A DNA stretch of 64,000 bases, from the NCBI RefSeq assembly GCF_014873535.1, contig NZ_JADBEF010000001.1, forward strand, positions 9,052,001-9,116,000. Reading direction: 5' to 3'. This DNA is from Nonomuraea africana (GTDB lineage Bacteria; Actinomycetota; Actinomycetes; Streptosporangiales; Streptosporangiaceae). Every line of letters starts with the position of its first letter. Within the stretch, counting starts at the first letter, position 1. Positions 1-64,000 of this stretch are shown here, one piece after another. The translations under genes were made by a program, and so were the position numbers. The notes under the pieces were generated by a model that saw nothing but the letters and a program-made list of their open reading frames with translations, was not told the DNA's origin and did not search any database.

Positions 1-56
1 GCCAGCATGTTCTTGAGAGTCGCCCGCTCCTCGATCCGGCCCCACAGCATGCCCAT
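1..56 (-). CDS. AAA/LuxR-family regulator, 5' end only
   Basis: The minus strand opens a frame with ATG at 56 (a second ATG at 50) that runs off the window edge. The visible residues MGMLWGRIEERATLKNML match the usual start of large actinobacterial LuxR-type regulators, in which a short W/Y-GR-x-x-E-x-x-L motif leads into an AAA/STAND ATPase domain. Only about 18 residues are visible, so the family call rests on that motif alone. It is divergent from the epoxide-hydrolase-like gene. Everything downstream of residue 19 is outside the window. Confidence 0.5.
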   Translation of the reverse strand, partial: MGMLWGRIEERATLKNML

Positions 57-152
57 AACCTATCTACGAATTCCTATGAGATGACTGATTCCGCTGGGCG
101 CGGATCTCCGTAGCTTCGTCGTATCGCTCAACGACCGAAAGGCGAGCACACC

Positions 153-1271
153 ATGTCTGAGATTCGCCCCTTCCGCATAGAGATTCCCCAGGCTGACGTG
201 GACGACCTGCGTGACCGGCTCCGCCGTACGCGCTGGGGCAGCGAGATCCCCGGCCAGGGCTGGAGCCGAGGGGTGCCGGTCGACTACCTCAGACAGCTGG
301 CCACCTACTGGGCCGAGGAGTTCGACTGGCGCAAGCAGGAGGCCAGGCTCAACGACCTGGCCCAGTTCACCACCGAGATCGACGGGCAGACGATCCACTT
401 CGCGCACGTCCGCTCCGCCAATCCCGACGCGGTTCCCCTGCTGCTCCTGCATGACTGGCCGGCCTCATTCGTCGTGTTCGCGAAGGTCATCGAGGAGCTG
501 TCGAAGGACTTCCACGTGGTCGCCGCCGACGTACCCGGTGTTGGCCTCTCCGGCCCGCTGACCAGTGCCGGCTGGACCACGAGCAAGATCGCCAGCGCGT
601 TCGTCGAGCTGATGGCGCGCCTGGGTTACGACCGTTATGGCGTGCAGGGCCAGGGCGGCGGAGCCTGGGACGCGGTCGAGATGGGCCGCCAGGCTCCGGA
701 GCACGTCATCGGCACCCACGTCAACGGCTACGTCACCTTCCCCTCCGGCGACCCGGCCGAGTTCGAGGGCCTGACCGAGGCCGAGCAGGAGCGGCTGGCC
801 AGGCTGCAGGACTTCCGCGACGACAAGATGGGCTTCAACATCATTCAGTCGACGCGCCCGCAGACCCTGGCGTACGGCTTGCACGACTCGCCCGTCGGGC
901 AGCTCGCCTGGATCGTGGAGAAGTTCAAGGAGTGGACCGACCCCACGGCCGAGCTGCCCGAGGACGCCGTCGACCGCGACCTGCTGCTGGCGAACGTCAG
1001 CTTGTACTGGTTCGCCGGCACCGCCGGCTCGTCGGCCAACCTCTACTACGAGAACGCCCACGACCCCTCCGCCTGGGGCCCCAAGGAACGCAGCAGCGTG
1101 CCCATGGGTGTTGCGCTCGCCAAGCACGTCGACATCACCGTCCGCCGGTTCGCCGAGCGCGACGCACCGGTCACGCACTGGACAGAGCTGGAGCGAGGCG
1201 GCAACTTCCTGCCCCTGGAGCAGCCGGCCCTGTTCATCGACGACGTCCGAAGGTTCTTCGCCAGCCTCTAG
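153..1271 (+). CDS. epoxide-hydrolase-like alpha/beta-hydrolase, apparently inactive
   Basis: The 372-aa protein has the N-terminal EHN domain (start [20 protein letters not shown]) followed by an alpha/beta-hydrolase fold, as in microsomal-type epoxide hydrolases. It aligns along its whole length with the intact paralogue at 57208-58404. The catalytic positions differ. The nucleophile Asp of G-T-D-V-G in the paralogue is Gly168 here (GQGGG), the catalytic His of GGHFPAME is Asn351 (GGNFLPLE), and the oxyanion HGW is HDW. The paralogue keeps all of these. The frame is otherwise clean, so the gene may encode a pseudoenzyme (binding or regulatory role) rather than a decaying gene. The start is supported by GAAAGGCGAG ahead of the ATG. 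Confidence 0.85.
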   Translation: MSEIRPFRIEIPQADVDDLRDRLRRTRWGSEIPGQGWSRGVPVDYLRQLATYWAEEFDWRKQEARLNDLAQFTTEIDGQTIHFAHVRSANPDAVPLLLLHDWPASFVVFAKVIEELSKDFHVVAADVPGVGLSGPLTSAGWTTSKIASAFVELMARLGYDRYGVQGQGGGAWDAVEMGRQAPEHVIGTHVNGYVTFPSGDPAEFEGLTEAEQERLARLQDFRDDKMGFNIIQSTRPQTLAYGLHDSPVGQLAWIVEKFKEWTDPTAELPEDAVDRDLLLANVSLYWFAGTAGSSANLYYENAHDPSAWGPKERSSVPMGVALAKHVDITVRRFAERDAPVTHWTELERGGNFLPLEQPALFIDDVRRFFASL

Positions 1272-1287
1272 ATCCCGGTCAGCGTCA

Positions 1288-1322
1288 ACTCCAGGTGCGC
1301 GGCTGCGCCGGGCGCCTGGAGT
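1288..1322 (+). terminator. hairpin after epoxide-hydrolase-like gene
   Basis: Arms ACTCCAGGTGC and GCGCCTGGAGT pair at 10 of 11 positions around a 13-nt loop, starting 17 nt after the stop codon. No T tract follows, as is common for actinobacterial terminators. It could serve both this gene and the convergent membrane-protein gene. Confidence 0.5.
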
Positions 1323-1397
1323 ACGCGTATCTCCCGCGGCGGCTCGACGACGGCGCCGGCGACCTGGTGACCACCGCGCTGCTTCCTCGCCAAGGCG

Positions 1398-1925
1398 TCA
1401 GCTGATCGCGAGAAGGACGAGCGCGGCGACGGAGCCGCCCATCACGATCACGTGCCGGAGGTTCTGCAGGCCCGGGAGTACCCAGGAGGGGAAGGCACGC
1501 TCTGCCGCGCCGAGCATGGCTTTGACGTCGATGCGCTGCAGCACCGGATCGCCGGTCTTGGCGAAGTGCGCGCGCACGGACCTCTCGGCCGTGAGGTTGC
1601 TGTAGAGGATGAAGAGGTTGACCAGGAGGACGAGCGGCTGCAGGACCCAAGAGAGCGTCTCACCCCAACTGCCGGTCAGGTTCAGCACGGCCAGGGCGGT
1701 CACGAGCACGGCGATGCTGAGCGGCGCCCAGGTTTCGTGGCCGCTGGCGTCGAAGCGGATGTTGTTCTCGGCCAGGACCGAGCGGGGGATGTTCTGGCGG
1801 TCGAGCTCGGCTTCCGTGGCGGCAAGCGCGCCGGCGCCGTAGCGGGCGCGGACGAGGGGGATGCTGACGAAGGCCAGTGCGATGAGGATCTGCAGGACGG
1901 CCGCGAGGGTGATCATCGACTCCAT
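1398..1925 (-). CDS. four-TM membrane protein, paralogue of 17924-18472
   Basis: The product is 175 aa from the ATG at 1925 (MESMITLAAV), with about four hydrophobic segments: residues 4-25, about 65-85, about 90-112 and the C-terminal 17. Between TM1 and TM2 it carries AEAELDRQNIPRSVLAENN, nearly repeated in the protein at 17924-18472 (AEAELARQGLSPSVLAENN). I do not recognise a named family; the conserved soluble loop between TM1 and TM2 is its most distinctive feature. An upstream in-frame extension to 2021 has no membrane or ribosome-site support. Both copies stand alone on the minus strand. Confidence 0.7.
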   Translation of the reverse strand: MESMITLAAVLQILIALAFVSIPLVRARYGAGALAATEAELDRQNIPRSVLAENNIRFDASGHETWAPLSIAVLVTALAVLNLTGSWGETLSWVLQPLVLLVNLFILYSNLTAERSVRAHFAKTGDPVLQRIDVKAMLGAAERAFPSWVLPGLQNLRHVIVMGGSVAALVLLAIS

Positions 1926-2315
1926 CTTTCTGCCCAGGGGGTGGTTGCAAGGAAGACGATGGCGTGAGCGGCTGATACGGCGCTGCCGCGGCACCAACAC
2001 CGGCTCTCTGCCGACAAACACCGAAGCGCTCCACAGGCTGCGCGTGGGGTGCCGACAACGCGGGCCCGTGGTCCTGGGGACGTTCGGTTCCTCCCCGAAG
2101 GACTTCTCGCAACCGCAGACACGACAGCGCGAACTCTTCGGTGGATGCGTTCCGCCTCTTGTGCGGGTCCAGATACTGAACCACCGCCGCCGGTTTCGCC
2201 CGATGACGGCAGTGGAATTACGTGCTATGTGCCTTCGAGGTCTTTACATGCCTGATCTGGCAATCCCGTCCCTTTTTGTGAGCTGCTGCCTCGGCACGGG
2301 AATCGGGGGAGTTCC

Positions 2316-2806
2316 ATGAGTAACCTCATAGCCATCGCCACTGCGACCAGGATGCGCGCACGACTGCTGGAACTGCAGCGCCAAAACCCATCACGCTCGC
2401 CGACACCGCGGTCGCGGAGAAGCAAACAGACGGCACAATCAACCTGCACCAGCTCCACAGCCCCGCCGGGGCCAGTGCGGCAGCGGGCACGCTGTGGGGC
2501 GGACTGATCGGCCTGCTGCTCCTGGCACCGCTGCTGGAGATGGCGGTGGGAGCGGCGGCAGCCGCGGCCGCGGAGGCGACGAAGGACCTCGGCGTCAACG
2601 ACGCCTCCATGCGGGATCTGGGGCAGCGGCCGCAGCCCGGCGGAGCCGCGCTGTTCCTGCTGGTCACGCAGCGCACGCCGGGCAAGGTGATCATCGAGAT
2701 CGCTCCCTTCGGCGGGGAGGTCATGCAGACCTCGCTGAGCGCGGAGGCGGAGGCCGACCTGCGAGAGGCCGTCCAGCACGTCCAGGCCGCCGCTTCGGCC
2801 TCCTAA
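2316..2806 (+). pseudogene. DUF1269-family protein, frameshifted
   Basis: A good ribosome site (GGGGGAG) precedes the ATG at 2316. The first frame gives MSNLIAIA and LLELQRQ, typical of the DUF1269 N-terminus, then leaves the family. The rest of the family signature lies one frame over from about 2387: ITLADTAVAEKQTDGTINL, a Gly/Ala-rich membrane-like hairpin (about 2480-2560), then ALFLLVTQRTPGKV and EVMQTSLSAEAEADLREA, ending at 2806. Loss of one base in the AAAACCC run near 2383-2389 would explain the shift. The N-terminal part also looks a few codons short. It could be true decay or a sequence error. DUF1269 proteins are small membrane-associated proteins of unknown function. Confidence 0.75.
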
Positions 2807-2999
2807 TCGCTATGGCTCGCGTGCGCCCGAGCCGGCCATCCAAGGTCAGCCTTGAGGAGGGCCACGACCGGCCGCACCTCGAACTGGTCGACATCCACCG
2901 CCCGCTGGGGCCCCGACCCTGCGCATCCCCGTGCTGCCGCTGTCGAGGGGCGCCGGCAGCCCATCACCTTCATCCTGATCGACCCACATAGGGGGCGTT

Positions 3000-4274
3000 G
3001 TGAGCACGAAATACGGAGTCCACTCCGAGGTGGGCACGCTACGACAGGTGATCGTGCACCGGCCCGATCTCAGCCTCAAACGGCTCACCCCAAGCAACAA
3101 GGACGAGCTGCTCTACGACGACGTGCTGTGGGTCAGCCGGGCCCAGATCGAGCACGACGCGTTCGTGGCGGTGATGAGCGGCCGCGGTATCGAGGTCTTC
3201 CACCATCACCAGCTGCTCGCCGAGGCGCTCGAGGCCGCGCCGGAGGCCAAGAGGCACGCGGTCGAGCGCACGGTCACCCATCTGACGGTGGGGCCCTCAC
3301 TCGTCGACGAGGTTCGCGCCGAACTGGCCTCCTGGAGCGGGGACAAGCTCGCCACGCACCTGATCGGCGGGCTCACCAAGGAGGAGTTCGTCACCGACAC
3401 CCAGGCCAGCCGCGAAGGCTTCGACGCCCGGTCATTGGTCACCGCGATGGCCACGACCGGCTCGTTCATCCTGCCGCCGCTACCGAACTCGCTCTACCAG
3501 CGCGACCCCTCGGCCTGGCTGTACGGCGGGGTCTCGCTGAACCCGCTCTACTACCACGCCCGCCGCCTGGAGACCATCAACCAGAGCATCATCTACCACT
3601 TCCACCCGATGTTCGCCGACGACGGCTTCGCCTACTGGTACCCGCCCATGGGCGACGACGGGGACTTCGACGAGGAGGACTTCGGCCGCGCCTCGCTGGA
3701 GGGCGGCGACATGATGCCCATCGGCAACGGCACCGTCGCCATCGGCGTCAGCGAGCGCACCAGCCCCATCATGATCGAGCACCTCGCCAGAGAGCTGTTC
3801 GCCGCAGGGGCCGCCACCAGGGTGCTCGCCGTCAACATCCCGCCGCACCGCTCCTACATGCACCTCGACACCGTGTTCACGCTGCTGGACGTCGACAAGG
3901 CCACCGGCTACCCGCCCGTCGTCGAGAACGCCGCCGTCTACTCGCTGCGGCCCGGCGACAAGGACGGCGCCGTCGACGTGCACCGCGAGCCGAACCTGGC
4001 CGCCGCCTTCGAGGACGCGCTGGGCATCGGCAAGCTCGACATCATCCCCACCGGGGGTGACGACTACCAGCGGGCCAGGGAGCAGTGGGACAGCGGCAGC
4101 AACTTCGTCGCCCTGGAACCCGGCGTCGTGATCGGCTACCACAAGAACGAGTTCACCAACAAGAAGCTGCGCGAGCACGGCGTGGACGTCGTCGAGATCG
4201 AGGGATTCGAGCTCGGCAAGGGGCGCGGCGGCGGACACTGCATGACCTGCCCGATTCTGCGCGACCCCGTCTGA
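3000..4274 (+). CDS. arcA: arginine deiminase
   Basis: This enzyme hydrolyses L-arginine to citrulline and ammonia in the cytosol. The 424-aa length is normal. The active-site set is complete and in order: D169 in YQRDP, E234 in EGGD, H288 and D290 in HLDTVFT, and the nucleophile C414 in [10 protein letters not shown] near the C-terminus. The start is the GTG at 3000 behind AGGGGG. No ornithine carbamoyltransferase, carbamate kinase or arginine/ornithine antiporter gene is nearby, so it does not sit in a classic arc energy operon. It is followed 70 nt later by a MarC-type membrane protein on the same strand, with which it may be co-transcribed. A role in nitrogen supply or acid tolerance is inference. 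Confidence 0.95.
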
Positions 4275-4344
4275 ACGCCGCTTTCCAGACACCATGCGCG
4301 CCCCTCCGCGACCCGCCACCAGGCAATCCCACGGAAGGACCGCG

Positions 4345-5013
4345 ATGAGCAGCCATCCAGCACTGATCCTGTTCCTGGCCCTGTTCGGGCTCTACAGCCC
4401 TGTCGCCGCGCTGGCCTCGTACCTGCCGATCGTCCGCCCGTACGGGCACAGGCAGGTCAACCGGCTGGCGCTCGGGCTCGCCCTCAACGTCGCCATCTTC
4501 GTGCTCATGGCGCTGTGGGTGGGCGAACCGCTGCTCAAGCTGCTCGGCATCAGCACCGCGGCGCTGACCGCCACCGGCGGCATCGCCCTTGCCTTCGCCG
4601 CCATCCCGCTCATGCGCGGCCAGGCAGGGGCGGTCGAGGAACTGGAGAAACTCCAACAGCAAGAAGAACAGGGGATCCCGGCACCGCCCGACCCGGTGCC
4701 GGACCCCAAGTCGATCCTGTACACCCCGCTCACCTTCCCGCTGACCGTCGGCGGCACCACGTTCGCCTTCTGCGTCGCCGCCTCGGCAGCGGCGACAAGC
4801 GTGCGGGAGAAAGTGACGCTGTCGATCGCGGTCTTGTGCTTCGCGGCGCTCACCGGCCTGACCCTGTACCTGTCTGGGCACGTCCAACGACGTATCTCAC
4901 TCAAGGGGGCGATGCTCCTCGACCGCGTGGCCGGCATCCTGCTCACCGCCATCGCCGTCATCCTGCTGGCCAACGGCTTCACCGATCTGGTCACCGGCCG
5001 CCTGAGCCAATGA
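4345..5013 (+). CDS. MarC-family integral membrane protein
   Basis: The 222-aa protein has about six membrane segments in two halves of three, with a cytoplasmic linker (EELEKLQQQEEQGIPAPPDP) between them. The segment TPLTFPLTVGGTTFAF matches the family's PL-x-x-P-L-x-x-G motif. MarC proteins were once linked to multiple antibiotic resistance, but their substrate is unknown. The ATG at 4345 has GGAAGG upstream. The gene lies 70 nt downstream of arginine deiminase in the same direction, so a shared transcript is likely. Confidence 0.8.
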   Translation: MSSHPALILFLALFGLYSPVAALASYLPIVRPYGHRQVNRLALGLALNVAIFVLMALWVGEPLLKLLGISTAALTATGGIALAFAAIPLMRGQAGAVEELEKLQQQEEQGIPAPPDPVPDPKSILYTPLTFPLTVGGTTFAFCVAASAAATSVREKVTLSIAVLCFAALTGLTLYLSGHVQRRISLKGAMLLDRVAGILLTAIAVILLANGFTDLVTGRLSQ

Positions 5014-5201
5014 ACGCCACCGAGGGGCCAGCAGGCCGGCCGGCTCCAAGACTTTCTTCTGGACGGCATCGTGCAGGGGGCAGGTCGCCGGCCTTCTTTT
5101 CACGATCGTTCGGGTTCTGTGGATCTGGACCGGAGGTCAGCGGGGGCGAGCCGCTTCTCGCACCGCCCGGCGGACCTCCGGCCGGAGCCGATCGCCTCGC
5201 G

Positions 5202-5501
5202 TTACAGGATGACGACGCAACCGGAGGCGGTGATGTTGGCGGGCGTGTCGGCCTGCCCGGTGGTGCACCACACGAAGCGGGTCAGCTGAAGCGCCGACCA
5301 CACGGCGAAGGGTTGCGTGATCGGCCCGGTGGCGGGGGCGCCGTTGGTGGCCTTGCAGTGCGATCCGGTCAGGGTGCCGTCGTCGGCGAGGTTCACGGTG
5401 ACGCAGGCGTAGGCCGGTACGGCGTCGGCGTGCGCTGATGATGGAGAGCTGAGCAGGCCGTAACAGAGCGCTGCGCCACACATTATGGAGAGGGTCTTCA
5501 C
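5202..5501 (-). CDS. small secreted protein with four mature cysteines
   Basis: From the GTG at 5501 (ribosome site GGAAGGA) the product is 99 aa. It has a signal peptide (VKTLSIMCGAALCYGLLSS, then SSAHADA as a probable cleavage zone) and a mature part of about 70 residues with four Cys, which suggests two disulfides. It is rich in Thr, Ala and Gly and ends in SGCVVIL. I do not recognise a family. A clear promoter lies upstream at 5566-5594. It resembles in layout the small secreted protein at 8910-9338 but shares no obvious sequence with it. Confidence 0.65.
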   Translation of the reverse strand: MKTLSIMCGAALCYGLLSSPSSAHADAVPAYACVTVNLADDGTLTGSHCKATNGAPATGPITQPFAVWSALQLTRFVWCTTGQADTPANITASGCVVIL

Positions 5502-5565
5502 AAGGGGTCCTTCCCGCCGAGCCGGCCATCGTGTCGAGAGGGAGAAAACCCTCGCTGACACACAG

Positions 5566-5594
5566 TGATAACATTCTTACCCTAAGTAGTCAAT
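5566..5594 (-). promoter_or_regulatory. sigma70-type promoter of small secreted protein
   Basis: On the minus strand TTGACT (5594-5589) and TATCAC (5571-5566) are separated by 17 nt, in a locally AT-rich stretch that is rare in this window. It gives a leader of about 60 nt before the GTG at 5501. Confidence 0.5.
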
Positions 5595-5691
5595 GCTGGT
5601 CGGGCCAGCTGCCGAGCGCGGCTGGGGCGGGCGCCCGTACCCTCCTGACAGAGGGGCGGAGGCGACACTTTCGAGCGGTTGAAACGTAGCG

Positions 5692-5850
5692 TCAGAATCC
5701 GCGGAAGATGCCCTCTTCGTCCATGGCGTCGGCGAAGTCCATGTTGCCGATCGAGAGGTTGGCCTCGATCGAGTACAGCTCGGTCGCGATGGCCCGCATC
5801 TGGCGTCCCCGCTCCACCCTCAGGCCACGGTTCAGATCGCCATCATCAAC
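5692..5850 (-). pseudogene. unidentified C-terminal coding remnant
   Basis: The roughly 275-nt gap between the promoter at 5594 and the TPR gene holds a minus-strand frame ending at 5692 whose last residues are well-formed protein sequence (MRAIATELYSIEANLSIGNM, then DFADAMDEEGIFRGF). It has no good start of its own and looks like the 3' end of a lost gene. I cannot name the family. Confidence 0.3.
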
Positions 5851-5869
5851 GACTGGCCGGCCGGCCTGC

Positions 5870-7057
5870 TTATGAAGGCCCTAGTCCGGGGAGTGTGGCG
5901 GCTTCGGCGCCGGCCGCCGCCGCCTCGTCGATGCGGTCGAGCTGCTGGAGGCAGGCACTCAGGGTGAGCAGGGCGTCGTGCAGGTCCTGCTCGGCTCCAC
6001 GGACCTCCTTCCGCGAGGACTTCAGCTCCTCGCGTCGCCGCTTGAGCAGGTACGCCTCGGAGTAGCGGTGATCGTCGTCCCAGTCGTCCTCCGCCTCCAG
6101 CTCCCGGTGCCGCTCCTGATGAGCGCGCGCCCTGTCGCGGTAGAGCTGTACCGCTTCCTGGCCGGCGGTCAGCGCTGCTTCCGGCGCCCCCAGCGCGAGC
6201 AGGCGGACGCCGAGGGTGTGCCAGGCCCTTGCCTGGTAAGTGTCACGCTTACGGCGCCGCATCTTTCCCATCGCCTCGACGATGCACGCTTGCGCCCGTT
6301 CGGTCTGCCCGCTCCGGACGAGCCGTTCGCTGCACCGGTCCAGCGTCTGGAGAAACTCAACCGTCGAGTCGGCCTGCTGCCACCAAGCCGCCATGACCTC
6401 GGCACTCACCTCAGCGGCTTCGGCGACGCGGCCGACCTTGTCCAGGCGATCCGCATAGGCCGTCAACGCGTGGATGAGCTCGAAGCTCGCCGATGTGGCC
6501 CCAGCGCGCCGCAGCCGTCCGCGGATCTCGGTCACCGCCTCGGCCGCGGACTCCACCGCCTCCTGGTCGCGGCCGAGCCTGGCGAGGAGCAGCGTCCGCC
6601 AGTAGCGCGCACCCGGAGCCTCTGCCTGCGCAGATCGGTTGGTTTCCGACAGCCGCAGGAGCTCCTCGACAACCTCGAGTGTTTCCTCATACCGCTTGCA
6701 CTCCATGAGGCTGCCGCGTAACGCGGCCAGGGCATGGACGATCCGGTCAGCGAACAAGCCCGCTTGGACGGCGGACAATGTCCGATAGACCGCCAGTTCT
6801 TCCCGGCGAGCCAGGCAGGAGAGATCGTCCCACCCCAGCTCGGTCAGCCACTTGGCGAGTTGGTCCAGCGACTCGGGTAAGGCGGTCGGCGTGGGCCACG
6901 TATCCGGGGATCGCCCACGCATCTGCCTGATCCGCTCGAGCTCGTCCGTCGCCCACCGCACGGTCTTGTCCGGCCGGACCACACCTCCGTAACGGACTGG
7001 ATCCACTGGACGTTCGAGCATCGCAGGCTGAACCACTGCAGCGTCCAGCTCGTTCAT
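5870..7057 (-). CDS. TPR-like helical repeat protein
   Basis: The 395-aa protein starts at the ATG at 7057 (MNELDAAVVQ). After about 120 residues it is almost entirely alpha-helical pairs with TPR spacing (for example AEAVTEIRGRLRRAG and ALTAGQEAVQLYRDRARAH), then a very charged stretch (HRELEAEDDWDDDHRY) and a last helix pair. There are no enzymatic motifs, signal peptide or membrane segments. Such proteins usually act as protein-protein scaffolds; in actinobacteria similar ones carry an N-terminal ATPase or helix-turn-helix domain, which is absent here. It is alone on its strand. Confidence 0.65.
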   Translation of the reverse strand: MNELDAAVVQPAMLERPVDPVRYGGVVRPDKTVRWATDELERIRQMRGRSPDTWPTPTALPESLDQLAKWLTELGWDDLSCLARREELAVYRTLSAVQAGLFADRIVHALAALRGSLMECKRYEETLEVVEELLRLSETNRSAQAEAPGARYWRTLLLARLGRDQEAVESAAEAVTEIRGRLRRAGATSASFELIHALTAYADRLDKVGRVAEAAEVSAEVMAAWWQQADSTVEFLQTLDRCSERLVRSGQTERAQACIVEAMGKMRRRKRDTYQARAWHTLGVRLLALGAPEAALTAGQEAVQLYRDRARAHQERHRELEAEDDWDDDHRYSEAYLLKRRREELKSSRKEVRGAEQDLHDALLTLSACLQQLDRIDEAAAAGAEAATLPGLGPS

Positions 7058-7185
7058 TCCCCGTGTATACCACCTGCACGTGGTCGGCACGGTGGCAGGA
7101 ACGGCCGGCTCCCGACCGTCATGGTGGGTGTGGCGGCCGGGAGCGCCCTGGGAGCGGTCGAGCCCGTGGTCGGCGGGCCCCACGC

Positions 7186-7363
7186 TCACCGGATCCCGTC
7201 GATGAGCTGCCGTTTCGTCCACTTCGGTGGCCTGCCCGGCTTCTTCCCCGCCGGCAGCAACGGCTCCAGCACCGCCCACTGAGCGGCAGTCAGATCACCA
7301 CGACCCACTCAAAGATCATCTCAGTGGATCAACCGAGTGATCCACTTCTGAAACAGGCCCCTA
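7186..7363 (-). mobile_element. IS5-family insertion sequence remnant (one end)
   Basis: The minus strand from 7363 begins GGGCCTGTTTCAG, a typical IS end. From a GTG at 7308 it then encodes 40 residues of an IS5-type transposase N-terminus (GRGDLTAAQWAVLEPLLPAG, then KKPGRPPKWTKRQLIDGIR) before a TGA at 7186. The remaining ~85% of the transposase and the other end are missing. The outer end abuts CTAG at 7361-7364, which also supplies the TAG stop of the cupin gene; members of this family often target short TA-centred sites. Confidence 0.7.
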
Positions 7364-7672
7364 GATGCTGCCCTTGCGTTCGATGACCAGAATGCGCGCC
7401 TCTGGTGCGGGGTGTGCGACGTGCTCGTCGCCAGGTTGGGCGTAGCAGATGCGGCCGGGAGTGAGCCGTTCGACATGCTCCTCACCGTCGCGCCGGTAGT
7501 GCATGTCGACGGCGCCGTCGAGAACGACGAAGACCTCGGGCCCATCGTTGATGTGCCAGACGTACGGCTGGTCCGTCCAGTGCAGCCGCACGGTCGCATC
7601 GTCGATCTCGGTGACGTCGAGGGCTCCCCAGGGGCGCTCGGCTGTGTAGGAGCGGGCGTCAAGGAAGATCAC
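7361..7672 (-). CDS. single-domain cupin protein
   Basis: The 103-aa protein starts at the GTG at 7672 with AAAAGGA upstream. It has the two cupin motifs: the region around PYVWHINDGPEVFVVLDGAV, and PGRICYAQPGDEHVAHP with metal-ligand-type His and Glu. Small cupins of this kind bind a metal and act as isomerases, dioxygenases or sensors; no substrate can be read from the sequence. The stop codon lies at the edge of the IS5 remnant, so the extreme C-terminus may have been altered. Translation may be coupled to the 44-codon leader frame at 7669-7803. Confidence 0.75.
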   Translation of the reverse strand: MIFLDARSYTAERPWGALDVTEIDDATVRLHWTDQPYVWHINDGPEVFVVLDGAVDMHYRRDGEEHVERLTPGRICYAQPGDEHVAHPAPEARILVIERKGSI

Positions 7673-7803
7673 GAAAAGTCCTTTTCCTGGTTCGTCGCGC
7701 GCGGACCTGGCCAAGCGAGCCCGGCGCCTGAGCCACCAGGCTGCTTCATGTCGGCGCCCGCCACGAGGAGCAGGAATGCCGCAATACGTAAGGATGCTGC
7801 CAT
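7669..7803 (-). CDS. 44-codon leader ORF coupled to cupin
   Basis: From the ATG at 7803 the minus strand encodes MAASLRIAAFLLLVAGAD and continues to a TGA that overlaps the cupin GTG (TCGTGATC). The hydrophobic start looks like a signal sequence, but the mature part is only about 26 residues. The same leader exists as an inverted copy at 8775-8909, where indels destroy the stop. It may be a real coupling peptide or just a duplicated leader. Confidence 0.35.
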   Translation of the reverse strand: MAASLRIAAFLLLVAGADMKQPGGSGAGLAWPGPRATNQEKDFS

Positions 7804-7805
7804 GC
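7673..7805 (-). repeat. inverted leader repeat, left copy
   Basis: On the minus strand this stretch runs from GCATGGCAGCATCCTTACG to the cupin start codon. It matches the plus-strand stretch 8775-8909, which runs to the start codon of the spore-associated-like gene, at roughly 85% identity by eye with a few small indels. Both copies end in a GGAAAAGGA or GGAAAGGA ribosome site plus GTG. Confidence 0.8.
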
Positions 7806-7845
7806 CTTCGCACACCGTTATCAACGTTGGTCGGCAACCACACGG

Positions 7846-8778
7846 TCACGTCCTCGGCCGTCCGCGGTAGGTGCGGCGGTAGGCCGTCGGTGTGGTCGAC
7901 GCATCGCGGGACAGGTGCAGCCGCAGGTTCGCGGCGGTACCGAGCCCGCAGCGCCGGGCCACCTCCTCGACGGTCAGATCGCTGGTCTCCAGGAGCCGCC
8001 GAGCTTCGAGGAGGCGTTGGGCGGCGAGCCAGCGCAGCGGGGTGGTGCCCGTTTCGGCGACGAAGTGCCGGGCGAAGGTGCGAGGCGCGAAACCCGCCTC
8101 GCGAGCGAGGTCGGCGACGGTCAACGGCTCGGCCAGCCGATCGAGCGCCCACGCGCAGATCGCGGCCATCCCGACGCCGGTGGTCGGCACCGGGCGCTCC
8201 AAGAACTGCGCCTGGCCGCCGTCGCGGTGGGGCGCGACGACCAGGCGCCGCGCGACCCGAACCGCGGCCTGCGAGCCGTAGTCGGTCCGCACCAGGTGCA
8301 GGCAGAGATCGATGCCGGCGGCGAGACCGGCACTGGTCAGCACGTTCCCGTTATCGACGTACAGCGGGTCGGGATCGACGTCGACGGCCGGATAGCGGGT
8401 GGCCAGATCGGCCGTATCCATCCAGTGCGTGGTCGCCCGGCGACCGTCCAGTAGGCCGGCGGCGGCCAGCGCGAAAGCTCCCGTGCACACCGAGACGACC
8501 CGCGCGCCACGCTGGGCGGCGGCGCGCAGCGCGTCGAGCACCGCCGGCGTCGGCTCATCCAGCGGCACGTAACCCGGCACGACGACGGTGTCGGCTGTGG
8601 CGAGGGCGTCCAGCCCCAACGGGACATGTATGTCCCAACCGCTGGTGGAGGGCACCCGCCCAGGCGTCTCGGCGCAGGTGGCGAACGAGTAGTGGTCCCG
8701 ATCGCTGAAGACCTCGGCCGGGATCGTCAGATCGAACGTGACCACGTCGGGCAGAACCAGGGCCATGACACGATGCAT
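7846..8778 (-). CDS. GlxA-type regulator (DJ-1/PfpI + AraC HTH)
   Basis: The 310-aa product starts at the ATG at 8778 (MHRVMALVLPDVV). Residues 1-180 form a class I glutamine amidotransferase-like (DJ-1/PfpI) domain with the nucleophile-elbow motif VSVCTGAFALAAAG. Residues about 210-305 form a double helix-turn-helix of the AraC type (LTVADLAREAGFAPRTFARH, then VEEVARRCGLGTAANLRLHL). The family generally senses small metabolites. It lies between the two copies of the inverted leader repeat, whose outer ends drive the cupin and the spore-associated-like gene, so control of one or both is a reasonable guess. Its start overlaps an ATGCAT palindrome at the repeat boundary. Confidence 0.9.
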   Translation of the reverse strand: MHRVMALVLPDVVTFDLTIPAEVFSDRDHYSFATCAETPGRVPSTSGWDIHVPLGLDALATADTVVVPGYVPLDEPTPAVLDALRAAAQRGARVVSVCTGAFALAAAGLLDGRRATTHWMDTADLATRYPAVDVDPDPLYVDNGNVLTSAGLAAGIDLCLHLVRTDYGSQAAVRVARRLVVAPHRDGGQAQFLERPVPTTGVGMAAICAWALDRLAEPLTVADLAREAGFAPRTFARHFVAETGTTPLRWLAAQRLLEARRLLETSDLTVEEVARRCGLGTAANLRLHLSRDASTTPTAYRRTYRGRPRT

Positions 8779-8909
8779 GGCAGCATTCTTACGTAGAGAG
8801 GCATTCCTGCTACTCGTGGCGGGCGCCGACGTGGAGCAGCCTGGTGGATCGAGCGCCGGCCTCGCTTGGCGAGGTCGGCGCGCGCGACGAACCATGGAAA
8901 GGACCTCTC
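8775..8909 (+). repeat. inverted leader repeat, right copy
   Basis: This is the plus-strand partner of 7673-7805. It begins at the start codon of the GlxA-type regulator and ends at the GTG of the secreted-protein gene. The leader reading frame seen in the left copy is present (MAAFLRREAFLLLVAGAD) but, after indels, runs on out of frame into the gene. Confidence 0.8.
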
Positions 8910-9338
8910 GTGAAACCACGGAAAAGGCTCGCGATCATTGCCGGCGCGGTGTTGACGTCTACCTGGATCGTGACCAGCGCTACCCCGGCCGGCGCTTCCG
9001 GCCCCTGTGGGAACGGCTATGGCAGGGTGGGTGTCTACAAGATCCCGGAGAACGGCGACAGAATGGGCACGTTGGAGGTCTATTACAACTCGCGCACCGG
9101 GAAGAACTGCGCCCTCGCGTACGGCTACGGCGCCACCTACGGCTCCCACGCGTGGAAGATGGTGGGGATCAGCCGAAGCGGAGCGACCCGGTATGCCGAC
9201 CAGGACAGCGGTAACTACACGACCTACGCGGGCCCGGTCTACGTCTCCGCACGCGACACGTGCATCAACGTGAACGCGAGCATTCACTTCAAGAACAAGT
9301 TCTACAAGCGGAGCCTTACCAGCGCGCACTGCGACTAG
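8910..9338 (+). CDS. spore-associated-protein-A-like secreted protein
   Basis: The GTG at 8910 (ribosome site GGAAAGGA) gives 142 aa. A signal peptide of about 30 residues (VKPRKRLAIIAGAVLTSTWI to ATPAGAS) precedes a mature protein with four Cys. The region GNYTTYAGPVYVSARDTCIN and the mature start GPCGNGYGRVGVYKIPE resemble Streptomyces spore-associated protein SapA and related secreted proteins of unknown function. It is likely exported and disulfide-linked. Its leader is shared, in inverted form, with the cupin gene on the other side of the GlxA-type regulator. Confidence 0.6.
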   Translation: MKPRKRLAIIAGAVLTSTWIVTSATPAGASGPCGNGYGRVGVYKIPENGDRMGTLEVYYNSRTGKNCALAYGYGATYGSHAWKMVGISRSGATRYADQDSGNYTTYAGPVYVSARDTCINVNASIHFKNKFYKRSLTSAHCD

Positions 9339-9519
9339 TGATTCATCAGCACTCGCAACGCGAAGGTGAGTGCGCAGCCAGCCGTTGAACCTCGTCGGCC
9401 ACCGTGGGCGCAGGCCCGCCTGCCGTCCGTGATGCTCACCCTCATGAGACGTCGGGACACCTTTGGAGCCGGGCGTCGACGAACCTGGGGGGGTCGTCTT
9501 CGACGCAGAGATGTTCAAG

Positions 9520-9757
9520 GCGGGTTGGCCGCGACGATCGTGGTGTGGACGGCGGGCGAGGTCGTCATGGTGGGCAGCGCTCGGCCATCGTCGCCTCGCT
9601 CGCCCCGGCGCACCTGCGGGGTGCTATCGGGGCTGTCCGGCTTCGCCTGGTCGGCGGCGACCGTGCCGGCGCCGCCGATCGGCGGCCCGCTGGTCTGGTC
9701 TCCGCCGCGGCCATGCTGGCGTTCGCCTCGGCGATCAGGCGGCGGGTGGCCCTAGTT
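9520..9757 (+). pseudogene. MFS transporter remnant, multiply frameshifted
   Basis: Pieces typical of an MFS C-terminal half occur in order but in alternating frames: GLAATIVVWTAGEVVMVGS, then AIVASLAPAHLRGA, then GFAWSAATVPAPPIGGPLVW, then AAAMLAFASAIRRRVAL. At least three frame changes are needed, so the gene is dead. The roughly 180 nt before it (9339-9519) hold no gene I can support. Confidence 0.65.
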
Positions 9758-9803
9758 ACCGTCAGTGTGACGATAAAAAGCGGGCCGTACTACCCTGATC
9801 CAC

Positions 9804-11573
9804 GTGGCACACCTGCGCATTGCCCTAGCACAGACCAACCCGGTCGTCGGCGACCTGGCGGCCAACTCCGCCAAGCTGCTGGACTGGACACGCCAGGCCG
9901 CCGCCGACGGCGCGCACCTGGTTCTGTTCACCGAGATGTTCCTCGCCGGCTATCCCGTGGAAGACCTGGCGCTCCGCTCCTCCTTCGTGGACGCCTCGAT
10001 CGCCACGCTGGAGCAGACGGCCGCCCGGTTGGCCGAGGAGGGACTCGGCGAGCTCCCCGTGCTCGTCGGCTACCTGGACCGGGCCGACCTCGCGCCGCGC
10101 GTCGGCCAGCCCGAGGGCGCGCCGCTGGACGCCGCGGCCCTGCTCCACCGGGGCAAGGTCGTCACCCGTACGGCCAAGCACCACCTGCAGAACTATGGGG
10201 TCTTCGACGAGTACCGCTACTTCGTCCGCGGCGACCGGCTGCCCATCTTCAGGCTGCACGGCGTCGACGTGGCCATCGCGGTCTGCGAGGACCTGTGGCA
10301 GGACGGCGGGCCCGTGGCGGTGGTCGGCCAGGCGGGCGCCGGGCTGCTGGTCGTGCCGAACGCCTCGCCGTACGAGCGGGAGAAGGACGACGTCCGGCTG
10401 GAGCTCGTGGCCCGGCGGGCGCGGGAGGCGGGCTGCGCGCTGGCCTACGTCAACCAGGTGGGCGGGCAGGACGAGCTGATCTTCGACGGCGACTCGATCG
10501 TGGTCGGCGCCGACGGCGAGCTCGTCGCGCGGGCCGGGCAGTTCCGCGAGGAGCTGCTGCTGGTGGACCTGGACCTGCCGGTCGCCGACCGGGAGCCGGG
10601 CAAGACGACCTACGACGCGGGCGACGGCTCGACGATCACCGTGGACCGGTTCGTGCTCTCCAGCGAGCCCGTGACGATCGACTCGCCCATCACACCCTCG
10701 ATCGCGCCGCGGCTGGACGACGTGGCCGAGGTCTATTCGGCGCTGGTGCTGGGCGTGCGGGATTACGTGGCCAAGAACGGCTTCGAGTCGGTCATCCTGG
10801 CCCTGTCGGGAGGCATCGACTCGGCCCTGACCACCACCATCGCCTCCGACGCCATCGGCCCCGAGCGGGTCCACGTCGTGATGATGCCCTCGCGCTACTC
10901 CTCCGAGCACTCCGTCACCGACGCCGAGGAGCTGGTGCGCCGCCAGGGCGTCAACTCGCGCCTGGTGCCGATCAACGGCATCGTCACCGCCTTCGAGAAG
11001 GAGATCGAGCTCACCGGGCTGGCGGCGGAGAACCTCCAGGCCCGGGTGCGCGGCATGGTGCTGATGGGGCTCTCCAACGAGCACGGGCACCTGGTGCTCA
11101 CCACCGGGAACAAGAGCGAGCTGGCCACCGGCTACTCCACCCTCTACGGCGACTCGGCGGGCGGCTTCGCGCCGATCAAGGACGTGCCCAAGACCATGGT
11201 CTGGGAGCTGTCGCGCTGGCGTAACGCGCACACCGACAGCTGGTTCCGCATGGACGTCGCCCGGCCCATCCCGGAGAACTCCATCACCAAGGAGCCCAGT
11301 GCCGAGCTCCGCCCCGACCAGAGCGACACCGACTCGCTGCCGCCGTACGAGGTGCTGGACCGGCTGCTGGACGACTATGTCGAGAAGGACATGGGCTCGG
11401 CCGAGCTGATCGCCGCCGGCCACGACCCCGACCTGGTGGCGCGTATCATCCGGCTGGTGGACCTGGCAGAGTACAAGCGGCGCCAGTACCCGCCCGGCCC
11501 CAAGATCACCCCGAAGAACTTCGGCCGGGACCGCCGCCTGCCCATCACCAACCGCTGGCGCGAGACCACCTAG
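9804..11573 (+). CDS. nadE: glutamine-dependent NAD(+) synthetase
   Basis: The enzyme makes NAD+ from nicotinic acid adenine dinucleotide, ATP and glutamine, the last step of NAD biosynthesis. The 589-aa protein has an N-terminal nitrilase-type glutaminase domain with the Glu44/Lys125/Cys161 triad (FTEMF, AKHHLQ, VCEDLW), and a C-terminal synthetase domain with the ATP pyrophosphatase loop SGGIDS at 335-340. Length and order are normal for two-domain NadE. The GTG start at 9804 leaves no room for a strong ribosome site. TACTAC about 15 nt upstream could be a -10 for a leaderless transcript, which is inference. Confidence 0.95.
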   Translation: MAHLRIALAQTNPVVGDLAANSAKLLDWTRQAAADGAHLVLFTEMFLAGYPVEDLALRSSFVDASIATLEQTAARLAEEGLGELPVLVGYLDRADLAPRVGQPEGAPLDAAALLHRGKVVTRTAKHHLQNYGVFDEYRYFVRGDRLPIFRLHGVDVAIAVCEDLWQDGGPVAVVGQAGAGLLVVPNASPYEREKDDVRLELVARRAREAGCALAYVNQVGGQDELIFDGDSIVVGADGELVARAGQFREELLLVDLDLPVADREPGKTTYDAGDGSTITVDRFVLSSEPVTIDSPITPSIAPRLDDVAEVYSALVLGVRDYVAKNGFESVILALSGGIDSALTTTIASDAIGPERVHVVMMPSRYSSEHSVTDAEELVRRQGVNSRLVPINGIVTAFEKEIELTGLAAENLQARVRGMVLMGLSNEHGHLVLTTGNKSELATGYSTLYGDSAGGFAPIKDVPKTMVWELSRWRNAHTDSWFRMDVARPIPENSITKEPSAELRPDQSDTDSLPPYEVLDRLLDDYVEKDMGSAELIAAGHDPDLVARIIRLVDLAEYKRRQYPPGPKITPKNFGRDRRLPITNRWRETT

Positions 11574-11767
11574 TACTCCAGTGACCCAGTGGCCGTGGCC
11601 GACAGCGTGGACCCTGGCGGTTGGATCACCACCTCCTCAGTCCACAACACCCTGCCGGCGTTCAGGTGAGAAGACGCTCATGTTCGCCTCACGTGGCCCT
11701 CACCGCCGGTCGACATCCTTCAGGTGACCGGGCAGCGGACCAGGTCGAAGCCGACGGAGGGTACGAG

Positions 11768-12337
11768 ATGAACAAGGTCAAGCTGACGATGGCCGGAGCC
11801 GTCCTCGGAACCGTTTTCGGCGGGCTGGTCGTCGCCACTCCGGCCTTCGCCGACGAGCGCGTCTGCAGGGGGACCATCCGGGCCGTGACACTCGACAACG
11901 TGCGCGTGCCGCCGGGGGCGACCTGCACTCTTGCCGGCACCAGGGTGAAGGGCACCATCAAGGTCGAGCGGAGCGCGACCCTGATCGCCCGCGAGGCGAA
12001 CGTCGAGGGCAACGTCCAAGGCGAGGGGGCCCGCGCCGTGTCGGTCGTCGGCGGCTCGGTGGTGCGCGGAAGCGTCCAGGTGAAGCAGGGCGGCGCCGCC
12101 ACGGTGACGTCCTCGCGGATCAACGGCGACATCCAGCTGGACGCCAACCGGGGCTACCTGCGGGTCAACGGCAACCGGGTCGGCGGCAACATCCAGGTGG
12201 TCGGCAACGGCAAGGGCGCGCAGATCCACCGCAACGCGGTCAAGGGCAACCTGCAGTGCAAGGAGAACAGTCCGAAGCCGACAGGGAGCGGGAACTCCGT
12301 CGGCGGCGACAAGGAGGACCAGTGCCGCCGCTTCTGA
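11768..12337 (+). CDS. secreted repeat protein, beta-helix-like
   Basis: From the ATG at 11768 (GGAGGG upstream) the product is 189 aa with a signal peptide (MNKVKLTMAGAVLGTVFGG, cleaved near AFADE). The mature part is a run of short imperfect repeats of about 20 residues built on G-x-I/V-x-V and N-x-V-x-G (VKGTIKVERSA, VEGNVQGEG, VRGSVQVKQGG, INGDIQLDANRG, VGGNIQVVGNG, VKGNLQCKEN), like a right-handed beta-helix or bactofilin-type fold. Four Cys, two near each end, could cap the stack. Function unknown; a surface or matrix role is inference. Similar proteins are common in actinobacteria as hypothetical exported proteins. Confidence 0.75.
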   Translation: MNKVKLTMAGAVLGTVFGGLVVATPAFADERVCRGTIRAVTLDNVRVPPGATCTLAGTRVKGTIKVERSATLIAREANVEGNVQGEGARAVSVVGGSVVRGSVQVKQGGAATVTSSRINGDIQLDANRGYLRVNGNRVGGNIQVVGNGKGAQIHRNAVKGNLQCKENSPKPTGSGNSVGGDKEDQCRRF

Positions 12338-12465
12338 CCCGTCGATCCGCGGCCGTGCCGGCCTGGTGAGGCGGCTTCGATGCTCGCCAGCAGGCGCTCC
12401 CGTTCGGCGGCGGAAAGGTAGCGGCCCTGCGCCATGACGAAGTGGATGCGCAGGGTGTAGCCGGC

Positions 12466-12653
12466 CGATGATTCCACCATCGACACGCACCTGGCTGCGA
12501 TGGAGCACCTCGTCCACGAGAGCGAGGGCGTCAACGCCGAACTGCCCAGGTTCATCAAGGCACTGATCGACCGAGCCGTAGCCGAAGGAGGGCGGCGAAG
12601 GCTACATGGCGATGATCGAACAGTTCCGCAAGCCTTCAGGCGAGCACCCGTGA
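12466..12653 (+). pseudogene. C-terminal remnant, imine-reductase/6PGDH-like oxidoreductase
   Basis: The gap between 12338 and 12713 holds a plus-strand frame reading STIDTHLAAMEHLVHESEGV and ELPRFIKALIDRAVAEGG, then, after a one-base shift, GEGYMAMIEQFRKPSGEHP and a TGA at 12651. This is the usual helical tail of NAD(P)-binding oxidoreductases of the 6-phosphogluconate-dehydrogenase/imine-reductase type. The Rossmann domain and start are missing. I see nothing convincing in 12338-12465. Confidence 0.5.
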
Positions 12654-12713
12654 TCGACCATCGGTCCAAGCCGCCGCCCGTGCCGGCAACGGGCAAGGTC
12701 GCGAGGGCCGAAG

Positions 12714-13655
12714 TCACCTCTTGCGGAGGTTCTTCGCGCGTTCCTCTGCCAGCTCCATGAACTCGGCTTCCGAGGCGGCGAACTTCATGACGCGCTTCCC
12801 CGGATCGGTGATCACGAAGTACAGCCAAGGCCCGGTGGCGGGTTTCAGGGCGGCCTCGATGGCGTCGACGCCCGGGTTACCGATGGGGCCGGGCGGCAAC
12901 CCGGCGTGACGGTAGGTGTTGTACGGCGACGAACTCGTCAGGTCCTTGGACGTGGCGCGGACGCCGTACGTCTTCAGGCCATACATGACCGTGCTGTCCA
13001 GCTGTAGTCTCATCGCGGGCCTGCGGTTCAGCCGGTTGTAGATGACTCGGGCGACCTTGGGCATGTCGCGCTTGTCGAACGTCTCGGCCTGGATGATGCT
13101 CGCGACGGTCAGCACCTCCAGGGGCGTACGGTGGAGCCGCCTGGCCCCTTCCGGCAACTCGACGTCCTCGGCGGCGCGCTTGAAACGGGTCACCATCGCC
13201 GCGATGACCTCACCCGGGCTCGCCGAGGGTGACACCTCGTAGGTTCCGGGGAAGGCGAACCCCTCGAGCCTGCCCTTGGCGTACGCGGGAAGACCGAGCG
13301 CCTCGCCGTCCTCGGCGGCGCGCACGAAGTCCTTGGCGGGCTTACCGGTGGCGGACGCCAGCAGCGAGAGCGTCTCCGAGAGCCGCAGCCCCTCCTTCAC
13401 GGTCAGGACGGCCGGCCGCGCGGGGGAGGGGCGCTGTCCCACGGGCTTCGAGAGGACCGGTGCTGGGGGCGACAGGCTCTGGACCGCGAACGTCGATCCG
13501 GCCGCCAGCACGGCGACGGACCCCGCCGCCATGGCCAGGACGAGCCCTTGGCGGCGGCGGCGTCGCCGTGCCTGGAGGAACCGGCTCGGCGGAGGCGGTT
13601 CCTCCTCGACGGCCATGTCGAACAGGGTCTCGCGCAGCACATCCTCGATGTTCAT
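12714..13655 (-). CDS. MltG/YceG-like endolytic transglycosylase, SigE-coupled
   Basis: The 313-aa protein has a cytoplasmic N-terminus (MNIEDVLRETLFDMAVEEE), one membrane anchor (about 36-60, LVLAMAAGSVAVLAAGSTFA), and an extracytoplasmic MltG domain. The domain includes SIIQAETFDKRDMPKVARVI, which carries the family's catalytic Glu, and the conserved TYRHAGLPPGPIGNPG. MltG cleaves nascent glycan strands and sets their length. The start codon overlaps the stop of the sigma-factor gene (ATGA), so the two are translated together. The N-terminus resembles the membrane partners usually encoded after SigE-type factors more than a normal MltG. It is shorter than housekeeping MltG, so it is probably an accessory copy. 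Confidence 0.8.
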   Translation of the reverse strand: MNIEDVLRETLFDMAVEEEPPPPSRFLQARRRRRRQGLVLAMAAGSVAVLAAGSTFAVQSLSPPAPVLSKPVGQRPSPARPAVLTVKEGLRLSETLSLLASATGKPAKDFVRAAEDGEALGLPAYAKGRLEGFAFPGTYEVSPSASPGEVIAAMVTRFKRAAEDVELPEGARRLHRTPLEVLTVASIIQAETFDKRDMPKVARVIYNRLNRRPAMRLQLDSTVMYGLKTYGVRATSKDLTSSSPYNTYRHAGLPPGPIGNPGVDAIEAALKPATGPWLYFVITDPGKRVMKFAASEAEFMELAEERAKNLRKR

Positions 13656-14164
13656 CCGGACTCCCTCACGGCGTTCAGCTCGGGTGCGGCCTTCTTCAGA
13701 CGTTCCAATGAGCGGTAGATCTGGCTGCGCACGGAACCCACGCCGATGCCGAGCAGTCCCGCGATCTCGGTTTCGGACAGGTCCTCGAAGTAGCGCAGCA
13801 CGAGCACGGCCCGCTGCCTGGGCGTCAGGCGGGCGAGCGCGGCGCGCATCACCAGGCGCAGGTCCGCGGCCTCCGCGTGCCCGTCGCCCACCTGGTCCGG
13901 CAGCCAAGCGGCGGACACCTCCGTGACCCTGGAACGGCGCCGCCACCAGCTGACTTGCTCGTGGTACATGACGCGGCGGACGTACCCTTCGATCGCCGCG
14001 GGGTCGCGCAGGCCGCGCCACTTGGCGGCCGTCTTCGCCAGCGCCGACTGCACCAGGTCCTCGGCGGCGTGCCGGTCACCGGTCAGCAGGTACGCGGTAC
14101 GGAACAGCGCCCCCGATCGATCGATGACGAAGTCACGAAAGTCCGCCTCGAATCCTGGATCCAC
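13652..14164 (-). CDS. SigE-family ECF RNA polymerase sigma factor
   Basis: From the GTG at 14164 (GAGGAGGA ribosome site) the product is 170 aa. Region 2 is seen in FRDFVIDRSGALFRTAYLLT and DRHAAEDLVQSALAKTAAKW, region 4 in LARLTPRQRAVLVLRYFEDL and SETEIAGLLGIGVGSVRSQI. This is the actinobacterial SigE-like family of short ECF factors. It directs RNA polymerase to a stress regulon. It is the first gene of a two-gene operon with the MltG-like protein, which therefore may be both a target and a modulator; no separate anti-sigma gene is seen. Confidence 0.85.
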   Translation of the reverse strand: MDPGFEADFRDFVIDRSGALFRTAYLLTGDRHAAEDLVQSALAKTAAKWRGLRDPAAIEGYVRRVMYHEQVSWWRRRSRVTEVSAAWLPDQVGDGHAEAADLRLVMRAALARLTPRQRAVLVLRYFEDLSETEIAGLLGIGVGSVRSQIYRSLERLKKAAPELNAVRESG

Positions 14165-14275
14165 CTGTCCTCCTCGCGATGTCACCAAGCAAGGACGCAG
14201 TCGCCATCCCGATCTATGCCACCGGCACCGATCTCCGCCCCAAGGTGAGCGCGCGTGCCCCACCTAGGCTGAGCC

Positions 14276-14596
14276 TCAGAGGGAACAGGGGCTTCCGTCT
14301 GGAACTCGACGGCGTCCCGAAGCTGGCCGAGCCTCTTCGAGCGCGTCCCCGATGACCGCCGGGAACAGCGTCTCCTTGCTGCCGAAGTGGTTGTAGACCG
14401 TCACCTTGGACACACCGGCCTCGGCGGCGATCGTGTCCATGCCGACGGTGAAGCCGTCGCGGGCGAAGGCCGTCCGCGCGGCCCGGATGATCGCCAGCCG
14501 CTTGCGGGCGGCCCGCTCGCCTGTCGGTACCCTGGGTCCCTGCTCGCCACCGTCTGCTCGCGCTGCCGTGGACGCCGCCTGGCCCGGCACCGTCAA
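14276..14596 (-). pseudogene. TetR-family regulator, truncated after DNA-binding domain
   Basis: The frame gives a complete TetR helix-turn-helix (RLAIIRAARTAFARDGFTVG, MDTIAAEAGVSKVTVYNHFG) but ends at residue 106, where normal members are about 190-200 aa. The last 15 residues are low-complexity Arg/Pro, which suggests a frameshift near 14325. No ligand-binding domain follows. The start is a TTG at 14596 or a GTG at 14590. It could still bind DNA, but a functional sensor is unlikely. Confidence 0.65.
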
Positions 14597-14664
14597 CGAG
14601 CTGTCCGGATCGGTGTCACGATGGCGATCCAGACGGCTCCAGGCGAAACTGGAAGGTCATTTTG

Positions 14665-17600
14665 ATGCGGGTTATGCTGCTTGGCCCTGTTGAGGCTCGT
14701 GTCGACGACGCCACGCCGGTGGAGATCAACGGTGTCCGGCTGCGAATGTTGCTCGCCAGGCTCGCCCTCGCCGGCGGTCGTCCGGTCTCCGCTGACGTAC
14801 TGATCGGTGATCTGTGGGGTGCCGAAGCGCCGTCCGGCGCGGGCGCCGCCTTGCAGGGGTTGGTGTCCCGGTTGCGCAAGTCGCTGGGCGGGGCGGGCAC
14901 GGTGGAGCTGGTGGCGGGCGGCTACCGGCTGTCGGTGCGCGCCGAGGACGTGGACGTTCATCGGTTCGAGGAGTTGGCCGGGCGGGGGCGGCGTGAGCTG
15001 GCGGCGGGCCGGCCCAAGGATGCGGCTGCGACGCTGGGTGCCGCGTTGGGGCTGTGGCGGGGCGCGGCGCTGGCCGACGTGTTGGAGGCGCCGTTCGCCC
15101 GCCCGGCCGCCACGAGGCTGGACGAGGTCCGGGCCGCGGCCGCCGAGGACCGCTTCGACGCCGAACTGCGGCTGGGCCGGCACGACGAGGTGCTGGCCGA
15201 TCTCGGCGTGGCCGCTGCCGAGTACCCGCTGAGCGAGCGGCTGGCCGAGCTGCGGATGCGAGCGCTGGCGGCGGCCGGACGCCAGTCGGACGCGTTGACG
15301 GTGTACGAGGAGATCCGCGGCCGGCTGGGCGAGGAGCTGGGGGTCGATCCTTCGGCGGGGTTGCAGGAGATCCATCTGGCGCTGCTGCGCGGCGAGCTGG
15401 AGCGGCCCTCTCCGCAGGCCGAGCAGGCCGCGCCGAGCCGGCTCCCGGCGCGGCTCACCAGTTTCGTCGGCCGCGAAGCGGAGTTGGACCAGCTCGGCGA
15501 GCTGATGACCGGCTCCAGGCTGGTCACCATCGTCGGTCCCGGCGGCGCGGGCAAGACCAGGCTGTCGCTGGAGGCGGCGGCCCGGGATCGGGCCCATCCG
15601 CGGGGCCGGGTGTGGTTCGTGCCGCTGGCGGGAGTGAGCGCGCCGGATCAGCTGGCCGACGCGGTGCTGGGCGCGCTCAGCGCGAGCGACGGCCGCCTGT
15701 ATGACGGCGGGCAGCAGGCCGCACCGGTGGATCGGCTGGCCGAGCTGCTGGACGTCGGTGACGCGATGCTGCTGCTCGACAACTGCGAGCACCTGGTCGA
15801 GGCGGCCGCGGAGCTGGCCGATCAGCTGCTGGTGCGGCTGCCGCAGCTGCGGATCCTGGCCACCAGCAGGGAGCCGCTGGCGATCATCGGGGAGGCGCTG
15901 TGCCACCTGGGCCCGCTGGAGGTGCCACGGGATCCCGAGACGGCGGCCGAGGCGGCCGAGGCGGCCGCGGTGCGCCTGTTCGTCGACCGGGCCGCCGGTG
16001 TCCGGCCGGGCTTCGCGCTCGACGACTCCACCGTGGATGCCGTGGTGGAGATCTGCTGGCGGCTGGACGGGATGCCGCTCGCGCTGGAGCTGGCGGCGGC
16101 CAAGCTGCGCTCGATGGGCGTGGAGCAGATCGCGCGGCGCCTTGATGACCGGTTCCGGTTGCTGACCTCGGGCAGCAGGACCGCGCTGCCGCGCCAGCGC
16201 ACCCTGCTCGCGGTGGTCGAGTGGAGCTGGGACCTGCTGGCCGAGCCCGAGCGGGTGCTGGCGCGCCGGCTGTCGGCCTTCGCCGGCGGGGCGACCCTCG
16301 CCGCCTTGGAGGCGGTCTGCGCGGACGGGTCGCTGCCGGCCGAGGACGTGCTGTACGTGGTCGGCTCCCTGGTCGAGAAGTCGATCGTCCAGGAAGTGGA
16401 CGGCCGGTACCGGATGCTGGAGACGGTCCGCGCGTACGCGGCCACCCGGCTCGCCGAGTCAGGGGACGAGGTCTCCACCCGGTTCGCCGAGTACTTCCTC
16501 GCGCTGGCCGAGGAGCTCGAGCCGCTGCTGCGCACGCGGGAGCAGCTGCGCGCGATCGCGCTGTTCGACGCCGAGCACGACAACCTGATCCTCGCGCTGC
16601 GGGCGACTCTGGAGGCAGGGGACGCGCTCATGGCCTCCCGGTTCGTCAGGGCGATGTTCTGGTACTGGGGCATCCGTGGGATGAGCACCCAGTTCGAGAC
16701 GTATCTGACCGAGGTGCTCGCGTTCGGCGACGCCCTGCCCGACCAGGCCCGCGCCGCCTTCCGCGTGGTGCGGCTCGCCGCGGCCGAGGCGACTTCCCAA
16801 GCCGAACCCGTGGACGTCGACTCCACGGGAGCGATGGAGTTCCATCCGGCGCTGCCGTTGCTGCGCATGTCGCAGATGGCGGGCAACCTCGACGATGGGC
16901 AGCTCCAGCAGGCGTTGAACTCGCCCGATCCTTGGCTGCGGGCCAGCGCGCACTGGGGGCACGACTTCGTGCTCACCGAACAGGGCGACCTGCAGACCGG
17001 CGTCCATTCACGACGGGAGGCGTTGCGCGGCTTCGAGGAGGTGGGCGACCGCTGGGGGCTGGTGATGAGCCTGCTCCCGCTCGGCCGGGATCATTCCCTG
17101 CGGGGCGAGTACGGCCAGGCCATCGCCGTCTTCGAGCGGGCGGTCGCGATCGCCGCCGAGCTCGGCACCGAGGAGCACCTGTTCTCCACCAAGGCCGCCC
17201 TCTCGGTGGCGCGGATGCGCAGCGGCGACCTCGACGGAGCTCGCCGGGACATCCTGGCCGCACAGCACCAGGCCAGGGAGCGGGGCCACCGACGCCTGGA
17301 GACCGACATGCTGGCCTACCTCGCCAACGTGCACCGCCGCTCCGGCGACATCGAGCAAGCCGACCGGCTCCTGGACCGGATGGAGGCGCTCGTGCACCGC
17401 CTGCCGTACCCCGAGGAGATGGCAAAAGACATGATCGCGGCCGACAGGATGGCCAACCGGCTCGCGGGAGGAGCACCGGGACCGGCGCGTGAGCTCCTGC
17501 CCAGGGCCGTGCGCGGCATGTTCGCGTACGGCAACGCCAACGGCAAGGCCTGGGCCGCGGAACTACTGGCCAGACTGCTGGAGCTGGAGAACGACCCGGT

Positions 17601-17808
17601 TGGCGCCGCCCACGCGCTGGGGATGAGTCACGTGATCCGCGGGGCGTTCTACCACGGCGAGCCGCAGCTGCGTGAGCTGGCCGCCAGGCTCACCGCGGAA
17701 CTCGGCGAGGACGGCTACCGCGAGGCGTACCGCCGGGGCGCGGAGCTGCCGAGGCAGGACGCGCTGAACCGGCTGGACGAGATGTCCGGCCAGCCGGTCG
17801 CGGGGTGA
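14665..17808 (+). CDS. SARP/AfsR-type regulator with NB-ARC and TPR domains
   Basis: The 1047-aa protein combines an OmpR-type winged helix (residues 1-90: SADVLIGDLWGAEAP, VSRLRKSLG), a bacterial transcriptional activation domain (about 95-245), an NB-ARC ATPase (Walker A GPGGAGKT at 291-298; MLLLDNCEHL; DGMPLALELAAAKL), and a long C-terminal TPR-like array (about 600-1030). Such proteins activate secondary metabolism or resistance genes in actinomycetes, with ATP binding gating activity. The ATG at 14665 has GGAAGG 9 nt upstream. No biosynthetic cluster is adjacent. Its last 60 nt are duplicated at 44489, next to a similar ABC-permease remnant. Confidence 0.9.
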   Translation: MRVMLLGPVEARVDDATPVEINGVRLRMLLARLALAGGRPVSADVLIGDLWGAEAPSGAGAALQGLVSRLRKSLGGAGTVELVAGGYRLSVRAEDVDVHRFEELAGRGRRELAAGRPKDAAATLGAALGLWRGAALADVLEAPFARPAATRLDEVRAAAAEDRFDAELRLGRHDEVLADLGVAAAEYPLSERLAELRMRALAAAGRQSDALTVYEEIRGRLGEELGVDPSAGLQEIHLALLRGELERPSPQAEQAAPSRLPARLTSFVGREAELDQLGELMTGSRLVTIVGPGGAGKTRLSLEAAARDRAHPRGRVWFVPLAGVSAPDQLADAVLGALSASDGRLYDGGQQAAPVDRLAELLDVGDAMLLLDNCEHLVEAAAELADQLLVRLPQLRILATSREPLAIIGEALCHLGPLEVPRDPETAAEAAEAAAVRLFVDRAAGVRPGFALDDSTVDAVVEICWRLDGMPLALELAAAKLRSMGVEQIARRLDDRFRLLTSGSRTALPRQRTLLAVVEWSWDLLAEPERVLARRLSAFAGGATLAALEAVCADGSLPAEDVLYVVGSLVEKSIVQEVDGRYRMLETVRAYAATRLAESGDEVSTRFAEYFLALAEELEPLLRTREQLRAIALFDAEHDNLILALRATLEAGDALMASRFVRAMFWYWGIRGMSTQFETYLTEVLAFGDALPDQARAAFRVVRLAAAEATSQAEPVDVDSTGAMEFHPALPLLRMSQMAGNLDDGQLQQALNSPDPWLRASAHWGHDFVLTEQGDLQTGVHSRREALRGFEEVGDRWGLVMSLLPLGRDHSLRGEYGQAIAVFERAVAIAAELGTEEHLFSTKAALSVARMRSGDLDGARRDILAAQHQARERGHRRLETDMLAYLANVHRRSGDIEQADRLLDRMEALVHRLPYPEEMAKDMIAADRMANRLAGGAPGPARELLPRAVRGMFAYGNANGKAWAAELLARLLELENDPVGAAHALGMSHVIRGAFYHGEPQLRELAARLTAELGEDGYREAYRRGAELPRQDALNRLDEMSGQPVAG

Positions 17809-17903
17809 TCGGTCAGGCGGCGTTCTTGCGGTAGGCAACGCATGGCCGGCGCGAAGAACACCGCGACCACACGGCCCTCCAGGCCGGGCTGGCGAACAGC
17901 GGT
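17749..17903. repeat. SARP-3'-end direct repeat, copy 1
   Basis: This stretch, covering the last codons of the SARP gene and the start of the following non-coding segment, matches 44489-44643 at a fixed offset of 26740 nt over at least the first 90 nt, with small indels later. Shared blocks include GAGGCAGGACGCGCTGAACC and CGTTCTTGCGGTAGGC. Confidence 0.8.
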
Positions 17904-17905
17904 CC
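17813..17905 (-). pseudogene. ABC-2 permease C-terminal remnant, copy 1
   Basis: The minus strand ends in AYRKNAA and a stop at 17813. Upstream it reads VVAVFFAPAMR only after a frame change, so it is a decayed version of the tail seen at 44553-44712 (GVVVVFFPPAMRAYRKNAG). Such tails are typical of ABC-2 type drug exporters. Nothing else of the gene remains here. Confidence 0.5.
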
Positions 17906-17923
17906 TTGTCCCAGGCTCGCAGG

Positions 17924-18472
17924 TCACTTGCGGAAGTAGGCACGGGCCGACGGGAGCAGGAGCAGGACGATGACCACCAGGGAGGCCAGGGGCGTGAAGA
18001 CGAGGCGGCCGTCGGACACGGCGAGCAGCCAGGCGGGGTAGACGCGCTCGCTCGCGTCGAGAACCGCCTGCGCGTTCGCGCCGGCGCCGAGGATGGACTG
18101 AAGGAACTGCACCTTGGACAACTGGCTGGTGAGGACGAAGACGTCCAGAGCGAGGAAGAACGGCTGGACGATCAGGGTCAGGATCCGGCCGACGCGCTTG
18201 CCTGCCAGGGTGAGCCACGCCAGGATCGCGGCGATCACGGCGGTGGTGACAGGCAGCACCATCGCGTAGCCGCCCTCGTCGAAGTGAAGGTTGTTCTCGG
18301 CCAGGACGGAGGGAGAGAGACCTTGCCTGGCGAGCTCGGCCTCGGCGGCGGACTGGACGTCGGCGCCGTAGATGAGGCCGAGGACGGGGGCGATCAGGAA
18401 GGCCAGGGCGAACAGCAGCTGCAGGGAGCCCGCGAAGGTGACGGTGCGGGGGCGGGTCTTGGTGATCTCCAT
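17924..18472 (-). CDS. four-TM membrane protein, paralogue of 1398-1925
   Basis: The 182-aa protein starts at the ATG at 18472 (MEITKTRPRTVTFAG). Four hydrophobic segments lie at about 13-38, 70-90, 97-118 and 155-172. The loop after TM1 contains AEAELARQGLSPSVLAENN, the motif shared with the protein at 1398-1925, and both have a WLL/WVLP element before TM4. No named family recognised. It follows the decayed ABC permease end on the same strand and faces the SARP gene. Confidence 0.7.
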   Translation of the reverse strand: MEITKTRPRTVTFAGSLQLLFALAFLIAPVLGLIYGADVQSAAEAELARQGLSPSVLAENNLHFDEGGYAMVLPVTTAVIAAILAWLTLAGKRVGRILTLIVQPFFLALDVFVLTSQLSKVQFLQSILGAGANAQAVLDASERVYPAWLLAVSDGRLVFTPLASLVVIVLLLLPSARAYFRK

Positions 18473-18648
18473 GGAAGAGACGATCGCGCCACCCGCTGAC
18501 ACGCCACTCTCACAGCGCTGAGACGGCCTGACAGCAGGCGTCGGCCCCCGTCTGGGCCCTTCCGGCATCTCCTTGATCGTGACAACCGCAGCGGTTCGGG
18601 GAGTCGAGAGACGCGACTGGTGCTGAGCGACTGGCTACGTTGATCCGT

Positions 18649-19296
18649 ATGACCGAGCCTTCCTACCTCACCGCCCTCCGGGCGTCCTATGACACGGTCG
18701 CCGTCGATTATGCGGAGCTCTACGGAACCGCACTCGCGTCCATGCCGTTGACCCGCGCGATGCTGGCGGCGTTCGCCGAGCTCGTACGAGCCTCTGGAGA
18801 CGGGCCGGTCGCCGACATCGGGTGCGGGCCCGGCCATGTGGCAGCGCACCTGCACGCGCTGGGAGTGCCGGTGTTCGGTATCGACCTGTCACCGCGGATG
18901 GTCGAGGTGGCCCGGCGGAGATACCCGGGCCTGCGGTTCCAGGCGGGTTCAATGACCGCGCTGGACCTCGGGGACGACGAGTTGGGCGGCATCGTCGCCT
19001 GGTACTCCACGCATCACATCCCGTCGGAGCAACTGCCCACGGTGTTCGCCGAGTTCTGCCGGACGCTGGCACCAGGCGGCCACCTGTTGCTGGGGACCCA
19101 CGTCGGCGACGAGCACCGGCAGCTCGAGCACGCATACGGCCACCCGGTGTCCATCGGAATCCACCTGCAGCAGCCCGACCGCATCGCCGAGCTGCTCGCC
19201 GAGGCCGGGCTGGTCGTCACCGCGCGACTCATGGAGGAGCCCGGCGAGGGGCAGAAACGGCAGCACGCCTGTCTCCTGGCCCGCAAGAGCGGCTGA
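18649..19296 (+). CDS. class I SAM-dependent methyltransferase
   Basis: The 215-aa protein begins at the ATG at 18649. SAM-binding motif I is VADIGCGPG, followed by the acidic residue of motif II (FGIDLSPRMVEVARRRYP) and a motif-IV-like LGGIVAWYSTHHIP. This is a stand-alone methyltransferase of the type 11 family; the acceptor is not predictable. Orientation and spacing do not place it in an obvious operon. It shares the 176-nt divergent region with the 4-TM protein gene. Confidence 0.85.
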   Translation: MTEPSYLTALRASYDTVAVDYAELYGTALASMPLTRAMLAAFAELVRASGDGPVADIGCGPGHVAAHLHALGVPVFGIDLSPRMVEVARRRYPGLRFQAGSMTALDLGDDELGGIVAWYSTHHIPSEQLPTVFAEFCRTLAPGGHLLLGTHVGDEHRQLEHAYGHPVSIGIHLQQPDRIAELLAEAGLVVTARLMEEPGEGQKRQHACLLARKSG

Positions 19297-19332
19297 GCCA
19301 AGAACGTCCTTTGCCGAGAGCTGGAATCATCT

Positions 19333-19764
19333 ATGGACAAGGCACTTCCCGCAACGTTGCGGACCGTGCTCCGGGATCTCTACGCACAATGCGCCGTGCG
19401 CCCCACTGTCCGCGACGTCGCTGTCCAGAGCTGGGAAGAACCCGTCGTCATGCTCTACGGGCCAGATGGGACCGGGCTCGGCATCCAGATCCGGAGTGGC
19501 GGCGACATCCCCCATCAAGTAGCCGACCTCGCAGATCAGGTCCAAGAGTGGGCCGTCGAGGCCCTGTGGCAGGAGGGCTTGCCCGCGGTATGGCCGGAGT
19601 GCCCCGCGCACCCGGATACCCACCCTCTGACCGCTGTGATCAGAGACGACACGGCGGTATGGTCGTGCCCGCGAAGCCGGACGATCATCGCCCCCATCGG
19701 CCAACTGCCTGAGATCACGGCAAAGCCACGTGAACAGGGTGATCGCTCTCATCGTGGGGCATAG
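19333..19764 (+). CDS. hypothetical protein, 143 aa
   Basis: The frame starts at the ATG at 19333 (MDKALPATLRTVLRDLYAQC), 36 nt after the methyltransferase. It has no signal peptide or membrane segment. A cluster WPECPAHPDTHPLTAVIRDD followed by AVWSCPRSR offers Cys and His residues that could bind a metal. I do not recognise the family. Co-transcription with the methyltransferase is possible. Confidence 0.6.
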   Translation: MDKALPATLRTVLRDLYAQCAVRPTVRDVAVQSWEEPVVMLYGPDGTGLGIQIRSGGDIPHQVADLADQVQEWAVEALWQEGLPAVWPECPAHPDTHPLTAVIRDDTAVWSCPRSRTIIAPIGQLPEITAKPREQGDRSHRGA

Positions 19765-19810
19765 CCCAGGCTGGGCCGGGTAGGGAGGGGAGCCTGAGCG
19801 AGGTGGTCAC

Positions 19811-20284
19811 ATGGGCACGAAGGAGCAGGCCGGTCCGCACCATGCGCCGTTGCGCATCACGGTCGACGCGCTGAGCGCCGGCACCCTGCTGCACCTGCAC
19901 GGCGAGCTGGACATCGCCGCGCTGGCCGTCTTGGCTCACGAAATCGACGGGATCGTGGCGCAGCCCGAACCCTACGTGGTCTTGGACCTCTCCGAGCTGG
20001 AGTTCTGCGACTCCACCGGACTGAGCGGCATCATCAGCGCGTTGAAGCGCGTGCGCGCCGCCGACGGTGAGCTGGCCCTGACGGGTGTGCACGGCCGTTG
20101 CGCGCGGGTCCTGCTTCGCACCGGCATGGATCACGTCTTCCCGCGCTATCGCAACGTGGGTGACGCGGCGCTCGCCCTGGCCGAAGCGCCTGCCTTCGCA
20201 CCGTCGCACATCAAGTCGAAGGCAGGGGACCGCTCCCTTCAGGGAGCGGGGGAATGCCGAGCGGGAAGGCCCTCTGGGGCCTGA
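19811..20284 (+). CDS. STAS-domain anti-sigma factor antagonist, 3' end replaced by IS
   Basis: The product is 157 aa. Residues about 14-115 form a STAS domain with the phosphorylation-site motif FCDSTGLSGI (Ser/Thr near 68-69), as in anti-anti-sigma factors that bind a kinase/anti-sigma partner. The final ~25 residues (KAGDRSLQGAGECRAGRPSG) are read from the left end of the IS200/IS605-type element, so the native C-terminus was probably cut by the insertion. The domain itself is complete. No RsbW-type partner is adjacent. Confidence 0.8.
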   Translation: MGTKEQAGPHHAPLRITVDALSAGTLLHLHGELDIAALAVLAHEIDGIVAQPEPYVVLDLSELEFCDSTGLSGIISALKRVRAADGELALTGVHGRCARVLLRTGMDHVFPRYRNVGDAALALAEAPAFAPSHIKSKAGDRSLQGAGECRAGRPSGA

Positions 20285-20363
20285 GCGTGCCTGGGGCAGC
20301 GCGTTGGCGCCCTGTCCGGCGATCCCGCTGTTGTTATAAGAGTAATGCTCTTATACTGATCAG

Positions 20364-20795
20364 GTGTCTCGTCGGGTGCGGACTTCCCCTGCTGCGGCCT
20401 ACGACTTGGGTTATCACGTGGTGTGGTGCCCCAAGTACCGGCGCCGTGTCCTGAGCGGCCGGGTCAAGACCCGGTTGGAGGAGCTGATCGGTGCCAAGGC
20501 CGCCGAGCACGACTGGGAGATCATCGCCCTGGAGGTGATGCCCGATCACGTGCAGCTGTTGGTGAAACCCCACCCGAAGAACTCGCCGTCGTACGTGGCC
20601 AACCAGTTCAAGGCTTTCACCTCCCACCACCTGCGCGCCGAGTTTCCGCACCTGAGATCCCGGCTCCCGACCCTGTGGTCACGCTCGTACTTCGTCGCGT
20701 CGGTGGGCGCGCTCAGCGCGCACACGGTGCAGCGCTACATCGAGACCCGGTATGAGCGCGTCCCCCGGGCCAAGACCGGGGGCGCGGGTGCGTAG
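20364..20795 (+). CDS. tnpA: IS200/IS605 Y1 transposase, HUQ variant
   Basis: The 143-aa protein is full length for this single-strand transposase. The catalytic Tyr125 lies in RYIETRYER. The metal-binding motif reads H62-V63-Q64 (PDHVQLLV), where almost all relatives have H-U-H; the codon is CAG, one base from CAC. The GTG at 20364 is the likely start. TnpA cuts and rejoins single-stranded ends at the subterminal hairpins. If Gln64 cannot hold the metal, the element would be immobile unless helped in trans. Confidence 0.85.
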   Translation: MSRRVRTSPAAAYDLGYHVVWCPKYRRRVLSGRVKTRLEELIGAKAAEHDWEIIALEVMPDHVQLLVKPHPKNSPSYVANQFKAFTSHHLRAEFPHLRSRLPTLWSRSYFVASVGALSAHTVQRYIETRYERVPRAKTGGAGA

Positions 20796-22008
20796 GTCGT
20801 TTAAGTTTCTGCTGCGGCCGACCCGGCACCAGGAGATCGCACTGTCGGCGATGCTGGACGATCACCGCGGACTGTATAACGCTGCCCTGCAAGAGCGGCG
20901 GGAGGCCTACCGACGGGCAGGGGTGTCGATCCGGTACGGGGAGCAGTCCGCGCAGCTGAAGGAGATCCGGGCGGCGGATGCGCAGGGGCAGGGCCGCTGG
21001 TCGTTTACCAGTCAGCAGCAGACGCTGCGCCGGTTGAACCGGGCGTTCGAGGCGTTCTTCCGCCGGGTCAAGGCAGGGCAGAAGCCGGGCTACCCGCGTT
21101 TCAAAGGGCGGGGCTGGTTCGACACGGTCACCTTCGTTGAGGGCGACGGCGCGAAATGGGACTCCCAACCTCACCACCCGAGCGCGACGTTCGTCCGCCT
21201 GCACGGGATCGGACACCTCAAGGTGCACCAGCACCGGCCGATCGCCGGGCGGGTCAAGCAGATCGAGGTCAAGCGGGAAGGTTCCCGCTGGTACGTGATC
21301 GTCTCCTGCGATGAGGTATCCGCGCGACCACTCCCGCCGTCCGGCCGCCAGGTCGGCCTGGACATGGGCGTCGTCCACTTCGCCAGCCTCAGCGCGCCGA
21401 TCGACGGTCTCACCGACGAGCGCGGGCACATCCCCCACCCTCGTTACCGGCTGACCGCTGAGAGGGAACTGACTGCCGCGCAGCAGGCCTACGCCCGTAC
21501 CCGGCGGGGCTCGGCGCGGCGGCGGAAAGCCGCGCGACGGATCGGGAAGATCCACCGCAAGGTCGCGCGCCGGCGCACCGACCACGCGCATAAGACCGCC
21601 TTGGCCTTGGTCCGCGCGGCGGATGTGATCACGGTCGAAGATCTACGCATCGCCAACATGACCAAGAGCCCGGCACCGAAGCCGGACCCCGACCAGGCGG
21701 GCGTGTTCCTCTCGAACGGGTCGGCGGCAAAGGCTGGGCTGAACAAGAACATTCTGGACGCGGGTTGGGGGGTGTTCCTCGCGATCCTCACCAACAAGGC
21801 TGAAAGCGCCGGTCGGGAAGTGATCTCGGTGAACCCCCGCGACACCTCCCGTACCTGCCCCATCTGTGGGCACGTGTCAGGCGAGAACCGCAAAACCCAA
21901 GCCGACTTCGTCTGCGTGGTCTGTGGTCATGCCGCCAACGCCGACGTTGTCGCGGCGAGCAACATTCTCAGGGCCGGGCTGGTCCTGCGCGACGCCCGCG
22001 CGGTGTAG
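20788..22008 (+). CDS. tnpB: TnpB RNA-guided nuclease
   Basis: From the GTG at 20788, which overlaps the end of tnpA, the product is 406 aa; an upstream ATG at 20752 is less like the family start. The RuvC catalytic set is complete: D192 (GLDMGVV), E284 (TVEDL), D386 (ANADVVAASNIL). The zinc ribbon has CPICG and CVVCG. The N-terminal HTH_OrfB segment (KFLLRPTRHQEIAL) is present. TnpB proteins cut DNA guided by an omega RNA made from the right end of the element, and help its retention. Nothing suggests loss of function. Confidence 0.9.
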   Translation: MRRSFKFLLRPTRHQEIALSAMLDDHRGLYNAALQERREAYRRAGVSIRYGEQSAQLKEIRAADAQGQGRWSFTSQQQTLRRLNRAFEAFFRRVKAGQKPGYPRFKGRGWFDTVTFVEGDGAKWDSQPHHPSATFVRLHGIGHLKVHQHRPIAGRVKQIEVKREGSRWYVIVSCDEVSARPLPPSGRQVGLDMGVVHFASLSAPIDGLTDERGHIPHPRYRLTAERELTAAQQAYARTRRGSARRRKAARRIGKIHRKVARRRTDHAHKTALALVRAADVITVEDLRIANMTKSPAPKPDPDQAGVFLSNGSAAKAGLNKNILDAGWGVFLAILTNKAESAGREVISVNPRDTSRTCPICGHVSGENRKTQADFVCVVCGHAANADVVAASNILRAGLVLRDARAV

Positions 22009-22044
22009 CGAGAAGCCACCCCGTTTACGGGGTGGAGGAGTCAC
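21890..22044 (+). ncRNA. predicted omega (right-end) RNA of TnpB
   Basis: In characterised IS200/IS605 elements the guide RNA scaffold overlaps the 3' end of tnpB and finishes at the element's right end, with flanking sequence as guide. Here the tnpB 3' end is followed by a strong 8-bp hairpin and TCAC, consistent with this. The 5' limit is a guess. Confidence 0.35.
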
Positions 22045-22069
22045 CAGTGTGTGACGCCTGCCGGCGTGG

Positions 22070-22206
22070 GGGATCGAGATGCGCATCGGCTATCGCGTGC
22101 TGTTGGAGCGCTTTCCCACGCTGCGCCTGGCCGTACCGGCGACCGAGATCTCCATGCGCGAGGCCGGCCTGGCCTACGGGGTGTGGCGACTGCCGGTCAC
22201 CTGGGA
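22070..22206 (+). pseudogene. cytochrome P450 C-terminal remnant
   Basis: Just right of the IS element the plus strand reads [20 protein letters not shown], then [17 protein letters not shown], the standard end of actinobacterial P450s (downstream of the haem-Cys loop). The haem-binding Cys and everything before it are missing, and the frame runs past the usual stop after PVTW. The region 22207-22457 holds nothing else I can support. Confidence 0.65.
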
Positions 22207-22457
22207 GCAGGCATGGTCGCGTGGCCGGCTGTCAGCTCTGTGGTGGCCTGGCGAACGGGTGGTCCCCTGCGCGGGTGAGACGTCCCCCGCAAAAGGGAGC
22301 GTGATCATGGCTCGGCCGAGTCCGAAGGCACCGGGACTCGGCACAGCCGTATGCCGAAGGAGTACATCCTGCCCTGCCCGGGTCCGCATCCCAGCAGGAC
22401 CTCAACGCCGATGCGATGCCCCTTCGGCAACACGATCCGTTTCTGCGCCGAGGGCCG

Positions 22458-22880
22458 TCATCGCGGCGGGTCGGGCTCCTCCATGGGTTGTGGCGCGCGG
22501 TTCTGCTGCAGTTGGGCGTTGATGTGCAGCGCCTCAGCCAGCTGATCTTCCAGAACGATGATGCGGCACGCGGCCTCCAGCGGCGTGCCCTGATCGACGA
22601 GCTCTCGCGCTCTGGCCGCCAGCCGCAGCTGGTAGCGCGAGAAGCGGCGATGACCGCCGTCGGAACGCCGCGGCTCGATCAGTTTGGCGGTGCCCAGAGC
22701 ACGCAGGAACGCGGGGGTGACGCCTAGCATCTCCGCAGCTCTGCCCATGCTGTACGCGGGATAGTCCTCATCGTCGAACTTGTCGCCGACCGTGTCACTG
22801 GGCGTGGCGCGCAGCTCGCCGCCCGTGACGCCTGAGGGGCTCTCGGGCTTGGCGCCCGGCCTCTTCAACGTTTGATCCAT
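22458..22880 (-). CDS. MerR-family regulator, HspR-like
   Basis: The 140-aa protein starts at the ATG at 22880 (MDQTLKRPG) with AAGG upstream. After a 40-residue disordered start it has a MerR helix-turn-helix ([20 protein letters not shown]), the wing ([10 protein letters not shown]) and the dimerisation helix ([20 protein letters not shown]), in the arrangement of heat-shock repressor HspR and its relatives. There is no ligand domain. No dnaK operon is adjacent, so the target is unknown. A 12-bp hairpin lies in its leader. Confidence 0.8.
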
Positions 22881-22903
22881 ACAACCTTCCCACACGCCGA
22901 CGT

Positions 22904-22930
22904 GGGCCCCGGCGCCATGCGCCGGGGCCC
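22904..22930 (-). promoter_or_regulatory. strong hairpin in leader of MerR gene
   Basis: GGGCCCCGGCGC and GCGCCGGGGCCC form a perfect 12-bp stem with a 3-nt loop, 24 nt upstream of the MerR start codon. It could be an attenuator or a terminator for transcription entering from the right. Confidence 0.45.
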
Positions 22931-23165
22931 GAATGAGGTTAAACACCATCTACCGGCCAGGTGGCCGGGTTTCGTTTTCCGCATCCGCCACCCGGTACGG
23001 GCGGGGACGCGAGGATCGCGGATGTGTGACCGTAGACCACCTTCCCTATCTGTGGAACTGCGGTACCCGTGCGGCGACGGGCGATCCTAATGGCGTTCAA
23101 CGCTCCCTTCTCTATCCCTGCAAATCATTCGACCTCTTGATGGGACAGCCCTGAGGCTGCCCCTG

Positions 23166-23306
23166 CAGCGCGCCCACGCGCCAGAGCCCCTTGCCACTAC
23201 CTCGGCCCCAGCACGTCCGGCCTTCTGCAAACTTCGCCTACACGACAGCGCGTCCACGTTCCGGGGCCCTTACTACTGCCCTGCCCCGGTACGTCCGACC
23301 TTCTGC
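23166..23306. repeat. imperfect direct repeat pair of about 62 bp
   Basis: Two units, 23166-23228 and 23246-23306, both run from CAGCGCG(C/T)CCACG to CGTCCG(G/A)CCTTCTGC and agree at roughly three quarters of positions. The region 22931-23434 holds no gene I can support; this repeat is its only structure. Confidence 0.5.
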
Positions 23307-23939
23307 CATCTCCAACGTCATCCACTGCCATCCACGCTCGTCCGGGCAGACCGTCGTACTGCTTGCTGTTCTGTGTCCTGCCCTCGTGGATCCGTCCCTT
23401 GCGATGCCAGGAACATTAGCGTGATCAAGCGCAGATGTCTACTCCGGCCACTACAGATTTTCAGACACGAAGCGGCAAGACTCGCGCAGCGCACCGACGC
23501 TGGACCACGGCCGGCACCGCGGGGTCGTCCTTCACGTGCCCGAGCAGGGCCAGGACGAAGAAGGCGGAGGAGGACAGGCCGTCGCGACGCGTCCCCACCG
23601 CTCGGCCGTCCGGCTTCCTCGCATGGCTGCGCTCTTCCGGTCTCCTGCCAGGAGGGTCCGGGCGCCCGCCCGGGGCGTCGTCCCACATGAGCGGGGCGCT
23701 GTGGGGCACGAGACAGGTGAGAGGCACATGCAGGCCAGGCGTGGAGGCCGCCGCCAGCGGGCCGGTGACCGCCGAAGCCAAGTACCTGCGCGAGGTCCGG
23801 CAGACGATCCAACTGGCCTTGCAGGTCACGCTGGCGCGCCAGGGCTACGAGGTGTGCTGCGACCCGCTCAGTGGCGAGGTGATCGTCCCAGCGTGTCCGG
23901 CAACGGGTCACGCTGCGCGGCCGTGCCTGACCGGTGGCC

Positions 23940-24136
23940 TCCGGCCTCGCCAGCTGTGGCCGAGACACTGGTGCACGCCGTGTCCAAAGACCAGGTGGTG
24001 CCGGGCGCCAGTCACCGGCGCCGTCTTCGGGGTCGTGGCGATGATCTGGCTGCACTGGGCCCAGAACCCCGACATGGACGGGCCCGGCGAGATCGACCGG
24101 GCACTGGCTCATCTGGAATCCGGGTTGAGGCTGTAG
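23940..24136 (+). pseudogene. TetR-family C-terminal remnant
   Basis: The sequence reads PAVAETLVHAVSKDQVVPGA, then, after a one-base shift, VTGAVFGVVAMIWLHWAQNP and GEIDRALAHLESGL with a stop at 24134. This is the usual end of a TetR/AcrR ligand-binding domain. The DNA-binding domain is absent. The frame upstream (23435-23940) includes protein-like text (EAKYLREVRQTIQLALQVTL) that I cannot assign. Confidence 0.5.
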
Positions 24137-24149
24137 GTCCCAAGGTCGG

Positions 24150-24191
24150 GGCTCGTGGTGTGCGGGGATCGATCCCCGCACACCACGAGCC
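24150..24191. terminator. 42-bp perfect palindrome
   Basis: GGCTCGTGGTGTGCGGGGATC is followed at once by its exact reverse complement, with no loop bases, 13 nt after the TetR-remnant stop and 39 nt beyond the stop of the convergent small gene at 24231. It fits a bidirectional terminator. Confidence 0.6.
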
Positions 24192-24230
24192 GGTTGTCGC
24201 ACGGCATGACTGGCTCGCAACCCTCGGAGC

Positions 24231-24470
24231 TCAGAAGGAGGAGCGCCGCGGGGCCGCGACCGGGCGGCGCATCGGATACGCCCGGCCGGTCGAGTGCGCC
24301 TTGAGCTGCGACTTCCTGTCCTGCCGTCCGGGCACTTCTCTTCCCGCCTGGCCGGTGGCCTGCAGGACCTCACCTGCCGTGAACCGGATGGCGCTCGGGG
24401 CGGCGATGGCTCCGAGTCCGTCCGGGGTGGTGGTCGAGCTGGTCGGTGTCACGTGGAGCGCGGCGCGCAT
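24231..24470 (-). CDS. hypothetical 79-aa protein with strong promoter
   Basis: GGAGG lies 8 nt before the ATG at 24470. The product (MRAALHVTPTSSTTTPDGLG...) is rich in Thr, Ser, Arg and Pro and has no recognisable domain; it may be the 5' stub of a lost gene. Its support comes from the promoter, ribosome site and the terminator-like palindrome just beyond its stop rather than from its sequence. Confidence 0.4.
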   Translation of the reverse strand: MRAALHVTPTSSTTTPDGLGAIAAPSAIRFTAGEVLQATGQAGREVPGRQDRKSQLKAHSTGRAYPMRRPVAAPRRSSF

Positions 24471-24507
24471 CTGGTACCTCCGGGTCAGCAACTTCGTTGT
24501 GCCCTAA

Positions 24508-24536
24508 ACTTATGCCAGACCTAAGTATCGTGTCAA
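24508..24536 (-). promoter_or_regulatory. promoter with embedded operator
   Basis: On the minus strand a consensus TTGACA (24536-24531) is 17 nt from ATAAGT (24513-24508). The inverted repeat ACTTA-N9-TAAGT (24508-24526) fills the spacer and -10, a classic repressor position, and TTAGG recurs three times in the vicinity. A TetR- or MarR-type repressor would fit; its gene may be the dead TetR remnant next door. Confidence 0.55.
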
Positions 24537-24711
24537 GCGAAATTTGTGTTGAACCTAAATTGATCCAGATGAGCCTCATCCCTCAGCATGTCGAGTCGCT
24601 TCGGCGGCTGATCGTGTGGTGGACGCCTGGAGGCGGGCCAGAACGCTCAGGATGCGCTCGGCGTCGGTGAGCAGGCTTCCGCTGACGGCCCAGCCGCGCG
24701 GATGATCGAGA

Positions 24712-25065
24712 TCACCTTTGCACGAGGCTGAGGGCGGTCAGGCCGAGCAGGTGGCCGATGCTGCATGCCAGGATGACGCCTGCGGCCACGGCGGCGACCT
24801 TGCGCAGGCCGTTGGTCAGGGTCTTGTACACGGTGGCGTGCACCATGATGACGGCGGTGGCGGGGGCGATCCACAGGCTCTCGCGGGGAAGGAACCGATC
24901 GGCCAGGAACCAGGCGAGCACCGCGGCCAGCGTGGCCTTGGCGATCTGCTTCACCTCGAACCGCTGGTGCGAGTCGCGTTCGGCAAGGGCGTTCAACTGG
25001 GCGCGGACATAGGCGAGTTCCTGGCCGAGGGCGGCAGTCAAGCGGCCGATCCGCGTATGTCGCAT
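24712..25065 (-). pseudogene. FUSC/aromatic-acid-exporter-like protein, truncated
   Basis: From the ATG at 25065 the frame gives 117 aa: a helical lead-in (RLTAALGQELAYVRAQLNAL), then two membrane segments (IAKATLAAVLAWFLADRFLP; VAAVAAGVILACSIGHLLGL) as at the start of FUSC-type exporters. Those are about 350-400 aa, so two thirds is missing. Sequence to 24590 carries helix-like fragments (LLTDAERILSVLARLQAS) that may be the decayed tail. Confidence 0.55.
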
Positions 25066-25213
25066 AGCGCGACATTTGCGGATCAATCGGTTCCACGCAA
25101 GGGCGGAGCATGTTCATAATGACCTTGACTGCCGTCATGACCAGGCCCTTGAGGGCCGAGCGCGCGGGTACGGCTGGTAGCCCGGGTGGGCTGGCAGGAA
25201 GGAAGAGGGCCAG

Positions 25214-25542
25214 GTGAACGAGCAGGGCGTGATGCGGGTCGACGAGGCAGCCGAGCAGGCCCGGCTCGCCGCGCTGCGGTCCGAGGCAGGTCTCGCCACG
25301 GCCAAGGTGAGTCTGCGACCCGGTGACGCGCTGCTGCTGTATACCGACGGTCTGACCGAGGCCCGGATCGACGGCGGCCATCTCTTCGGCGCAGACCGGC
25401 TGATCGAACTGGCCGGCGGCCTCGTCGGCGCCTCGGCACAGGGGATAGTGGACGCCCTTGCCGGGGTCCTGACCGGGTTCGGAACCGGTTTGGCCGACGA
25501 CACCGCCATGTTCGCCCTGAGCATTCCGAGGTGGCCTCGTGA
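25214..25542 (+). pseudogene. PP2C/SpoIIE phosphatase fragment
   Basis: The frame carries only the last third of a PP2C phosphatase domain: VSLRPGDALLLYTDGLTEAR and GLADDTAMFALSIP, including the metal-ligand Asp of DDTA. The N-terminal two thirds and any PAS/GAF sensor are absent. The native end appears one frame over (EVAS, TGA at 25540), overlapping the GTG of the STAS gene, so a base was also lost near 25530. In intact operons such phosphatases act on the STAS protein encoded next. Confidence 0.65.
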
Positions 25543-25913
25543 CCGACCCCGTCCGCGTGACCCGCCCCTTGGCCACCGGCCGCGACGACGTGTGCGTGCT
25601 GGCCTGGGCCGGTCAGCTCGACCACAGCAACGCCCAGCGCCTACGCGGCGATCTGCAGCGTTTCCTGCTGCCCGAGCACAGCCATCTCGTCCTGGATCTG
25701 GCCGGCCTGTCGTTCGCCGACTCCACTGGGGTGAGAATCATCCTGGCTCTGCGCAGGGAGATCCTGCAGCGGGATGGTGTGATCGCGCTGGCCGCCTTGA
25801 ACGACAGGGTGAGCAGGCTCCTCGAGATCACCGGGCTGACGCAGGCCTTCTCCGTTCACCCGAGCACGGAGCAGGCTCTCAGCGCGCTGCCCCAGCCGCA
25901 CCAATCGGTGTAG
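25539..25913 (+). CDS. STAS-domain anti-sigma factor antagonist
   Basis: The 124-aa protein starts at a GTG at 25539 behind GAGGTGG. The STAS fold spans almost all of it, with the phosphorylatable motif [10 protein letters not shown] (Ser near 59). It would bind and titrate an anti-sigma kinase in its dephosphorylated form. Its expected phosphatase, encoded just upstream, is broken, so it may be locked by phosphorylation or served by another phosphatase. This is a second stand-alone STAS gene in the window, besides 19811-20284. Confidence 0.8.
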
Positions 25914-25934
25914 CGGCCGGCGCGGACGAGCCAG

Positions 25935-26318
25935 GTGCGCGGTGGCCTCCCAGGCGCCGCCGAGCTCGGCTGCCAGGCGGCTCCGTGCGGTGGCGAGGAA
26001 GCGGTGGCGAGGAAGCGGTGGCAGTCGGCCGTCCCGCTGCCTTCGGGCAGGGTGGGCGCGTCCGCGACGACGGGCAGGTCGGCCAGGTTGCTCCGGGCCG
26101 CCAGATCGGGCGCGGCGGGCCAGCTGCCGAAGACGAGGCCGTGCGGGCGAAGCCCTCGCGACCGTAGTGCCTCGGCGGTCAGGGCGGTGCTGTTGAGGGT
26201 GCCGAGTCCCGCGGTGGTGACCACCAGGAGGGCGACGTCCAGGCCGAGATCGCGCATGCCGGAGATCATGTCCGCGAAGGTGCCGCCCTCGTCGTCGTAG
26301 TGGACCAGCAGGCCGCCC
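25935..26318 (-). pseudogene. bioD: dethiobiotin synthetase remnant
   Basis: The minus strand reads [58 protein letters not shown] and [20 protein letters not shown], the central and C-terminal part of BioD. The P-loop and first ~100 residues are missing and the upstream part is in another frame. A 14-bp tandem duplication (GTGGCGAGGAAGCG twice, near 25990-26020) disrupts the tail. It meets the bioF remnant head to head at about 26320. Confidence 0.65.
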
Positions 26319-26324
26319 CGACCT

Positions 26325-26756
26325 CGTCTGTACGGTCACCCTGTCCAAGGCGCTCGGCCCGCGCGGTGATCGAGAATCTGGCCAACACCGCTCGCACCTT
26401 CATCTTCGACCGCTCCCGCGTCGGCCGCCGCCGCGCCGGCGGGCCTGGAGCTGCAGCGAGGGGACGCCACGCTCGCGGCCCGAGCTCGCGCCGTCGCCCT
26501 CGAGCCGCACGAAGGGATCGTCGCCGCCGGGCTGGACTCGCCGCGATCGGAGGCGTGTGTCGTCTCGGTGCGCGCGAAGGGCGCCGACACCGCCGTACGG
26601 CGGGCCGCGAGCTGCGGGGCGGCGGGATCGCCGTCGGCTGCTTCCGCCCGCCTTCGGTGCCCGACGGCGTCTCAGGGTTGCGGCTGCGCACGGGCGAATT
26701 TCACGGAGGAGGAGATCGCGCATGCCGTCGACGCGATCGCCAGGGGGTTGCCCTAG
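26325..26756 (+). pseudogene. bioF: 8-amino-7-oxononanoate synthase remnant
   Basis: Pieces of the C-terminal domain appear in order but in changing frames: VTLSKALG (with the PLP-Lys context), RAVIENLANTARTFIFD, then VSVRAKGADTAVRR, IAVGCFRPPSVPDGVSGLRL, and NFTEEEIAHAVDAIA with a stop at 26754. The N-terminal half is missing. It faces away from the bioD remnant, which is not the normal order, so a rearrangement joined them. Confidence 0.65.
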
Positions 26757-26769
26757 TCGTCCACAGCGC

Positions 26770-26799
26770 CCTATCTTGGAATGGTCGTTCCGAGATAGG
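26770..26799 (+). promoter_or_regulatory. inverted-repeat operator before TetR gene
   Basis: CCTATCTTGGAA and TTCCGAGATAGG match at 11 of 12 positions around a 6-nt spacer, ending 9 nt before the TetR start codon. Size and position fit an autoregulatory TetR site. Confidence 0.65.
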
Positions 26800-26808
26800 A
26801 GTTCGCGA

Positions 26809-27408
26809 ATGCCGGACGTCAAGCATTTCGACCCTGACGTGGCGCTGGACCAGGTCGTGCGCCTGTTCTGGGAGCGCGGGGCCGACACCACCGGCATCGC
26901 CGAGGTGGTGCAGGTCACCGGGTTGAGCCGGTCCAGCCTGTATGCGACCTTCGGCGGCAAGGGGCAGCTGTACGCGGCCGCGCTGCGCCGCTACCTGGAG
27001 CGGCAGTCGCGCCCGGTCTTCGACGCGCTGATCGCCGACGGGCGCGGCCTGCCGGCGATCAGCGGCTTCTTCGAGCGGCTGGTGTCGGCGCGCTGCGCGG
27101 GCGAGCACGCCCGCTGGGGCTGCCTGGTCACCAACGCGCACGCCGCGGCCGGCCGGGAGCTCCCGGAGGTACGGCAGGCGCTGGACGCCCACCACGGCGC
27201 GTTGCGCTCGGCGATGCGCACCGCGCTGGAAGCGGCTCGCCGGCATGGCCAGCTGCACCCCGGACTCGACGTGGAGGCCGGCGCGGAGACGCTCGCGCTG
27301 CTGGCCTACGGGGTCAACCTCCGCTCACGAGCCGGGGCCGCGGCGGCCGACCTGTTGGGCGGCGTGCGTGCCGTACTGGATGGTTTCCGCACCACTGAGG
27401 AGAGATGA
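26809..27408 (+). CDS. TetR-family repressor
   Basis: The 199-aa protein has a TetR helix-turn-helix (GIAEVVQVTGLSRSSLYATF) and a C-terminal domain with AGEHARWGCLVTNAHAAAG, typical of regulators of YcaC/AhpD or reductase genes that respond to electrophiles. A Cys at the tip of the domain (WGCLV) is conserved in that group and may be the sensor. It probably represses itself and the AhpD-like gene, with which it overlaps by 4 nt (ATGA), through the operator at 26770-26799. Confidence 0.85.
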   Translation: MPDVKHFDPDVALDQVVRLFWERGADTTGIAEVVQVTGLSRSSLYATFGGKGQLYAAALRRYLERQSRPVFDALIADGRGLPAISGFFERLVSARCAGEHARWGCLVTNAHAAAGRELPEVRQALDAHHGALRSAMRTALEAARRHGQLHPGLDVEAGAETLALLAYGVNLRSRAGAAAADLLGGVRAVLDGFRTTEER

Positions 27409-27965
27409 TGATCGATTTCCGCGTCTACGACGAGAGCGACGCCCCGGAGGCGGCGCGGCCGATGCTGGAGGCCGCCAAGAAGCGGATGGGGTTCGTGACC
27501 ACGCTGAACGGGGTGATGGCCGAGTCGCCTGAGCTGCTGGCCGGCTACAACGCGCTCGCCGAGCAGTTCGGCAGGTCCTCGCTGCCGGGACCGGCCAAGC
27601 ATGTCGTGTTGATCGCCGCCAGCGTGGAGAACGGCTGCGAGTACTGCGTGGCCGCCCACTCCACCCTCGCCCTGCGCTCGCGGGTCCCGGCCGAGGTGGT
27701 GGAGGCGCTCCGCGCCGGGAAGCCGCTGCAGGACACCGCTTTGGAGTCGGCCCGACGCCTCACCCAGCTGATGGTCGTCCAGCGCGGCTGGGTGGACGAC
27801 GCCGAGGTCGAGGCCTTCCTCGCGGCCGGCTACACCCGCCGCCACGTGCTGGACATCGTGCTCGGTGTCGGGATGAAGACGCTGTCGAACTACACCAACC
27901 ACCTCGCGCACACCCCGTTGGACCCGGCCTGGCAGGGCCAGGAGTGGAGCCGCGCCCACGACTGA
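27405..27965 (+). CDS. carboxymuconolactone-decarboxylase/AhpD-like protein
   Basis: The 186-aa protein carries the alkylhydroperoxidase signature CEYCVAAHS (C-x-x-C plus His) at about residues 77-85, with the proton-relay Glu just before, and so is probably a peroxidase-type thiol protein rather than a decarboxylase. The start overlaps the TetR stop. The pair looks like a peroxide- or electrophile-responsive operon. The ~115 nt to the next gene hold nothing notable. Confidence 0.85.
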   Translation: MMIDFRVYDESDAPEAARPMLEAAKKRMGFVTTLNGVMAESPELLAGYNALAEQFGRSSLPGPAKHVVLIAASVENGCEYCVAAHSTLALRSRVPAEVVEALRAGKPLQDTALESARRLTQLMVVQRGWVDDAEVEAFLAAGYTRRHVLDIVLGVGMKTLSNYTNHLAHTPLDPAWQGQEWSRAHD

Positions 27966-28082
27966 CTCCCGAACGTCGCGCCCGGTGCCCTGGAGCCGTG
28001 CGGGGCCGGAGCCGGCGCAGACCAGGCGCTCGCCGGATTTCAGGGGGAGTGCCAGGCAGTAGGCCGGATGGCCCGGTTCGGC

Positions 28083-29327
28083 TCAGGTCCAGGCCAGCCG
28101 CTGCCTCAGCAGGCGCTGCTGCGCCGGGTTGGCGGTCAGCGCCAGCGCCCGCTCATCGCAGGCGCGCGCCTGCTCGGCCCGGCCGAGCCCGCGCAGCAGC
28201 TCGGCCCTGGTGGCGTGCAGCAGAGGGTAGCGCGCCAGCACCTCCTGCAGGTCGTCGAGTTCGGCCAGCGCCGCCTCGGGCCCCTGGGTGTAGCCCAGGG
28301 CGATGGCCCGGTGCAACCGGGTGACCGGCGAGGGCGCCAGGTGCAGCAGCATGTCGTACAGGACGAGGATCTGCGCCCAGTCGGTGGCCTCGAACGAGGC
28401 GGCTTCGGCGTGACAGGCCGCGATCGCCGCCTGCAGCTGGTACGGCCCCGGCCTGCGATGCGCGCGGGCCGTGCGCACCAGCAGCGCGCCGGCCTCGTCG
28501 ATCGCCGTCCGGTCCCACAGGGAGCGGTCCTGGTCGGCCAGCAGCACCAGCTCCTCGTGGGCGTCGAAGCGGGCCGGCCCGCGTGCCCGGTGCAGCCGGA
28601 TCAGCGCCAGCAGCCCGACCACCTCGGGCTCGCCCGGCATCAGGCCCGCCAGCAGCGCGGCCAGCCATTCCGCGTCGTCGACCAGGTCGCGGGCCTGGGC
28701 CCGCTCGGCCGTACTGGACAGGTAGCCCTCGTTGAACAGCAGGTAGATGACCGCCAGCACGGCCTGCAACCGCGTCGGCAGCTCGTCAGCGGCGGGGACG
28801 CGGTACGGGATGCCGGCTTCGGTGATCTTCTTCTTGGCGCGGGTGATGCGCTGGGCCACTGTGGCCTCGGGCACGACGAACGCGGCGGCGATCTGCTGCG
28901 TCGACAGTCCGCAGACCACGCGCAGCGTCAGCGCGATCTGCGCCGCCGGCGCCAGCGCGGGATGGCAGCAGGTGAAGATCAGCCGTAGCCGGTCGTCGGT
29001 CTGGGCCGGTTCCGGCCAGCGCAGCTGGGCCAGCTTGGCCCGATAGTTCGACTCGCGCCGCAGGACGTCCAGGCCGCGCCGCCGGGCCACGGTGAACAGC
29101 CACGCGTCCGGCCGGTCGGGGATGCCCTCGACGGGCCAGCGGCGCAGCGCGGTCTCGATCGCGTCCTGCACCAGGTCCTCGGCGGCCGAGAAGTCACCCA
29201 GCAGCGAGATCAGGCCGGCGGCGAGCCGGCCCGCGTGCTCACGTACCACGCGGGCCAGCACCTCGCCGCTGTCGTCCCGCCCGCGCCCGGCCACGCGGTC
29301 GGCGGGCCCGCCTGCCGGCTCGGTCAT
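28083..29327 (-). CDS. ECF42-type sigma factor with C-terminal TPR-like domain
   Basis: The 414-aa protein has sigma regions 2 (SAAEDLVQDAIETALRRWPV) and 4 (STQQIAAAFVVPEATVAQRI) in the first 190 residues, then a DUF6596/TPR-like extension (LYLLFNEGY-type motif as IYLLFNEGYLSS, and LYDMLLHLAPSPVTRLHRAI). This is the ECF42 group, which is encoded next to YCII/DGPF-domain proteins, as here (overlap ATGA at 29324). The extension, not an anti-sigma factor, is thought to control activity. A second ECF42 gene lies at 47087-48352. Confidence 0.9.
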   Translation of the reverse strand: MTEPAGGPADRVAGRGRDDSGEVLARVVREHAGRLAAGLISLLGDFSAAEDLVQDAIETALRRWPVEGIPDRPDAWLFTVARRRGLDVLRRESNYRAKLAQLRWPEPAQTDDRLRLIFTCCHPALAPAAQIALTLRVVCGLSTQQIAAAFVVPEATVAQRITRAKKKITEAGIPYRVPAADELPTRLQAVLAVIYLLFNEGYLSSTAERAQARDLVDDAEWLAALLAGLMPGEPEVVGLLALIRLHRARGPARFDAHEELVLLADQDRSLWDRTAIDEAGALLVRTARAHRRPGPYQLQAAIAACHAEAASFEATDWAQILVLYDMLLHLAPSPVTRLHRAIALGYTQGPEAALAELDDLQEVLARYPLLHATRAELLRGLGRAEQARACDERALALTANPAQQRLLRQRLAWT

Positions 29328-29665
29328 GACACCGGACGGATCTCCACGATCGGGCAGGCCGGCCAGGAGCGGGCCAGCTTCAGCGCCTCGTCCAGGTCGG
29401 CCACCTCGACCTCGGCGAATCCGCTGATCACCTCCTTGCCCTCCACGAACGGCCCGTCGGTGACGACAGGCTCCCCGCCGCCCTGCAGCCGCACCGTGGT
29501 CGCGGTGTGCACCGGGGCCAGATGGGTGTGGTGGGTGATCTTGTCGGCGTGGTCGGCGAACCAGCGGCCGACCGCCTCATAGGCGGCCCGCTGTTCCAGC
29601 TCGCCCATGGCCTCCAGTTCCTTGGCGAACTGCTCGGTCTCCACGAACATCAGCACGTACTTCAC
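29324..29665 (-). CDS. YCII/DGPF-domain protein
   Basis: From the GTG at 29665 (GGGAGG upstream) the product is 113 aa with the family core TDGPFVEGKEVISGFAEVEV and an early KYVLMFVET strand. The YCII fold is a ferredoxin-like alpha/beta barrel. Several such genes flank ECF42 sigma factors and are thought to be part of that regulon. It lies between a VOC protein gene upstream and the sigma gene downstream, in one operon. Confidence 0.9.
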   Translation of the reverse strand: MKYVLMFVETEQFAKELEAMGELEQRAAYEAVGRWFADHADKITHHTHLAPVHTATTVRLQGGGEPVVTDGPFVEGKEVISGFAEVEVADLDEALKLARSWPACPIVEIRPVS

Positions 29666-29726
29666 GTCTCGGCCTCCCGCTTCGTCTGTAGCTGTTGTAC
29701 CCGGCGAGGTGCTGCGCCGGACCGGT

Positions 29727-30125
29727 TCAGCCGGTCGGCACGGCCGCGTACAGGTCGACGCCGTTGCCGTCGGGGTCGGCCACGGTGGCGTACCGCATGC
29801 CCCAGAAGGCGTCGAACGGCTCGGCCAGGCCCCGGTAACCGGCCTGGGTGAGCTCGGCGTACTTGGCGTCGACCCCGGCGGGCGTCTCGAACTCGAAACA
29901 CAGCAGGGTGCGCGGCCCGCCGTCCGGCGCCCTCCAGCCGGGCAGGAACGGGGTGCGGAAGCTCTCGGTGTCGAGCATGACGTGCAACCCGCCGGGCAGA
30001 TCGCAGCCGGCGTGCTCGGGCGAGTGCTCGTCGATCTTGAACTCCAGCCCGAGGCGGGCATAGAAGCCGATCGAGGCCCGCATGTCGCTGACCACGATGT
30101 CGATCGTGTTGAGTGTCGGATTCAT
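29727..30125 (-). CDS. VOC/glyoxalase-family protein
   Basis: The 132-aa single-domain protein starts at the ATG at 30125. Two beta-alpha-beta-beta-beta halves are seen, with TIDIVVSDMRASIGFYARLG at the start and YATVADPDGNGVDLYAA at the end, where Glu is usual and Asp takes the metal-ligand place. It belongs to the fosfomycin-resistance/glyoxalase superfamily; the substrate is unknown. It heads the VOC-YCII-ECF42 operon, a common arrangement. Confidence 0.85.
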   Translation of the reverse strand: MNPTLNTIDIVVSDMRASIGFYARLGLEFKIDEHSPEHAGCDLPGGLHVMLDTESFRTPFLPGWRAPDGGPRTLLCFEFETPAGVDAKYAELTQAGYRGLAEPFDAFWGMRYATVADPDGNGVDLYAAVPTG

Positions 30126-30212
30126 GACCTGTTCCCATCGTCTTGGGCCTGTCCGAACTGGCCTTTGTCAGGAAGACGATTGGGACGGGCCGCGATACGA
30201 CACTCCCGGTGA

Positions 30213-30230
30213 CGGGTTTCAGGAAACCCG
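30213..30230 (-). terminator. hairpin downstream of arsR
   Basis: CGGGTTTC and GAAACCCG form an 8-bp stem with a 2-nt loop, about 50 nt beyond the arsR stop on its strand. Confidence 0.45.
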
Positions 30231-30281
30231 CCCTTGCCGTACCTCGCCGACGTCACTGATCGGCGGAGGCCCAGGCGCTGC

Positions 30282-30632
30282 TCACCGGGCTGGGGTGGGC
30301 TCGGCGAGGGGGGCGAACAGGGCGCCCAGCTTGTTCACCGCCTCGGGGATGATCCGGTAGTAGACCCAGGTGCCCCGGCGCTCGCCGTCGATCAGGCCCG
30401 CGGTGCGCAGGACCTTGAGGTGGTGGGAGATGGTGGGGGCGGTCAGGTCGAAGGCGTCGGTGAGGTCGCACACGCAGGCCTCGCCGCCGGTGTGGGAGCC
30501 GATCATCGACAGCAGTCGCAGGCGTACCGGGTCGGCGACCGCCTTGAGCATGACCGCCAGGTCGGCCGCGTCGGTCTCCGACAGCGGCTCGCGTGCGATC
30601 GGCGCGCAGCACTGGATCGTGACGGCGGTCAT
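30282..30632 (-). CDS. ArsR-type metalloregulator
   Basis: The 116-aa protein has the winged helix (LTAPTISHHLKVLRTAGLID) and two Cys sets: Cys8-Cys9 near the N-terminus and Cys53/Cys55 in ACVCDL. E. coli ArsR uses the CVC set in helix alpha3; the Corynebacterium glutamicum regulator uses an N-terminal CC pair plus a Cys at about 55. This protein could support either site, so As(III)/Sb(III) sensing is likely. It is last in the arsenical-type operon but also has its own promoter and operator at 30645-30668. Confidence 0.85.
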   Translation of the reverse strand: MTAVTIQCCAPIAREPLSETDAADLAVMLKAVADPVRLRLLSMIGSHTGGEACVCDLTDAFDLTAPTISHHLKVLRTAGLIDGERRGTWVYYRIIPEAVNKLGALFAPLAEPTPAR

Positions 30633-30644
30633 GCGGCACTCCTT

Positions 30645-30668
30645 ACTTCGAAATTCGTCGAAATTATA
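30645..30668 (-). promoter_or_regulatory. arsR internal promoter and operator
   Basis: On the minus strand a perfect TATAAT (30668-30663) overlaps the MFS stop codon. It is followed by a direct repeat AATTTCGACG/AATTTCGAAG that also contains TTCGA-N6-TCGAA, just upstream of the arsR ribosome site (AAGGAG). Repressor bound there would cover the transcription start. Confidence 0.65.
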
Positions 30669-31923
30669 TCCGATGGTAAGCGACCAGGGCCGACGCGGCG
30701 ATCGCGCAGGCGACGGCCACCGCTCCCATGACCCACCCATAGCCGACCGCTTGGGCCAGCGCGACCGCGCCCAGTGGGGCCAGGGCCTTGTCGGTGACGG
30801 AGAAGGCGGCGATGCGGCCCGACAGTGAGGCGTACGCCGCCGCGTCGTACCGCTGCAGGAGCAGATGCGGCAGGGTGATGGAGGCGATGCCGAAGCCGAG
30901 CCCGAATCCCAGCACGCAGCCGATCGCTCCCGGGACCGTGTGCCCGACCAGCGGCAGCAGCAGGACGGCGACGCCTTGCAGGGCGAAGATCGCTGCGGCG
31001 ATGAGCGCGGCGGGCAGGCGGCGTTGCAGGCCGGTGGTGAGCAGGCGTCCGGTCACCGACAGCACGCCCAGGAGCCCGGCCAGTGTCGCGGCCAGAACGG
31101 GGGAGTGGCCGAGGTGGATGAGGTAGGTGATGAGCAGGACGGCCATTACGGCCGCCGCGCCGCCGTTGGCGGTGAAGGCGATCACCAGCAACCAGAACGG
31201 CCGCCGTCGGGTGGCTGCCTTGACGATGTCGGCGCGTTCTTCTGCTGTGGCGGGCTTCTGCTTGGGGTGGGTACGGCGGCGCACGACGAGCGCGTGGAGG
31301 GGGATTGCGGCCACGCCGTAGATCAGCGCCAGGATGACGAGGGCCTGGCGCCAGCCGTGCCACTCCACCAGCAGGCCGGTGAGCGGCAGGAAGATCGTGG
31401 AGGCGAACCCGGCGACGACGGTGAGCGCGAGCAGCGCGTTGGCCCGGCCGCGCGCGTGAGTAGGGCCGTCGAACCAGCTGACGATGACGGCGAAGGCCGA
31501 CTCGTAGAGCACCATGGCGCAGGCGACGCCGATCGCGGCGAACACCGCGTACAGCTGGGCCAGGCTGTCCACCCGCGACCAGGCCAGCACAGCGACCGTG
31601 CCGAGGATCGATCCGGCGGTCATGAGGCCGCGGCCGCCACGGGCGTCCAGCCGGCGGCCGACCAGCGGCGCGCACAGGGCGGTGATCAGGATCGACAGGG
31701 TGAGCGCGGCGGCGATCTGGGCGTTGGTCGCGTGCAGGTCGTGGGCCATGGGGGTGAGGAAGACGGAGAAGGCGTAGTAGAGCACGCCGTACCCGATGGT
31801 CTGGGTGACGGCCAGCGCGGCGACGATCCGCCGGCCGTGGCCGGAACGCGGCTGACCGCCGCCCCGGCTCTGCGGGGCGGCGGTCTCGGCGGTGGAACTC
31901 ACAATGTCGATCCCCGCTTTCAA
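30664..31923 (-). CDS. MFS exporter in arsenical-type operon
   Basis: The 419-aa protein has 12 predicted membrane segments and the MFS loop motif after TM2 (LVGRRLDARGGR). The start overlaps the flavoprotein stop (ATGA). Related exporters are found with ArsR and flavin monooxygenase genes in actinobacteria. The exported compound would be the product or substrate of the flavoprotein; an arsenical or antimonial is the likeliest, by context only. The N-terminal 30 residues are polar and cytosolic, with no Cys pair. Confidence 0.8.
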   Translation of the reverse strand: MKAGIDIVSSTAETAAPQSRGGGQPRSGHGRRIVAALAVTQTIGYGVLYYAFSVFLTPMAHDLHATNAQIAAALTLSILITALCAPLVGRRLDARGGRGLMTAGSILGTVAVLAWSRVDSLAQLYAVFAAIGVACAMVLYESAFAVIVSWFDGPTHARGRANALLALTVVAGFASTIFLPLTGLLVEWHGWRQALVILALIYGVAAIPLHALVVRRRTHPKQKPATAEERADIVKAATRRRPFWLLVIAFTANGGAAAVMAVLLITYLIHLGHSPVLAATLAGLLGVLSVTGRLLTTGLQRRLPAALIAAAIFALQGVAVLLLPLVGHTVPGAIGCVLGFGLGFGIASITLPHLLLQRYDAAAYASLSGRIAAFSVTDKALAPLGAVALAQAVGYGWVMGAVAVACAIAASALVAYHRI

Positions 31924-33320
31924 CCGCAGCAGCCGCCGCCGTCGGTAGTGGCGCCCACGGTGGCCAGGGGCAGCGGAGTGGCCAGCAGGCCGCCGCTGAT
32001 GCCGGTGGCCAGGCCGACGCGCTGCTCCTGAGCCGCGGCCAGGCTGGAGGAGCAGACGCCGGTCTCGGGCAGGTCGAGCTGCACGTCGCGGGCAGCCTCC
32101 CAGTCTCCGGCGACGGCCGCGACGACGGAGCGGACCTGCTCGTAGCCGGTGGCCATCAGGAAGGTCGGGGCGCGGCCGTAGCTCTTGACCCCGACGGCGT
32201 AGTAGCCGGGCTCGGGGTGGGAGAGCTCGTCGACGCCATGGGCGGGCACCGTGCCGCAGGAGTGCTGGTTGGGGTCGATGAGCGGGGCCAGCTGTCGGGT
32301 GGAGTCGAGGATCGGGTCGAGATCGAGGCGTAGCTCGGAGGCGATGGAGTGGTCGGGACGGTAGCCGGTCGCGGCCACGATGCGGTCCACGGTGACGGAC
32401 TGCTCGGCGCCGGACGGGTCGCGGCTGACCACGGTCACCTGGTCGCCGCTTCGGGTGACGGAGTGGGCGAAGAAGCCGGTCATTAGCCGGATGCGGCCCG
32501 ACTCGACGTGGGCGCGCAGGCGGGTGCCGAGCGCGCCGCGTGCGGGCAGCGCGTCGGCCGCGCCGCCGCCGTAGGTACGGCTGGCGCCGCCCGCGCGGAT
32601 CGCCCAGGTGATCTGGGCGTCCTCCAGCTGGGCGAGAGCGAGCAGGGTGGTGGCGGCGGAGTGGCCGGCGCCCACGACGAGGGTGTGCTTGCCCTCATAG
32701 GCTTCGCGGTCGGCGCCGAGCACGTCGGGCAGGGCGTGGTCGACGTCGACGGTGTTCTCGCCGTACGCGGGCAGGCCGCTGGCGCCCAGCACGTTCGGGC
32801 TGGTGTAGGTGCCGGAGGCGTCGACGATCGCGCGGGCCCGCAGCTCCTCACCGCCCTCGAGACGGATCAGGAACGGCACGTCTTCGCGGCCGTTGGTACG
32901 GACCCGGTCGTAGCCGAGGCGGCTGATCGCCGTCACCTTGGTGCTGAGCCGTACCTTGTCGCCGAACAGCTTGGCCAGCGGAGCCAGATAGTCGGAGATC
33001 AGCTCGGCGCCGGTGGGCAGCCACTCGGGGTCAGGCTCGCTCCAGCCGTCGGCCTCCAGCAGGCGCTTGGCGGCGGCGTCGATGTTGAACCTCCACGGGC
33101 TGAAGACCCGGACGTGGCCCCACTGGGCGACCGAGGCGGCCACCTGCTCGCCTGCCTCCAGGACCAGGAAGTCCTGGCCGCGCTCGGCCAGGTGGGCGGC
33201 GGCGGCCAGCCCGACCGGACCGGCACCGATCACCACGACCGGCAGCGCGCTGGTGGCGCCGGAGGTCGCGATCTGCTCAAGCTCGAGGGACGCGGTGGTG
33301 CCGCAGCAGCTGTCGCTCAT
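31920..33320 (-). CDS. FAD/NADPH monooxygenase-like protein with Cys-Cys at both ends
   Basis: The 466-aa protein has an FAD Rossmann motif (VVIGAGPVGLAAAAHLAERG), an NADPH motif (VVGAGHSAATTLLAL) and the ATG motif (VAATGYRPD), as in flavin monooxygenases/ArsO-type enzymes. Unusually, a Cys pair lies at each terminus: MSDSCCG (Cys5-Cys6) and GGGCCG (Cys464-465). Such pairs could bind a soft metal(loid). The neighbours ArsR, MFS exporter and a Cys-containing 45-aa peptide make a role in arsenical oxidation or handling likely. Direct evidence for the substrate is lacking. Confidence 0.85.
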   Translation of the reverse strand: MSDSCCGTTASLELEQIATSGATSALPVVVIGAGPVGLAAAAHLAERGQDFLVLEAGEQVAASVAQWGHVRVFSPWRFNIDAAAKRLLEADGWSEPDPEWLPTGAELISDYLAPLAKLFGDKVRLSTKVTAISRLGYDRVRTNGREDVPFLIRLEGGEELRARAIVDASGTYTSPNVLGASGLPAYGENTVDVDHALPDVLGADREAYEGKHTLVVGAGHSAATTLLALAQLEDAQITWAIRAGGASRTYGGGAADALPARGALGTRLRAHVESGRIRLMTGFFAHSVTRSGDQVTVVSRDPSGAEQSVTVDRIVAATGYRPDHSIASELRLDLDPILDSTRQLAPLIDPNQHSCGTVPAHGVDELSHPEPGYYAVGVKSYGRAPTFLMATGYEQVRSVVAAVAGDWEAARDVQLDLPETGVCSSSLAAAQEQRVGLATGISGGLLATPLPLATVGATTDGGGCCG

Positions 33321-33347
33321 GATGGCTTCTCCTGGATCTTTGAGGGC

Positions 33348-33485
33348 TTAGCGGAAGCGCAGGACGGAGGTGCGCGAGCGGTCCACGGCGGCGGCCGCGC
33401 GGCAGGCGGCATCGCACACCACGCCGCGCGCCTCGTCGAGCGTGACGTCCTGAACCCGGCGGTGACGACGGAACAGAGCGCGCAT
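33348..33485 (-). CDS. 45-aa Cys-x3-Cys peptide, first gene of arsenical-type operon
   Basis: A perfect AGGAGGT lies 7 nt before the ATG at 33485. The product (MRALFRRHRRVQDVTLDEAR...) contains CDAAC, which could bind a metal, and a basic start and end. It is 27 nt upstream of the flavoprotein and downstream of the duplicated operator at 33498-33559. I do not know a named family. Coding support is the ribosome site, spacing and GC-rich third positions. Confidence 0.6.
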   Translation of the reverse strand: MRALFRRHRRVQDVTLDEARGVVCDAACRAAAAVDRSRTSVLRFR

Positions 33486-33497
33486 CGCGCACCTCCT

Positions 33498-33559
33498 GTT
33501 TAGAAGCTTGTCGAATTAGTAGCCAGCTTGCCTCACTGATTAGAGATCTGTCAAATTAG
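33498..33559 (-). promoter_or_regulatory. paired ArsR-type operators
   Basis: Two 22-nt sites, 40 nt apart, match at most positions: on the minus strand CTAATTTGACAGATCTCTAA (33559 down) and CTAATTCGACAAGCTTCTAA (33519 down). The first contains a TTGACA -35. Both share AATT(T/C)GACA with the arsR operator. Confidence 0.6.
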
Positions 33560-33652
33560 AGGAGCGCCTAATCTGCGAGGTGTAGGCATGGGAAGCCTCA
33601 GCCGCTGCTCGGCTCGCAGAACTTTGCGGCTGCTGAGAGCATCCAACTCGCT

Positions 33653-36259
33653 ATGGGGGATGCGCTGATCGACGGAGACCCGCAGCGGCTCGGCGGCTAC
33701 TGGCTGGCCGGACGGGTCGGCGAGGGCGGACAGGGAATCGTCTACGAGGGCTACGACGCCGAGGGCGGGCGGGTCGCGATCAAGGTGTTGCGCGGCGACC
33801 CCTCGACCCAGCCGCGCCTGGCCAAGGAGGCCACCGCGGCCCGCCGTGTGCCGGCCTTCTGCACCGCCAGGGTGCTCGACGCCGACCTGGAGGGGCCGCG
33901 GCCGTACATCGTCTCGGAGTACGTCGAGGGGCCCAGCCTGCGGCAGGCGGCCAGGGTGTTCCGCGGCGACGAACTGCACCGGCTGGCCACGGCCATGGCG
34001 ACCGCGCTGACGGCCATCCACGACGCGGGCGTCGTCCATCGCGACCTCAAGCCGGACAACGTGCTGCTCGGCCCTGACGGTCCGCGCGTCATCGACTTCG
34101 GGGTGGCCCGCACGCTGGAGATGTCGCTCACCTCGGCGCAGCTGCTGGCGGGCACGCCCAGCTACATGGCGCCGGAGGTGTTCTCCGGCGAGCGGGCGGG
34201 CATGCCGGCCGACGTGTTCGCCTGGGGCGCCACCGTGCTGTTCGCCGCGACCGGGCAGGACCCGTTCCGGGCCGACTCGCTGGGCGCGGTCATGCATCGC
34301 GTGCTGTCCCACGAGCCCGACCTGTCGCCGCTGCCCGCCCAGCTGCGGGCCCTGGTGGCCGCCGCGCTCGCCAAGGACCCGCGGCAGCGGCCCACCTCCA
34401 AGGAGCTGCTGCTCGCGCTGGTCAGCGGCGACGGCCTCGACACCGCCAGGCTGCTCGCCCAGGGCGCGGGCTCGGCCGCCGCCATGGCGCCCCACGGTGA
34501 CCAGCCGGCCCGCGATCCCGCCCTCGGCACGCTCGCCGAGGACGCCTACGCCGCGCTCGGCCCTGCCGAGCGGGAGCTGGTGCCCGAGCTGTTCCTGCGC
34601 CTGGTGACCGTCACCGACCAGGGCGACCTCACCGTACGGCAGGCCGCCCGCCACCAGCCCGGCGAGATTCTCGGGATGGCGGCCACCCCGTCCGGCCGCA
34701 CGCTCGCGATCGCCACCGAAGAGGGCGGGGTCCGGCTGTGGGGCACGGCGACGGGCGCCGCCCGCGAACCGCGATACCGGCTCTTCGAGGGCGCGGGCGA
34801 GTCCGACTTCTCCTTGTCGTACAGCGACTCGGAGGATGTCGTGGCGGTGCGTATGGGGCAGGGCGCCACGTTCTGGAACACCCGCACGGGAGCGAAGACA
34901 GAGGTCCCCACGCTCGGCGGGGACATGGTGGTGACGGCCGACGGCAAGACGGCCGTGTACACGCTGATGGGCTCCGCTCTGCGCCGCCAGTCGTTGCTCG
35001 ATGGACGGGCAACGACGTTGTGGAACTGCTCGGGGATATGTCAGAACTTCGCGCCGAGCCCGAATGGGGAGAAGCTTGCCGTCTCAGGGCCGAATCAGGA
35101 CATTCTGCTTCTTTCTCTCCGTTCGGGTAAGGAGTCAGATTCCAGCCTGACCGACTGGAAGGGCGGCGCCATCGCCTGGAGCCCGGACGGCGCGGCCGTC
35201 GCCGCGCTGGACGACTCGGGGCTCCAGGTGTGGCGGGCCAGTGACGCCACGCTGGTGCTCGACGAGCCCGTCGCGCCGGGCGCCGGTCACCTCGCGTTCG
35301 ACCCCGACGGTCACACCCTCCGCTACCTCGCGGGAGACACCGTGGTCAGCGCGCAGCTCGACCTCCGGCCCCGCCGTGGCCCGCGTGGCGACCTGCTCAG
35401 CCCCGACGGCGGCCATCTGCTGGCCGGCCGCAAGGTGCGCCACCTTGCCACGGGCAAGACGATCACCCTGCCGGACGAACCCCAGTACCCGCTCGTCTTC
35501 AGCGGGAACGGCTCGGCCCTCGCCGTGGGCGGCGACGCCACCGTCTTCGTCCACGACACGACGACGGGCAGGCGACTGGCCGAGCTGCCCCTGGTCGACG
35601 AGTCGCCCCAGGGCCTGGCCTTCAGCCCCGACGGCACGCGCCTGGCCGTCTCGGCGCAGACCTACATCCGCATGATCGAGCTGCCCGGCGCCAAGCAGGT
35701 CTGGCGGGCGCCGGCCGACATGGCCGACGAGCTCGCCTTCACGCCCGACGGGCGCTACCTGTCCATCGGCGAAAGCTTCCTGGACGCGGCGACCGGGCGT
35801 CCGGCCGTCCCGCGGCCTCTTGGGCCGGTGGTGCGGGGGCTGGGCTTCTCCACCGACGGCACCGTCTTCGGCTGGCCCGACGGCTCGGCCCGGATGGCCT
35901 TCTGGCGGCGGGGGGCGGCGGAGCCGTCCTCGGCGCCGCTGCGTGACATGCCGGTCGACCCGAAGCTGACCTTCTCGCCGGACGGCTCCCTCGTCACGGC
36001 CGTCAACCACGAGGAAATGCGGGTGTACGACGTCGCCTCCGGAGTCGTGATCGCCGCCATCAAAGACCCCCTGATCTCCCAGGCAGGCTTCTCCGCGGGC
36101 AGGCTGCTGGTCGTCGTCGACGGGAAGCTGGCCGAGTATCCGATGGATCCGGCCGTGGTGGCGGCGCGGGTGTGCGCGAGGGCAGGGCGGTCGTTGAGCG
36201 AGGCGGAGTGGGTGGCGTACGTGCCGGGCCTGCCGTACAGGAAGGTCTGCGCGCGGTGA
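33653..36259 (+). CDS. Ser/Thr protein kinase with WD40-like propeller
   Basis: The 868-aa protein has an N-terminal kinase domain (glycine loop GEGGQGIVYEG, Lys44 in VAIKVL, HRDLKPDN at 129-136, DFG at 148-150, a short activation segment ending GTPSYMAPE). Residues about 295-335 (AEDAYAALGPAERELVPELF, LRLVTVTDQGD) match the helical linker seen between STAND NTPase and WD40 domains, though the NTPase itself is absent. Residues about 345-850 are WD40-like blades (SPDGxxL and VxLW motifs). No membrane segment is seen, unlike PknB-type kinases. The start ATG at 33653 has only a weak ribosome site. Confidence 0.9.
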   Translation: MGDALIDGDPQRLGGYWLAGRVGEGGQGIVYEGYDAEGGRVAIKVLRGDPSTQPRLAKEATAARRVPAFCTARVLDADLEGPRPYIVSEYVEGPSLRQAARVFRGDELHRLATAMATALTAIHDAGVVHRDLKPDNVLLGPDGPRVIDFGVARTLEMSLTSAQLLAGTPSYMAPEVFSGERAGMPADVFAWGATVLFAATGQDPFRADSLGAVMHRVLSHEPDLSPLPAQLRALVAAALAKDPRQRPTSKELLLALVSGDGLDTARLLAQGAGSAAAMAPHGDQPARDPALGTLAEDAYAALGPAERELVPELFLRLVTVTDQGDLTVRQAARHQPGEILGMAATPSGRTLAIATEEGGVRLWGTATGAAREPRYRLFEGAGESDFSLSYSDSEDVVAVRMGQGATFWNTRTGAKTEVPTLGGDMVVTADGKTAVYTLMGSALRRQSLLDGRATTLWNCSGICQNFAPSPNGEKLAVSGPNQDILLLSLRSGKESDSSLTDWKGGAIAWSPDGAAVAALDDSGLQVWRASDATLVLDEPVAPGAGHLAFDPDGHTLRYLAGDTVVSAQLDLRPRRGPRGDLLSPDGGHLLAGRKVRHLATGKTITLPDEPQYPLVFSGNGSALAVGGDATVFVHDTTTGRRLAELPLVDESPQGLAFSPDGTRLAVSAQTYIRMIELPGAKQVWRAPADMADELAFTPDGRYLSIGESFLDAATGRPAVPRPLGPVVRGLGFSTDGTVFGWPDGSARMAFWRRGAAEPSSAPLRDMPVDPKLTFSPDGSLVTAVNHEEMRVYDVASGVVIAAIKDPLISQAGFSAGRLLVVVDGKLAEYPMDPAVVAARVCARAGRSLSEAEWVAYVPGLPYRKVCAR

Positions 36260-36265
36260 GAACGT

Positions 36266-36525
36266 TCATGCCGGTGCGGGTGGGCTGACCTTCGCCGCCT
36301 CCGCCGCCAGGAGGGCGGCGCCGAGCTGGACGGCGACCAGGGTGCGGATCGGGGATCGGCGCGGCGGTGAACCCGGACTCGGCTTCGGCGAACCAGGCGT
36401 CGAAGAGGGCCTGCACGCGGGTGCGCTCGGCCCGGACGGCCGGGGTCGGGTTTCCCGCGGCGAGCTCGGCGTCCAGCAGGCGCGGCCCTCCACAGGCTGT
36501 GGAGCCCGGCTGCGCGCTGACGTGG
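36266..36525 (-). pseudogene. TetR-family C-terminal remnant
   Basis: The minus strand reads LLDAELAAGNPTPAVRAERT and RVQALFDAWFAEAESGF, then after a frame change TLVAVQLGAALLAAEAAKV and a stop at 36266. This resembles the ligand-binding end of a TetR regulator. The DNA-binding part is missing. It fills most of the gap between the kinase and the ABC permease. Confidence 0.45.
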
Positions 36526-36693
36526 TTCCCGCGCGTTTCGTGGGACTCGAGTACTCCGGAACGGCTCGCGGGGGTCTGGGGTACCTCATGAGGATCCTTC
36601 CGGGTGCGGAGGAGATGGATGGGTGTCGACGGGAGGCTGTGGAGGTGACAGCTCGCCACGAGGGCGGGCGCGATACTCGTGGAGGCTCCCTTG

Positions 36694-39219
36694 GTGTGGA
36701 TGGCGTGGCGGACGTTGCGATGGCATCCGGGCAGCGTGATGGGCGTGCTGACCACGCTCGTCATCGCCGCGACCGTGATCAGCGCGCTCTGGTTCGTCGT
36801 TGACTCGACCGAGCGGCAGCCACCCGTCATAGAGCGGTACGCCGGAGCAGCGATGGTCATCACCACGGGTGGTATCCCTGGGGCGATACCACCCGGATTG
36901 GTGACGGCCGTCGGCGCGCTGCCCGAGGTGACGGCGGCGGTGCCCGAGCTCAGCTTCGTCGCGCCGCTCTCCGTCCGCGGGAACGTCGTGCGTGTCGCGG
37001 GGGACCAGTACCCCAGCCCGTGGGGGCACGGGTGGGGGAGCGCCCGGCTGACGCCGTTCCGGATCCAGCAGGGCAGGCCGCCGCGGGTGGCGGGCGAGGT
37101 CGTCGTGGACGCGCGGCTGGCCGAGGCGGCGCGGGTCACCGTGGGTGAACGCGTGGATGTGCGGGTTTCCGGGGTGTCCCGGTCGCACGAGGTGGTCGGG
37201 GTGGCCGCGACGTCCGCGCGATGGCGGCACCAGTCGGCGCTGTTCTTCACGGACGGCCACGCCGCGAAGCTGGCCGGACGCCGCAGCGGGGTCGACACGC
37301 TCGGCGTCCTGCCCCAACCCGGCACCGATCCGCAGGAGCTCCGGCAGGCCGTCGCCAGGGTGCTGCAGCCGTACAACCCTCCGGGAGCGCAGGTGATCCG
37401 CATCGCGACCGGCGCGGACCGTGGCGCGGCCGAGGGGAACCTCTCGTCCGGCGGCGGACCCCGCGAGGGGTTCAACACGTTGTGGTTCCTGGTGTACACC
37501 GCAGGACTCATCGCGGTCGGGATGGTCGCCGCCGCCATGGGACTGTCGATCCGGCGCAGGAGCACGGAGATCGCGGTCCTGCGGGCCGTCGGGGCACGCC
37601 GGGGGCAGATCCGTCGGATGCTGCTCGCGGAGGGGCTGCTGTTCTCCCTGGTCGCGGTCATGGTGGCGGTACCGCTGGGCAGATGGATCGCACCGCTGGT
37701 GGCCGACCGGCTCCGCGACTTCGGCGTGGTGAACGTGTCGTTCGAGGTGTTCTTCCGTCCGCTCCCGGCATTGTGGACGTTGCTGTTCACGGTGGCCGTG
37801 GCCCTGCTGGCGAGTCTGCTGGCGGTGCGGCGAGCACTGCGGATCCGTCCTGGCGACGCGCTGGGAGAGGCCCCGGCGGAGGGTGGCACGCTCGGCAGAG
37901 GGCGGCTGCTGACCGGCCTGGCGCTGCTGGCGGTGGCGTTCGTGCTGGCGCTGCTCCAGGTCGCGGACCTGGTCGACTTCGGGCAGCCGCTCGGGAGCCT
38001 GATCGTGGAGTTCGCCAGGGTGTGCCTGGTCGTGGCCGCGGTGGGGCTGGTGGCGCCGTGGTTCGTGCTGGCCGTGGGCAGGCTGCTGCGTCCGTGGGCC
38101 GCCCGGGCGCGGCGCGCGGGTGGGTTCCTGTCCGTTGCCAACGTGGTCTTCAACCACCGCAGGTTCGCCGGGGCGGTCGGGTCGCTCACGCTCGGTGTGA
38201 CGCTGGTCGGCGTGATCGTCAGCACGCAGTCCTTCTACGACTGGCGCCAGGCCGACCTGGCGGCCGCAGAGGTGAGCGCCGACCATGTGCTGACCCCGGC
38301 GGTCGGCAACAACGTGCTGGCGGAGGAACTGCGGCGGCGCCTTCAGAACGGGCACGGGACGGCAGAGGTGGTCGGGGTCCAGATGCTGCCGATCACCGCG
38401 ACGGCGGACGACTGGACACCCGCCGAGGGCCCCCCGCCGCGTACGTACGGGTCACTGGTCACCGGGAACCTCATGCGGATGCTGAACCTGCCCGTACGCG
38501 GCCGCCCGCTCAACGCCCTGGGCGAGCGGGAGGTCGCTCTCAGCGACTCCATGGCGGCCAGGGACAAGGCCCGGATCGGATCGCGCCTGCGGATCCGCTT
38601 CCCGGGCGCGACAAGAGACGAGGTCTACACCGTGGCCGCGCTCTACCCCGACAGCAGCGAACTGGCGGCGCTGGTACTGCCCTCTCTGGGACCCTCCGCC
38701 ACCCATCTGTCGGCCGGGCCGTACGTCGCGTTGTACGTGCGCGGCCCGCTCGATCGGGAGGCCGTCAGCGAGGCGGGGGCGACGGTCGCCTCCTACGACA
38801 AGCAGGGCTACGTCCTGCGCAAGGCGGCGGAGAGCGCCGAACGCAACCGGCTCCTGCCGTACATCTCGGTGTTGATCGCGCTCTTCTGCCTGGTGGCGGC
38901 CGTCAACAGCCTGTGCCTGGCGCTGCTCGACCGCAGGCGGGAGTGGGCTGCCATGCGGCAGATCGGGATGCGCCGCGGCCAGGTGATGTGGATGGTCTGC
39001 GGGGAGAACGTGCTCACCGTGCTGCCCGTCCTCGTGCTGGCCCTGGCCGCGGTCGTCGCCGTGGCGTCCGTGTCCGCCATGACCGAGGGCGCCGGGCCGG
39101 CCGCCATGGTGTCGTTCATCCCGTTCGGCTGGCTCACTCCTCTCGGCGGCGGCGCGCTCCTGGGGGCTCTGGTGGGATCTCTGCTGGTCGTGCGTACAGC
39201 CATGAAGAACGAAAGGTAG
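36694..39219 (+). CDS. FtsX/MacB-type ABC transporter permease
   Basis: A tandem FtsX protein of about 841 aa: TM1 near the N-terminus, an extracytoplasmic domain, three TM segments with the EIAVLRAVGARRGQIRRMLL coupling motif, a central TM pair, a second extracytoplasmic domain and three last TM segments with a similar coupling motif (EWAAMRQIGMRRGQVMWMVC). GGAGG at 36681-36685 favours the GTG at 36694; GTG 36679 and ATG 36700 are alternatives. It works with the ATPase encoded 7 nt downstream, exporting lipids, peptides or antibiotics by a mechanotransmission-type cycle. Confidence 0.85.
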   Translation: MWMAWRTLRWHPGSVMGVLTTLVIAATVISALWFVVDSTERQPPVIERYAGAAMVITTGGIPGAIPPGLVTAVGALPEVTAAVPELSFVAPLSVRGNVVRVAGDQYPSPWGHGWGSARLTPFRIQQGRPPRVAGEVVVDARLAEAARVTVGERVDVRVSGVSRSHEVVGVAATSARWRHQSALFFTDGHAAKLAGRRSGVDTLGVLPQPGTDPQELRQAVARVLQPYNPPGAQVIRIATGADRGAAEGNLSSGGGPREGFNTLWFLVYTAGLIAVGMVAAAMGLSIRRRSTEIAVLRAVGARRGQIRRMLLAEGLLFSLVAVMVAVPLGRWIAPLVADRLRDFGVVNVSFEVFFRPLPALWTLLFTVAVALLASLLAVRRALRIRPGDALGEAPAEGGTLGRGRLLTGLALLAVAFVLALLQVADLVDFGQPLGSLIVEFARVCLVVAAVGLVAPWFVLAVGRLLRPWAARARRAGGFLSVANVVFNHRRFAGAVGSLTLGVTLVGVIVSTQSFYDWRQADLAAAEVSADHVLTPAVGNNVLAEELRRRLQNGHGTAEVVGVQMLPITATADDWTPAEGPPPRTYGSLVTGNLMRMLNLPVRGRPLNALGEREVALSDSMAARDKARIGSRLRIRFPGATRDEVYTVAALYPDSSELAALVLPSLGPSATHLSAGPYVALYVRGPLDREAVSEAGATVASYDKQGYVLRKAAESAERNRLLPYISVLIALFCLVAAVNSLCLALLDRRREWAAMRQIGMRRGQVMWMVCGENVLTVLPVLVLALAAVVAVASVSAMTEGAGPAAMVSFIPFGWLTPLGGGALLGALVGSLLVVRTAMKNER

Positions 39220-39226
39220 GCCCGGT

Positions 39227-39991
39227 ATGAACACCGGCATGGAACCCGTGGTCCGTCTCGATGGCGTCAAGAAGATCTACGGCACGGGGGCGTCGGCGGT
39301 CACCGCGCTCAAGGACGTCAGCTACGGCTTCGCCCGCGGCTCGTTCACCGCCGTGATGGGGCAGTCGGGGTCGGGCAAGACCACACTGCTGCAGTGCGCG
39401 GCCGGGCTGACGCAGCCCACGTCGGGGACGGTCAGCGTGGGTGGCGCCGACGTGACCGCGCTGACGGAGGCCGAGCTGTCCGCCATGCGCAGGGAGCGGG
39501 TGGGCTTCGTGTTCCAGGCGTTCAACCTGCTGCCCGCGCTGACCGCGAAGCAGAACATCGAGCTGCCGCTGCGGCTGGCGGGCAGGCGGGCGGACCAGGA
39601 GTGGGTGCGGGAGCTGGTGAGCCGAGCCCGGATCGCGGACCACATGCACCGCCGCCCGCACGAGTTGTCCGGCGGCCAGCAGCAGCGGGTGGCCATCTGC
39701 CGCGCACTGGTGGCCGGGCCGGAGGTGGTCTTCGCCGACGAGCCGACGGGAAACCTCGACACCCGATCGGGCCAGGAGATCCTGTCCATGCTGAGGCTCG
39801 TCGTCGACACCCTGAAGCAGACCGTCATCCTGGTCACCCACGACCCGGCCGCCGCCGCCCACGCCGATCGGGTGCTCTTCCTCAGCGACGGGCAGGTGGC
39901 GAACCTCATGGAGGCGCCGACCCCGGAGAAGGTCGCAGCGGAACTCAGTGGTCAGCCCAGCTCCCCGGGGCTCACCAGGCCGACCTCGTAG
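39227..39991 (+). CDS. LolD/MacB-type ABC transporter ATPase
   Basis: The 254-aa protein has Walker A GQSGSGKTT, a Q-loop VFQAFNLLPALTA, signature LSGGQQQR, Walker B VVFADEPTGNLD and the switch His in LVTHD. It follows the permease by 7 nt and forms the transporter with it. Its last 40 nt overlap the 3' end of the convergent response-regulator gene, so the two operons are tail to tail with no terminator between them. Confidence 0.95.
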   Translation: MNTGMEPVVRLDGVKKIYGTGASAVTALKDVSYGFARGSFTAVMGQSGSGKTTLLQCAAGLTQPTSGTVSVGGADVTALTEAELSAMRRERVGFVFQAFNLLPALTAKQNIELPLRLAGRRADQEWVRELVSRARIADHMHRRPHELSGGQQQRVAICRALVAGPEVVFADEPTGNLDTRSGQEILSMLRLVVDTLKQTVILVTHDPAAAAHADRVLFLSDGQVANLMEAPTPEKVAAELSGQPSSPGLTRPTS

Positions 39992-40617
39992 GCGACGATC
40001 ACCGCCTGGGCGCGGTCTCTGACATCGAGCTTGGCGAACAGGTCGCTCACCCTGTTCTTCACCGTCGACAGCGACAGGCCGGTCTCCTCGGCGATCTGTC
40101 CGTTGGACAGCCCGCGCGCGATGAGCTCCAGCACCTGCCGCTCGCGGACGCTGAGCGCGGACAGCTCGGCGGGCACCACGACCGCACGGGGGCGGGCGGG
40201 ACGGACGAAGGTCCCGATCAGCCTGAGCAGCAAGCGGGGCGCGACCGCCGCCTCGCCCCTGTGCACGATCCTGATGCCCTCGATCAGCTCCTCCGGTGAG
40301 ACGTCCTTGGGCAGGAAGCCCGACGCGCCTGCCCGCAGCGCCGTCACCACGTGCTCTTCCAGATCGAAGGTGCTCAGCGCGAGCACCCTGGTCTCCGGCA
40401 ACTCGGTGACGATCCGCTCCGTGGCCGCGACTCCGTCCATGACGGGCATGTGCAGGTCCATCAGCACCACGTCAGGGCGTAACTCGTGGCTGCGCCGTAC
40501 CGCCTCATGGCCGTCGCCCGCCTCGCCCACGGCCGCCAGGCCGTCCCCGGTCTCCAGGAGCATGCGCAGCCCCGCGCGGACCAGCACCTGGTCGTCCACG
40601 AGCAGTACCTTGATCAC
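39952..40617 (-). CDS. NarL/LuxR-type response regulator
   Basis: From the GTG at 40617 the product is 221 aa: receiver domain (VDDQ, phospho-Asp in VVLMDLHMPVMDG, Thr/Ser in LALSTFD, Lys in GFLPKDVSP) and LuxR helix-turn-helix (LSVRERQVLELIARGLSNGQ). It overlaps the histidine kinase stop (GTGA) and is co-translated with it. The likely target is the convergent ABC exporter, as in other exporter/two-component pairs. Confidence 0.9.
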   Translation of the reverse strand: MIKVLLVDDQVLVRAGLRMLLETGDGLAAVGEAGDGHEAVRRSHELRPDVVLMDLHMPVMDGVAATERIVTELPETRVLALSTFDLEEHVVTALRAGASGFLPKDVSPEELIEGIRIVHRGEAAVAPRLLLRLIGTFVRPARPRAVVVPAELSALSVRERQVLELIARGLSNGQIAEETGLSLSTVKNRVSDLFAKLDVRDRAQAVIVAYEVGLVSPGELG

Positions 40618-41696
40618 GTCTTCTCCAGCAGGGGGATGCGGGCGTGCACGACGAAGCCTCCTGCGGGCGAGGGTCCCGCCTTGAGCTCGCCCCCGCACAG
40701 CGAGACCCGCTCGGCCATGCCCGCCAGGCCGAGCCCGAGGCCAGGGCCGCCGGCCCTGGCCGGCCCGTCGTCGGCCACCTCCACCTCGACGAGGTCGGGC
40801 AGGAAGGCGAGCCGAACGCGGGATCGGGCGCCGCCGGCGTGCTTGCGGGTGTTGGTGAGCGCCTCCTGGACGATGCGGTAGACCGCGTGATCGACGGTCG
40901 TCGGCAGTGTGACCGCCTCGCCCGTGACCTCCAGCGCCGCGTTGCCCGACTCCTCGACCAGCGCGGGCAGCCTGGCCACGCCGACCCGCGCCTGGTTCTC
41001 CATCTCCTCGCCGGCGGTGCGCAGGACGTCGAGCAGCTGCCGCATCTCCGCCATCGCCCGCCTGGCCGTGTCCTCCCCGGTGAGCAGGGTCTGCCGGGCG
41101 CGTTCCGCGTCGATCGGGATCATCCTCCTGGCCACGCCCATGTAGAGGTTTACCACGCTGACGTGGTGCGCGATCACGTCGTGCAGCTCGCGGGCGATGC
41201 GACGACGTTCCTCTCGTACGGCGTGCTCCGCCGCCTGCTGCTCCCTGCGGCGCGACAGCTCCGTGCGCAGGCGCACGATGTAGCCCGTCGCGAGCGGCAG
41301 CGCCGGCATCAGCACGATCGACAGGCCCGTCGGCAGATGGTCGTCCACCACCTGCCGGTGGAGCCACCACGAGGTCGCCATGCCCGCCACGGCGACCACT
41401 ACCGACGCCGCAGCAGCGGAGTGGCGGCCCACCTGGCAGAGCGCGATGAGCATGGCGCTGACCGGAGCGTCGTAGCCGGGCGGCTGGGTGCTCATCACGT
41501 AAAGCGCGCCAACGAGCAAGGCCACCGGGATCGGGTGCCGCCGGCTCAGCAGCATGAGCCCGGCCGCGCCTACCCCGACCAGCACGGCCTTCGGGCTGGC
41601 CGCCGTAAGGGCGTCGGGGAGCTCGAGCGCCAACACCAGGACGGCCAGCGCGAGGCCGCTGATCCACGGACGCCCCATCCAGCCGGCTAAGGACAT
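40614..41696 (-). CDS. NarL-family sensor histidine kinase
   Basis: The 360-aa protein starts at the ATG at 41696. Four to five membrane segments fill residues 10-140, without a large outside domain, as in intramembrane-sensing kinases of exporter systems. HisKA_3 carries RRIARELHDVIAHHVSVV with the phospho-His; the ATPase domain has EALTNTRKHAGG (N box) and GLGLGLAGMAERV (G box). Partner: the response regulator at 39952. Confidence 0.9.
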   Translation of the reverse strand: MSLAGWMGRPWISGLALAVLVLALELPDALTAASPKAVLVGVGAAGLMLLSRRHPIPVALLVGALYVMSTQPPGYDAPVSAMLIALCQVGRHSAAAASVVVAVAGMATSWWLHRQVVDDHLPTGLSIVLMPALPLATGYIVRLRTELSRRREQQAAEHAVREERRRIARELHDVIAHHVSVVNLYMGVARRMIPIDAERARQTLLTGEDTARRAMAEMRQLLDVLRTAGEEMENQARVGVARLPALVEESGNAALEVTGEAVTLPTTVDHAVYRIVQEALTNTRKHAGGARSRVRLAFLPDLVEVEVADDGPARAGGPGLGLGLAGMAERVSLCGGELKAGPSPAGGFVVHARIPLLEKT

Positions 41697-41767
41697 GCGC
41701 TCCAGCGTATGTTGTGGCCGCCTGGCGATGGGCGCTCGCGGGGTCGGCTCCTTGGTCTTCCGATCCC

Positions 41768-41943
41768 CTATGCGCAGCCGATTCGGGTGCAGGTGGCAGT
41801 GTCGGCCACGATGTCGCCGTTGTCGGTGGCCCAGTAGGTGATCTGGACGGTGCCGGGTCCGCCCTTCACGTCGACCGTGAGCTCTTCCGCGAACGACCGG
41901 GTGCCGTCGGGCTCCATGTTGACGACCGGCTCGTTCCAGGTAG
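41768..41943 (-). pseudogene. C-terminal remnant of an unidentified protein
   Basis: Right after the FBP stop, the minus strand reads LTTWNEPVVNMEPDGTRSFA, ELTVDVKGGPGTVQITYWAT and DIVADTATCTRIGCA with a TAG at 41768. It is well-formed beta-rich protein sequence with a closing Cys pair, but has no start, so it is a 5'-truncated leftover. Family not recognised. Confidence 0.4.
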
Positions 41944-42438
41944 TCAGCCGACCACCTTGTCCAGGAAGCCGGCCAGGTTGGCCGTGGTCCGCTCGATCTG
42001 TTCCTCCAGCGTGAGCGACTCATGAATCCGTCCGCCGGGCCCGGCCTCCTTCATCCCGCGCAGGTAGAGCGAGCAGGCAAGATCGGTGCAGATGTAGGCG
42101 CCCACGGAGTTGCCCTGCTGCCCGTCCCGTCCCGCTCTGCGCGCGGTCATCAGCGAGACGCCGTCTCCCGTGTGCGTGGTCACGCACAACGAGCACATGC
42201 TGCGCCGTACATGCCCGGCATGCGGCGCGGCCAGCCGCAGCGCCACCCCCACCAGCCCGTCACCGGACTCGGTGACCAGGTACGCCCGCTCCGGCGAGGC
42301 GGGGTCTCGCCATCCGAGGAAGTCCAGGTCATCCCACGGCCGCTGGGCCAGATCCCTTGGTACGGCCAGACGCTTCGCCTCGCCCTTGGTGCAATTGACG
42401 AACGACGCGCGGATGTCGCGCTCGGTAAGTGCTCTCAT
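41944..42438 (-). CDS. FBP-domain (treble-clef zinc finger) protein
   Basis: The 164-aa protein starts at the ATG at 42438 (MRALTERDIRASFVNCTKGE). It carries the C-terminal domain first described in EF-G-binding/fibronectin-binding proteins: WDDLDFLGWRDP, then the zinc ligands in MCSLCVTTH and CTDLACSLYLRG. Relatives such as FusB bind EF-G and rescue it from fusidic acid; here only that zinc domain is present. It is divergent from the TetR at 42516, with a strong palindromic operator between. Confidence 0.8.
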   Translation of the reverse strand: MRALTERDIRASFVNCTKGEAKRLAVPRDLAQRPWDDLDFLGWRDPASPERAYLVTESGDGLVGVALRLAAPHAGHVRRSMCSLCVTTHTGDGVSLMTARRAGRDGQQGNSVGAYICTDLACSLYLRGMKEAGPGGRIHESLTLEEQIERTTANLAGFLDKVVG

Positions 42439-42488
42439 AGGCAGGAAGCTACCTTCCCTAGAACAGAGAAGCGACTGATTAAGTAGAG

Positions 42489-42505
42489 TCCTAGAGGCTC
42501 TAGGA
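42489..42505. promoter_or_regulatory. 17-bp palindromic operator TCCTAGAG-G-CTCTAGGA
   Basis: Perfect 8-bp arms around one base, 11 nt before the TetR start and about 50 nt from the divergent FBP start; a half site CCTAGA lies near 42456. It fits TetR autoregulation and control of the FBP gene. Confidence 0.65.
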
Positions 42506-42515
42506 AGGGTGATGC

Positions 42516-43085
42516 ATGGCACGATCGGGAGTGACCGCCGAACGTCTGACCCAGGCGGCGGCGGAGCTGGCGGACGAGGTCGGTTTCGAGAACGTGACCG
42601 CCTCGGCGCTCGCGCGCAGATTCGGCGTCAAGGACGCGAGCCTGTACTCACACGTCAAGAACGTGCAGGACCTGAGAGTCAGGGTGGCGGTGCTCGCCCT
42701 GGCGGAGCTCGCCGACAGGGTCGCCGCCGCGCTGGCCGGCCGTGCGGGCAAGGACGCCCTGGTGGCCTTCGCGAACGCCTACCGAGACTACGCGAAGGAG
42801 CATCCGGGGAGGTATGCGGCGACGCGGATGGAGCTCGACCCTGAGACGGCGGCCGCCAGTGCGGCGCGACGGCACGCGGAGCTGACGCGGGCGATCCTGC
42901 GGGGCTACGAGCTGGGGGAGCCCGACCAGACGGATGCGATACGGCTGCTTCACAGCGTCTTCTACGGATATGTGAGCCTGGAAGCGGTGGGCGGGTTCCA
43001 CCATTCGCGCGAGGTGGACGCCTCATGGTTCAGGGCCTTGGACGCTCTCGACGTCGTCCTCAGAAACTGGCCGCCGGCTTCGTAG
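42516..43085 (+). CDS. TetR-family regulator with WHG domain
   Basis: The 189-aa protein has a TetR helix-turn-helix (VTASALARRFGVKDASLYSH) and a C-terminal WHG-type domain (GFHHSREVDASWFRALDAL). It would act as a dimeric repressor at the palindrome 42489-42505, affecting itself and the FBP gene. The ligand is unknown. Confidence 0.85.
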   Translation: MARSGVTAERLTQAAAELADEVGFENVTASALARRFGVKDASLYSHVKNVQDLRVRVAVLALAELADRVAAALAGRAGKDALVAFANAYRDYAKEHPGRYAATRMELDPETAAASAARRHAELTRAILRGYELGEPDQTDAIRLLHSVFYGYVSLEAVGGFHHSREVDASWFRALDALDVVLRNWPPAS

Positions 43086-43149
43086 GTCGTCGATCCTCAG
43101 ATTCACCCCTTCGCTTGAATATCGCTGCCGCTGGAGGGGAGTGACTGGT

Positions 43150-43821
43150 ATGGGTGGAACCATGATCTTCTTGAGGCGGGTGGTCCTGGTCGCGGTATTC
43201 GTTCTTGTGGTCATCCCGATCACCGCTGTCATCGCCGCTCCGCAGGCGGCAGCCGAACCGCGCAAGCGGCCACAGGCCGATGCCGGGGCGCTGGCCCGCC
43301 GCATGCTGGCCAAGGTGAAGGTCGCCAGGCCGTTATCCATCCGTGGTTACAGCCATCGGCGGTTCCAGCCCCGGTGGGCGCACCACAAGGGCAGGTGCGA
43401 CGCACGAGAGATGGTCCTCGCGCGCGACGGGCGAGGCGTGCGCAGGAACGCGGCCTGCCACCCCGTCAAGGGCGTCTGGTACAGCCCGTACGACGGTAAG
43501 TGGCTGAAGAGCGAGAAGCAGGTCGATGTCGACCATGTCGTACCGCTGGCGTACGCCTGGCGCTCCGGCGCCAGCAAATGGAGCCAGGCACGGCGGCGCG
43601 CCTTCGCCAACGACCTCACCCGCCCGGAGCTGATCGTGGTGAGCCACTCCGCCAACATCGCGAAGGGCGGCCAGGGGCCGCAGAGCTGGCGTCCGCCGCG
43701 CCGCGGCCATTGGTGCCGCTACGCCACCTCGTGGATCACCGTGAAGCATCACTACCGGCTCTTCGTGACCCGGAAAGAGAAGGTGGCCCTGCTCAACATG
43801 CTCCGCACCTGTCGAAGGTAA
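43150..43821 (+). CDS. secreted HNH-type nuclease (DUF1524-like)
   Basis: From the ATG at 43150 (GGAGGGG upstream; GTG 43141 also possible) the product is about 223 aa. A single hydrophobic segment (FLRRVVLVAVFVLVVIPITA) serves as signal or anchor. The catalytic region VDVDHVVPLAYAWRSGASKW, then ANDLTRPELIVVS and the later KGGQGPQSW is typical of exported HNH nucleases of the DUF1524 group. Cys pairs in the first part could bind structural zinc or form disulfides. A role in nutrient DNA use or competition is inference. Confidence 0.85.
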   Translation: MGGTMIFLRRVVLVAVFVLVVIPITAVIAAPQAAAEPRKRPQADAGALARRMLAKVKVARPLSIRGYSHRRFQPRWAHHKGRCDAREMVLARDGRGVRRNAACHPVKGVWYSPYDGKWLKSEKQVDVDHVVPLAYAWRSGASKWSQARRRAFANDLTRPELIVVSHSANIAKGGQGPQSWRPPRRGHWCRYATSWITVKHHYRLFVTRKEKVALLNMLRTCRR

Positions 43822-43841
43822 GGACGTGCGCCCCAGCCATG

Positions 43842-43859
43842 TTTCGGCGATCGCCGAAG
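43842..43859. terminator. palindrome after nuclease gene
   Basis: TTCGGCGA is followed directly by TCGCCGAA, 21 nt beyond the nuclease stop. It is a perfect 16-bp palindrome (43843-43858) suited to a terminator. Confidence 0.45.
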
Positions 43860-43966
43860 CACTCCGGGCCTAGGTTGGGCGGCGGGCGGCCATCGGGCCC
43901 CACCAGGCATCTCGGCTGTTGGGGCGATGGCTGCCGAGAGTGAACGCACCGAGCTGGAGGCAGCAG

Positions 43967-44461
43967 ATGACCAATGAGATTCCGATCACCGACGACCGTC
44001 CCCCCGCGCTGGTCGTGACGGCGATGGTCGACCACGTTCTGGGCCTGGCGGCCACGTGGACGGCCTGGGACGGTCGTCCGTCGCAGGTCGATCAGCGGAT
44101 CTACACGCCGCACAAGGCGATCAGAAGAGCCGCCGACCACCTCATCGATCATCTCGCCGAGGTGGAAGCCCGGCTGGCCGGGCACGAGACCATCGCTGAT
44201 CGGTGGCATGCGTCGGCGATAACCACTCCGGCGGACCTGGCGCCCTTCACCGAGCAGGACCTGGAGGAAGCCGCGAGCCGGCTCCTCCGGCTCGCTCAGC
44301 TGTGGTCCGACCGGCTGAACGCGCTCACGCCCGACCAGCTGGACCACTCACCAGGCGAGGGCTGGAGCTTCCGGCAGCTCGCCTTCCACCTGGCCGGATC
44401 GGTCTACTACGCCGATGCTGTCGGAGATCTCTCGCTGGTCCACGAGCTGCCCGCTTCTTGA
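43967..44461 (+). CDS. DinB-like four-helix protein
   Basis: The 164-aa protein starts at the ATG at 43967 behind GGAGG. Helices such as RRAADHLIDHLAEVEARLAG and SRLLRLAQLWSDRLNAL, and the end GEGWSFRQLAFHLAGSVYYA, match the DinB/mycothiol-dependent superfamily, in which a late His is a metal ligand. Members are thiol-dependent transferases or metal-binding proteins. Function not predictable further. Confidence 0.65.
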   Translation: MTNEIPITDDRPPALVVTAMVDHVLGLAATWTAWDGRPSQVDQRIYTPHKAIRRAADHLIDHLAEVEARLAGHETIADRWHASAITTPADLAPFTEQDLEEAASRLLRLAQLWSDRLNALTPDQLDHSPGEGWSFRQLAFHLAGSVYYADAVGDLSLVHELPAS

Positions 44462-44488
44462 GGGACGGCCGGCAGGCGGCCCGTCGAG

Positions 44489-44643
44489 CCGAGGCAGGAC
44501 GCGCTGAACCGGCCGGCCGAGAAGTCCGGCCAGCCGGTCGCACCGTGAGCGATCAGCCCGCGTTCTTGCGGTAGGCCCGCATGGCCGGCGGGAAGAACAC
44601 CACGACCACGCCGGCCATCCAGGCCAGGCTGCCGAGCAGCGGC
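44489..44643. repeat. SARP-3'-end direct repeat, copy 2
   Basis: Second copy of the segment at 17749-17903 (offset 26740). It carries a last fragment of SARP-type sequence (PRQDALNRPAEKSGQPV, then a stop) with no gene attached. It starts 28 nt after the DinB-like stop. Confidence 0.8.
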
Positions 44644-44712
44644 CTGGCGACGGCGCCGCCGTTCAGCAGGCCGCCCATGGTCAGCGGGTCGTCCGGGCCA
44701 CGGGGCGGCTGT
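44553..44712 (-). pseudogene. ABC-2 permease C-terminal remnant, copy 2
   Basis: The minus strand reads PDDPLTMGGLLNGGAVARPL, LGSLAWMAGVVVVFFPPAMR and AYRKNAG with a stop at 44553: the last TM helix and tail of an ABC-2 type drug exporter permease. Only about 50 residues remain. It faces the SARP fragment, as in copy 1. Confidence 0.65.
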
Positions 44713-44744
44713 CAGCCGGAAGAACGGCGGGACCCCCGGCCTCC

Positions 44745-45890
44745 TCAAGGTTCGGGCTCGGTCAGGGTGCGCAGGAGGAGCCAGCCGAGGGCGGGAACGG
44801 CGATCAGCGGCGCGAGCGCGGTCTGCAGCGAAGTGGCGTCGGCGAGGACGCCGATGAGGGGGCTGGCCACGCCGCCGACGCTGACGGTCAGGCCCAGGGT
44901 GACGCCGCCGGCGGTGCCCACGCGTTGCGGCAGGTAGTCCTGGGCGAGGGTGATGTGCAGGGAGAACGGCACGTAGAGGCCGGCCGAGGCGAGGGCGACG
45001 AACAGGTAGAGCGGCGGGCCGGGGACGAAGACGACACCCGCGACGGCGAGGCCGGTCAGGGCGTAGGACCACCGGACGACCGCGAGGCGGCCGAAGCGGG
45101 TGGCGAGTGTCCCGCCGATCACGGTGCCCACCGCGCCACCGAGGTAGAGCACGAACAGCGCGGCCGTACCGGAGAGGTCTCCGCCGCCGGTGCGCTGGCG
45201 CGCGTACAGCGAGATGAACGCGCTGAGGCCGACGAAGACGATCGACCGGCACACGATGGCCCCCGACAGTTTCGCAAAGGAGGCCCAGCGATCCCGGCCC
45301 TTGCGGGCGGCCGCCGCCTCCGCGGCAGGGACCGTGGCACCGCGCAGCGCGGCCACGCACAGCGTCGCGCCGGCGAGAGCGGGGACGGCCAGCAGCGGCG
45401 AGGCGTGCAGCCCGCCGGTGGCGATGACGGCCGCCACCATCAGGGGCGCGGCGGCGAAGCCGAGGTTGCCGCCGAGGGAGAACCAGCCCATCGCGGTATG
45501 GCTGCCCCGGCTGGCGCGCCGTGCCACGCGCGCGGCTTCCGGATGATAGGCCGCCACGCCGATCCCGGACACCGCGACCACCACCAGGGTGAGGACGTAG
45601 GAGTCGCCGACCCCGGCGAGCGCGACGCCGGCCCCGGCCACCAGCGTGCTGACCGGCAGCAGCCACGGCATGGCCCACCTGTCGGTGAGCGCCCCGAACA
45701 GCGGCTGCACCACCGAGGACAACAGGGACGCGGCCAGCACGATCCCCGAGGCCGCCGCGTAGGTGTAGGCCCGCTCGGCGACGAAGAACGGAACCAGGGC
45801 GGCCACCGCGCCCTGGTAGACGTCCACGCAGGCATGCCCGAGGGACAGCAGCGTGATGGGCCTGGTGGGCGGGGTCTGGTTCGTCGGCAC
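44745..45890 (-). CDS. MFS transporter, fosmidomycin-resistance-like
   Basis: The 381-aa protein starts at the GTG at 45890 (VPTNQTPPTRPITLLSLGHA). It has 12 membrane segments; the opening LSLGHACVDVYQGAVAALVP and the GVAAYHPEAARVARRASRG loop are hallmarks of the fosmidomycin-resistance (Fsr) branch. It is divergent from an AraC-type regulator 54 nt away, a standard regulator-exporter pair. Confidence 0.85.
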   Translation of the reverse strand: MPTNQTPPTRPITLLSLGHACVDVYQGAVAALVPFFVAERAYTYAAASGIVLAASLLSSVVQPLFGALTDRWAMPWLLPVSTLVAGAGVALAGVGDSYVLTLVVVAVSGIGVAAYHPEAARVARRASRGSHTAMGWFSLGGNLGFAAAPLMVAAVIATGGLHASPLLAVPALAGATLCVAALRGATVPAAEAAAARKGRDRWASFAKLSGAIVCRSIVFVGLSAFISLYARQRTGGGDLSGTAALFVLYLGGAVGTVIGGTLATRFGRLAVVRWSYALTGLAVAGVVFVPGPPLYLFVALASAGLYVPFSLHITLAQDYLPQRVGTAGGVTLGLTVSVGGVASPLIGVLADATSLQTALAPLIAVPALGWLLLRTLTEPEP

Positions 45891-45944
45891 CGTCCCATCG
45901 TGGCCAGCGCCGCGGCTGGCCCGCTTCCGATAAAATGCCAAGAT

Positions 45945-46787
45945 ATGCCGGAAATCCGCCACACTCCCGAGGCGCCCACTCGCACCCAGGCCCTGGCTCC
46001 GGGGGAGAGCATCGAGGCGCACCGGCACGACGACCACCAGATCGTCTACGCGGGCTCCGGGGTCCTTGCCGTCACCACCGAGGCCGGCACCTGGTTCGCC
46101 CCTGGCACCCGCGCCCTCTGGGTCCCCGCCGGATGCGTCCACGCCCACCGCGCCCACGGCCACCTCGACCTGCGCCTGCTCGGCCTGCCCGCCGACACCA
46201 ACCCCCTCGGCCTCGACGCCCCGACCGTCCTCGCCGTCAGCCCCCTGCTGCGCGAGCTGATCCTCGCTTACACCCGCGACCCCCACGACGACGGCCCCGA
46301 GCGGCTGCGCCTGCGCGCGGTCCTCCTCGACCAGCTGCGCGCCTCACCCCAGCAACCCGTCCAGCTGCCCGCCCCCACCGACCCGCGCCTCGCCGCGGTC
46401 TGCGACCTCCTGCACGAGAGCCCCGCGGACCCGCGCACCCTGGCCGCCCTGGCCACCGCGGCGGGAGCCGGCGAGCGCACCCTCAGCCGCCTCTTCCGCC
46501 GTGAGCTGGGCATGACCTTTCCCCAGTGGCGCACCCAGCTGCGCCTCTACCACGCCCTGCGCCTGCTGGCCGACGACGTGCCGGTGACCACGGTGGCCCA
46601 CCGGTGCGGCTGGTCCTCCACCAGCGCCTTCATCGACGTCTTCCGCCGCGCCTTCGGATATACCCCCGGCATTCACCACCGCCGGGTGTCCGGATCCGGG
46701 TCGCCCGTTCGTCATAGGGGTGAGTTCACGACACCGAGGAGCGAAGATGAAATACATGATGTTCGTGTGCACCGACACCGAACCTGA
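45945..46787 (+). CDS. AraC-family regulator with N-terminal cupin
   Basis: The 280-aa protein has a cupin sensor (EAHRHDDHQIVYAGSGVLAV) and a C-terminal AraC double helix-turn-helix (LAALATAAGAGERTLSRLFR; VTTVAHRCGWSSTSAFIDVF). It probably controls the divergent MFS gene. The last ~14 codons overlap the YCII gene, and the tail after HHRRVSGSG looks unstructured, so the native stop may have been lost. Confidence 0.85.
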   Translation: MPEIRHTPEAPTRTQALAPGESIEAHRHDDHQIVYAGSGVLAVTTEAGTWFAPGTRALWVPAGCVHAHRAHGHLDLRLLGLPADTNPLGLDAPTVLAVSPLLRELILAYTRDPHDDGPERLRLRAVLLDQLRASPQQPVQLPAPTDPRLAAVCDLLHESPADPRTLAALATAAGAGERTLSRLFRRELGMTFPQWRTQLRLYHALRLLADDVPVTTVAHRCGWSSTSAFIDVFRRAFGYTPGIHHRRVSGSGSPVRHRGEFTTPRSEDEIHDVRVHRHRT

Positions 46788-47094
46788 CACCGACCAGGTC
46801 GCCGGCCCCGACATCGAGGTGTGGGTGTCGGAGAACGACGCGCGTGGGCGCCGCCTGGAGGGCAGCGTGCTGGCGCCGCCGTCCGCGGCCACGACGGTCC
46901 GGGTCCGCAACGGTCAGTTGCTGGTCTCGGACGGCCCGTTCACCGAGACCAAGGAGGTCATCGTGGGCTACGACCTGCTGGAGTGCGCCGACCTGGATGA
47001 GGCGATCGAGATGGCTCGCGCGCACCCGATGGCCCGGTCGGGACGGCTGGAGCTGCGCCCGCTGGCCGATCTGGACGACCGACGGCGTGACTGA
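46747..47094 (+). CDS. YCII/DGPF-domain protein, second copy
   Basis: The 115-aa product starts at the ATG at 46747 (GAGGAG upstream). It has the family core VSDGPFTETKEVIVGYDLLE. It overlaps the sigma-factor gene that follows, repeating the arrangement at 29324-29665, but in the opposite order relative to the chromosome and without a VOC gene. Confidence 0.9.
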   Translation: MKYMMFVCTDTEPDTDQVAGPDIEVWVSENDARGRRLEGSVLAPPSAATTVRVRNGQLLVSDGPFTETKEVIVGYDLLECADLDEAIEMARAHPMARSGRLELRPLADLDDRRRD

Positions 47095-48352
47095 TGTGCG
47101 TGCGGCCGCGACGGCCGATGCCGTCGCGGCCGCGAGCGAGGACGCGTACGCGCGGATCGTGGCCGCGCTGATTCGCGTCACCGGCGACTGGACGCTGGCA
47201 GAGGACTGCGCCCAGGAGGCGATGGCGCTCGCCCTGCAGCGGTGGCCTCAGCAGGGCGTGCCGGACAACCCGGGCGGCTGGCTGATGACCGTGGCCCGCA
47301 ACCGCGCGATCGACGTGCTGCGCCGCGCTTCGGTCGAACGCCGCAAGCTGGCCGAGCTGGCGGTGCTGGCGCTCGCCGATCCGGGTTCCGCGCAGGCTGC
47401 GGCGGAGGAGGAGGTCGTGGACGACCGGCTGCGGCTCATCTTCACCTGCTGCCACCCCGCTCTCTCCATGGAGGCGCGCGTGGCGCTGACGCTGCGCACG
47501 ATCGGCGGGGTGCCGACCGCCGACATCGCGCGGGCCTTCCTGGTCAGCGAGTCGGCCATGACCCGGCGGCTGACCAGGGCCAAGACGAGGATCGCTGAGG
47601 CAGGCATCCCGTACCGGGTGCCGACCGGCCCGGCGCTGGCCGAGCGGCTCCCCGGTGTCCTGGCGGTGCTGTACCTGCTGTTCACCCATGGCTACAACGC
47701 GGCCGGCCGGCCGGCCTTCGCCGACGAGGCGATCCGCCTGGCCAGGCTCCTGCGACAGCTGATGCCCGGTCAGGGCGAGGTGTCCGCGCTGCTGGCGCTG
47801 TTCCTGTTCCAGCACTCCCGGCGCGACGCCCGCCGTGACGGGCACGGCAACCTGCTGACCCTGGACCGGCAGGACCGGCACCGCTGGGACCACGCCGCGA
47901 TCGCCGAGGGCCTGCGCCTCCTGGCCGGCACGCCGCAGGACGGCCCGTACGCGCTGCAGGCCCGGATCGCCGCCTGCCACGCGACCGCCGCCTCCGTCGA
48001 GGCCACCGACTGGCCGGCGATCGCCACGTGCTACGACCGGCTCGCCCGGATCCAGCCCTCACCGGTGATCGAGCTCAACCGTGCCGTGGCGCACGGCTAC
48101 GCGCACGGGCCGGCGGCCGGGCTGGCCCTGCTCGCCCAGGCCCGCGCCGGTGGCGCGCTGGACGACTACCCGCCGGCCGTCGCCGCGGAAGCCGACCTCA
48201 CCGCCCGCCACGGCGACCGCGACCGGGCCGCCGCCCTGTTCCGGCAGGCCGCCGCCGTCGCCCACTCCGAACCGGAACGGCGCGCCCTGCTCGAGCGCGC
48301 CGGCGAACTGCTCGGCGGGGACGACCGCACTCGACGACCACCTTCAGGCTGA
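47087..48352 (+). CDS. ECF42-type sigma factor, second copy
   Basis: From the GTG at 47087 the product is 421 aa. It has region 2 (WTLAEDCAQEAMALALQRWP), region 4 (TADIARAFLVSESAMTRRLT) and the ECF42 extension (LYLLFTHGYNA; CYDRLARIQPSPVIELNRAV). It differs from the 28083-29327 protein throughout, so the two cassettes probably came from separate origins or an old duplication. Its 3' end overlaps the convergent MFS gene by 9 nt. Confidence 0.9.
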   Translation: MTDVRAAATADAVAAASEDAYARIVAALIRVTGDWTLAEDCAQEAMALALQRWPQQGVPDNPGGWLMTVARNRAIDVLRRASVERRKLAELAVLALADPGSAQAAAEEEVVDDRLRLIFTCCHPALSMEARVALTLRTIGGVPTADIARAFLVSESAMTRRLTRAKTRIAEAGIPYRVPTGPALAERLPGVLAVLYLLFTHGYNAAGRPAFADEAIRLARLLRQLMPGQGEVSALLALFLFQHSRRDARRDGHGNLLTLDRQDRHRWDHAAIAEGLRLLAGTPQDGPYALQARIAACHATAASVEATDWPAIATCYDRLARIQPSPVIELNRAVAHGYAHGPAAGLALLAQARAGGALDDYPPAVAAEADLTARHGDRDRAAALFRQAAAVAHSEPERRALLERAGELLGGDDRTRRPPSG

Positions 48353-49558
48353 GGTGACGACGGGCTCGTCGGCGACCGAGGGGGTCACCTCGGGGACGGG
48401 CGCCGGACGCACCAGGATGAACGCGGCGCACGCCAGCCCTGTCACGGCGATGACCGCGTACATCACGCGGTAGTCGACGATTCCGGCCAGGGCCGCTCCG
48501 GCGGTGATGGAGGCGGACTGGGTCAGGTTGGACAGCATCCCGCCAGCCGCGCCGACCCGGCCCTGCAGCCTGGCGGGGACGTACAGGTGCTGCGCGGTGC
48601 CGAGGGCGACGCTGAAGAGGGGGATGGCCAGGCCGTAGATCGCGGCTCCGGCGAGGAAGAGGGGGAGCGACGGCGCCAGGAAGGCCGCCGCGCCCACGGC
48701 GAACACCGCGTAGCCGATGCTCGAACCGCGCGCCTCGCCCAGCCGGTTGACCAGCACACCCGCCAGTGCGCCACCGGCGACCGACCCCGCGCCCTGGATC
48801 GTGGTGAGGACGCCGAAGAAGGCGGCCGGTTGGCCCAGGCCACGGTCGATTGCGGCGAAGACCGCGGTGTCCATCAGGCCCGCGCTCGCCATGAAGATCG
48901 TCTCTGCGAGGGTGAGCCTGAGGAGGAGTGGCACGTTCCACAGGTGGCGGAAGCCGGCGGTGACGGCCGTCAGGAAGGGCTGGCCGACGGGCTCGGGCTC
49001 GGATTCGACGACCTTGATCGAGATGAGGAACGCGATCCCGGCCACGATGGTCCCTGCTACGACGACCGCGAGCGTTCCTCCGCCGAAGCCCTGATAGATG
49101 CCGGCTCCGATGACGGGGGAGGCGATGCGGACGCCCTGCCGTACCGTGATCAGGGCGGCCCGGGCGCTCGCGGCCTCGGCCGACGGGAGGATGTCCTTCA
49201 GCAGTCCGCCGTAGGCGGGGACGGCGAACGTGACGCCATAGGCGAGGGCCACCGCGTAGAGGAGCCAGATCTGGCCGGCGGAGTGGACCAGCGTCAGGGC
49301 CAGGACGGTGAGCGCCATCGTCGCGTTCATCGCGATGAGCAGCGGCTTGCGGCGGACGCGGTCCACGACGTGGCCGTACAGCGGGGAGAACAATCCGGGT
49401 AAGGCGAGGCAGAGGAAGACGAGTCCGGCGGCGGAGTCGGAGCCGGTGAGATCCTTGGCCCAGATGCCGAGGGAGAGGTAGAGGGCGCTGTCCCCGAAGC
49501 TGGAGACGGCGTCTCCGGCCAGGAGGCGGCGGAAGAGCGGGTTGCGGAGCGCGGTCAC
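48344..49558 (-). CDS. MFS transporter
   Basis: The 404-aa protein starts at a GTG at 49558, 11 nt after the stop of the winged-helix gene, with which it forms an operon. Twelve membrane segments are seen, with YGHVVDRVRRKPLLIAMNA as the loop 2-3 motif. It belongs to the MFS_3/macrolide-efflux-like branch. The substrate is probably a drug or lipophilic compound that also governs the regulator. Confidence 0.85.
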   Translation of the reverse strand: MTALRNPLFRRLLAGDAVSSFGDSALYLSLGIWAKDLTGSDSAAGLVFLCLALPGLFSPLYGHVVDRVRRKPLLIAMNATMALTVLALTLVHSAGQIWLLYAVALAYGVTFAVPAYGGLLKDILPSAEAASARAALITVRQGVRIASPVIGAGIYQGFGGGTLAVVVAGTIVAGIAFLISIKVVESEPEPVGQPFLTAVTAGFRHLWNVPLLLRLTLAETIFMASAGLMDTAVFAAIDRGLGQPAAFFGVLTTIQGAGSVAGGALAGVLVNRLGEARGSSIGYAVFAVGAAAFLAPSLPLFLAGAAIYGLAIPLFSVALGTAQHLYVPARLQGRVGAAGGMLSNLTQSASITAGAALAGIVDYRVMYAVIAVTGLACAAFILVRPAPVPEVTPSVADEPVVTSA

Positions 49559-49568
49559 GTTCGGCCTC

Positions 49569-50114
49569 TCACGAGTCTTCGGGCAGAGGGGTGCCGGCCA
49601 GCAGGATCCGGACGAATCTGGCGTCCTCGGGGACGGGGGCCTGGCCGGTGGTGCGTTCGATGTACGGCGCCAGCACCTCGAGCAGCCGCTCGCCGACCTC
49701 GTCGAGTTCCTGGGCGGTCATCGGCGCGGTGACGCCGCTCAGGAAGGCCCCGTCGCGCCACTCCTCGGGGGCGTCGGGGCGGGCCTGGGACCAGTCGAGG
49801 AGCCTGACCGCCTCGCGCTCGACGAAGACCCGCTCCAGCTCGGCCGCCGCGACCCCGCCCGTGCTCGCCGACCAGCTCTGCCTGAGGTCCGCGACCCGCC
49901 ATGGGCGTTCGCGCTGGTCCTCGCTCTCGGCCTGGACGACGTAGCCGTACTTGGCCAGCTGGCGCAGGTGGAAGGAGCACGAGGCCTGGGTGGAGCCCAG
50001 GTGCCTGGCGCAGACCGCCGCCGTGGCGGGCCCGATGCGGCCGAGCAGCTCGATCAGGTCGAGTCGCAGGGGGTGGGCCAGCGCGCGCATGGCCCGAGGG
50101 TCGGTGATCTCCAT
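49569..50114 (-). CDS. winged-helix (HTH_20/ArsR-like) regulator of MFS operon
   Basis: The 181-aa protein starts at the ATG at 50114. The DNA-binding part is RALAHPLRLDLIELLGRIGP and STQASCSFHLRQLAKYGYVV; the C-terminal half (VTAPMTAQELDEVGERLLEV) is a helical domain typical of exporter regulators of this type. It likely represses its own operon via the inverted repeats at 50119-50132 and just beyond. Confidence 0.85.
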   Translation of the reverse strand: MEITDPRAMRALAHPLRLDLIELLGRIGPATAAVCARHLGSTQASCSFHLRQLAKYGYVVQAESEDQRERPWRVADLRQSWSASTGGVAAAELERVFVEREAVRLLDWSQARPDAPEEWRDGAFLSGVTAPMTAQELDEVGERLLEVLAPYIERTTGQAPVPEDARFVRILLAGTPLPEDS

Positions 50115-50118
50115 ATGT

Positions 50119-50132
50119 CAAAGATAGCTTTG
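50119..50132. promoter_or_regulatory. operator CAAAG-N4-CTTTG
   Basis: Perfect 5-bp arms, 5 nt before the regulator's start, with a second looser copy (CAAACAACTCTTTGG) at about 50146-50160. Confidence 0.5.
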
Positions 50133-50258
50133 GTAATTGGAATGTCAAACAACTCTTTGGCTTTCTCGGAAAACCGCTGGCGATGCCGCGTGACGGGTAG
50201 GTAGCCTCCCTTGAGTCCGATGATCAAGGAGGTCGCCTACCGCGCCAAGGGGGAGTCC

Positions 50259-51221
50259 GTGGTGTCCGTATCGTCCACCGGCGCTCCTCGAGTGGTCGGC
50301 TACAGCATCGCCGCCGGCGTGGTCCCTTCCGCACGGCGGCGTCACGGTTCGGCCGAGGGGCTGATCGCCGTCCTGGTGGTCTCCGGGTTCTTCGCCCTGC
50401 TCACCGTGGGCTACCAGCTGAGCTGGGTGATCGCGCAGAGCGAAGGGACGCCCGCCGCGTTCGTCTCGGGCCTCGCCCTCTCCATCGTCCTGGCGCTCAC
50501 GCCGCTCCCAGTCATGTTCGCCGCCGTCGTCGCGCTGGACCGGCAGCGGCCCAGACCGTGGATTCGGCTGGCCTTCGTGTTCGGCTGGGGAGCCGGAATC
50601 GCCGCCTTCTTCTCCGTCGCCCTGGAGAGCTGGGTCTCCGCCGATCTCCAGCTGTACTTCGGCGTGGACGCGACCACTGCGGAGACGGTGAGCGGCGTGA
50701 TGCTGGCACCGCCGGTGGAGGAGGCCTTCAAGGGGGCGGCGCTGGTCGGGTTGCTGTGTCAGTGCCGGCGCGCGATCGGTTCGCTGACGGACGGCGTCGT
50801 CTACGCGAGCGTGGCGGGCCTGGGGTTCGCCACCATGGAGAACATCCTCTACTACCTCATACCGATCGTCAGGGAGGGAGCGGAGGAGGGGCTGGCCTTC
50901 GCCGCGGTTCGCGGGCCCATGATGCTGTTCATGCATCCCCTCTGGACCTCGTTGTTCGGGCTGGGTGCCAGCTACGCGCTCATGTCGCGGGGCAGGGTCA
51001 GGTGGCCGGCCCTGTCGCTGGGCTACGCGGGCGCCGCCCTCCTGCACTTCCTCTGGAACCACACGATCGACACCGCGCCCGCCCCCAGCGGCGTGGTGGC
51101 CTGGCTGGCCGGGATGGGGAAGGTCTACCTCCTGGAGCTGGTGGTCGTGGGCGCGCTGATCGGCGTGACCGTGCGAGAACGGCGCAGGCGGGCCGCCGCG
51201 ACCTGGTCAGGCCCAGGCTGA
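50259..51221 (+). CDS. PrsW-family intramembrane metalloprotease
   Basis: The protein has eight or so membrane segments with the four family motifs: PPVEEAFKG (E-E-x-x-K), GFATMEN, FMHPLWTS and LHFLWNH. PrsW-type proteases cleave membrane anti-sigma factors; whether this one has that job is unknown. The start is uncertain: ATG 50220 lacks a ribosome site, whereas GTG 50259/50262 follow AAGGGGGAG, which I prefer. It is convergent with the orphan histidine kinase. Confidence 0.85.
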   Translation: MVSVSSTGAPRVVGYSIAAGVVPSARRRHGSAEGLIAVLVVSGFFALLTVGYQLSWVIAQSEGTPAAFVSGLALSIVLALTPLPVMFAAVVALDRQRPRPWIRLAFVFGWGAGIAAFFSVALESWVSADLQLYFGVDATTAETVSGVMLAPPVEEAFKGAALVGLLCQCRRAIGSLTDGVVYASVAGLGFATMENILYYLIPIVREGAEEGLAFAAVRGPMMLFMHPLWTSLFGLGASYALMSRGRVRWPALSLGYAGAALLHFLWNHTIDTAPAPSGVVAWLAGMGKVYLLELVVVGALIGVTVRERRRRAAATWSGPG

Positions 51222-51284
51222 CGCCTCAGGATCATTTCGGCCCCGAGGGCCGAGGACGTCGACGCGAAGCGGGCCCCGCTCGCG

Positions 51285-53339
51285 TCACTCGCGGGCTGAG
51301 GCCACCGGCCCTCGGACGGCGTGTCCCTGTTCGCCCATGAGGGCCGTGGTCGGGAGGCGGGCCTCCACCAGGGTGCCGCCGCCGGGGCGGGAGGTGACGA
51401 CGCAGGAGCCGCCGAGCTCGGCCGCGCGTTCGCGCATCGACGACGTGCCGACGCCGGCCCGGACGTCCGGACGCAGGCCCACGCCGTCGTCCTCGACGCT
51501 GACCACGAGCCGCCCGGCCTCGCGGACCAGGGCGATCATGACCGTGGACGCCCGCGCGTGCCGCCGCACGTTCGTCACCGCCTCCTGCGCGATCCGGTAC
51601 GCGGCCACCTCGACGGCCGCGGGCAGGTCGCCGAGCTCGCCGTCCACCACCACCTCGACGGCGGTCCCCGTCTCGTCGGCCCTGGCCAGCGTCGTCTCCG
51701 CGAGCTGCCGTACGGCCCGCGCGAGGCCGAGGTCGTCGAGCGCCGGCGGGCGCAGGCCGTACACCAGCTCGCGGATGTCGCCCGTGACCGCCTCCATGCC
51801 GTTGTGGAGGTCCTTGAGCAGGTCGTCCGCGGTGCTCGGGGCGCGCTTGATGCTGATGCGGGCGATGTTGATCGTCATGGCCATCGCGCCCAGCGTCTGC
51901 CCGAGCCCGTCGTGCAGGTCGCGGCGGAGCCTGCGGCGCTCCTCCTCGCGGGCGGCCAGAATGCGTTCCCTGGACCGTTGCAGGTCGGCGGCCATGCGGG
52001 TGGCGTGCGCCACGTCGGCGACGTACGGCAGCAGCGTCGCGATGACCCGCTCGTCGTGCGCCGCGGCGAACCTGCGCGCCCCTGGGCGGCCGATGAGCAG
52101 GTGTCCGACGGGCTCGCCGTGCCAGACCAGGGAGATCTCGCGGGGAGCGGCGCCGATGTCGCCGCTCTCGACCGACAGGCCGCCGGTCACCCGTACGGCC
52201 GCGCCGTCCACCGCGAGGCCGTCCCTGACCACCTCGACCACCACGCCCAGGGCCTCGGCCGGGTCGGCCCGCCTGACCTCCTGCGTGAGCCGCTCGGCCA
52301 GCAGGCGGGGGTCGCCGACCGGGCCGTACATCAGCCGGTCCACCGCCCGCTGCAGGGCGCGGCGCATGGGCTGGAAGAACGCGCCCGCGAACAGCGCCGC
52401 GGCGAGCCCGGCGACCTGGTGGTATCCGGCGACCAGCAGGCTCGACACGGCGCCCACGCCGAAGTAGACGCCGCTGACGGCCGCGATCAGGCCCGCGGCC
52501 ACGAAGGCGCGGCTGATGACCGTGTCGATCCCGAACAGCCGGTAGCGCAGCACCGACACCATGACCGCGACCGGGATCAGCCCGGTCCAGAGGACGGCGG
52601 GCGCCCAGTAGTCGTCGCCGAGCAGCAGGAACACGATGTACACGGCGAACGTGACGAGCGGCCACGCGATCTGGCGGCGCGTCGCGGGATCGCCCTTGCG
52701 GAAGCGCGTGGCGAGCGCTATCAGCGCCACGACGACGCATACCTCCATGGCGAGGTAGGCCGCCTCGTAGAGCTGGTGGTGGACCGGCGCGAGCGCCTCG
52801 ATCTTCAGCGGGTTCGGCATGACCGCGGGGCGCCGGGGCACGCCGGGCCCCGGTTTGGGACGGACGGCGAGGAGGAAGGCGAGCGCGGCGAAGACGGTCA
52901 TGCTCACCACGACGTGCGCCCGCCACCCGGGCGAGGGCAGCCTGCCGTCCGGCGAGAGCAACGGCACCAGCACCGCGAGGATGCCACCGCCGAACGCCCA
53001 CGCCGTGCCCGCCGCGATGCGGAGCAGGCCCGCCGCGTCCATCGCCCCGGTGCCCGCCGCGTGGAGCATGAGCATCGCGGCGATCACGCTGAGCGCGGCG
53101 AACAGCCCGCCCGCGCACATCAGCCAGCCCACGACGAGCCGTGGACGCCGCGCCACGACGAAGGCGCCGACGAGCGGGAACGCGAGCCCGGCCGCGTGGT
53201 CGGGCGTGGCAGGGATGGAAGGCCGCCACGCTTCCGGCAGCCGCGTCTGGATCAGGAACGCCAGCACGACCGCGACCAGGGACACGGCCGCGACACCCCA
53301 CGCGATGACGCGCGCCAGCGCAGCTTCCCGACCGTCCAC
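51285..53339 (-). CDS. orphan NarL-family sensor histidine kinase
   Basis: From the GTG at 53339 the product is 684 aa: about ten membrane segments (residues 8-320), a GAF-like domain (about 345-470), HisKA_3 with RRLRRDLHDGLGQTLGAMAM, and an ATPase domain ending GVGLRPDVRAGVGTSSMRER. The phospho-His and ATP motifs are intact. No response regulator gene is next to it on either side, which is unusual for this family. A partner elsewhere must be assumed. Confidence 0.9.
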   Translation of the reverse strand: MDGREAALARVIAWGVAAVSLVAVVLAFLIQTRLPEAWRPSIPATPDHAAGLAFPLVGAFVVARRPRLVVGWLMCAGGLFAALSVIAAMLMLHAAGTGAMDAAGLLRIAAGTAWAFGGGILAVLVPLLSPDGRLPSPGWRAHVVVSMTVFAALAFLLAVRPKPGPGVPRRPAVMPNPLKIEALAPVHHQLYEAAYLAMEVCVVVALIALATRFRKGDPATRRQIAWPLVTFAVYIVFLLLGDDYWAPAVLWTGLIPVAVMVSVLRYRLFGIDTVISRAFVAAGLIAAVSGVYFGVGAVSSLLVAGYHQVAGLAAALFAGAFFQPMRRALQRAVDRLMYGPVGDPRLLAERLTQEVRRADPAEALGVVVEVVRDGLAVDGAAVRVTGGLSVESGDIGAAPREISLVWHGEPVGHLLIGRPGARRFAAAHDERVIATLLPYVADVAHATRMAADLQRSRERILAAREEERRRLRRDLHDGLGQTLGAMAMTINIARISIKRAPSTADDLLKDLHNGMEAVTGDIRELVYGLRPPALDDLGLARAVRQLAETTLARADETGTAVEVVVDGELGDLPAAVEVAAYRIAQEAVTNVRRHARASTVMIALVREAGRLVVSVEDDGVGLRPDVRAGVGTSSMRERAAELGGSCVVTSRPGGGTLVEARLPTTALMGEQGHAVRGPVASARE

Positions 53340-53348
53340 CTGGGGATT

Positions 53349-53648
53349 ATGTCCGGAATGCGGCGGCCCCGCCAGCTGAACCTTCGTCACATGTGTGCGC
53401 CGCGCCGGTTCATGGGGGCCGCCGGTCTGGTGCTCGTCCTCACCGGCGCGGTCACCACGCACCTCATCGACGACGCACCGCTCTACGAAGAGGTCTCGGC
53501 CCCGGTCCACCTGGTGATCACGGCGGCCTTGTCGCTGGCGAACTGGCCGGCGGACTGGCGAGACCTCCTGCGCGTGCGCGCCGACGCGGTGCCGCCTCCA
53601 CACCGTGCCGGGGATGACATGTCCTCGAGCTCGAACGCCTCAACCTGA
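53349..53648 (+). CDS. hypothetical small membrane protein
   Basis: Divergent from the kinase, an ATG at 53349 (or 53391) opens a frame of up to 99 aa with two hydrophobic segments (GAAGLVLVLTGAVTTHLIDD and VHLVITAALSLANWPADWRD). No ribosome site is clear. It ends convergent with the MFS gene. It may be the leftover of a larger gene. Confidence 0.35.
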   Translation: MSGMRRPRQLNLRHMCAPRRFMGAAGLVLVLTGAVTTHLIDDAPLYEEVSAPVHLVITAALSLANWPADWRDLLRVRADAVPPPHRAGDDMSSSSNAST

Positions 53649-53677
53649 GCGAGGCGCCGCACGCGACCAACCTCCGG

Positions 53678-54880
53678 CTACGAGCGAGGGCCGGGCAAGG
53701 CGCGGGTTCCCGCCGCGGCCAGGACGGCCATCGCGGCCGCGGCCGCCACGGCGACCGCGAAGCCGCCGTGCGCGCCGAACGCGTCCACCGCTCGGCCGGA
53801 CAGCGCCGCGGCACCGGCCGAGCCTGCCGCGCTCGCGGAGTTCAGCCAGGTGAACGCCTGGGTGAGGACGGCCCGATGGACGGCCGCCTCGGCGAGCAGC
53901 GAGCAGAGCACCAGGATCGGAGGAATCGCCAGACCGGTCAGCGCGAGCACGAACCCCAGCTCCATGGGGGAGCCGGCGGCGAGGAGCGTCAGGCTGCCAA
54001 GTGCCGATCCGGCCGTCACGACCGCCAGTTGGGTCCTCGGCGCCGCGCGCCACCGGCGCATGCCGTACAGCCAGCCCGCGAGCAGGCTGCCGCAGCTCGA
54101 CACCGCGAACAGCGGCGCGGCGGCGCCGGCGGCGCCGCTCTCCACCGCGAAGGCCGCCACCGAGACCTGCATGGCGCCGAAGAACACGCCGATGGCGAGG
54201 TTGACGCCCACCAGCACCGCGAAGCCGGGCCGCAGCAGCGAGCGGCCCGCTCGGCGGCGCTCGGCGGCGCCGGAGGCCGGCGGCGGTGCGGTACGGCGCT
54301 GCGCGGCGAAGGCCAGTCCGCCGGCCACCACCAGGGCGGTCGCCAAGACCGTGCCGAGCGCCGGATGCCCGCTCGCCCCCGCCGTACTGACCAGGACAGG
54401 ACCGGCCAGGTACGCCAGCCCGTTGCCGAGCGACTCCAGGGCGAAGGCCGTGGGCAGTGCCGCGGCCCGGTCGCCGCGCAGCAGTGCCGGCCAGCGGGCG
54501 GCGGACAGGGCGCCGAGCTGCGGGATGGTGGCGCCGACCAGCGTCCCGCCCGCCGTCATCAGCCAGGCAGGGCCGCCGCCCGCGACGATCGCCAGTAGCG
54601 CGGCCACCGCCGCCGCGTGGGCGAGCAGCGTGGGTGGCAGGACCCTGGTCTGGCCGAAGCGGTCGACGAGCCGGGCGAGTTGTGGCCCGGCCAGCGCCTC
54701 GGCCACGGCGAAGCCGCCGGTCACCAGCCCGGCCATGGCGTAGGAGCCGGTCCGGCCGTACACCAGCCAGACGATGCCGAGGCTGGTCATCGCGATGCCG
54801 ACGCGGCCACCCACGGCGGTCACGAAGAAGGCCGCCGCGCCGGAGGTGCGCAGCAGGGTGCGGTAGGTCGCCGAAGACAT
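53678..54880 (-). CDS. MFS transporter
   Basis: The 400-aa protein starts at the ATG at 54880 behind AAAGGGA. Twelve membrane segments, a conserved LARLVDRFGQTRVLP loop after TM2, and a Gly/Ala-rich C-terminal half place it in the general drug-efflux MFS group. No regulator adjoins it; the region to 55087 contains only the operator-like repeat of the next gene. Confidence 0.85.
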   Translation of the reverse strand: MSSATYRTLLRTSGAAAFFVTAVGGRVGIAMTSLGIVWLVYGRTGSYAMAGLVTGGFAVAEALAGPQLARLVDRFGQTRVLPPTLLAHAAAVAALLAIVAGGGPAWLMTAGGTLVGATIPQLGALSAARWPALLRGDRAAALPTAFALESLGNGLAYLAGPVLVSTAGASGHPALGTVLATALVVAGGLAFAAQRRTAPPPASGAAERRRAGRSLLRPGFAVLVGVNLAIGVFFGAMQVSVAAFAVESGAAGAAAPLFAVSSCGSLLAGWLYGMRRWRAAPRTQLAVVTAGSALGSLTLLAAGSPMELGFVLALTGLAIPPILVLCSLLAEAAVHRAVLTQAFTWLNSASAAGSAGAAALSGRAVDAFGAHGGFAVAVAAAAAMAVLAAAGTRALPGPRS

Positions 54881-55087
54881 GGTGCGTCCCTTTCGCTGCC
54901 CGGCGGGGCGGACCACCCGGGGTCGTCGGCGTCCTGATGTGCCGACCCGTGGTCATCGCCTGGAGCCGTCCAGTGCTGGCGTGGAGAGGGGACGCGCGCC
55001 CCACGCCGACTCCATCACCGGGCAGAGGTCTCAAATGGTCTCGGGTGCTCGAACAGCTGAGCCTAGTTCCCTCGCGTTCCGCAACTT

Positions 55088-55104
55088 GGATAGTTATGCT
55101 ATCC
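55088..55104 (+). promoter_or_regulatory. inverted repeat GGATAG-N5-CTATCC with -10-like TATGCT
   Basis: Six-bp arms overlap a possible -10 (TATGCT, 55095-55100). A start point 7-8 nt later would fall on the ATG at 55108, giving a leaderless transcript. Confidence 0.45.
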
Positions 55105-55107
55105 ATC

Positions 55108-56676
55108 ATGTGGATCGAGGACCAAGAGCCGCGGTTCGGTCGGGGCGAGGTGGTGCTGGTGGTCGTGATCGGCCTGGCTGTTCTGCACCACGTGGATCAG
55201 TTACTCAGGGCCGACGGCGGCGGATGGGCGTTCGGCGCCGGCCTTCTCGTCTATCCGGCCCTCCTCCTGTTCGGGACGCGGCCATGGATCCGGGTGGCGC
55301 TGGTCGCGCTGTCCTTGGCGATCTTCCAGTCGGCCACCATGTTCGTCGACACCCCCGTCGAGCAGTACGGCACGTGGGCGCGTGGCGCGAGCTCGGCCCT
55401 GCACGCCATCGGCAAGCCCAATCTGCTCGGGATCGCCTCGCCGGCCCTGGGCGTCCTCTCCGTCACCGTCTCCCTGCTCCTGACGGCGGCGACCGCCCTT
55501 GCGCTGGTGCTGCTCACGGCCGAGGTTCGCACGCTGCGCAGGACCGGGCGGACGGCAGCGGCGGCGACGCTCGTCCTGATCCTGCTGACGGGCGCCGGCT
55601 ACGGCTGGGCCGCCAGTTCCACTGACACGTCCACGCTGGCCAGGATGGTCGTCTGGCAGGGGTCCGATGTCCTCGACCACCAGCGGTTCCCCGCCAGGAC
55701 GGTCGACAGCCGCCCGCCGGCGTTCCGGTTCGCGCGGGCCCCGGGCGCCGACCGGATCCCCGCGCAGACCGTGCCTGTCCGGGACGGCGGGAGCGTCACG
55801 GAACGCGATCTGGAGACCTTCCTGCGTTCGACGGGAACGACGGCCTTCATCGCGATCAAGGGCGACACCATCCGCTACGAGGCCTACTTCAACGGCTACC
55901 GGCACGACTCCACCTTCGCCTCGTTCTCCGTGGCCAAGCCCTTCGTCTCGGCCCTCGTCGGCATCGCGCTCGCGGACGGTCACCTCGGCTCGGTCGACGA
56001 CCCCGTCACGAAGTACCTCCCCGAGCTGGCCGTACGGGACGCCCGGTTCGGGCGCGTCACCCTGCGCCACCTGCTGACCATGGCGTCAGGACTCGCCGAC
56101 CTGGACCCGTACTACGACCCCGATCTGCGCGCGGTCGCCCTGCGCGACACCGAGGTCGTGGAGGCTCCCGGCCGGCGCTTCCACTACAACAACATCAACC
56201 CGGTCCTCCTGGGGCTCGTCCTCGAACGGGCCACCGGCCGCCCGGTCTCCGCCTACCTCGAGCAGAAGCTGTGGGGTCCCCTGGGCATGGAGGCGGACGG
56301 CTCGTGGAGCACGGACAGCGAGAGGTCGAGGTTCGAGCAGATGCAGACCGGGCTCAACGCGCGAGCCGTCGACTTCGCCAAGTTCGGCGCCCTGTACCTG
56401 AACGAGGGGTCCTGGCAGGGCAGGCAGCTGATCCCGCGCGAATGGGTGACCGCGTCCACCCGGGTGGACACCACTACCGACCCGGCGCCCCACTTCCAGT
56501 ACAACTGGTGGATGCGGCCCGGCTCGGGAGCGCCGAACGACTACTGGGCGCAGGGCAACCACGGCCAGTTCGTCTACGTCTCGCCCGGCCAGGACGTCGT
56601 GCTGCTCAGGCTCGGCATCGAGTACGAGTACGAGCGCTGGCCCGAACTGCTGGCCGAGCTGGCCCGCCGCCTCTGA
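55108..56676 (+). CDS. membrane-anchored serine hydrolase (beta-lactamase/PBP fold)
   Basis: The 522-aa protein has about five membrane segments in the first 170 residues, then a class C beta-lactamase/DD-peptidase domain with S274-V-A-K277 (SFSVAKPF), Y360-N-N (HYNNINP) and an HGQ near the C-terminus, where KTG-type sequence would lie. Members cleave peptides, esters or beta-lactams. The multi-pass anchor is less common than a single signal peptide. ATG 55096 is a possible longer start. Confidence 0.9.
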   Translation: MWIEDQEPRFGRGEVVLVVVIGLAVLHHVDQLLRADGGGWAFGAGLLVYPALLLFGTRPWIRVALVALSLAIFQSATMFVDTPVEQYGTWARGASSALHAIGKPNLLGIASPALGVLSVTVSLLLTAATALALVLLTAEVRTLRRTGRTAAAATLVLILLTGAGYGWAASSTDTSTLARMVVWQGSDVLDHQRFPARTVDSRPPAFRFARAPGADRIPAQTVPVRDGGSVTERDLETFLRSTGTTAFIAIKGDTIRYEAYFNGYRHDSTFASFSVAKPFVSALVGIALADGHLGSVDDPVTKYLPELAVRDARFGRVTLRHLLTMASGLADLDPYYDPDLRAVALRDTEVVEAPGRRFHYNNINPVLLGLVLERATGRPVSAYLEQKLWGPLGMEADGSWSTDSERSRFEQMQTGLNARAVDFAKFGALYLNEGSWQGRQLIPREWVTASTRVDTTTDPAPHFQYNWWMRPGSGAPNDYWAQGNHGQFVYVSPGQDVVLLRLGIEYEYERWPELLAELARRL

Positions 56677-56686
56677 CGACTCCGGG

Positions 56687-57133
56687 CTACCGGGTGTCCG
56701 TTGCCAGCCGTACGGCGAGGGCGGCGAAGACGGTGCCCGAGAGACGGTGCAGCCACCGCTGTACGGCGGGGCGGCGGCGGACGAAGTCGCCCAGCCGGCC
56801 CGCGAGAAGGCCCCGCGCTGGCGTCGACCCCCAGACCGACCACGATGAACAGCGCTCCGAGAGCGAAGAACTGCGCCGTCACGTTCCCGCGGGCCGGGTC
56901 GATGGGGGGAAGAACGCCAGGTAGAAGGCGATCACCTTGGGGTTGGCGAGGTTCGTCAGCGACGCCCTGCCGAAGATGCGGCGGGCTCGACCCGGTTCGG
57001 GCCGCGCCTGAGGCGGGTCGAGACCGTCTGACCTGGCGGCGGCCCGGAACGAGCTGATGGCGAGGTACACCAGATAGACGGCGCCCACGACGCGTATGAC
57101 GTCGACTGCGGCCACACCCGGATCGATCAGCAT
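56687..57133 (-). pseudogene. LysE/RhtB-family exporter, broken
   Basis: The minus strand carries successive parts of a LysE amino-acid exporter in three frames: VVGAVYLVYLAISSFRAAAR and SLTNLANPKVIAFYLAFFPP, then IDPARGNVTAQFFALGALFI and VVGLGVDASAG, then RLGTVFAALAVRLATDTR-type tail ending at 56687. The first TM pair is also missing. At least two frameshifts and a 5' truncation make it inactive. Confidence 0.75.
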
Positions 57134-57207
57134 GCGGCCACGTTACTCGGAGCGGGACGGCCGATCGCGGAAGCATCCTTTCCGCAATGTCTCCTACCAT
57201 GGTCGTC

Positions 57208-58404
57208 ATGAGCGAGAACCCGCAGATCCGACCCTTCCGCATCGAGATCCCACAGGCCGACGTCGACGACCTGAAGGACCGGCTCGCCCGCACCCGTTGG
57301 CCGCAGGACTCGCCCGAGGACGGCTGGAGCCGGGGCGTGCCCCTCGGCTACCTCAAGGACCTGACGGCCTACTGGGCCGACGGGTTCGACTGGCGGGCCC
57401 AGGAGGCGGCGCTGAACGAGATCCCGCAGTTCCTGACCACGATCGACGGGCAGGACGTGCACTTCATGCACATCCGCTCGCCCGAACCCGACGCGTTCCC
57501 GCTGATCCTCACGCACGGCTGGCCCAGCTCGCCGATCGAGTTCCGCCAGCTGATCGGCCGGCTCACCGACCCCCGCTCCCACGGCGGCGACCCCGCGGAC
57601 GCCTTCCACCTGGTCATCCCGTCACTGCCGGGCTACGGATTCTCGACTCCCGCACGGCACGGCTGGGGCAACCTGTTCCGCGTCGCGCAGGGGTGGGCGG
57701 AGCTGATGTCGCGGCTCGGCTACGAGCGGTACGCCGCCCACGGAACCGACGTGGGCTCGGGAGTGGCCGGCCTGCTCGGCCTGGTCGCGCCCGACCGGGT
57801 CACCGGCATCCACCTCACCGGGACCATCGCGACGTTCCCGTTCGCGCCGCCGCTGGAGACGGGCGGGCTCTCGGAGCCCGATCGGGTGCGGGCCGACCGG
57901 TTCACCGCGTACCAGCAGGAGGGGCTCGGCTACCTGCACATGATGACGACCAGGCCGCAGACCCTGGCGTACTCGCTGACCGACTCGCCGGTGGGGCAGC
58001 TCGCCTGGATCGTGGAGAAGTTCAAGGAGTGGACCGACCTCTCGGCGGAGCTGCCCGAGGACGCGGTCGACCGTGACCAGTTGCTCACCGGTGTCAGCGT
58101 TCACTGGTTCACCGGCTCGGGCGCGTCCTCCGCCCACGCGGTCTACGAGGGCATGCAGGTCTACCGGCAGATGGCCGCACAACAGGCGGCGGGCGGCGAC
58201 GCGGACGCCTGGGAGGAGCCGGCGGGCCCGCCGACGGGCGTCGCGGTCTTCGCCGCCGACACCACGATCCGCGGCGTCATGGACCCCGCGGGCCGCATCG
58301 GGCACTGGACGGAGTTCGACCGCGGCGGGCACTTCCCCGCGATGGAGACCCCCGACCTGCTCGCCCAGGACCTGCGCGCCTTCTTCCGCGACCTGCGCGC
58401 CTGA
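57208..58404 (+). CDS. epoxide hydrolase (EHN domain), intact paralogue
   Basis: The best start is ATG 57208 ([20 protein letters not shown]), which aligns with the start of the paralogue at 153; ATG 57187 and 57199 are upstream alternatives. The product is 398 aa. Counting from 57187, the nucleophile is Asp188 (GTDVG), the catalytic His is His382 (GGHFPAME) and the oxyanion motif is HGW at 110-112. It opens epoxides by an alkyl-enzyme ester, detoxifying or processing reactive substrates. No substrate is evident; a MerR regulator follows on the same strand. Confidence 0.9.
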
Positions 58405-58452
58405 CGGGCCCGACCCCGGCCTTCCCGGACGGCCCGAGCATCGAGAATGGGC

Positions 58453-58475
58453 TTGAGTCTCCGGTTAGGGGAGAC
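58453..58475 (+). promoter_or_regulatory. MerR-type promoter/operator
   Basis: TTGAGT (58453-58458) overlaps the inverted repeat GTCTCC-N7-GGAGAC (58457-58475), the usual MerR arrangement between -35 and -10. It lies 16 nt before the MerR start, so autoregulation is likely. Confidence 0.55.
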
Positions 58476-58490
58476 ACGAGGGTGGAGGGC

Positions 58491-59438
58491 ATGGACGGCG
58501 ACACGCTCTACACGATCGGCGATCTGGCCCGGCGGACCGGGCTGACGGTCAAGGCCATCCGGTTCTACTCCGACCAGGGGATCGTGCCGCCTGCCGACCG
58601 TAGCCCCGCCGGCTACCGCCGGTACGGCATCGACGCCGTCGCACGCCTGGACCTCGTGCGGACGCTGCGCGACCTCGGACTGGACCTGCCCACGATCAGG
58701 AAGGTCGTGGACAGGGAGGTCTCCCTCACCGAGGTCGCCGCGGCGCACGCCGAGGCGCTGGCCGTGCAGATCCGCACGCTGCGCCTGCGCCGCGCGGTGC
58801 TCACGGCGGTGGCCAGGCGCGGGTCGACCCCTGAGGAGATGGATCTCATGCACAAGCTGGCCAAACTGTCGGAGGACGAACGCCGGCGGCTGATCGGCGC
58901 GTTCCTCGACACCGCCTTCGGCGGCCAGGACGCCGCCCCCGAGCTCGTGGGGATCAGGCGCTCGATGACCCCCGAGCTGCCGGACAACCCCGAGGCCGAG
59001 CAGGTCGAGGCGTGGGTGGAGCTGGCGGAGCTGTCGCAGGACCCGGATTTCCGCGCCACCATGCGGCGCGTGGTCGAGCAGCACGCGGCCGAGCGCGCCC
59101 AGGGCGACACCACGGGCCCGCGCCGCGACTTCGCCGCGATGGTCCGTGAGCACGTCGGCCCGGCCCTGGACGCCGGCGTCGATCCGGCCTCGCCCGGCGC
59201 GGTCGTCGCGGCGGTGATGACGCAGTACGCGCGGGCCTTCGGCTGCCCCGACGACCTGGACCTCCGGCGCCGGCTGCTGGCCAGGACGGAGAGCGCGAAC
59301 GACCCTCGCAGGGAGCGGTATCTCCAGCTGCTCGCAGTGATCAACGGCTGGCCGGCTCCGGAGAGCCTGGCGCCGGTGTTCGACTGGTTCGTCCGGGCCC
59401 TGCGGACCGCGCAAGGCTCAGCCCTTGACCGCGCCTGA
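58491..59438 (+). CDS. MerR-family regulator, long form
   Basis: From ATG 58491 (GAGG 9 nt upstream; GTG 58482 alternative) the product is about 315 aa. The MerR head is YTIGDLARRTGLTVKAIRFY with wing AGYRRYGIDA; the dimer helix follows. The C-terminal 200 residues are helical and match the drug- or small-molecule-sensing tail of long actinobacterial MerR proteins, with no Cys cluster for metals. Only 80 nt separate it from the epoxide hydrolase, which it may accompany. Its 3' end is convergent with, and overlaps, the permease gene. Confidence 0.85.
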   Translation: MDGDTLYTIGDLARRTGLTVKAIRFYSDQGIVPPADRSPAGYRRYGIDAVARLDLVRTLRDLGLDLPTIRKVVDREVSLTEVAAAHAEALAVQIRTLRLRRAVLTAVARRGSTPEEMDLMHKLAKLSEDERRRLIGAFLDTAFGGQDAAPELVGIRRSMTPELPDNPEAEQVEAWVELAELSQDPDFRATMRRVVEQHAAERAQGDTTGPRRDFAAMVREHVGPALDAGVDPASPGAVVAAVMTQYARAFGCPDDLDLRRRLLARTESANDPRRERYLQLLAVINGWPAPESLAPVFDWFVRALRTAQGSALDRA

Positions 59439-60254
59439 CGTGAGGCCCTCCACGATGTAGCGGCGGGCGAAGGAGAACAGCACGAGCGTGGGGAGGATCG
59501 AGACCACCGTGGCGGCCGCCATCGGCCCCCAGTCGATGTCGTACTGCGTGATGAACGAGTTCATCGCGACCGGGATGGTCTTGGTCTCCTCGCTGTCGAT
59601 GAAGGCGATGGCGAGGAAGAGCTCGTTCCAGCACTGGACGAAACCGAAGATGAACGTGGCGGCGATGCCGGGCAGCATGACGGGGACGACCACGCGCAGC
59701 ATCGCCGTGAGCCGCGAGCAGCCGTCCACCATGGCCGCCTCCTCGAGCGCGACGGGGACGCGCTCGTAGAAGCCGCGCATGATGATCGTTGAGAACGGCA
59801 CCAGCATGGCGACGTAGACCAGCATCAGCCCGCTCATCTGGTTCAGCAGGCCGAGGTCCGACATCATCAGGTACAGCGGGCCGAGCGCGATGAACAGCGG
59901 GATCATCTGGGTGACCAGGTAGGCGAGCATGAGCGCGCCGCGTCCGGGAAAGTGGAAGCGGGCCAGCACGTAGCCGCCCAGCACGCCGATCGCGGTGACC
60001 ACGGCACCTGACACCAGCGAGACGATCAGGCTGTTGCGCAGGTAGCCGCCGAACGAGGAGAAGGAGAACAGCTCGCGGTAGTGCTCCAGGGTGGCGCTGC
60101 CCGGCAGGTACCGCAGCGGCACCGCGAAGATCTCCGCGGTGGGTTTCAGCGAGGTGACCAGGATCCAGTAGAGCGGGAAGACGGTGATCAGCAGCCAGAC
60201 GCCGAGCACGACGGCCTTCGCGATCCGGGCGATCAGCGGGGTCGGGTGGCGCAC
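59418..60254 (-). CDS. sugar ABC transporter permease (MalG-type)
   Basis: From the GTG at 60254 the product is 278 aa with six membrane segments and the EAA loop EEAAMVDGCSRLTAMLRVVV. It ends in the usual FARRYIVEGLTSGAVKG. It is the last gene of a three-gene operon, starting 2 nt after the upstream permease stop. No ATPase gene is present, as usual for actinobacterial sugar importers that share MsiK. Confidence 0.95.
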   Translation of the reverse strand: MRHPTPLIARIAKAVVLGVWLLITVFPLYWILVTSLKPTAEIFAVPLRYLPGSATLEHYRELFSFSSFGGYLRNSLIVSLVSGAVVTAIGVLGGYVLARFHFPGRGALMLAYLVTQMIPLFIALGPLYLMMSDLGLLNQMSGLMLVYVAMLVPFSTIIMRGFYERVPVALEEAAMVDGCSRLTAMLRVVVPVMLPGIAATFIFGFVQCWNELFLAIAFIDSEETKTIPVAMNSFITQYDIDWGPMAAATVVSILPTLVLFSFARRYIVEGLTSGAVKG

Positions 60255-60256
60255 GG

Positions 60257-61198
60257 TCAGTCCCTCGCCTTCTCGAACCGGGTGGCGTTGAGGTAGAAGA
60301 CGCTGAACGACAGCAGCAGCCCGAGGACGAAGATGCCGACCGCGCCCGCCTTCCCGTAGTCGCCGTTCTGCACCTGCTCGATGAGGTAGGTCGTGGCGAT
60401 GTGCGTGCTTCCCGCGGGGCCGCCGCCGGTCATCGAGTAGATGAGGTCGGGGAAGTTGAGAATCCAGATGACCCGCAGCAGCACGATGAGCACCAGGGTG
60501 GTCCGGATCGCCGGCAGCGTCACGTGGACGAACTGCCTGATGCGGGAGGCGCCGTCGACGTCCGCCGCCTCGTACAGCTCCTGGGGCACCGACTGGAGCG
60601 CCGCGATGATCATGATGGCGAAGAACGTCACGCCGTACCAGATGTTGGCGACGATGATCGAGGTCATCGCCCACCCGGGCGAGGAGAGGAAACCGATCGG
60701 CTCGTCGACCAGGCCCGCCTTGATCAGGAGATCGTTGACGACGCCGAACTCGCCGTTGAACATCCAGCGCCACAGCAGGCCGATGAGGAAGCCGGACATC
60801 GCCCAGGGGAAGAACACCCACGCCTGGTAGAGGCCGCGACCGCGGAAGTGCCGGCGCAGCAGCAGGGCCAGGCCGAAGCCGAGCACGAGCTGGCCGGTCA
60901 GCGACGCGACCACCCAGATCCCCGTGTTGCCGAGCGCGGTCCAGAACTGGTCGTCGGTCAGGACCGCGCGGAAGTTCTCCAGCCCGACGAACGGCGTGGC
61001 GGTCAGGTCGAACAGGTTGTAGCGCTGGAACGCGATCACGCCGCCCCTGATCATGGGGTAGTACGTGAACGCGATGACGAACACCACCCCGGGCAGCAGG
61101 CAGAGCGCGATGAAGCGGGCCCGCCGCCCGTCGAAGGCCGGCCGGGCCGCGCGGGCGGCGGTCCGCCCGCGCGAGCCGATCTCCTTGACCACTGTCAC
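60257..61198 (-). CDS. sugar ABC transporter permease (MalF-type)
   Basis: The 313-aa protein starts at a GTG at 61198 that overlaps the stop of the binding-protein gene. Six membrane segments and the EAA loop YEAADVDGASRIRQFVHVTL are clear. Together with the MalG-type permease it forms the channel for the ligand delivered by the lipoprotein. Confidence 0.95.
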   Translation of the reverse strand: MTVVKEIGSRGRTAARAARPAFDGRRARFIALCLLPGVVFVIAFTYYPMIRGGVIAFQRYNLFDLTATPFVGLENFRAVLTDDQFWTALGNTGIWVVASLTGQLVLGFGLALLLRRHFRGRGLYQAWVFFPWAMSGFLIGLLWRWMFNGEFGVVNDLLIKAGLVDEPIGFLSSPGWAMTSIIVANIWYGVTFFAIMIIAALQSVPQELYEAADVDGASRIRQFVHVTLPAIRTTLVLIVLLRVIWILNFPDLIYSMTGGGPAGSTHIATTYLIEQVQNGDYGKAGAVGIFVLGLLLSFSVFYLNATRFEKARD

Positions 61199-62484
61199 GA
61201 CGTCTTCTTCTTCGCCTGATCGGTCCAGAAGGCGTCCCAGGCGCTCAGCACGTCCGCGACCGTCTTGTCACCGGTCAGCAGCGACTGGATGTCCTTGTCC
61301 GCCGTCTGCTGCCACTCGCTCCAGCCGGGGTAGTCGACCGGCCTGATGGTGATCATCTGCTTGTCGTCCTGCTGGGCGTCCAGATACGCCTTCCAGGCGC
61401 CCTGAGAGAACTCGGGGTCCTGCTGGGCGGCCGTGCTGATCGGGATGAGCGAGTTGCCCTTGGCGAACGCCGTGCTCTGCGCGCTCTCGCTGAGGAACTG
61501 GACGAGCTTGACCGCCTCGGTCTTGTGCGTGCTGAAGGACGTCACGCCCCAGCCCGCGTACCCGACGGGCTGCAGCGCGTACCCGCTCGGGCCCTTGGGG
61601 ATCGGGGCGGTGCTCCAGCCGTCCTTGGGGATGCCGCTCTCCCTGACCGTCTTGATCACTTCGGGATCCTGGATGAGCATGCCGGTGACGTTGGAGGTGA
61701 AGCCCTGCACCATCTCGGGGAAGCTCCACGAGACCGAGTCGGCGGGGGAGGCCTCCTTGAACAGGCGCAGGAACAGGTCCATGGCCTGCGCGGCCTCCGG
61801 CGTGGACCAGATCGTCCCGCCGTCCTTCAGGAAGAACGACTTGGCCGGGTCCACCTTGTCACCGTTGAAGGCGCTGACGATCAGGACGGCGTAGTCGAAG
61901 CCGCCCTTGCCGCCGCGGAAGGAGTAGCCGTAGCGTCGCTTGCCCTTGTCGGTCAGCTTCTTGGCGGTGTCGTAGACCTCCTGCCAGGTGGCCGGCGGCT
62001 GCGCGACGCCGGCGTCGCGCAGCCAGTCCGACCGGTAGAAGAGCACCTTCTCGTAGAAGCCGTAGGGGATGAGGTACGGCTTGCCGCCCACCTCGACGGC
62101 CTTCTTCCTGGCCAGGTCGGTCAGCCCGGTCCAGCCGGACCAGCTCTGCACCGGAAGCTCGGCCAGCCAGCCGTTGTTGGAGAAGGACTTGGCGGTGTGG
62201 TCGCGGACCTCGAGGACGTCGATGCCCTTCCTGGTCTGCAGCACCTGGGTGATCTTCTGGTCGGCGTTCTCCAGGGGCGGCGAGATCAGCTCGACCTTGA
62301 TCCCGGGGTTCTGCCGCTCGAAGTCGGCGAGCAGCTTCTTGATCAACTTGGTGCGGTCCGGGCTGGTGAGGCTCTCGATCATGCGCAGCCTGACCGTGCC
62401 CTCGGCGTCGTCGGAACCGCAGCCGGCCACGGTCATGGTCAGCACGCCGGCCAGCAGGAGGGCGAGCCTGTGGGGTCTGGTCAT
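61195..62484 (-). CDS. sugar ABC transporter substrate-binding lipoprotein
   Basis: The 429-aa protein has a lipoprotein signal with lipobox TVAGC (Cys22), then a family 1 solute-binding fold (FERQNPGIKVELIS, NGWLAEL, YLIPYGFYEKVLFYRSDWL, GYAGWGVTSFS). It captures the sugar outside the membrane. It is first of the operon; a LacI-type operator lies 23 nt upstream of its start at 62507-62520, and a LacI gene begins at 63798. Confidence 0.95.
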   Translation of the reverse strand: MTRPHRLALLLAGVLTMTVAGCGSDDAEGTVRLRMIESLTSPDRTKLIKKLLADFERQNPGIKVELISPPLENADQKITQVLQTRKGIDVLEVRDHTAKSFSNNGWLAELPVQSWSGWTGLTDLARKKAVEVGGKPYLIPYGFYEKVLFYRSDWLRDAGVAQPPATWQEVYDTAKKLTDKGKRRYGYSFRGGKGGFDYAVLIVSAFNGDKVDPAKSFFLKDGGTIWSTPEAAQAMDLFLRLFKEASPADSVSWSFPEMVQGFTSNVTGMLIQDPEVIKTVRESGIPKDGWSTAPIPKGPSGYALQPVGYAGWGVTSFSTHKTEAVKLVQFLSESAQSTAFAKGNSLIPISTAAQQDPEFSQGAWKAYLDAQQDDKQMITIRPVDYPGWSEWQQTADKDIQSLLTGDKTVADVLSAWDAFWTDQAKKKTS

Positions 62485-62506
62485 GGTCTCCCCAGGAGTG
62501 TTCCGT

Positions 62507-62520
62507 TGACAGCGCTGTCA
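62507..62520. promoter_or_regulatory. LacI-type operator TGACAGCGCTGTCA
   Basis: A perfect 14-bp palindrome with the central CG typical of LacI-family sites, at the promoter of the sugar ABC operon. A near copy lies at 63306-63319. Confidence 0.75.
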
Positions 62521-62565
62521 CAGCGTTGAATGACGGGGATGCTACACGGAGCCATCCGTGAGCCG

Positions 62566-63735
62566 TCAAGATGTCGCGAGCGCCTCGGCGAGATCCGCGA
62601 CGAGGGTGTCGGCGTCCTCCAGCCCCACCGAGAGGCGAACCAGTCCCACCGGAATCCCCATGGTGGCCCGCACCGACTCCTGCGTGGTGAGCGCGGGCGC
62701 GCTGACCAGGCTCTCGAATCCGCCCCACGAGACGCCGATGCGGAAGTGGCGCAACGCGTCCACGAACCTGGCCACCTCGGTGATGTCCTCGGTGTCGAGC
62801 TCGAGGCTGAAGACGCTGGAGAAGCCGGTCATCTGCGCGCGGGCGAGCTCGTGACCCGGATGGCCGGGCAGACCCGGATGGTTGACCGCGCGGATGGCGG
62901 GGTGCTTGACCAGGAACTCCGCCACTCTCAGACCACGTTCCTGGTGCGCAGGCATGCGGACGGGCAGGGTGCGCAACCCCTTGATCGCCTTGGCCGCCTC
63001 GTGGGCCGACAGCGCCGCGCCGTACAGCTGGTACTCGGTCAGCGCCAGCGGCCTGATCAGCCGGGAGGGCCCGGCCACGACACCGCCGACGAGGTCGCTG
63101 TGGCCGCCGATGTACTTCGACAGCGAATGGACGACCAGGTCGACGCCCATGGTGAGCGGCTTCTGGAAGATCGGCGTCGCCCAGGTGTTGTCCATCACCG
63201 TGGTCAACCCCCGCCCGCGCGCCCACCCGGCGAAGGCGCGCAGGTCGATGACCCCGTAGCGCATGTACGACGGCGACTCCAGGTACAGCACGCGGGACCG
63301 AGTTGTGACAACGCTGTCAAGCACGGCAGGATTATCGGTGTGCACCGTCGTATGCGAGACCCCGAATTTCTCCAGGTAGCGGAGGAACTGGGTGGTCGGG
63401 CCATAGACCGCCCCCACCACGATCACCTGGTCGCCCGCCGAGACCAGCGAGGAGATCGTCGCCGCGATGGCGCCCATCCCGGACGCGAAACACTTGGCCC
63501 GCTCCGCCCGCTCGAGCGCGGCGATCTTGCGCTGGAGCACGTCCACGGTGGGGTTGGTGCCACGCGAGTAGACGTAGTTCTCGTCCTCGGCCGCCAGGCC
63601 GTCGGCCAGCGCGTTCGCTGTGGGGAAGGTGAACAGGGAGTTCTCGAAGACCGGCGGGTTCACCGCGCCCGACATCCAGGGCTCGTCCTCGCCGTACCGG
63701 CCGCAGATCCAGCTGTCGTCGATGTGTTCGTACAT
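62566..63735 (-). CDS. Cys/Met-metabolism PLP enzyme (gamma-synthase/lyase type)
   Basis: The 389-aa protein has the family's markers: YSRGTNPTVDVLQRKIAALE, the PLP-ring stacking region SGMGAIAA, and the PLP-Lys in VVHSLSKYIGGHSD. Members make or cleave cystathionine, methionine or related thioethers. Here no sulfur-pathway genes adjoin; it lies between the sugar operon and a divergent LacI regulator, so it may use a different substrate. A LacI-like site lies inside the gene (63306-63319). Confidence 0.9.
   Translation of the reverse strand: MYEHIDDSWICGRYGEDEPWMSGAVNPPVFENSLFTFPTANALADGLAAEDENYVYSRGTNPTVDVLQRKIAALERAERAKCFASGMGAIAATISSLVSAGDQVIVVGAVYGPTTQFLRYLEKFGVSHTTVHTDNPAVLDSVVTTRSRVLYLESPSYMRYGVIDLRAFAGWARGRGLTTVMDNTWATPIFQKPLTMGVDLVVHSLSKYIGGHSDLVGGVVAGPSRLIRPLALTEYQLYGAALSAHEAAKAIKGLRTLPVRMPAHQERGLRVAEFLVKHPAIRAVNHPGLPGHPGHELARAQMTGFSSVFSLELDTEDITEVARFVDALRHFRIGVSWGGFESLVSAPALTTQESVRATMGIPVGLVRLSVGLEDADTLVADLAEALATS
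63306..63319. promoter_or_regulatory. second LacI-like site, intragenic
   Basis: TGACAACGCTGTCA differs from the perfect palindrome at 62507 at one position and is 799 nt from it, inside the PLP-enzyme gene. It could be an auxiliary looping site or chance. Confidence 0.4.
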
Positions 63736-63797
63736 GGCTGCGCACGGTACAACATGGTCCGGGACGTGCGCTCGGGCACCCCGGAGAAGGGATGGGG

Positions 63798-64000
63798 ATG
63801 AACCGCCGACGAACCACGATGGCCGACGTCGCCCGGCACGCCGGGGTCAGCCTCAAGACGGTCTCCCGGGTGGTGAACCAGGAGCCCCACGTACGGCAGG
63901 ATCTGGTCCGGCGCGTCCAGGGCGCGATCACCGCGCTGGGGTTCCGGCGCAACGAGGCCGCCAGCCGGTTGGCGCGCGGCGGCTCGGTCCTCACCCTGGG
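63798..64000 (+). CDS. LacI-family regulator, 5' end only
   Basis: The ATG at 63798 (GGAGAAGGG upstream) begins MNRRRTTMADVARHAGVSLK with TVSRVVNQEP, the LacI helix-turn-helix, followed by the hinge region ALGFRRNEAASRLARG. The frame is open to the window edge, so the ligand domain is outside. It is divergent from the PLP-enzyme gene and likely represses the sugar operon via the palindrome at 62507. Confidence 0.9.
   Translation, partial: MNRRRTTMADVARHAGVSLKTVSRVVNQEPHVRQDLVRRVQGAITALGFRRNEAASRLARGGSVLTL

What the first reader, a model, noticed from the sequence alone, without database searches (positions are those of the whole stretch)
30282..33559. Arsenical-type operon with a 45-aa CxxxC peptide and a flavoprotein capped by Cys-Cys at both ends
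Gene order is small Cys peptide, flavoprotein (Cys5-Cys6 and Cys464-Cys465), MFS exporter, ArsR with both known types of As-binding Cys sets. The 45-aa gene is missed by ordinary annotation. Terminal CC pairs suggest metalloid capture and hand-over; the peptide could be a chaperone. There is no ArsC, ArsB or Acr3 here, so the chemistry may differ from classic arsenate reduction and efflux, for instance organoarsenical oxidation.
Basis: partly seen in the sequence, partly recalled or inferred. Interest (0 to 1): 0.7.

Follow-up and report, generated by a model that had tools for sequence, protein, structure and literature searches.

The report
Small thiol peptide in arsenic operons
An arsenic-detoxification operon of a soil actinomycete begins with a tiny two-cysteine protein that turns out to belong to a scattered family with no known relatives in the libraries searched, sitting next to different arsenic-handling enzymes in two bacterial phyla.

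Summary
At 30282-33560 (minus strand) lie a 45-aa CxxxC peptide, an FAD/NADPH flavoprotein with C5-C6 and C464-C465, an ArsK-like MFS transporter and an ArsR, behind two operator-like repeats whose exact pattern occurs nowhere else in the 9.69-Mb genome.

The core is of a known kind: arsR-flavoprotein-arsK also occurs on an Ensifer plasmid (51% identical flavoprotein) and resembles the published ArsV/ArsW and ArsK systems, which I saw only through passages in other papers.

The new part is the peptide. Its family has no convincing Pfam, NCBIfam or PDB match. The fuller form is FCxxCGxVC[DT]xxCR; the window form kept CxxxC only. Of 52 peptide-anchored loci, 48 have an ArsR within 5 kb (2-7% by chance), and in 48 the next typed gene is the flavoprotein, ArsI, ArsM or an arsR. 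Chloroflexota loci agree.

Best reading: a small protein that binds trivalent arsenicals and buffers them or hands them to the enzyme encoded beside it. Family and association are shown; binding and hand-over are inferred. Relatives have lost it, so it is an accessory.

The parts
33348..33485 (-). 45-aa CxxxC peptide (C24, C28), first gene of the operon
   Evidence: family; profile match 5.7e-17 (the profile includes this sequence)
33492..33497 (-). Shine-Dalgarno AGGAGG of the peptide, 6 bases before its ATG
   Evidence: read directly from the sequence
33500..33515 (-). operator-like repeat 2, TTCGACAAGCTTCTAA, ending 2 bases before the Shine-Dalgarno
   Evidence: a relaxed pattern lies by the peptide in 42 of 53 loci. 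That it is an ArsR operator is inferred
33540..33555 (-). operator-like repeat 1, TTTGACAGATCTCTAA, containing a TTGACA-like element
   Evidence: no full sigma-70 site was found by the scan
31920..33320 (-). FAD/NADPH flavoprotein, 466 aa; C355, C423, C464, C465 invariant in 7 of 7; optional C5-C6
   Evidence: Pfam PF13738 74 bits; below cut-off for the ArsO and YpdA models; alignment; fold class (poor model)
30664..31923 (-). MFS transporter, ArsK-like (190 bits against a cut-off of 400); overlaps the flavoprotein stop or starts at GTG 31902
   Evidence: 31% identical to an annotated ArsK
30282..30632 (-). ArsR repressor, 116 aa, C8-C9 and C53, C55
   Evidence: NF033788 92.8 bits, cut-off 55 (scanned as the longer 152-aa frame); closest solved sequence 6j0e

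Best explanation
The locus is an ArsR-regulated detoxification operon for trivalent arsenicals (most likely methylarsenite and other organoarsenicals, perhaps antimonite). Steps: (1) metalloid binds the cysteines of ArsR, which leaves the two operators at 33500-33555 (inferred from family and sites). (2) One transcript peptide-flavoprotein-MFS-arsR is made (inferred from gaps of 27 bases, overlap or 17, and 31 bases, which are seen). (3) The peptide, through its CxxxC pair at a helix start, binds a trivalent arsenical and buffers it or hands it to the neighbouring enzyme (inferred). (4) The flavoprotein, an NADPH/FAD monooxygenase-like enzyme whose Cys-pair tail and C355/C423 could hold the metalloid, oxidises it to the less toxic pentavalent form (inferred). 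(5) The MFS exports substrate or product (inferred from ArsK likeness). The peptide is an accessory module shared by several arsenic enzymes rather than a part made for this flavoprotein alone.
For: Loci found by the peptide alone in three searches: 48 of 52 have ArsR within 5 kb; the next typed gene on the same strand is flavoprotein 26, ArsI 15, ArsR 4 (ArsM follows in 3; the fourth is at a contig end), ArsM 3, MFS 1, none 3 (L086 and L144 are one contig, so 51 distinct; in L089 and L090 another small gene comes before the flavoprotein). Chance, estimated from the window's genome: 2% with its 20 ArsR genes above cut-off, 7% with all 64 matches. Chloroflexi 54-19 carries peptide-flavoprotein-MFS-ArsR in the window's order. 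In 251 Chloroflexota genomes 5 of 6 matched places are in ars loci; two of these are in the seed genome, so 3 of 4 are new. The CxxxC cysteines are kept in 181 and 180 of 182 database relatives, the next Arg in 180, the preceding CxxC positions in 80 and 79 (candidates had to share words with the query, so this leans high). The exact operator pattern, read off this site, occurs only here in the genome. One ArsI neighbour scores 209 bits against a cut-off of 116. A four-Cys relative is modelled as hairpin (16-25) and helix (27-48) with Cys at 18, 21, 25 and 29 (block pLDDT 63-78, pTM 0.37). An ArsM-like gene, which would make methylarsenite, is in the genome.
Against: No binding or activity data. 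The peptide is sparse: 10 of 25 genomes of the genus although 23 of 25 hold the flavoprotein at 1e-100, and 8 of 396 genomes across the phylum, own and one weak match included. Decayed remnants precede the flavoprotein in L097, L103 and L123. The first CxxC is lost in the window lineage, and one relative (L149) has lost the CxxxC too. Flavoprotein CC tails do not depend on the peptide (27 of 27 with it, 37 of 40 without). Both structure models are weak; the peptide's has no significant match.
Confidence: 0.5

Rival explanations
1. An ordinary arsR-ArsV-like-ArsK/ArsW-like operon; the peptide is a dispensable hanger-on without a part in metalloid chemistry, or on its way out.
For: Flavoprotein-MFS-ArsR occurs without the peptide: arsR-FAD oxidoreductase-arsK on an Ensifer plasmid, many loci; 122 plasmid records hold a flavoprotein relative; remnants in relatives.
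Against: Protein-level conservation in two phyla and placement before three unrelated arsenic enzymes; in-frame selection signal.
Confidence: 0.2
2. A leader reading frame whose translation tunes expression of the next gene; the amino-acid sequence matters little.
For: In the Actinomycetota loci it is usually the first frame after the operator-like repeats, often 25-60 bases before the next gene.
Against: Conserved residues around the motif, pN/pS below 1 only in this frame; in Chloroflexota L243, L244 and L245 it lies after arsR, not first; no terminator-like site near it in the window.
Confidence: 0.12
3. A mini zinc finger or regulatory subunit that binds ArsR or the neighbouring enzyme; zinc or no metal, not arsenic, is bound.
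For: CxxC-x3-CxxxC with a hairpin-helix model; the best, not significant, fold match is the Sgf11 zinc finger (E 2.7).
Against: The window clade has two of the four Cys, and L146, L165 and L167 elsewhere also lack the first pair, so a four-Cys zinc site is not required.
Confidence: 0.15
4. A thiol redox partner (electron donor or acceptor) for the neighbouring enzyme.
For: Cys pair beside a flavoprotein of a fold class that includes thioredoxin-reductase-like proteins.
Against: It also precedes ArsI and ArsM; the flavoprotein has V36 where the aligned YpdA chain has Cys in GGGPCG, and its sequence has no CxxC.
Confidence: 0.08

Closest known systems
ArsV / ArsW (flavin monooxygenase oxidising methylarsenite and Sb(III), plus exporter of methylarsenate)
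   Same: flavoprotein and efflux protein together in an ars operon; likely the same chemistry
   Different: I could not compare sequences: the papers are not held and were seen only as passages and references in PMC10080717, PMC9144182 and PMC11719878; those passages name no peptide
ArsK (arsenite/antimonite/methylarsenite MFS exporter)
   Same: MFS of the same family, same place after the flavoprotein as arsK on the Ensifer plasmid
   Different: 190 bits against a cut-off of 400; 31% identity
ArsO (NF040505)
   Same: NAD(P)H flavoprotein of ars loci
   Different: 50 bits against a cut-off of 425; ArsO-like genes lie beside many relatives as separate genes
ArsD metallochaperone (recalled)
   Same: proposed role: thiol carrier of As(III)
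   Different: no Pfam or NCBIfam model is matched beyond stray single hits; 45 aa against about 120 (recalled); no ArsA pump typed here
DUF2703 CxxC protein before arsO in Rhodococcus aetherivorans (PMC6514093, passages)
   Same: small thiol protein before an arsenic flavoprotein
   Different: described there as thioredoxin-fold family; our peptide has no such Pfam match

Membership tests
ArsR/SmtB metalloregulators (NF033788) | profile score above curated cut-off | tested here: met
   92.8 bits, cut-off 55
Rv2640c family ArsR (NF041413) | profile score above cut-off | tested here: not met
   106.3 bits, cut-off 155
ArsO (NF040505) | profile score above cut-off | tested here: not met
   50 bits, cut-off 425
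YpdA bacillithiol disulfide reductase (TIGR04018) | profile score above cut-off, and Cys in the GGGPCG motif | tested here: not met
   59.6 bits, cut-off 339.9; V36 at that place
ArsV | sequence relation to the characterised protein | not testable with these tools
   sequence and papers not held; no model of that name among the best 25 of 104 hits shown
ArsV | operon with arsR and an efflux gene (arsR is recalled for ArsV/ArsW) | tested here: met
ArsK (NF033733) | profile score above cut-off | tested here: not met
   190.2 bits, cut-off 400; the Ensifer neighbour scores 513
ArsD and other known small arsenic or metal-binding families | Pfam or NCBIfam match of the peptide | tested here: not met
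   82 members scanned; seven families each hit by a single member, best E 0.00067, none arsenic-related; no PDB relative
Metalloid chaperone (by function) | binding and transfer of As(III)/MAs(III) | not testable with these tools
   needs protein work

The most novel reading that the evidence does not exclude
The peptide is the first seen member of a general class of miniature metalloid carriers: 45-60-aa thiol proteins that serve at least three unrelated arsenic enzymes (flavin monooxygenase, C-As lyase ArsI, methyltransferase ArsM) in Actinomycetota and Chloroflexota, delivering trivalent arsenicals to the Cys-pair tails of such enzymes, a counterpart of ArsD that evolved separately.
Probability: 0.35. 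Interest if true: 0.75.

Novelty: new variant of a known kind. Interest (0 to 1): 0.55.

Why it matters
Arsenic operons are well mapped, yet an unnamed small protein recurs beside three different detoxifying enzymes in two phyla. If it carries trivalent arsenicals, it would show how cells move methylarsenite and arsenite safely between enzymes, and would give a compact arsenic-binding module for sensors or clean-up. It also offers a clear handle: one gene, 45 codons, two cysteines.

Tried and rejected
Considered and set aside: a chance frame; the flavoprotein as ArsO or as a YpdA-type disulfide reductase; a terminator-based leader (the one terminator-like site found is at 31241, on the other strand; the gap peptide-flavoprotein is 27 bases); a link between the peptide and the CC tail of the flavoprotein (27 of 27 with, 37 of 40 without; four incomplete frames, L084, L156 and a second frame each in L102 and L115, left out; the earlier counts used cruder rules and are replaced by this one); a four-Cys zinc site as a requirement. 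Led nowhere: tblastn of a peptide against plasmids (no match). Nine literature searches, of which searches were aimed at a small protein: no title or abstract start in the listings speaks of such a peptide; passages of four papers were read, none as a whole, and most subscription papers are not held. Flavoprotein model of low confidence (pLDDT 57.7, seven rows). Peptide tree (46 rows): context changes at least 10 times where 2 would do, but fewer than the 16.7 of shuffled labels, so context is partly inherited; 32 columns resolve little. The pN/pS test pools divergent copies and is coarse.
Full report
What is there. The window is G000:C1:9052001-9116000 of a 9.69-Mb genome; the closest named peptide relatives are from Nonomuraea. 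On the minus strand, from 33560 down to 30282, follow two 24-base direct repeats, 75% alike, a 45-aa peptide, a 466-aa flavoprotein, an MFS transporter and an ArsR. The peptide has AGGAGG six bases before its ATG; the flavoprotein starts 27 bases after the peptide's stop; the MFS overlaps the flavoprotein stop or starts 17 bases after it; ArsR follows 31 bases after the MFS. The pattern TTNGACANNNNTCTAA, which I read off these repeats, occurs twice in the window and twice in the whole genome without mismatch, both times here. A relaxed form lies between -160 and +60 of the peptide in 42 of 53 loci, against 0.004 per such stretch in the rest of those loci (Chloroflexi loci and L151 were left out, and one of the 11 misses, L142, is due to a wrongly picked peptide fragment).

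The peptide family. The single sequence found six database proteins, an alignment of 22 found 112, one of 49 found 192 (120 listed). Among 182 relatives the two Cys of CxxxC are kept in 181 and 180, the next Arg in 180, and the positions of a preceding CxxC in 80 and 79; the candidate filter favours such words, so the figures lean high. The window's lineage has F-[DN]-E-x-x-G or L-D-E-A-R-G in place of F-C-x-x-C-G. Pfam and NCBIfam gave only stray single-member hits (82 members scanned) and the PDB no relative. Named holders include Nonomuraea, Streptosporangium, Planobispora, Micromonospora, Actinoallomurus, Amycolatopsis, Actinomadura, Actinocatenispora and Chloroflexi. It is sparse: 40 of 200 genomes of the order (four by weak partial matches), 10 of 25 in the genus, 8 of 396 across the phylum including the own genome and one weak match, 5 of 251 Chloroflexota including one weak match.

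It is a protein. In 51 distinct copies, cut to 25 codons around the motif, pN/pS is 0.70 in frame and 1.05 and 1.44 in the other two; in 13 copies from the genus and close kin it is 0.56, with differences per codon position 0.25, 0.21, 0.38.

It belongs to arsenic operons. I took loci found by the peptide alone: 29 of the 31 places (the two not fetched, in G007 and G027, lie just before a flavoprotein by their coordinates), the 7 foreign places, and 16: 52, of which L086 and L144 are one contig. ArsR lies within 5 kb in 48; the four without are L092 (next to ArsI), L136 (orphan), L137 (remnant before an MFS) and L151 (weak match). The next typed gene on the strand is flavoprotein 26, ArsI 15, ArsR 4 (ArsM after it in three, contig end in the fourth), ArsM 3, MFS 1, none 3. 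In L082, L089 and L090 a CCG-repeat protein that my references did not type comes first. My ArsR typing was by reference proteins at E 1e-8; by chance 2% of sites would lie that near to one of the 20 ArsR genes above the model's cut-off in the window's genome, 7% if all 64 matches count. Further check: Chloroflexota loci L243-L245 show arsR-peptide-arsM twice and arsR-peptide-flavoprotein once, while the weakest match, L246, has no ars gene beside it; the profile used held at least one metagenome row much like L243, so this is not wholly independent. Chloroflexi 54-19 repeats the window's order peptide-flavoprotein-MFS-ArsR. On a tree of 46 peptides the context changes at least 10 times where 2 would do, against 16.7 for shuffled labels: re-paired several times, yet partly inherited; the tree is poorly resolved.

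The flavoprotein. It is of the two-dinucleotide-fold class shared by YpdA, ferredoxin-NADP reductases and N-hydroxylating monooxygenases (TM-scores are low because the model is poor). It scores far below the ArsO and YpdA models and has Val where the YpdA chain has Cys. Its DRIVAATGYRPDH resembles the ATGY motif of such monooxygenases (recalled). C355, C423, C464 and C465 are invariant in 7 of 7 aligned proteins; among 67 complete related frames 64 carry CC in the C-terminal tail, and the three without, the window genome's own paralogue among them, have no peptide. On an Ensifer plasmid the order is arsR-FAD oxidoreductase (51% identical)-arsK. Passages in other papers report ArsV as an oxidase of methylarsenite and ArsW as exporter of methylarsenate (PMC10080717), ArsV as an oxidase of organic arsenicals with a cited title that adds antimonite (PMC11719878), and ArsW among efflux proteins (PMC9144182). 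I therefore call it ArsV-like in likely function, not ArsV.

How it most likely works. ArsR releases the operators on binding trivalent metalloid; peptide, flavoprotein and exporter are made together; the peptide's CxxxC pair, two thiols about one helix turn apart, holds a trivalent arsenical (two thiols suit methylarsenite; recalled chemistry) and buffers or passes it on; the flavoprotein oxidises it; the MFS exports. Shown: gene order, conservation, association, operator-like sites of a pattern unique in the genome. Inferred: every chemical step.

Against it. The peptide is often absent, and in L097, L103 and L123 only what looks like a decayed remnant is left before an intact flavoprotein. 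CC tails do not follow the peptide. A leader frame is made less likely by protein-level conservation and by the Chloroflexota loci in which arsR comes before it. A four-Cys zinc site fits the model of the fuller form (hairpin and helix; distances were not measured) but not the two-Cys forms.

Known or new. The operon core is known in kind. Nine searches of the held literature, four of them aimed at a small protein, listed no paper that speaks of the peptide in title or abstract start; the library lacks most subscription papers, so this is not proof of absence. I rate it as a new variant of a known kind.

Noticed in passing
L082, L089 and L090, right after the peptide: A second small (about 75 aa) protein built of several CC pairs (GGF.GDPA...CCG...SGAGCCG); two of the three were scanned and have no Pfam or NCBIfam match. 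Its tail resembles those of the flavoprotein and ArsI. Metallothionein-like?
   Followed up: partly
G000:C1:9013102-9014424 (L158, L237): A 63% identical flavoprotein paralogue without the Cys-pair tail, beside ArsO-like and ArsR genes about 70 kb from the operon.
   Followed up: partly
G000:C1:3346000-3349700 (L238): A separate region with two ArsR, Acr3 (451 bits), an ArsC and an ArsM-like gene, the genome's classic arsenic locus.
   Followed up: partly
L149 (same phylum, other class): A relative in the same place before ArsM whose CxxxC is lost and which carries CGC instead.
   Followed up: no
L084, L087, L088 and several of L160-L168: N-terminal extension rich in cysteines (SCCGVSACCTDAEQ...GCGC) on the flavoprotein of Actinomadura and similar genomes.
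   Followed up: no
L136 (G165:C15:180895-181038): An intact peptide with a look-alike of the operator that misses the relaxed pattern, and no typed arsenic gene in the 9.4 kb fetched.
   Followed up: no
window 28083-30125, minus strand: ECF sigma factor with DUF6596, and a VOC protein next to ArsR; looks like an unrelated sigma-factor cluster.
   Followed up: no
window 33653-36259, plus strand: 868-aa protein kinase-like frame with repeats, divergent from the operon (reading from sequence only).
   Followed up: no
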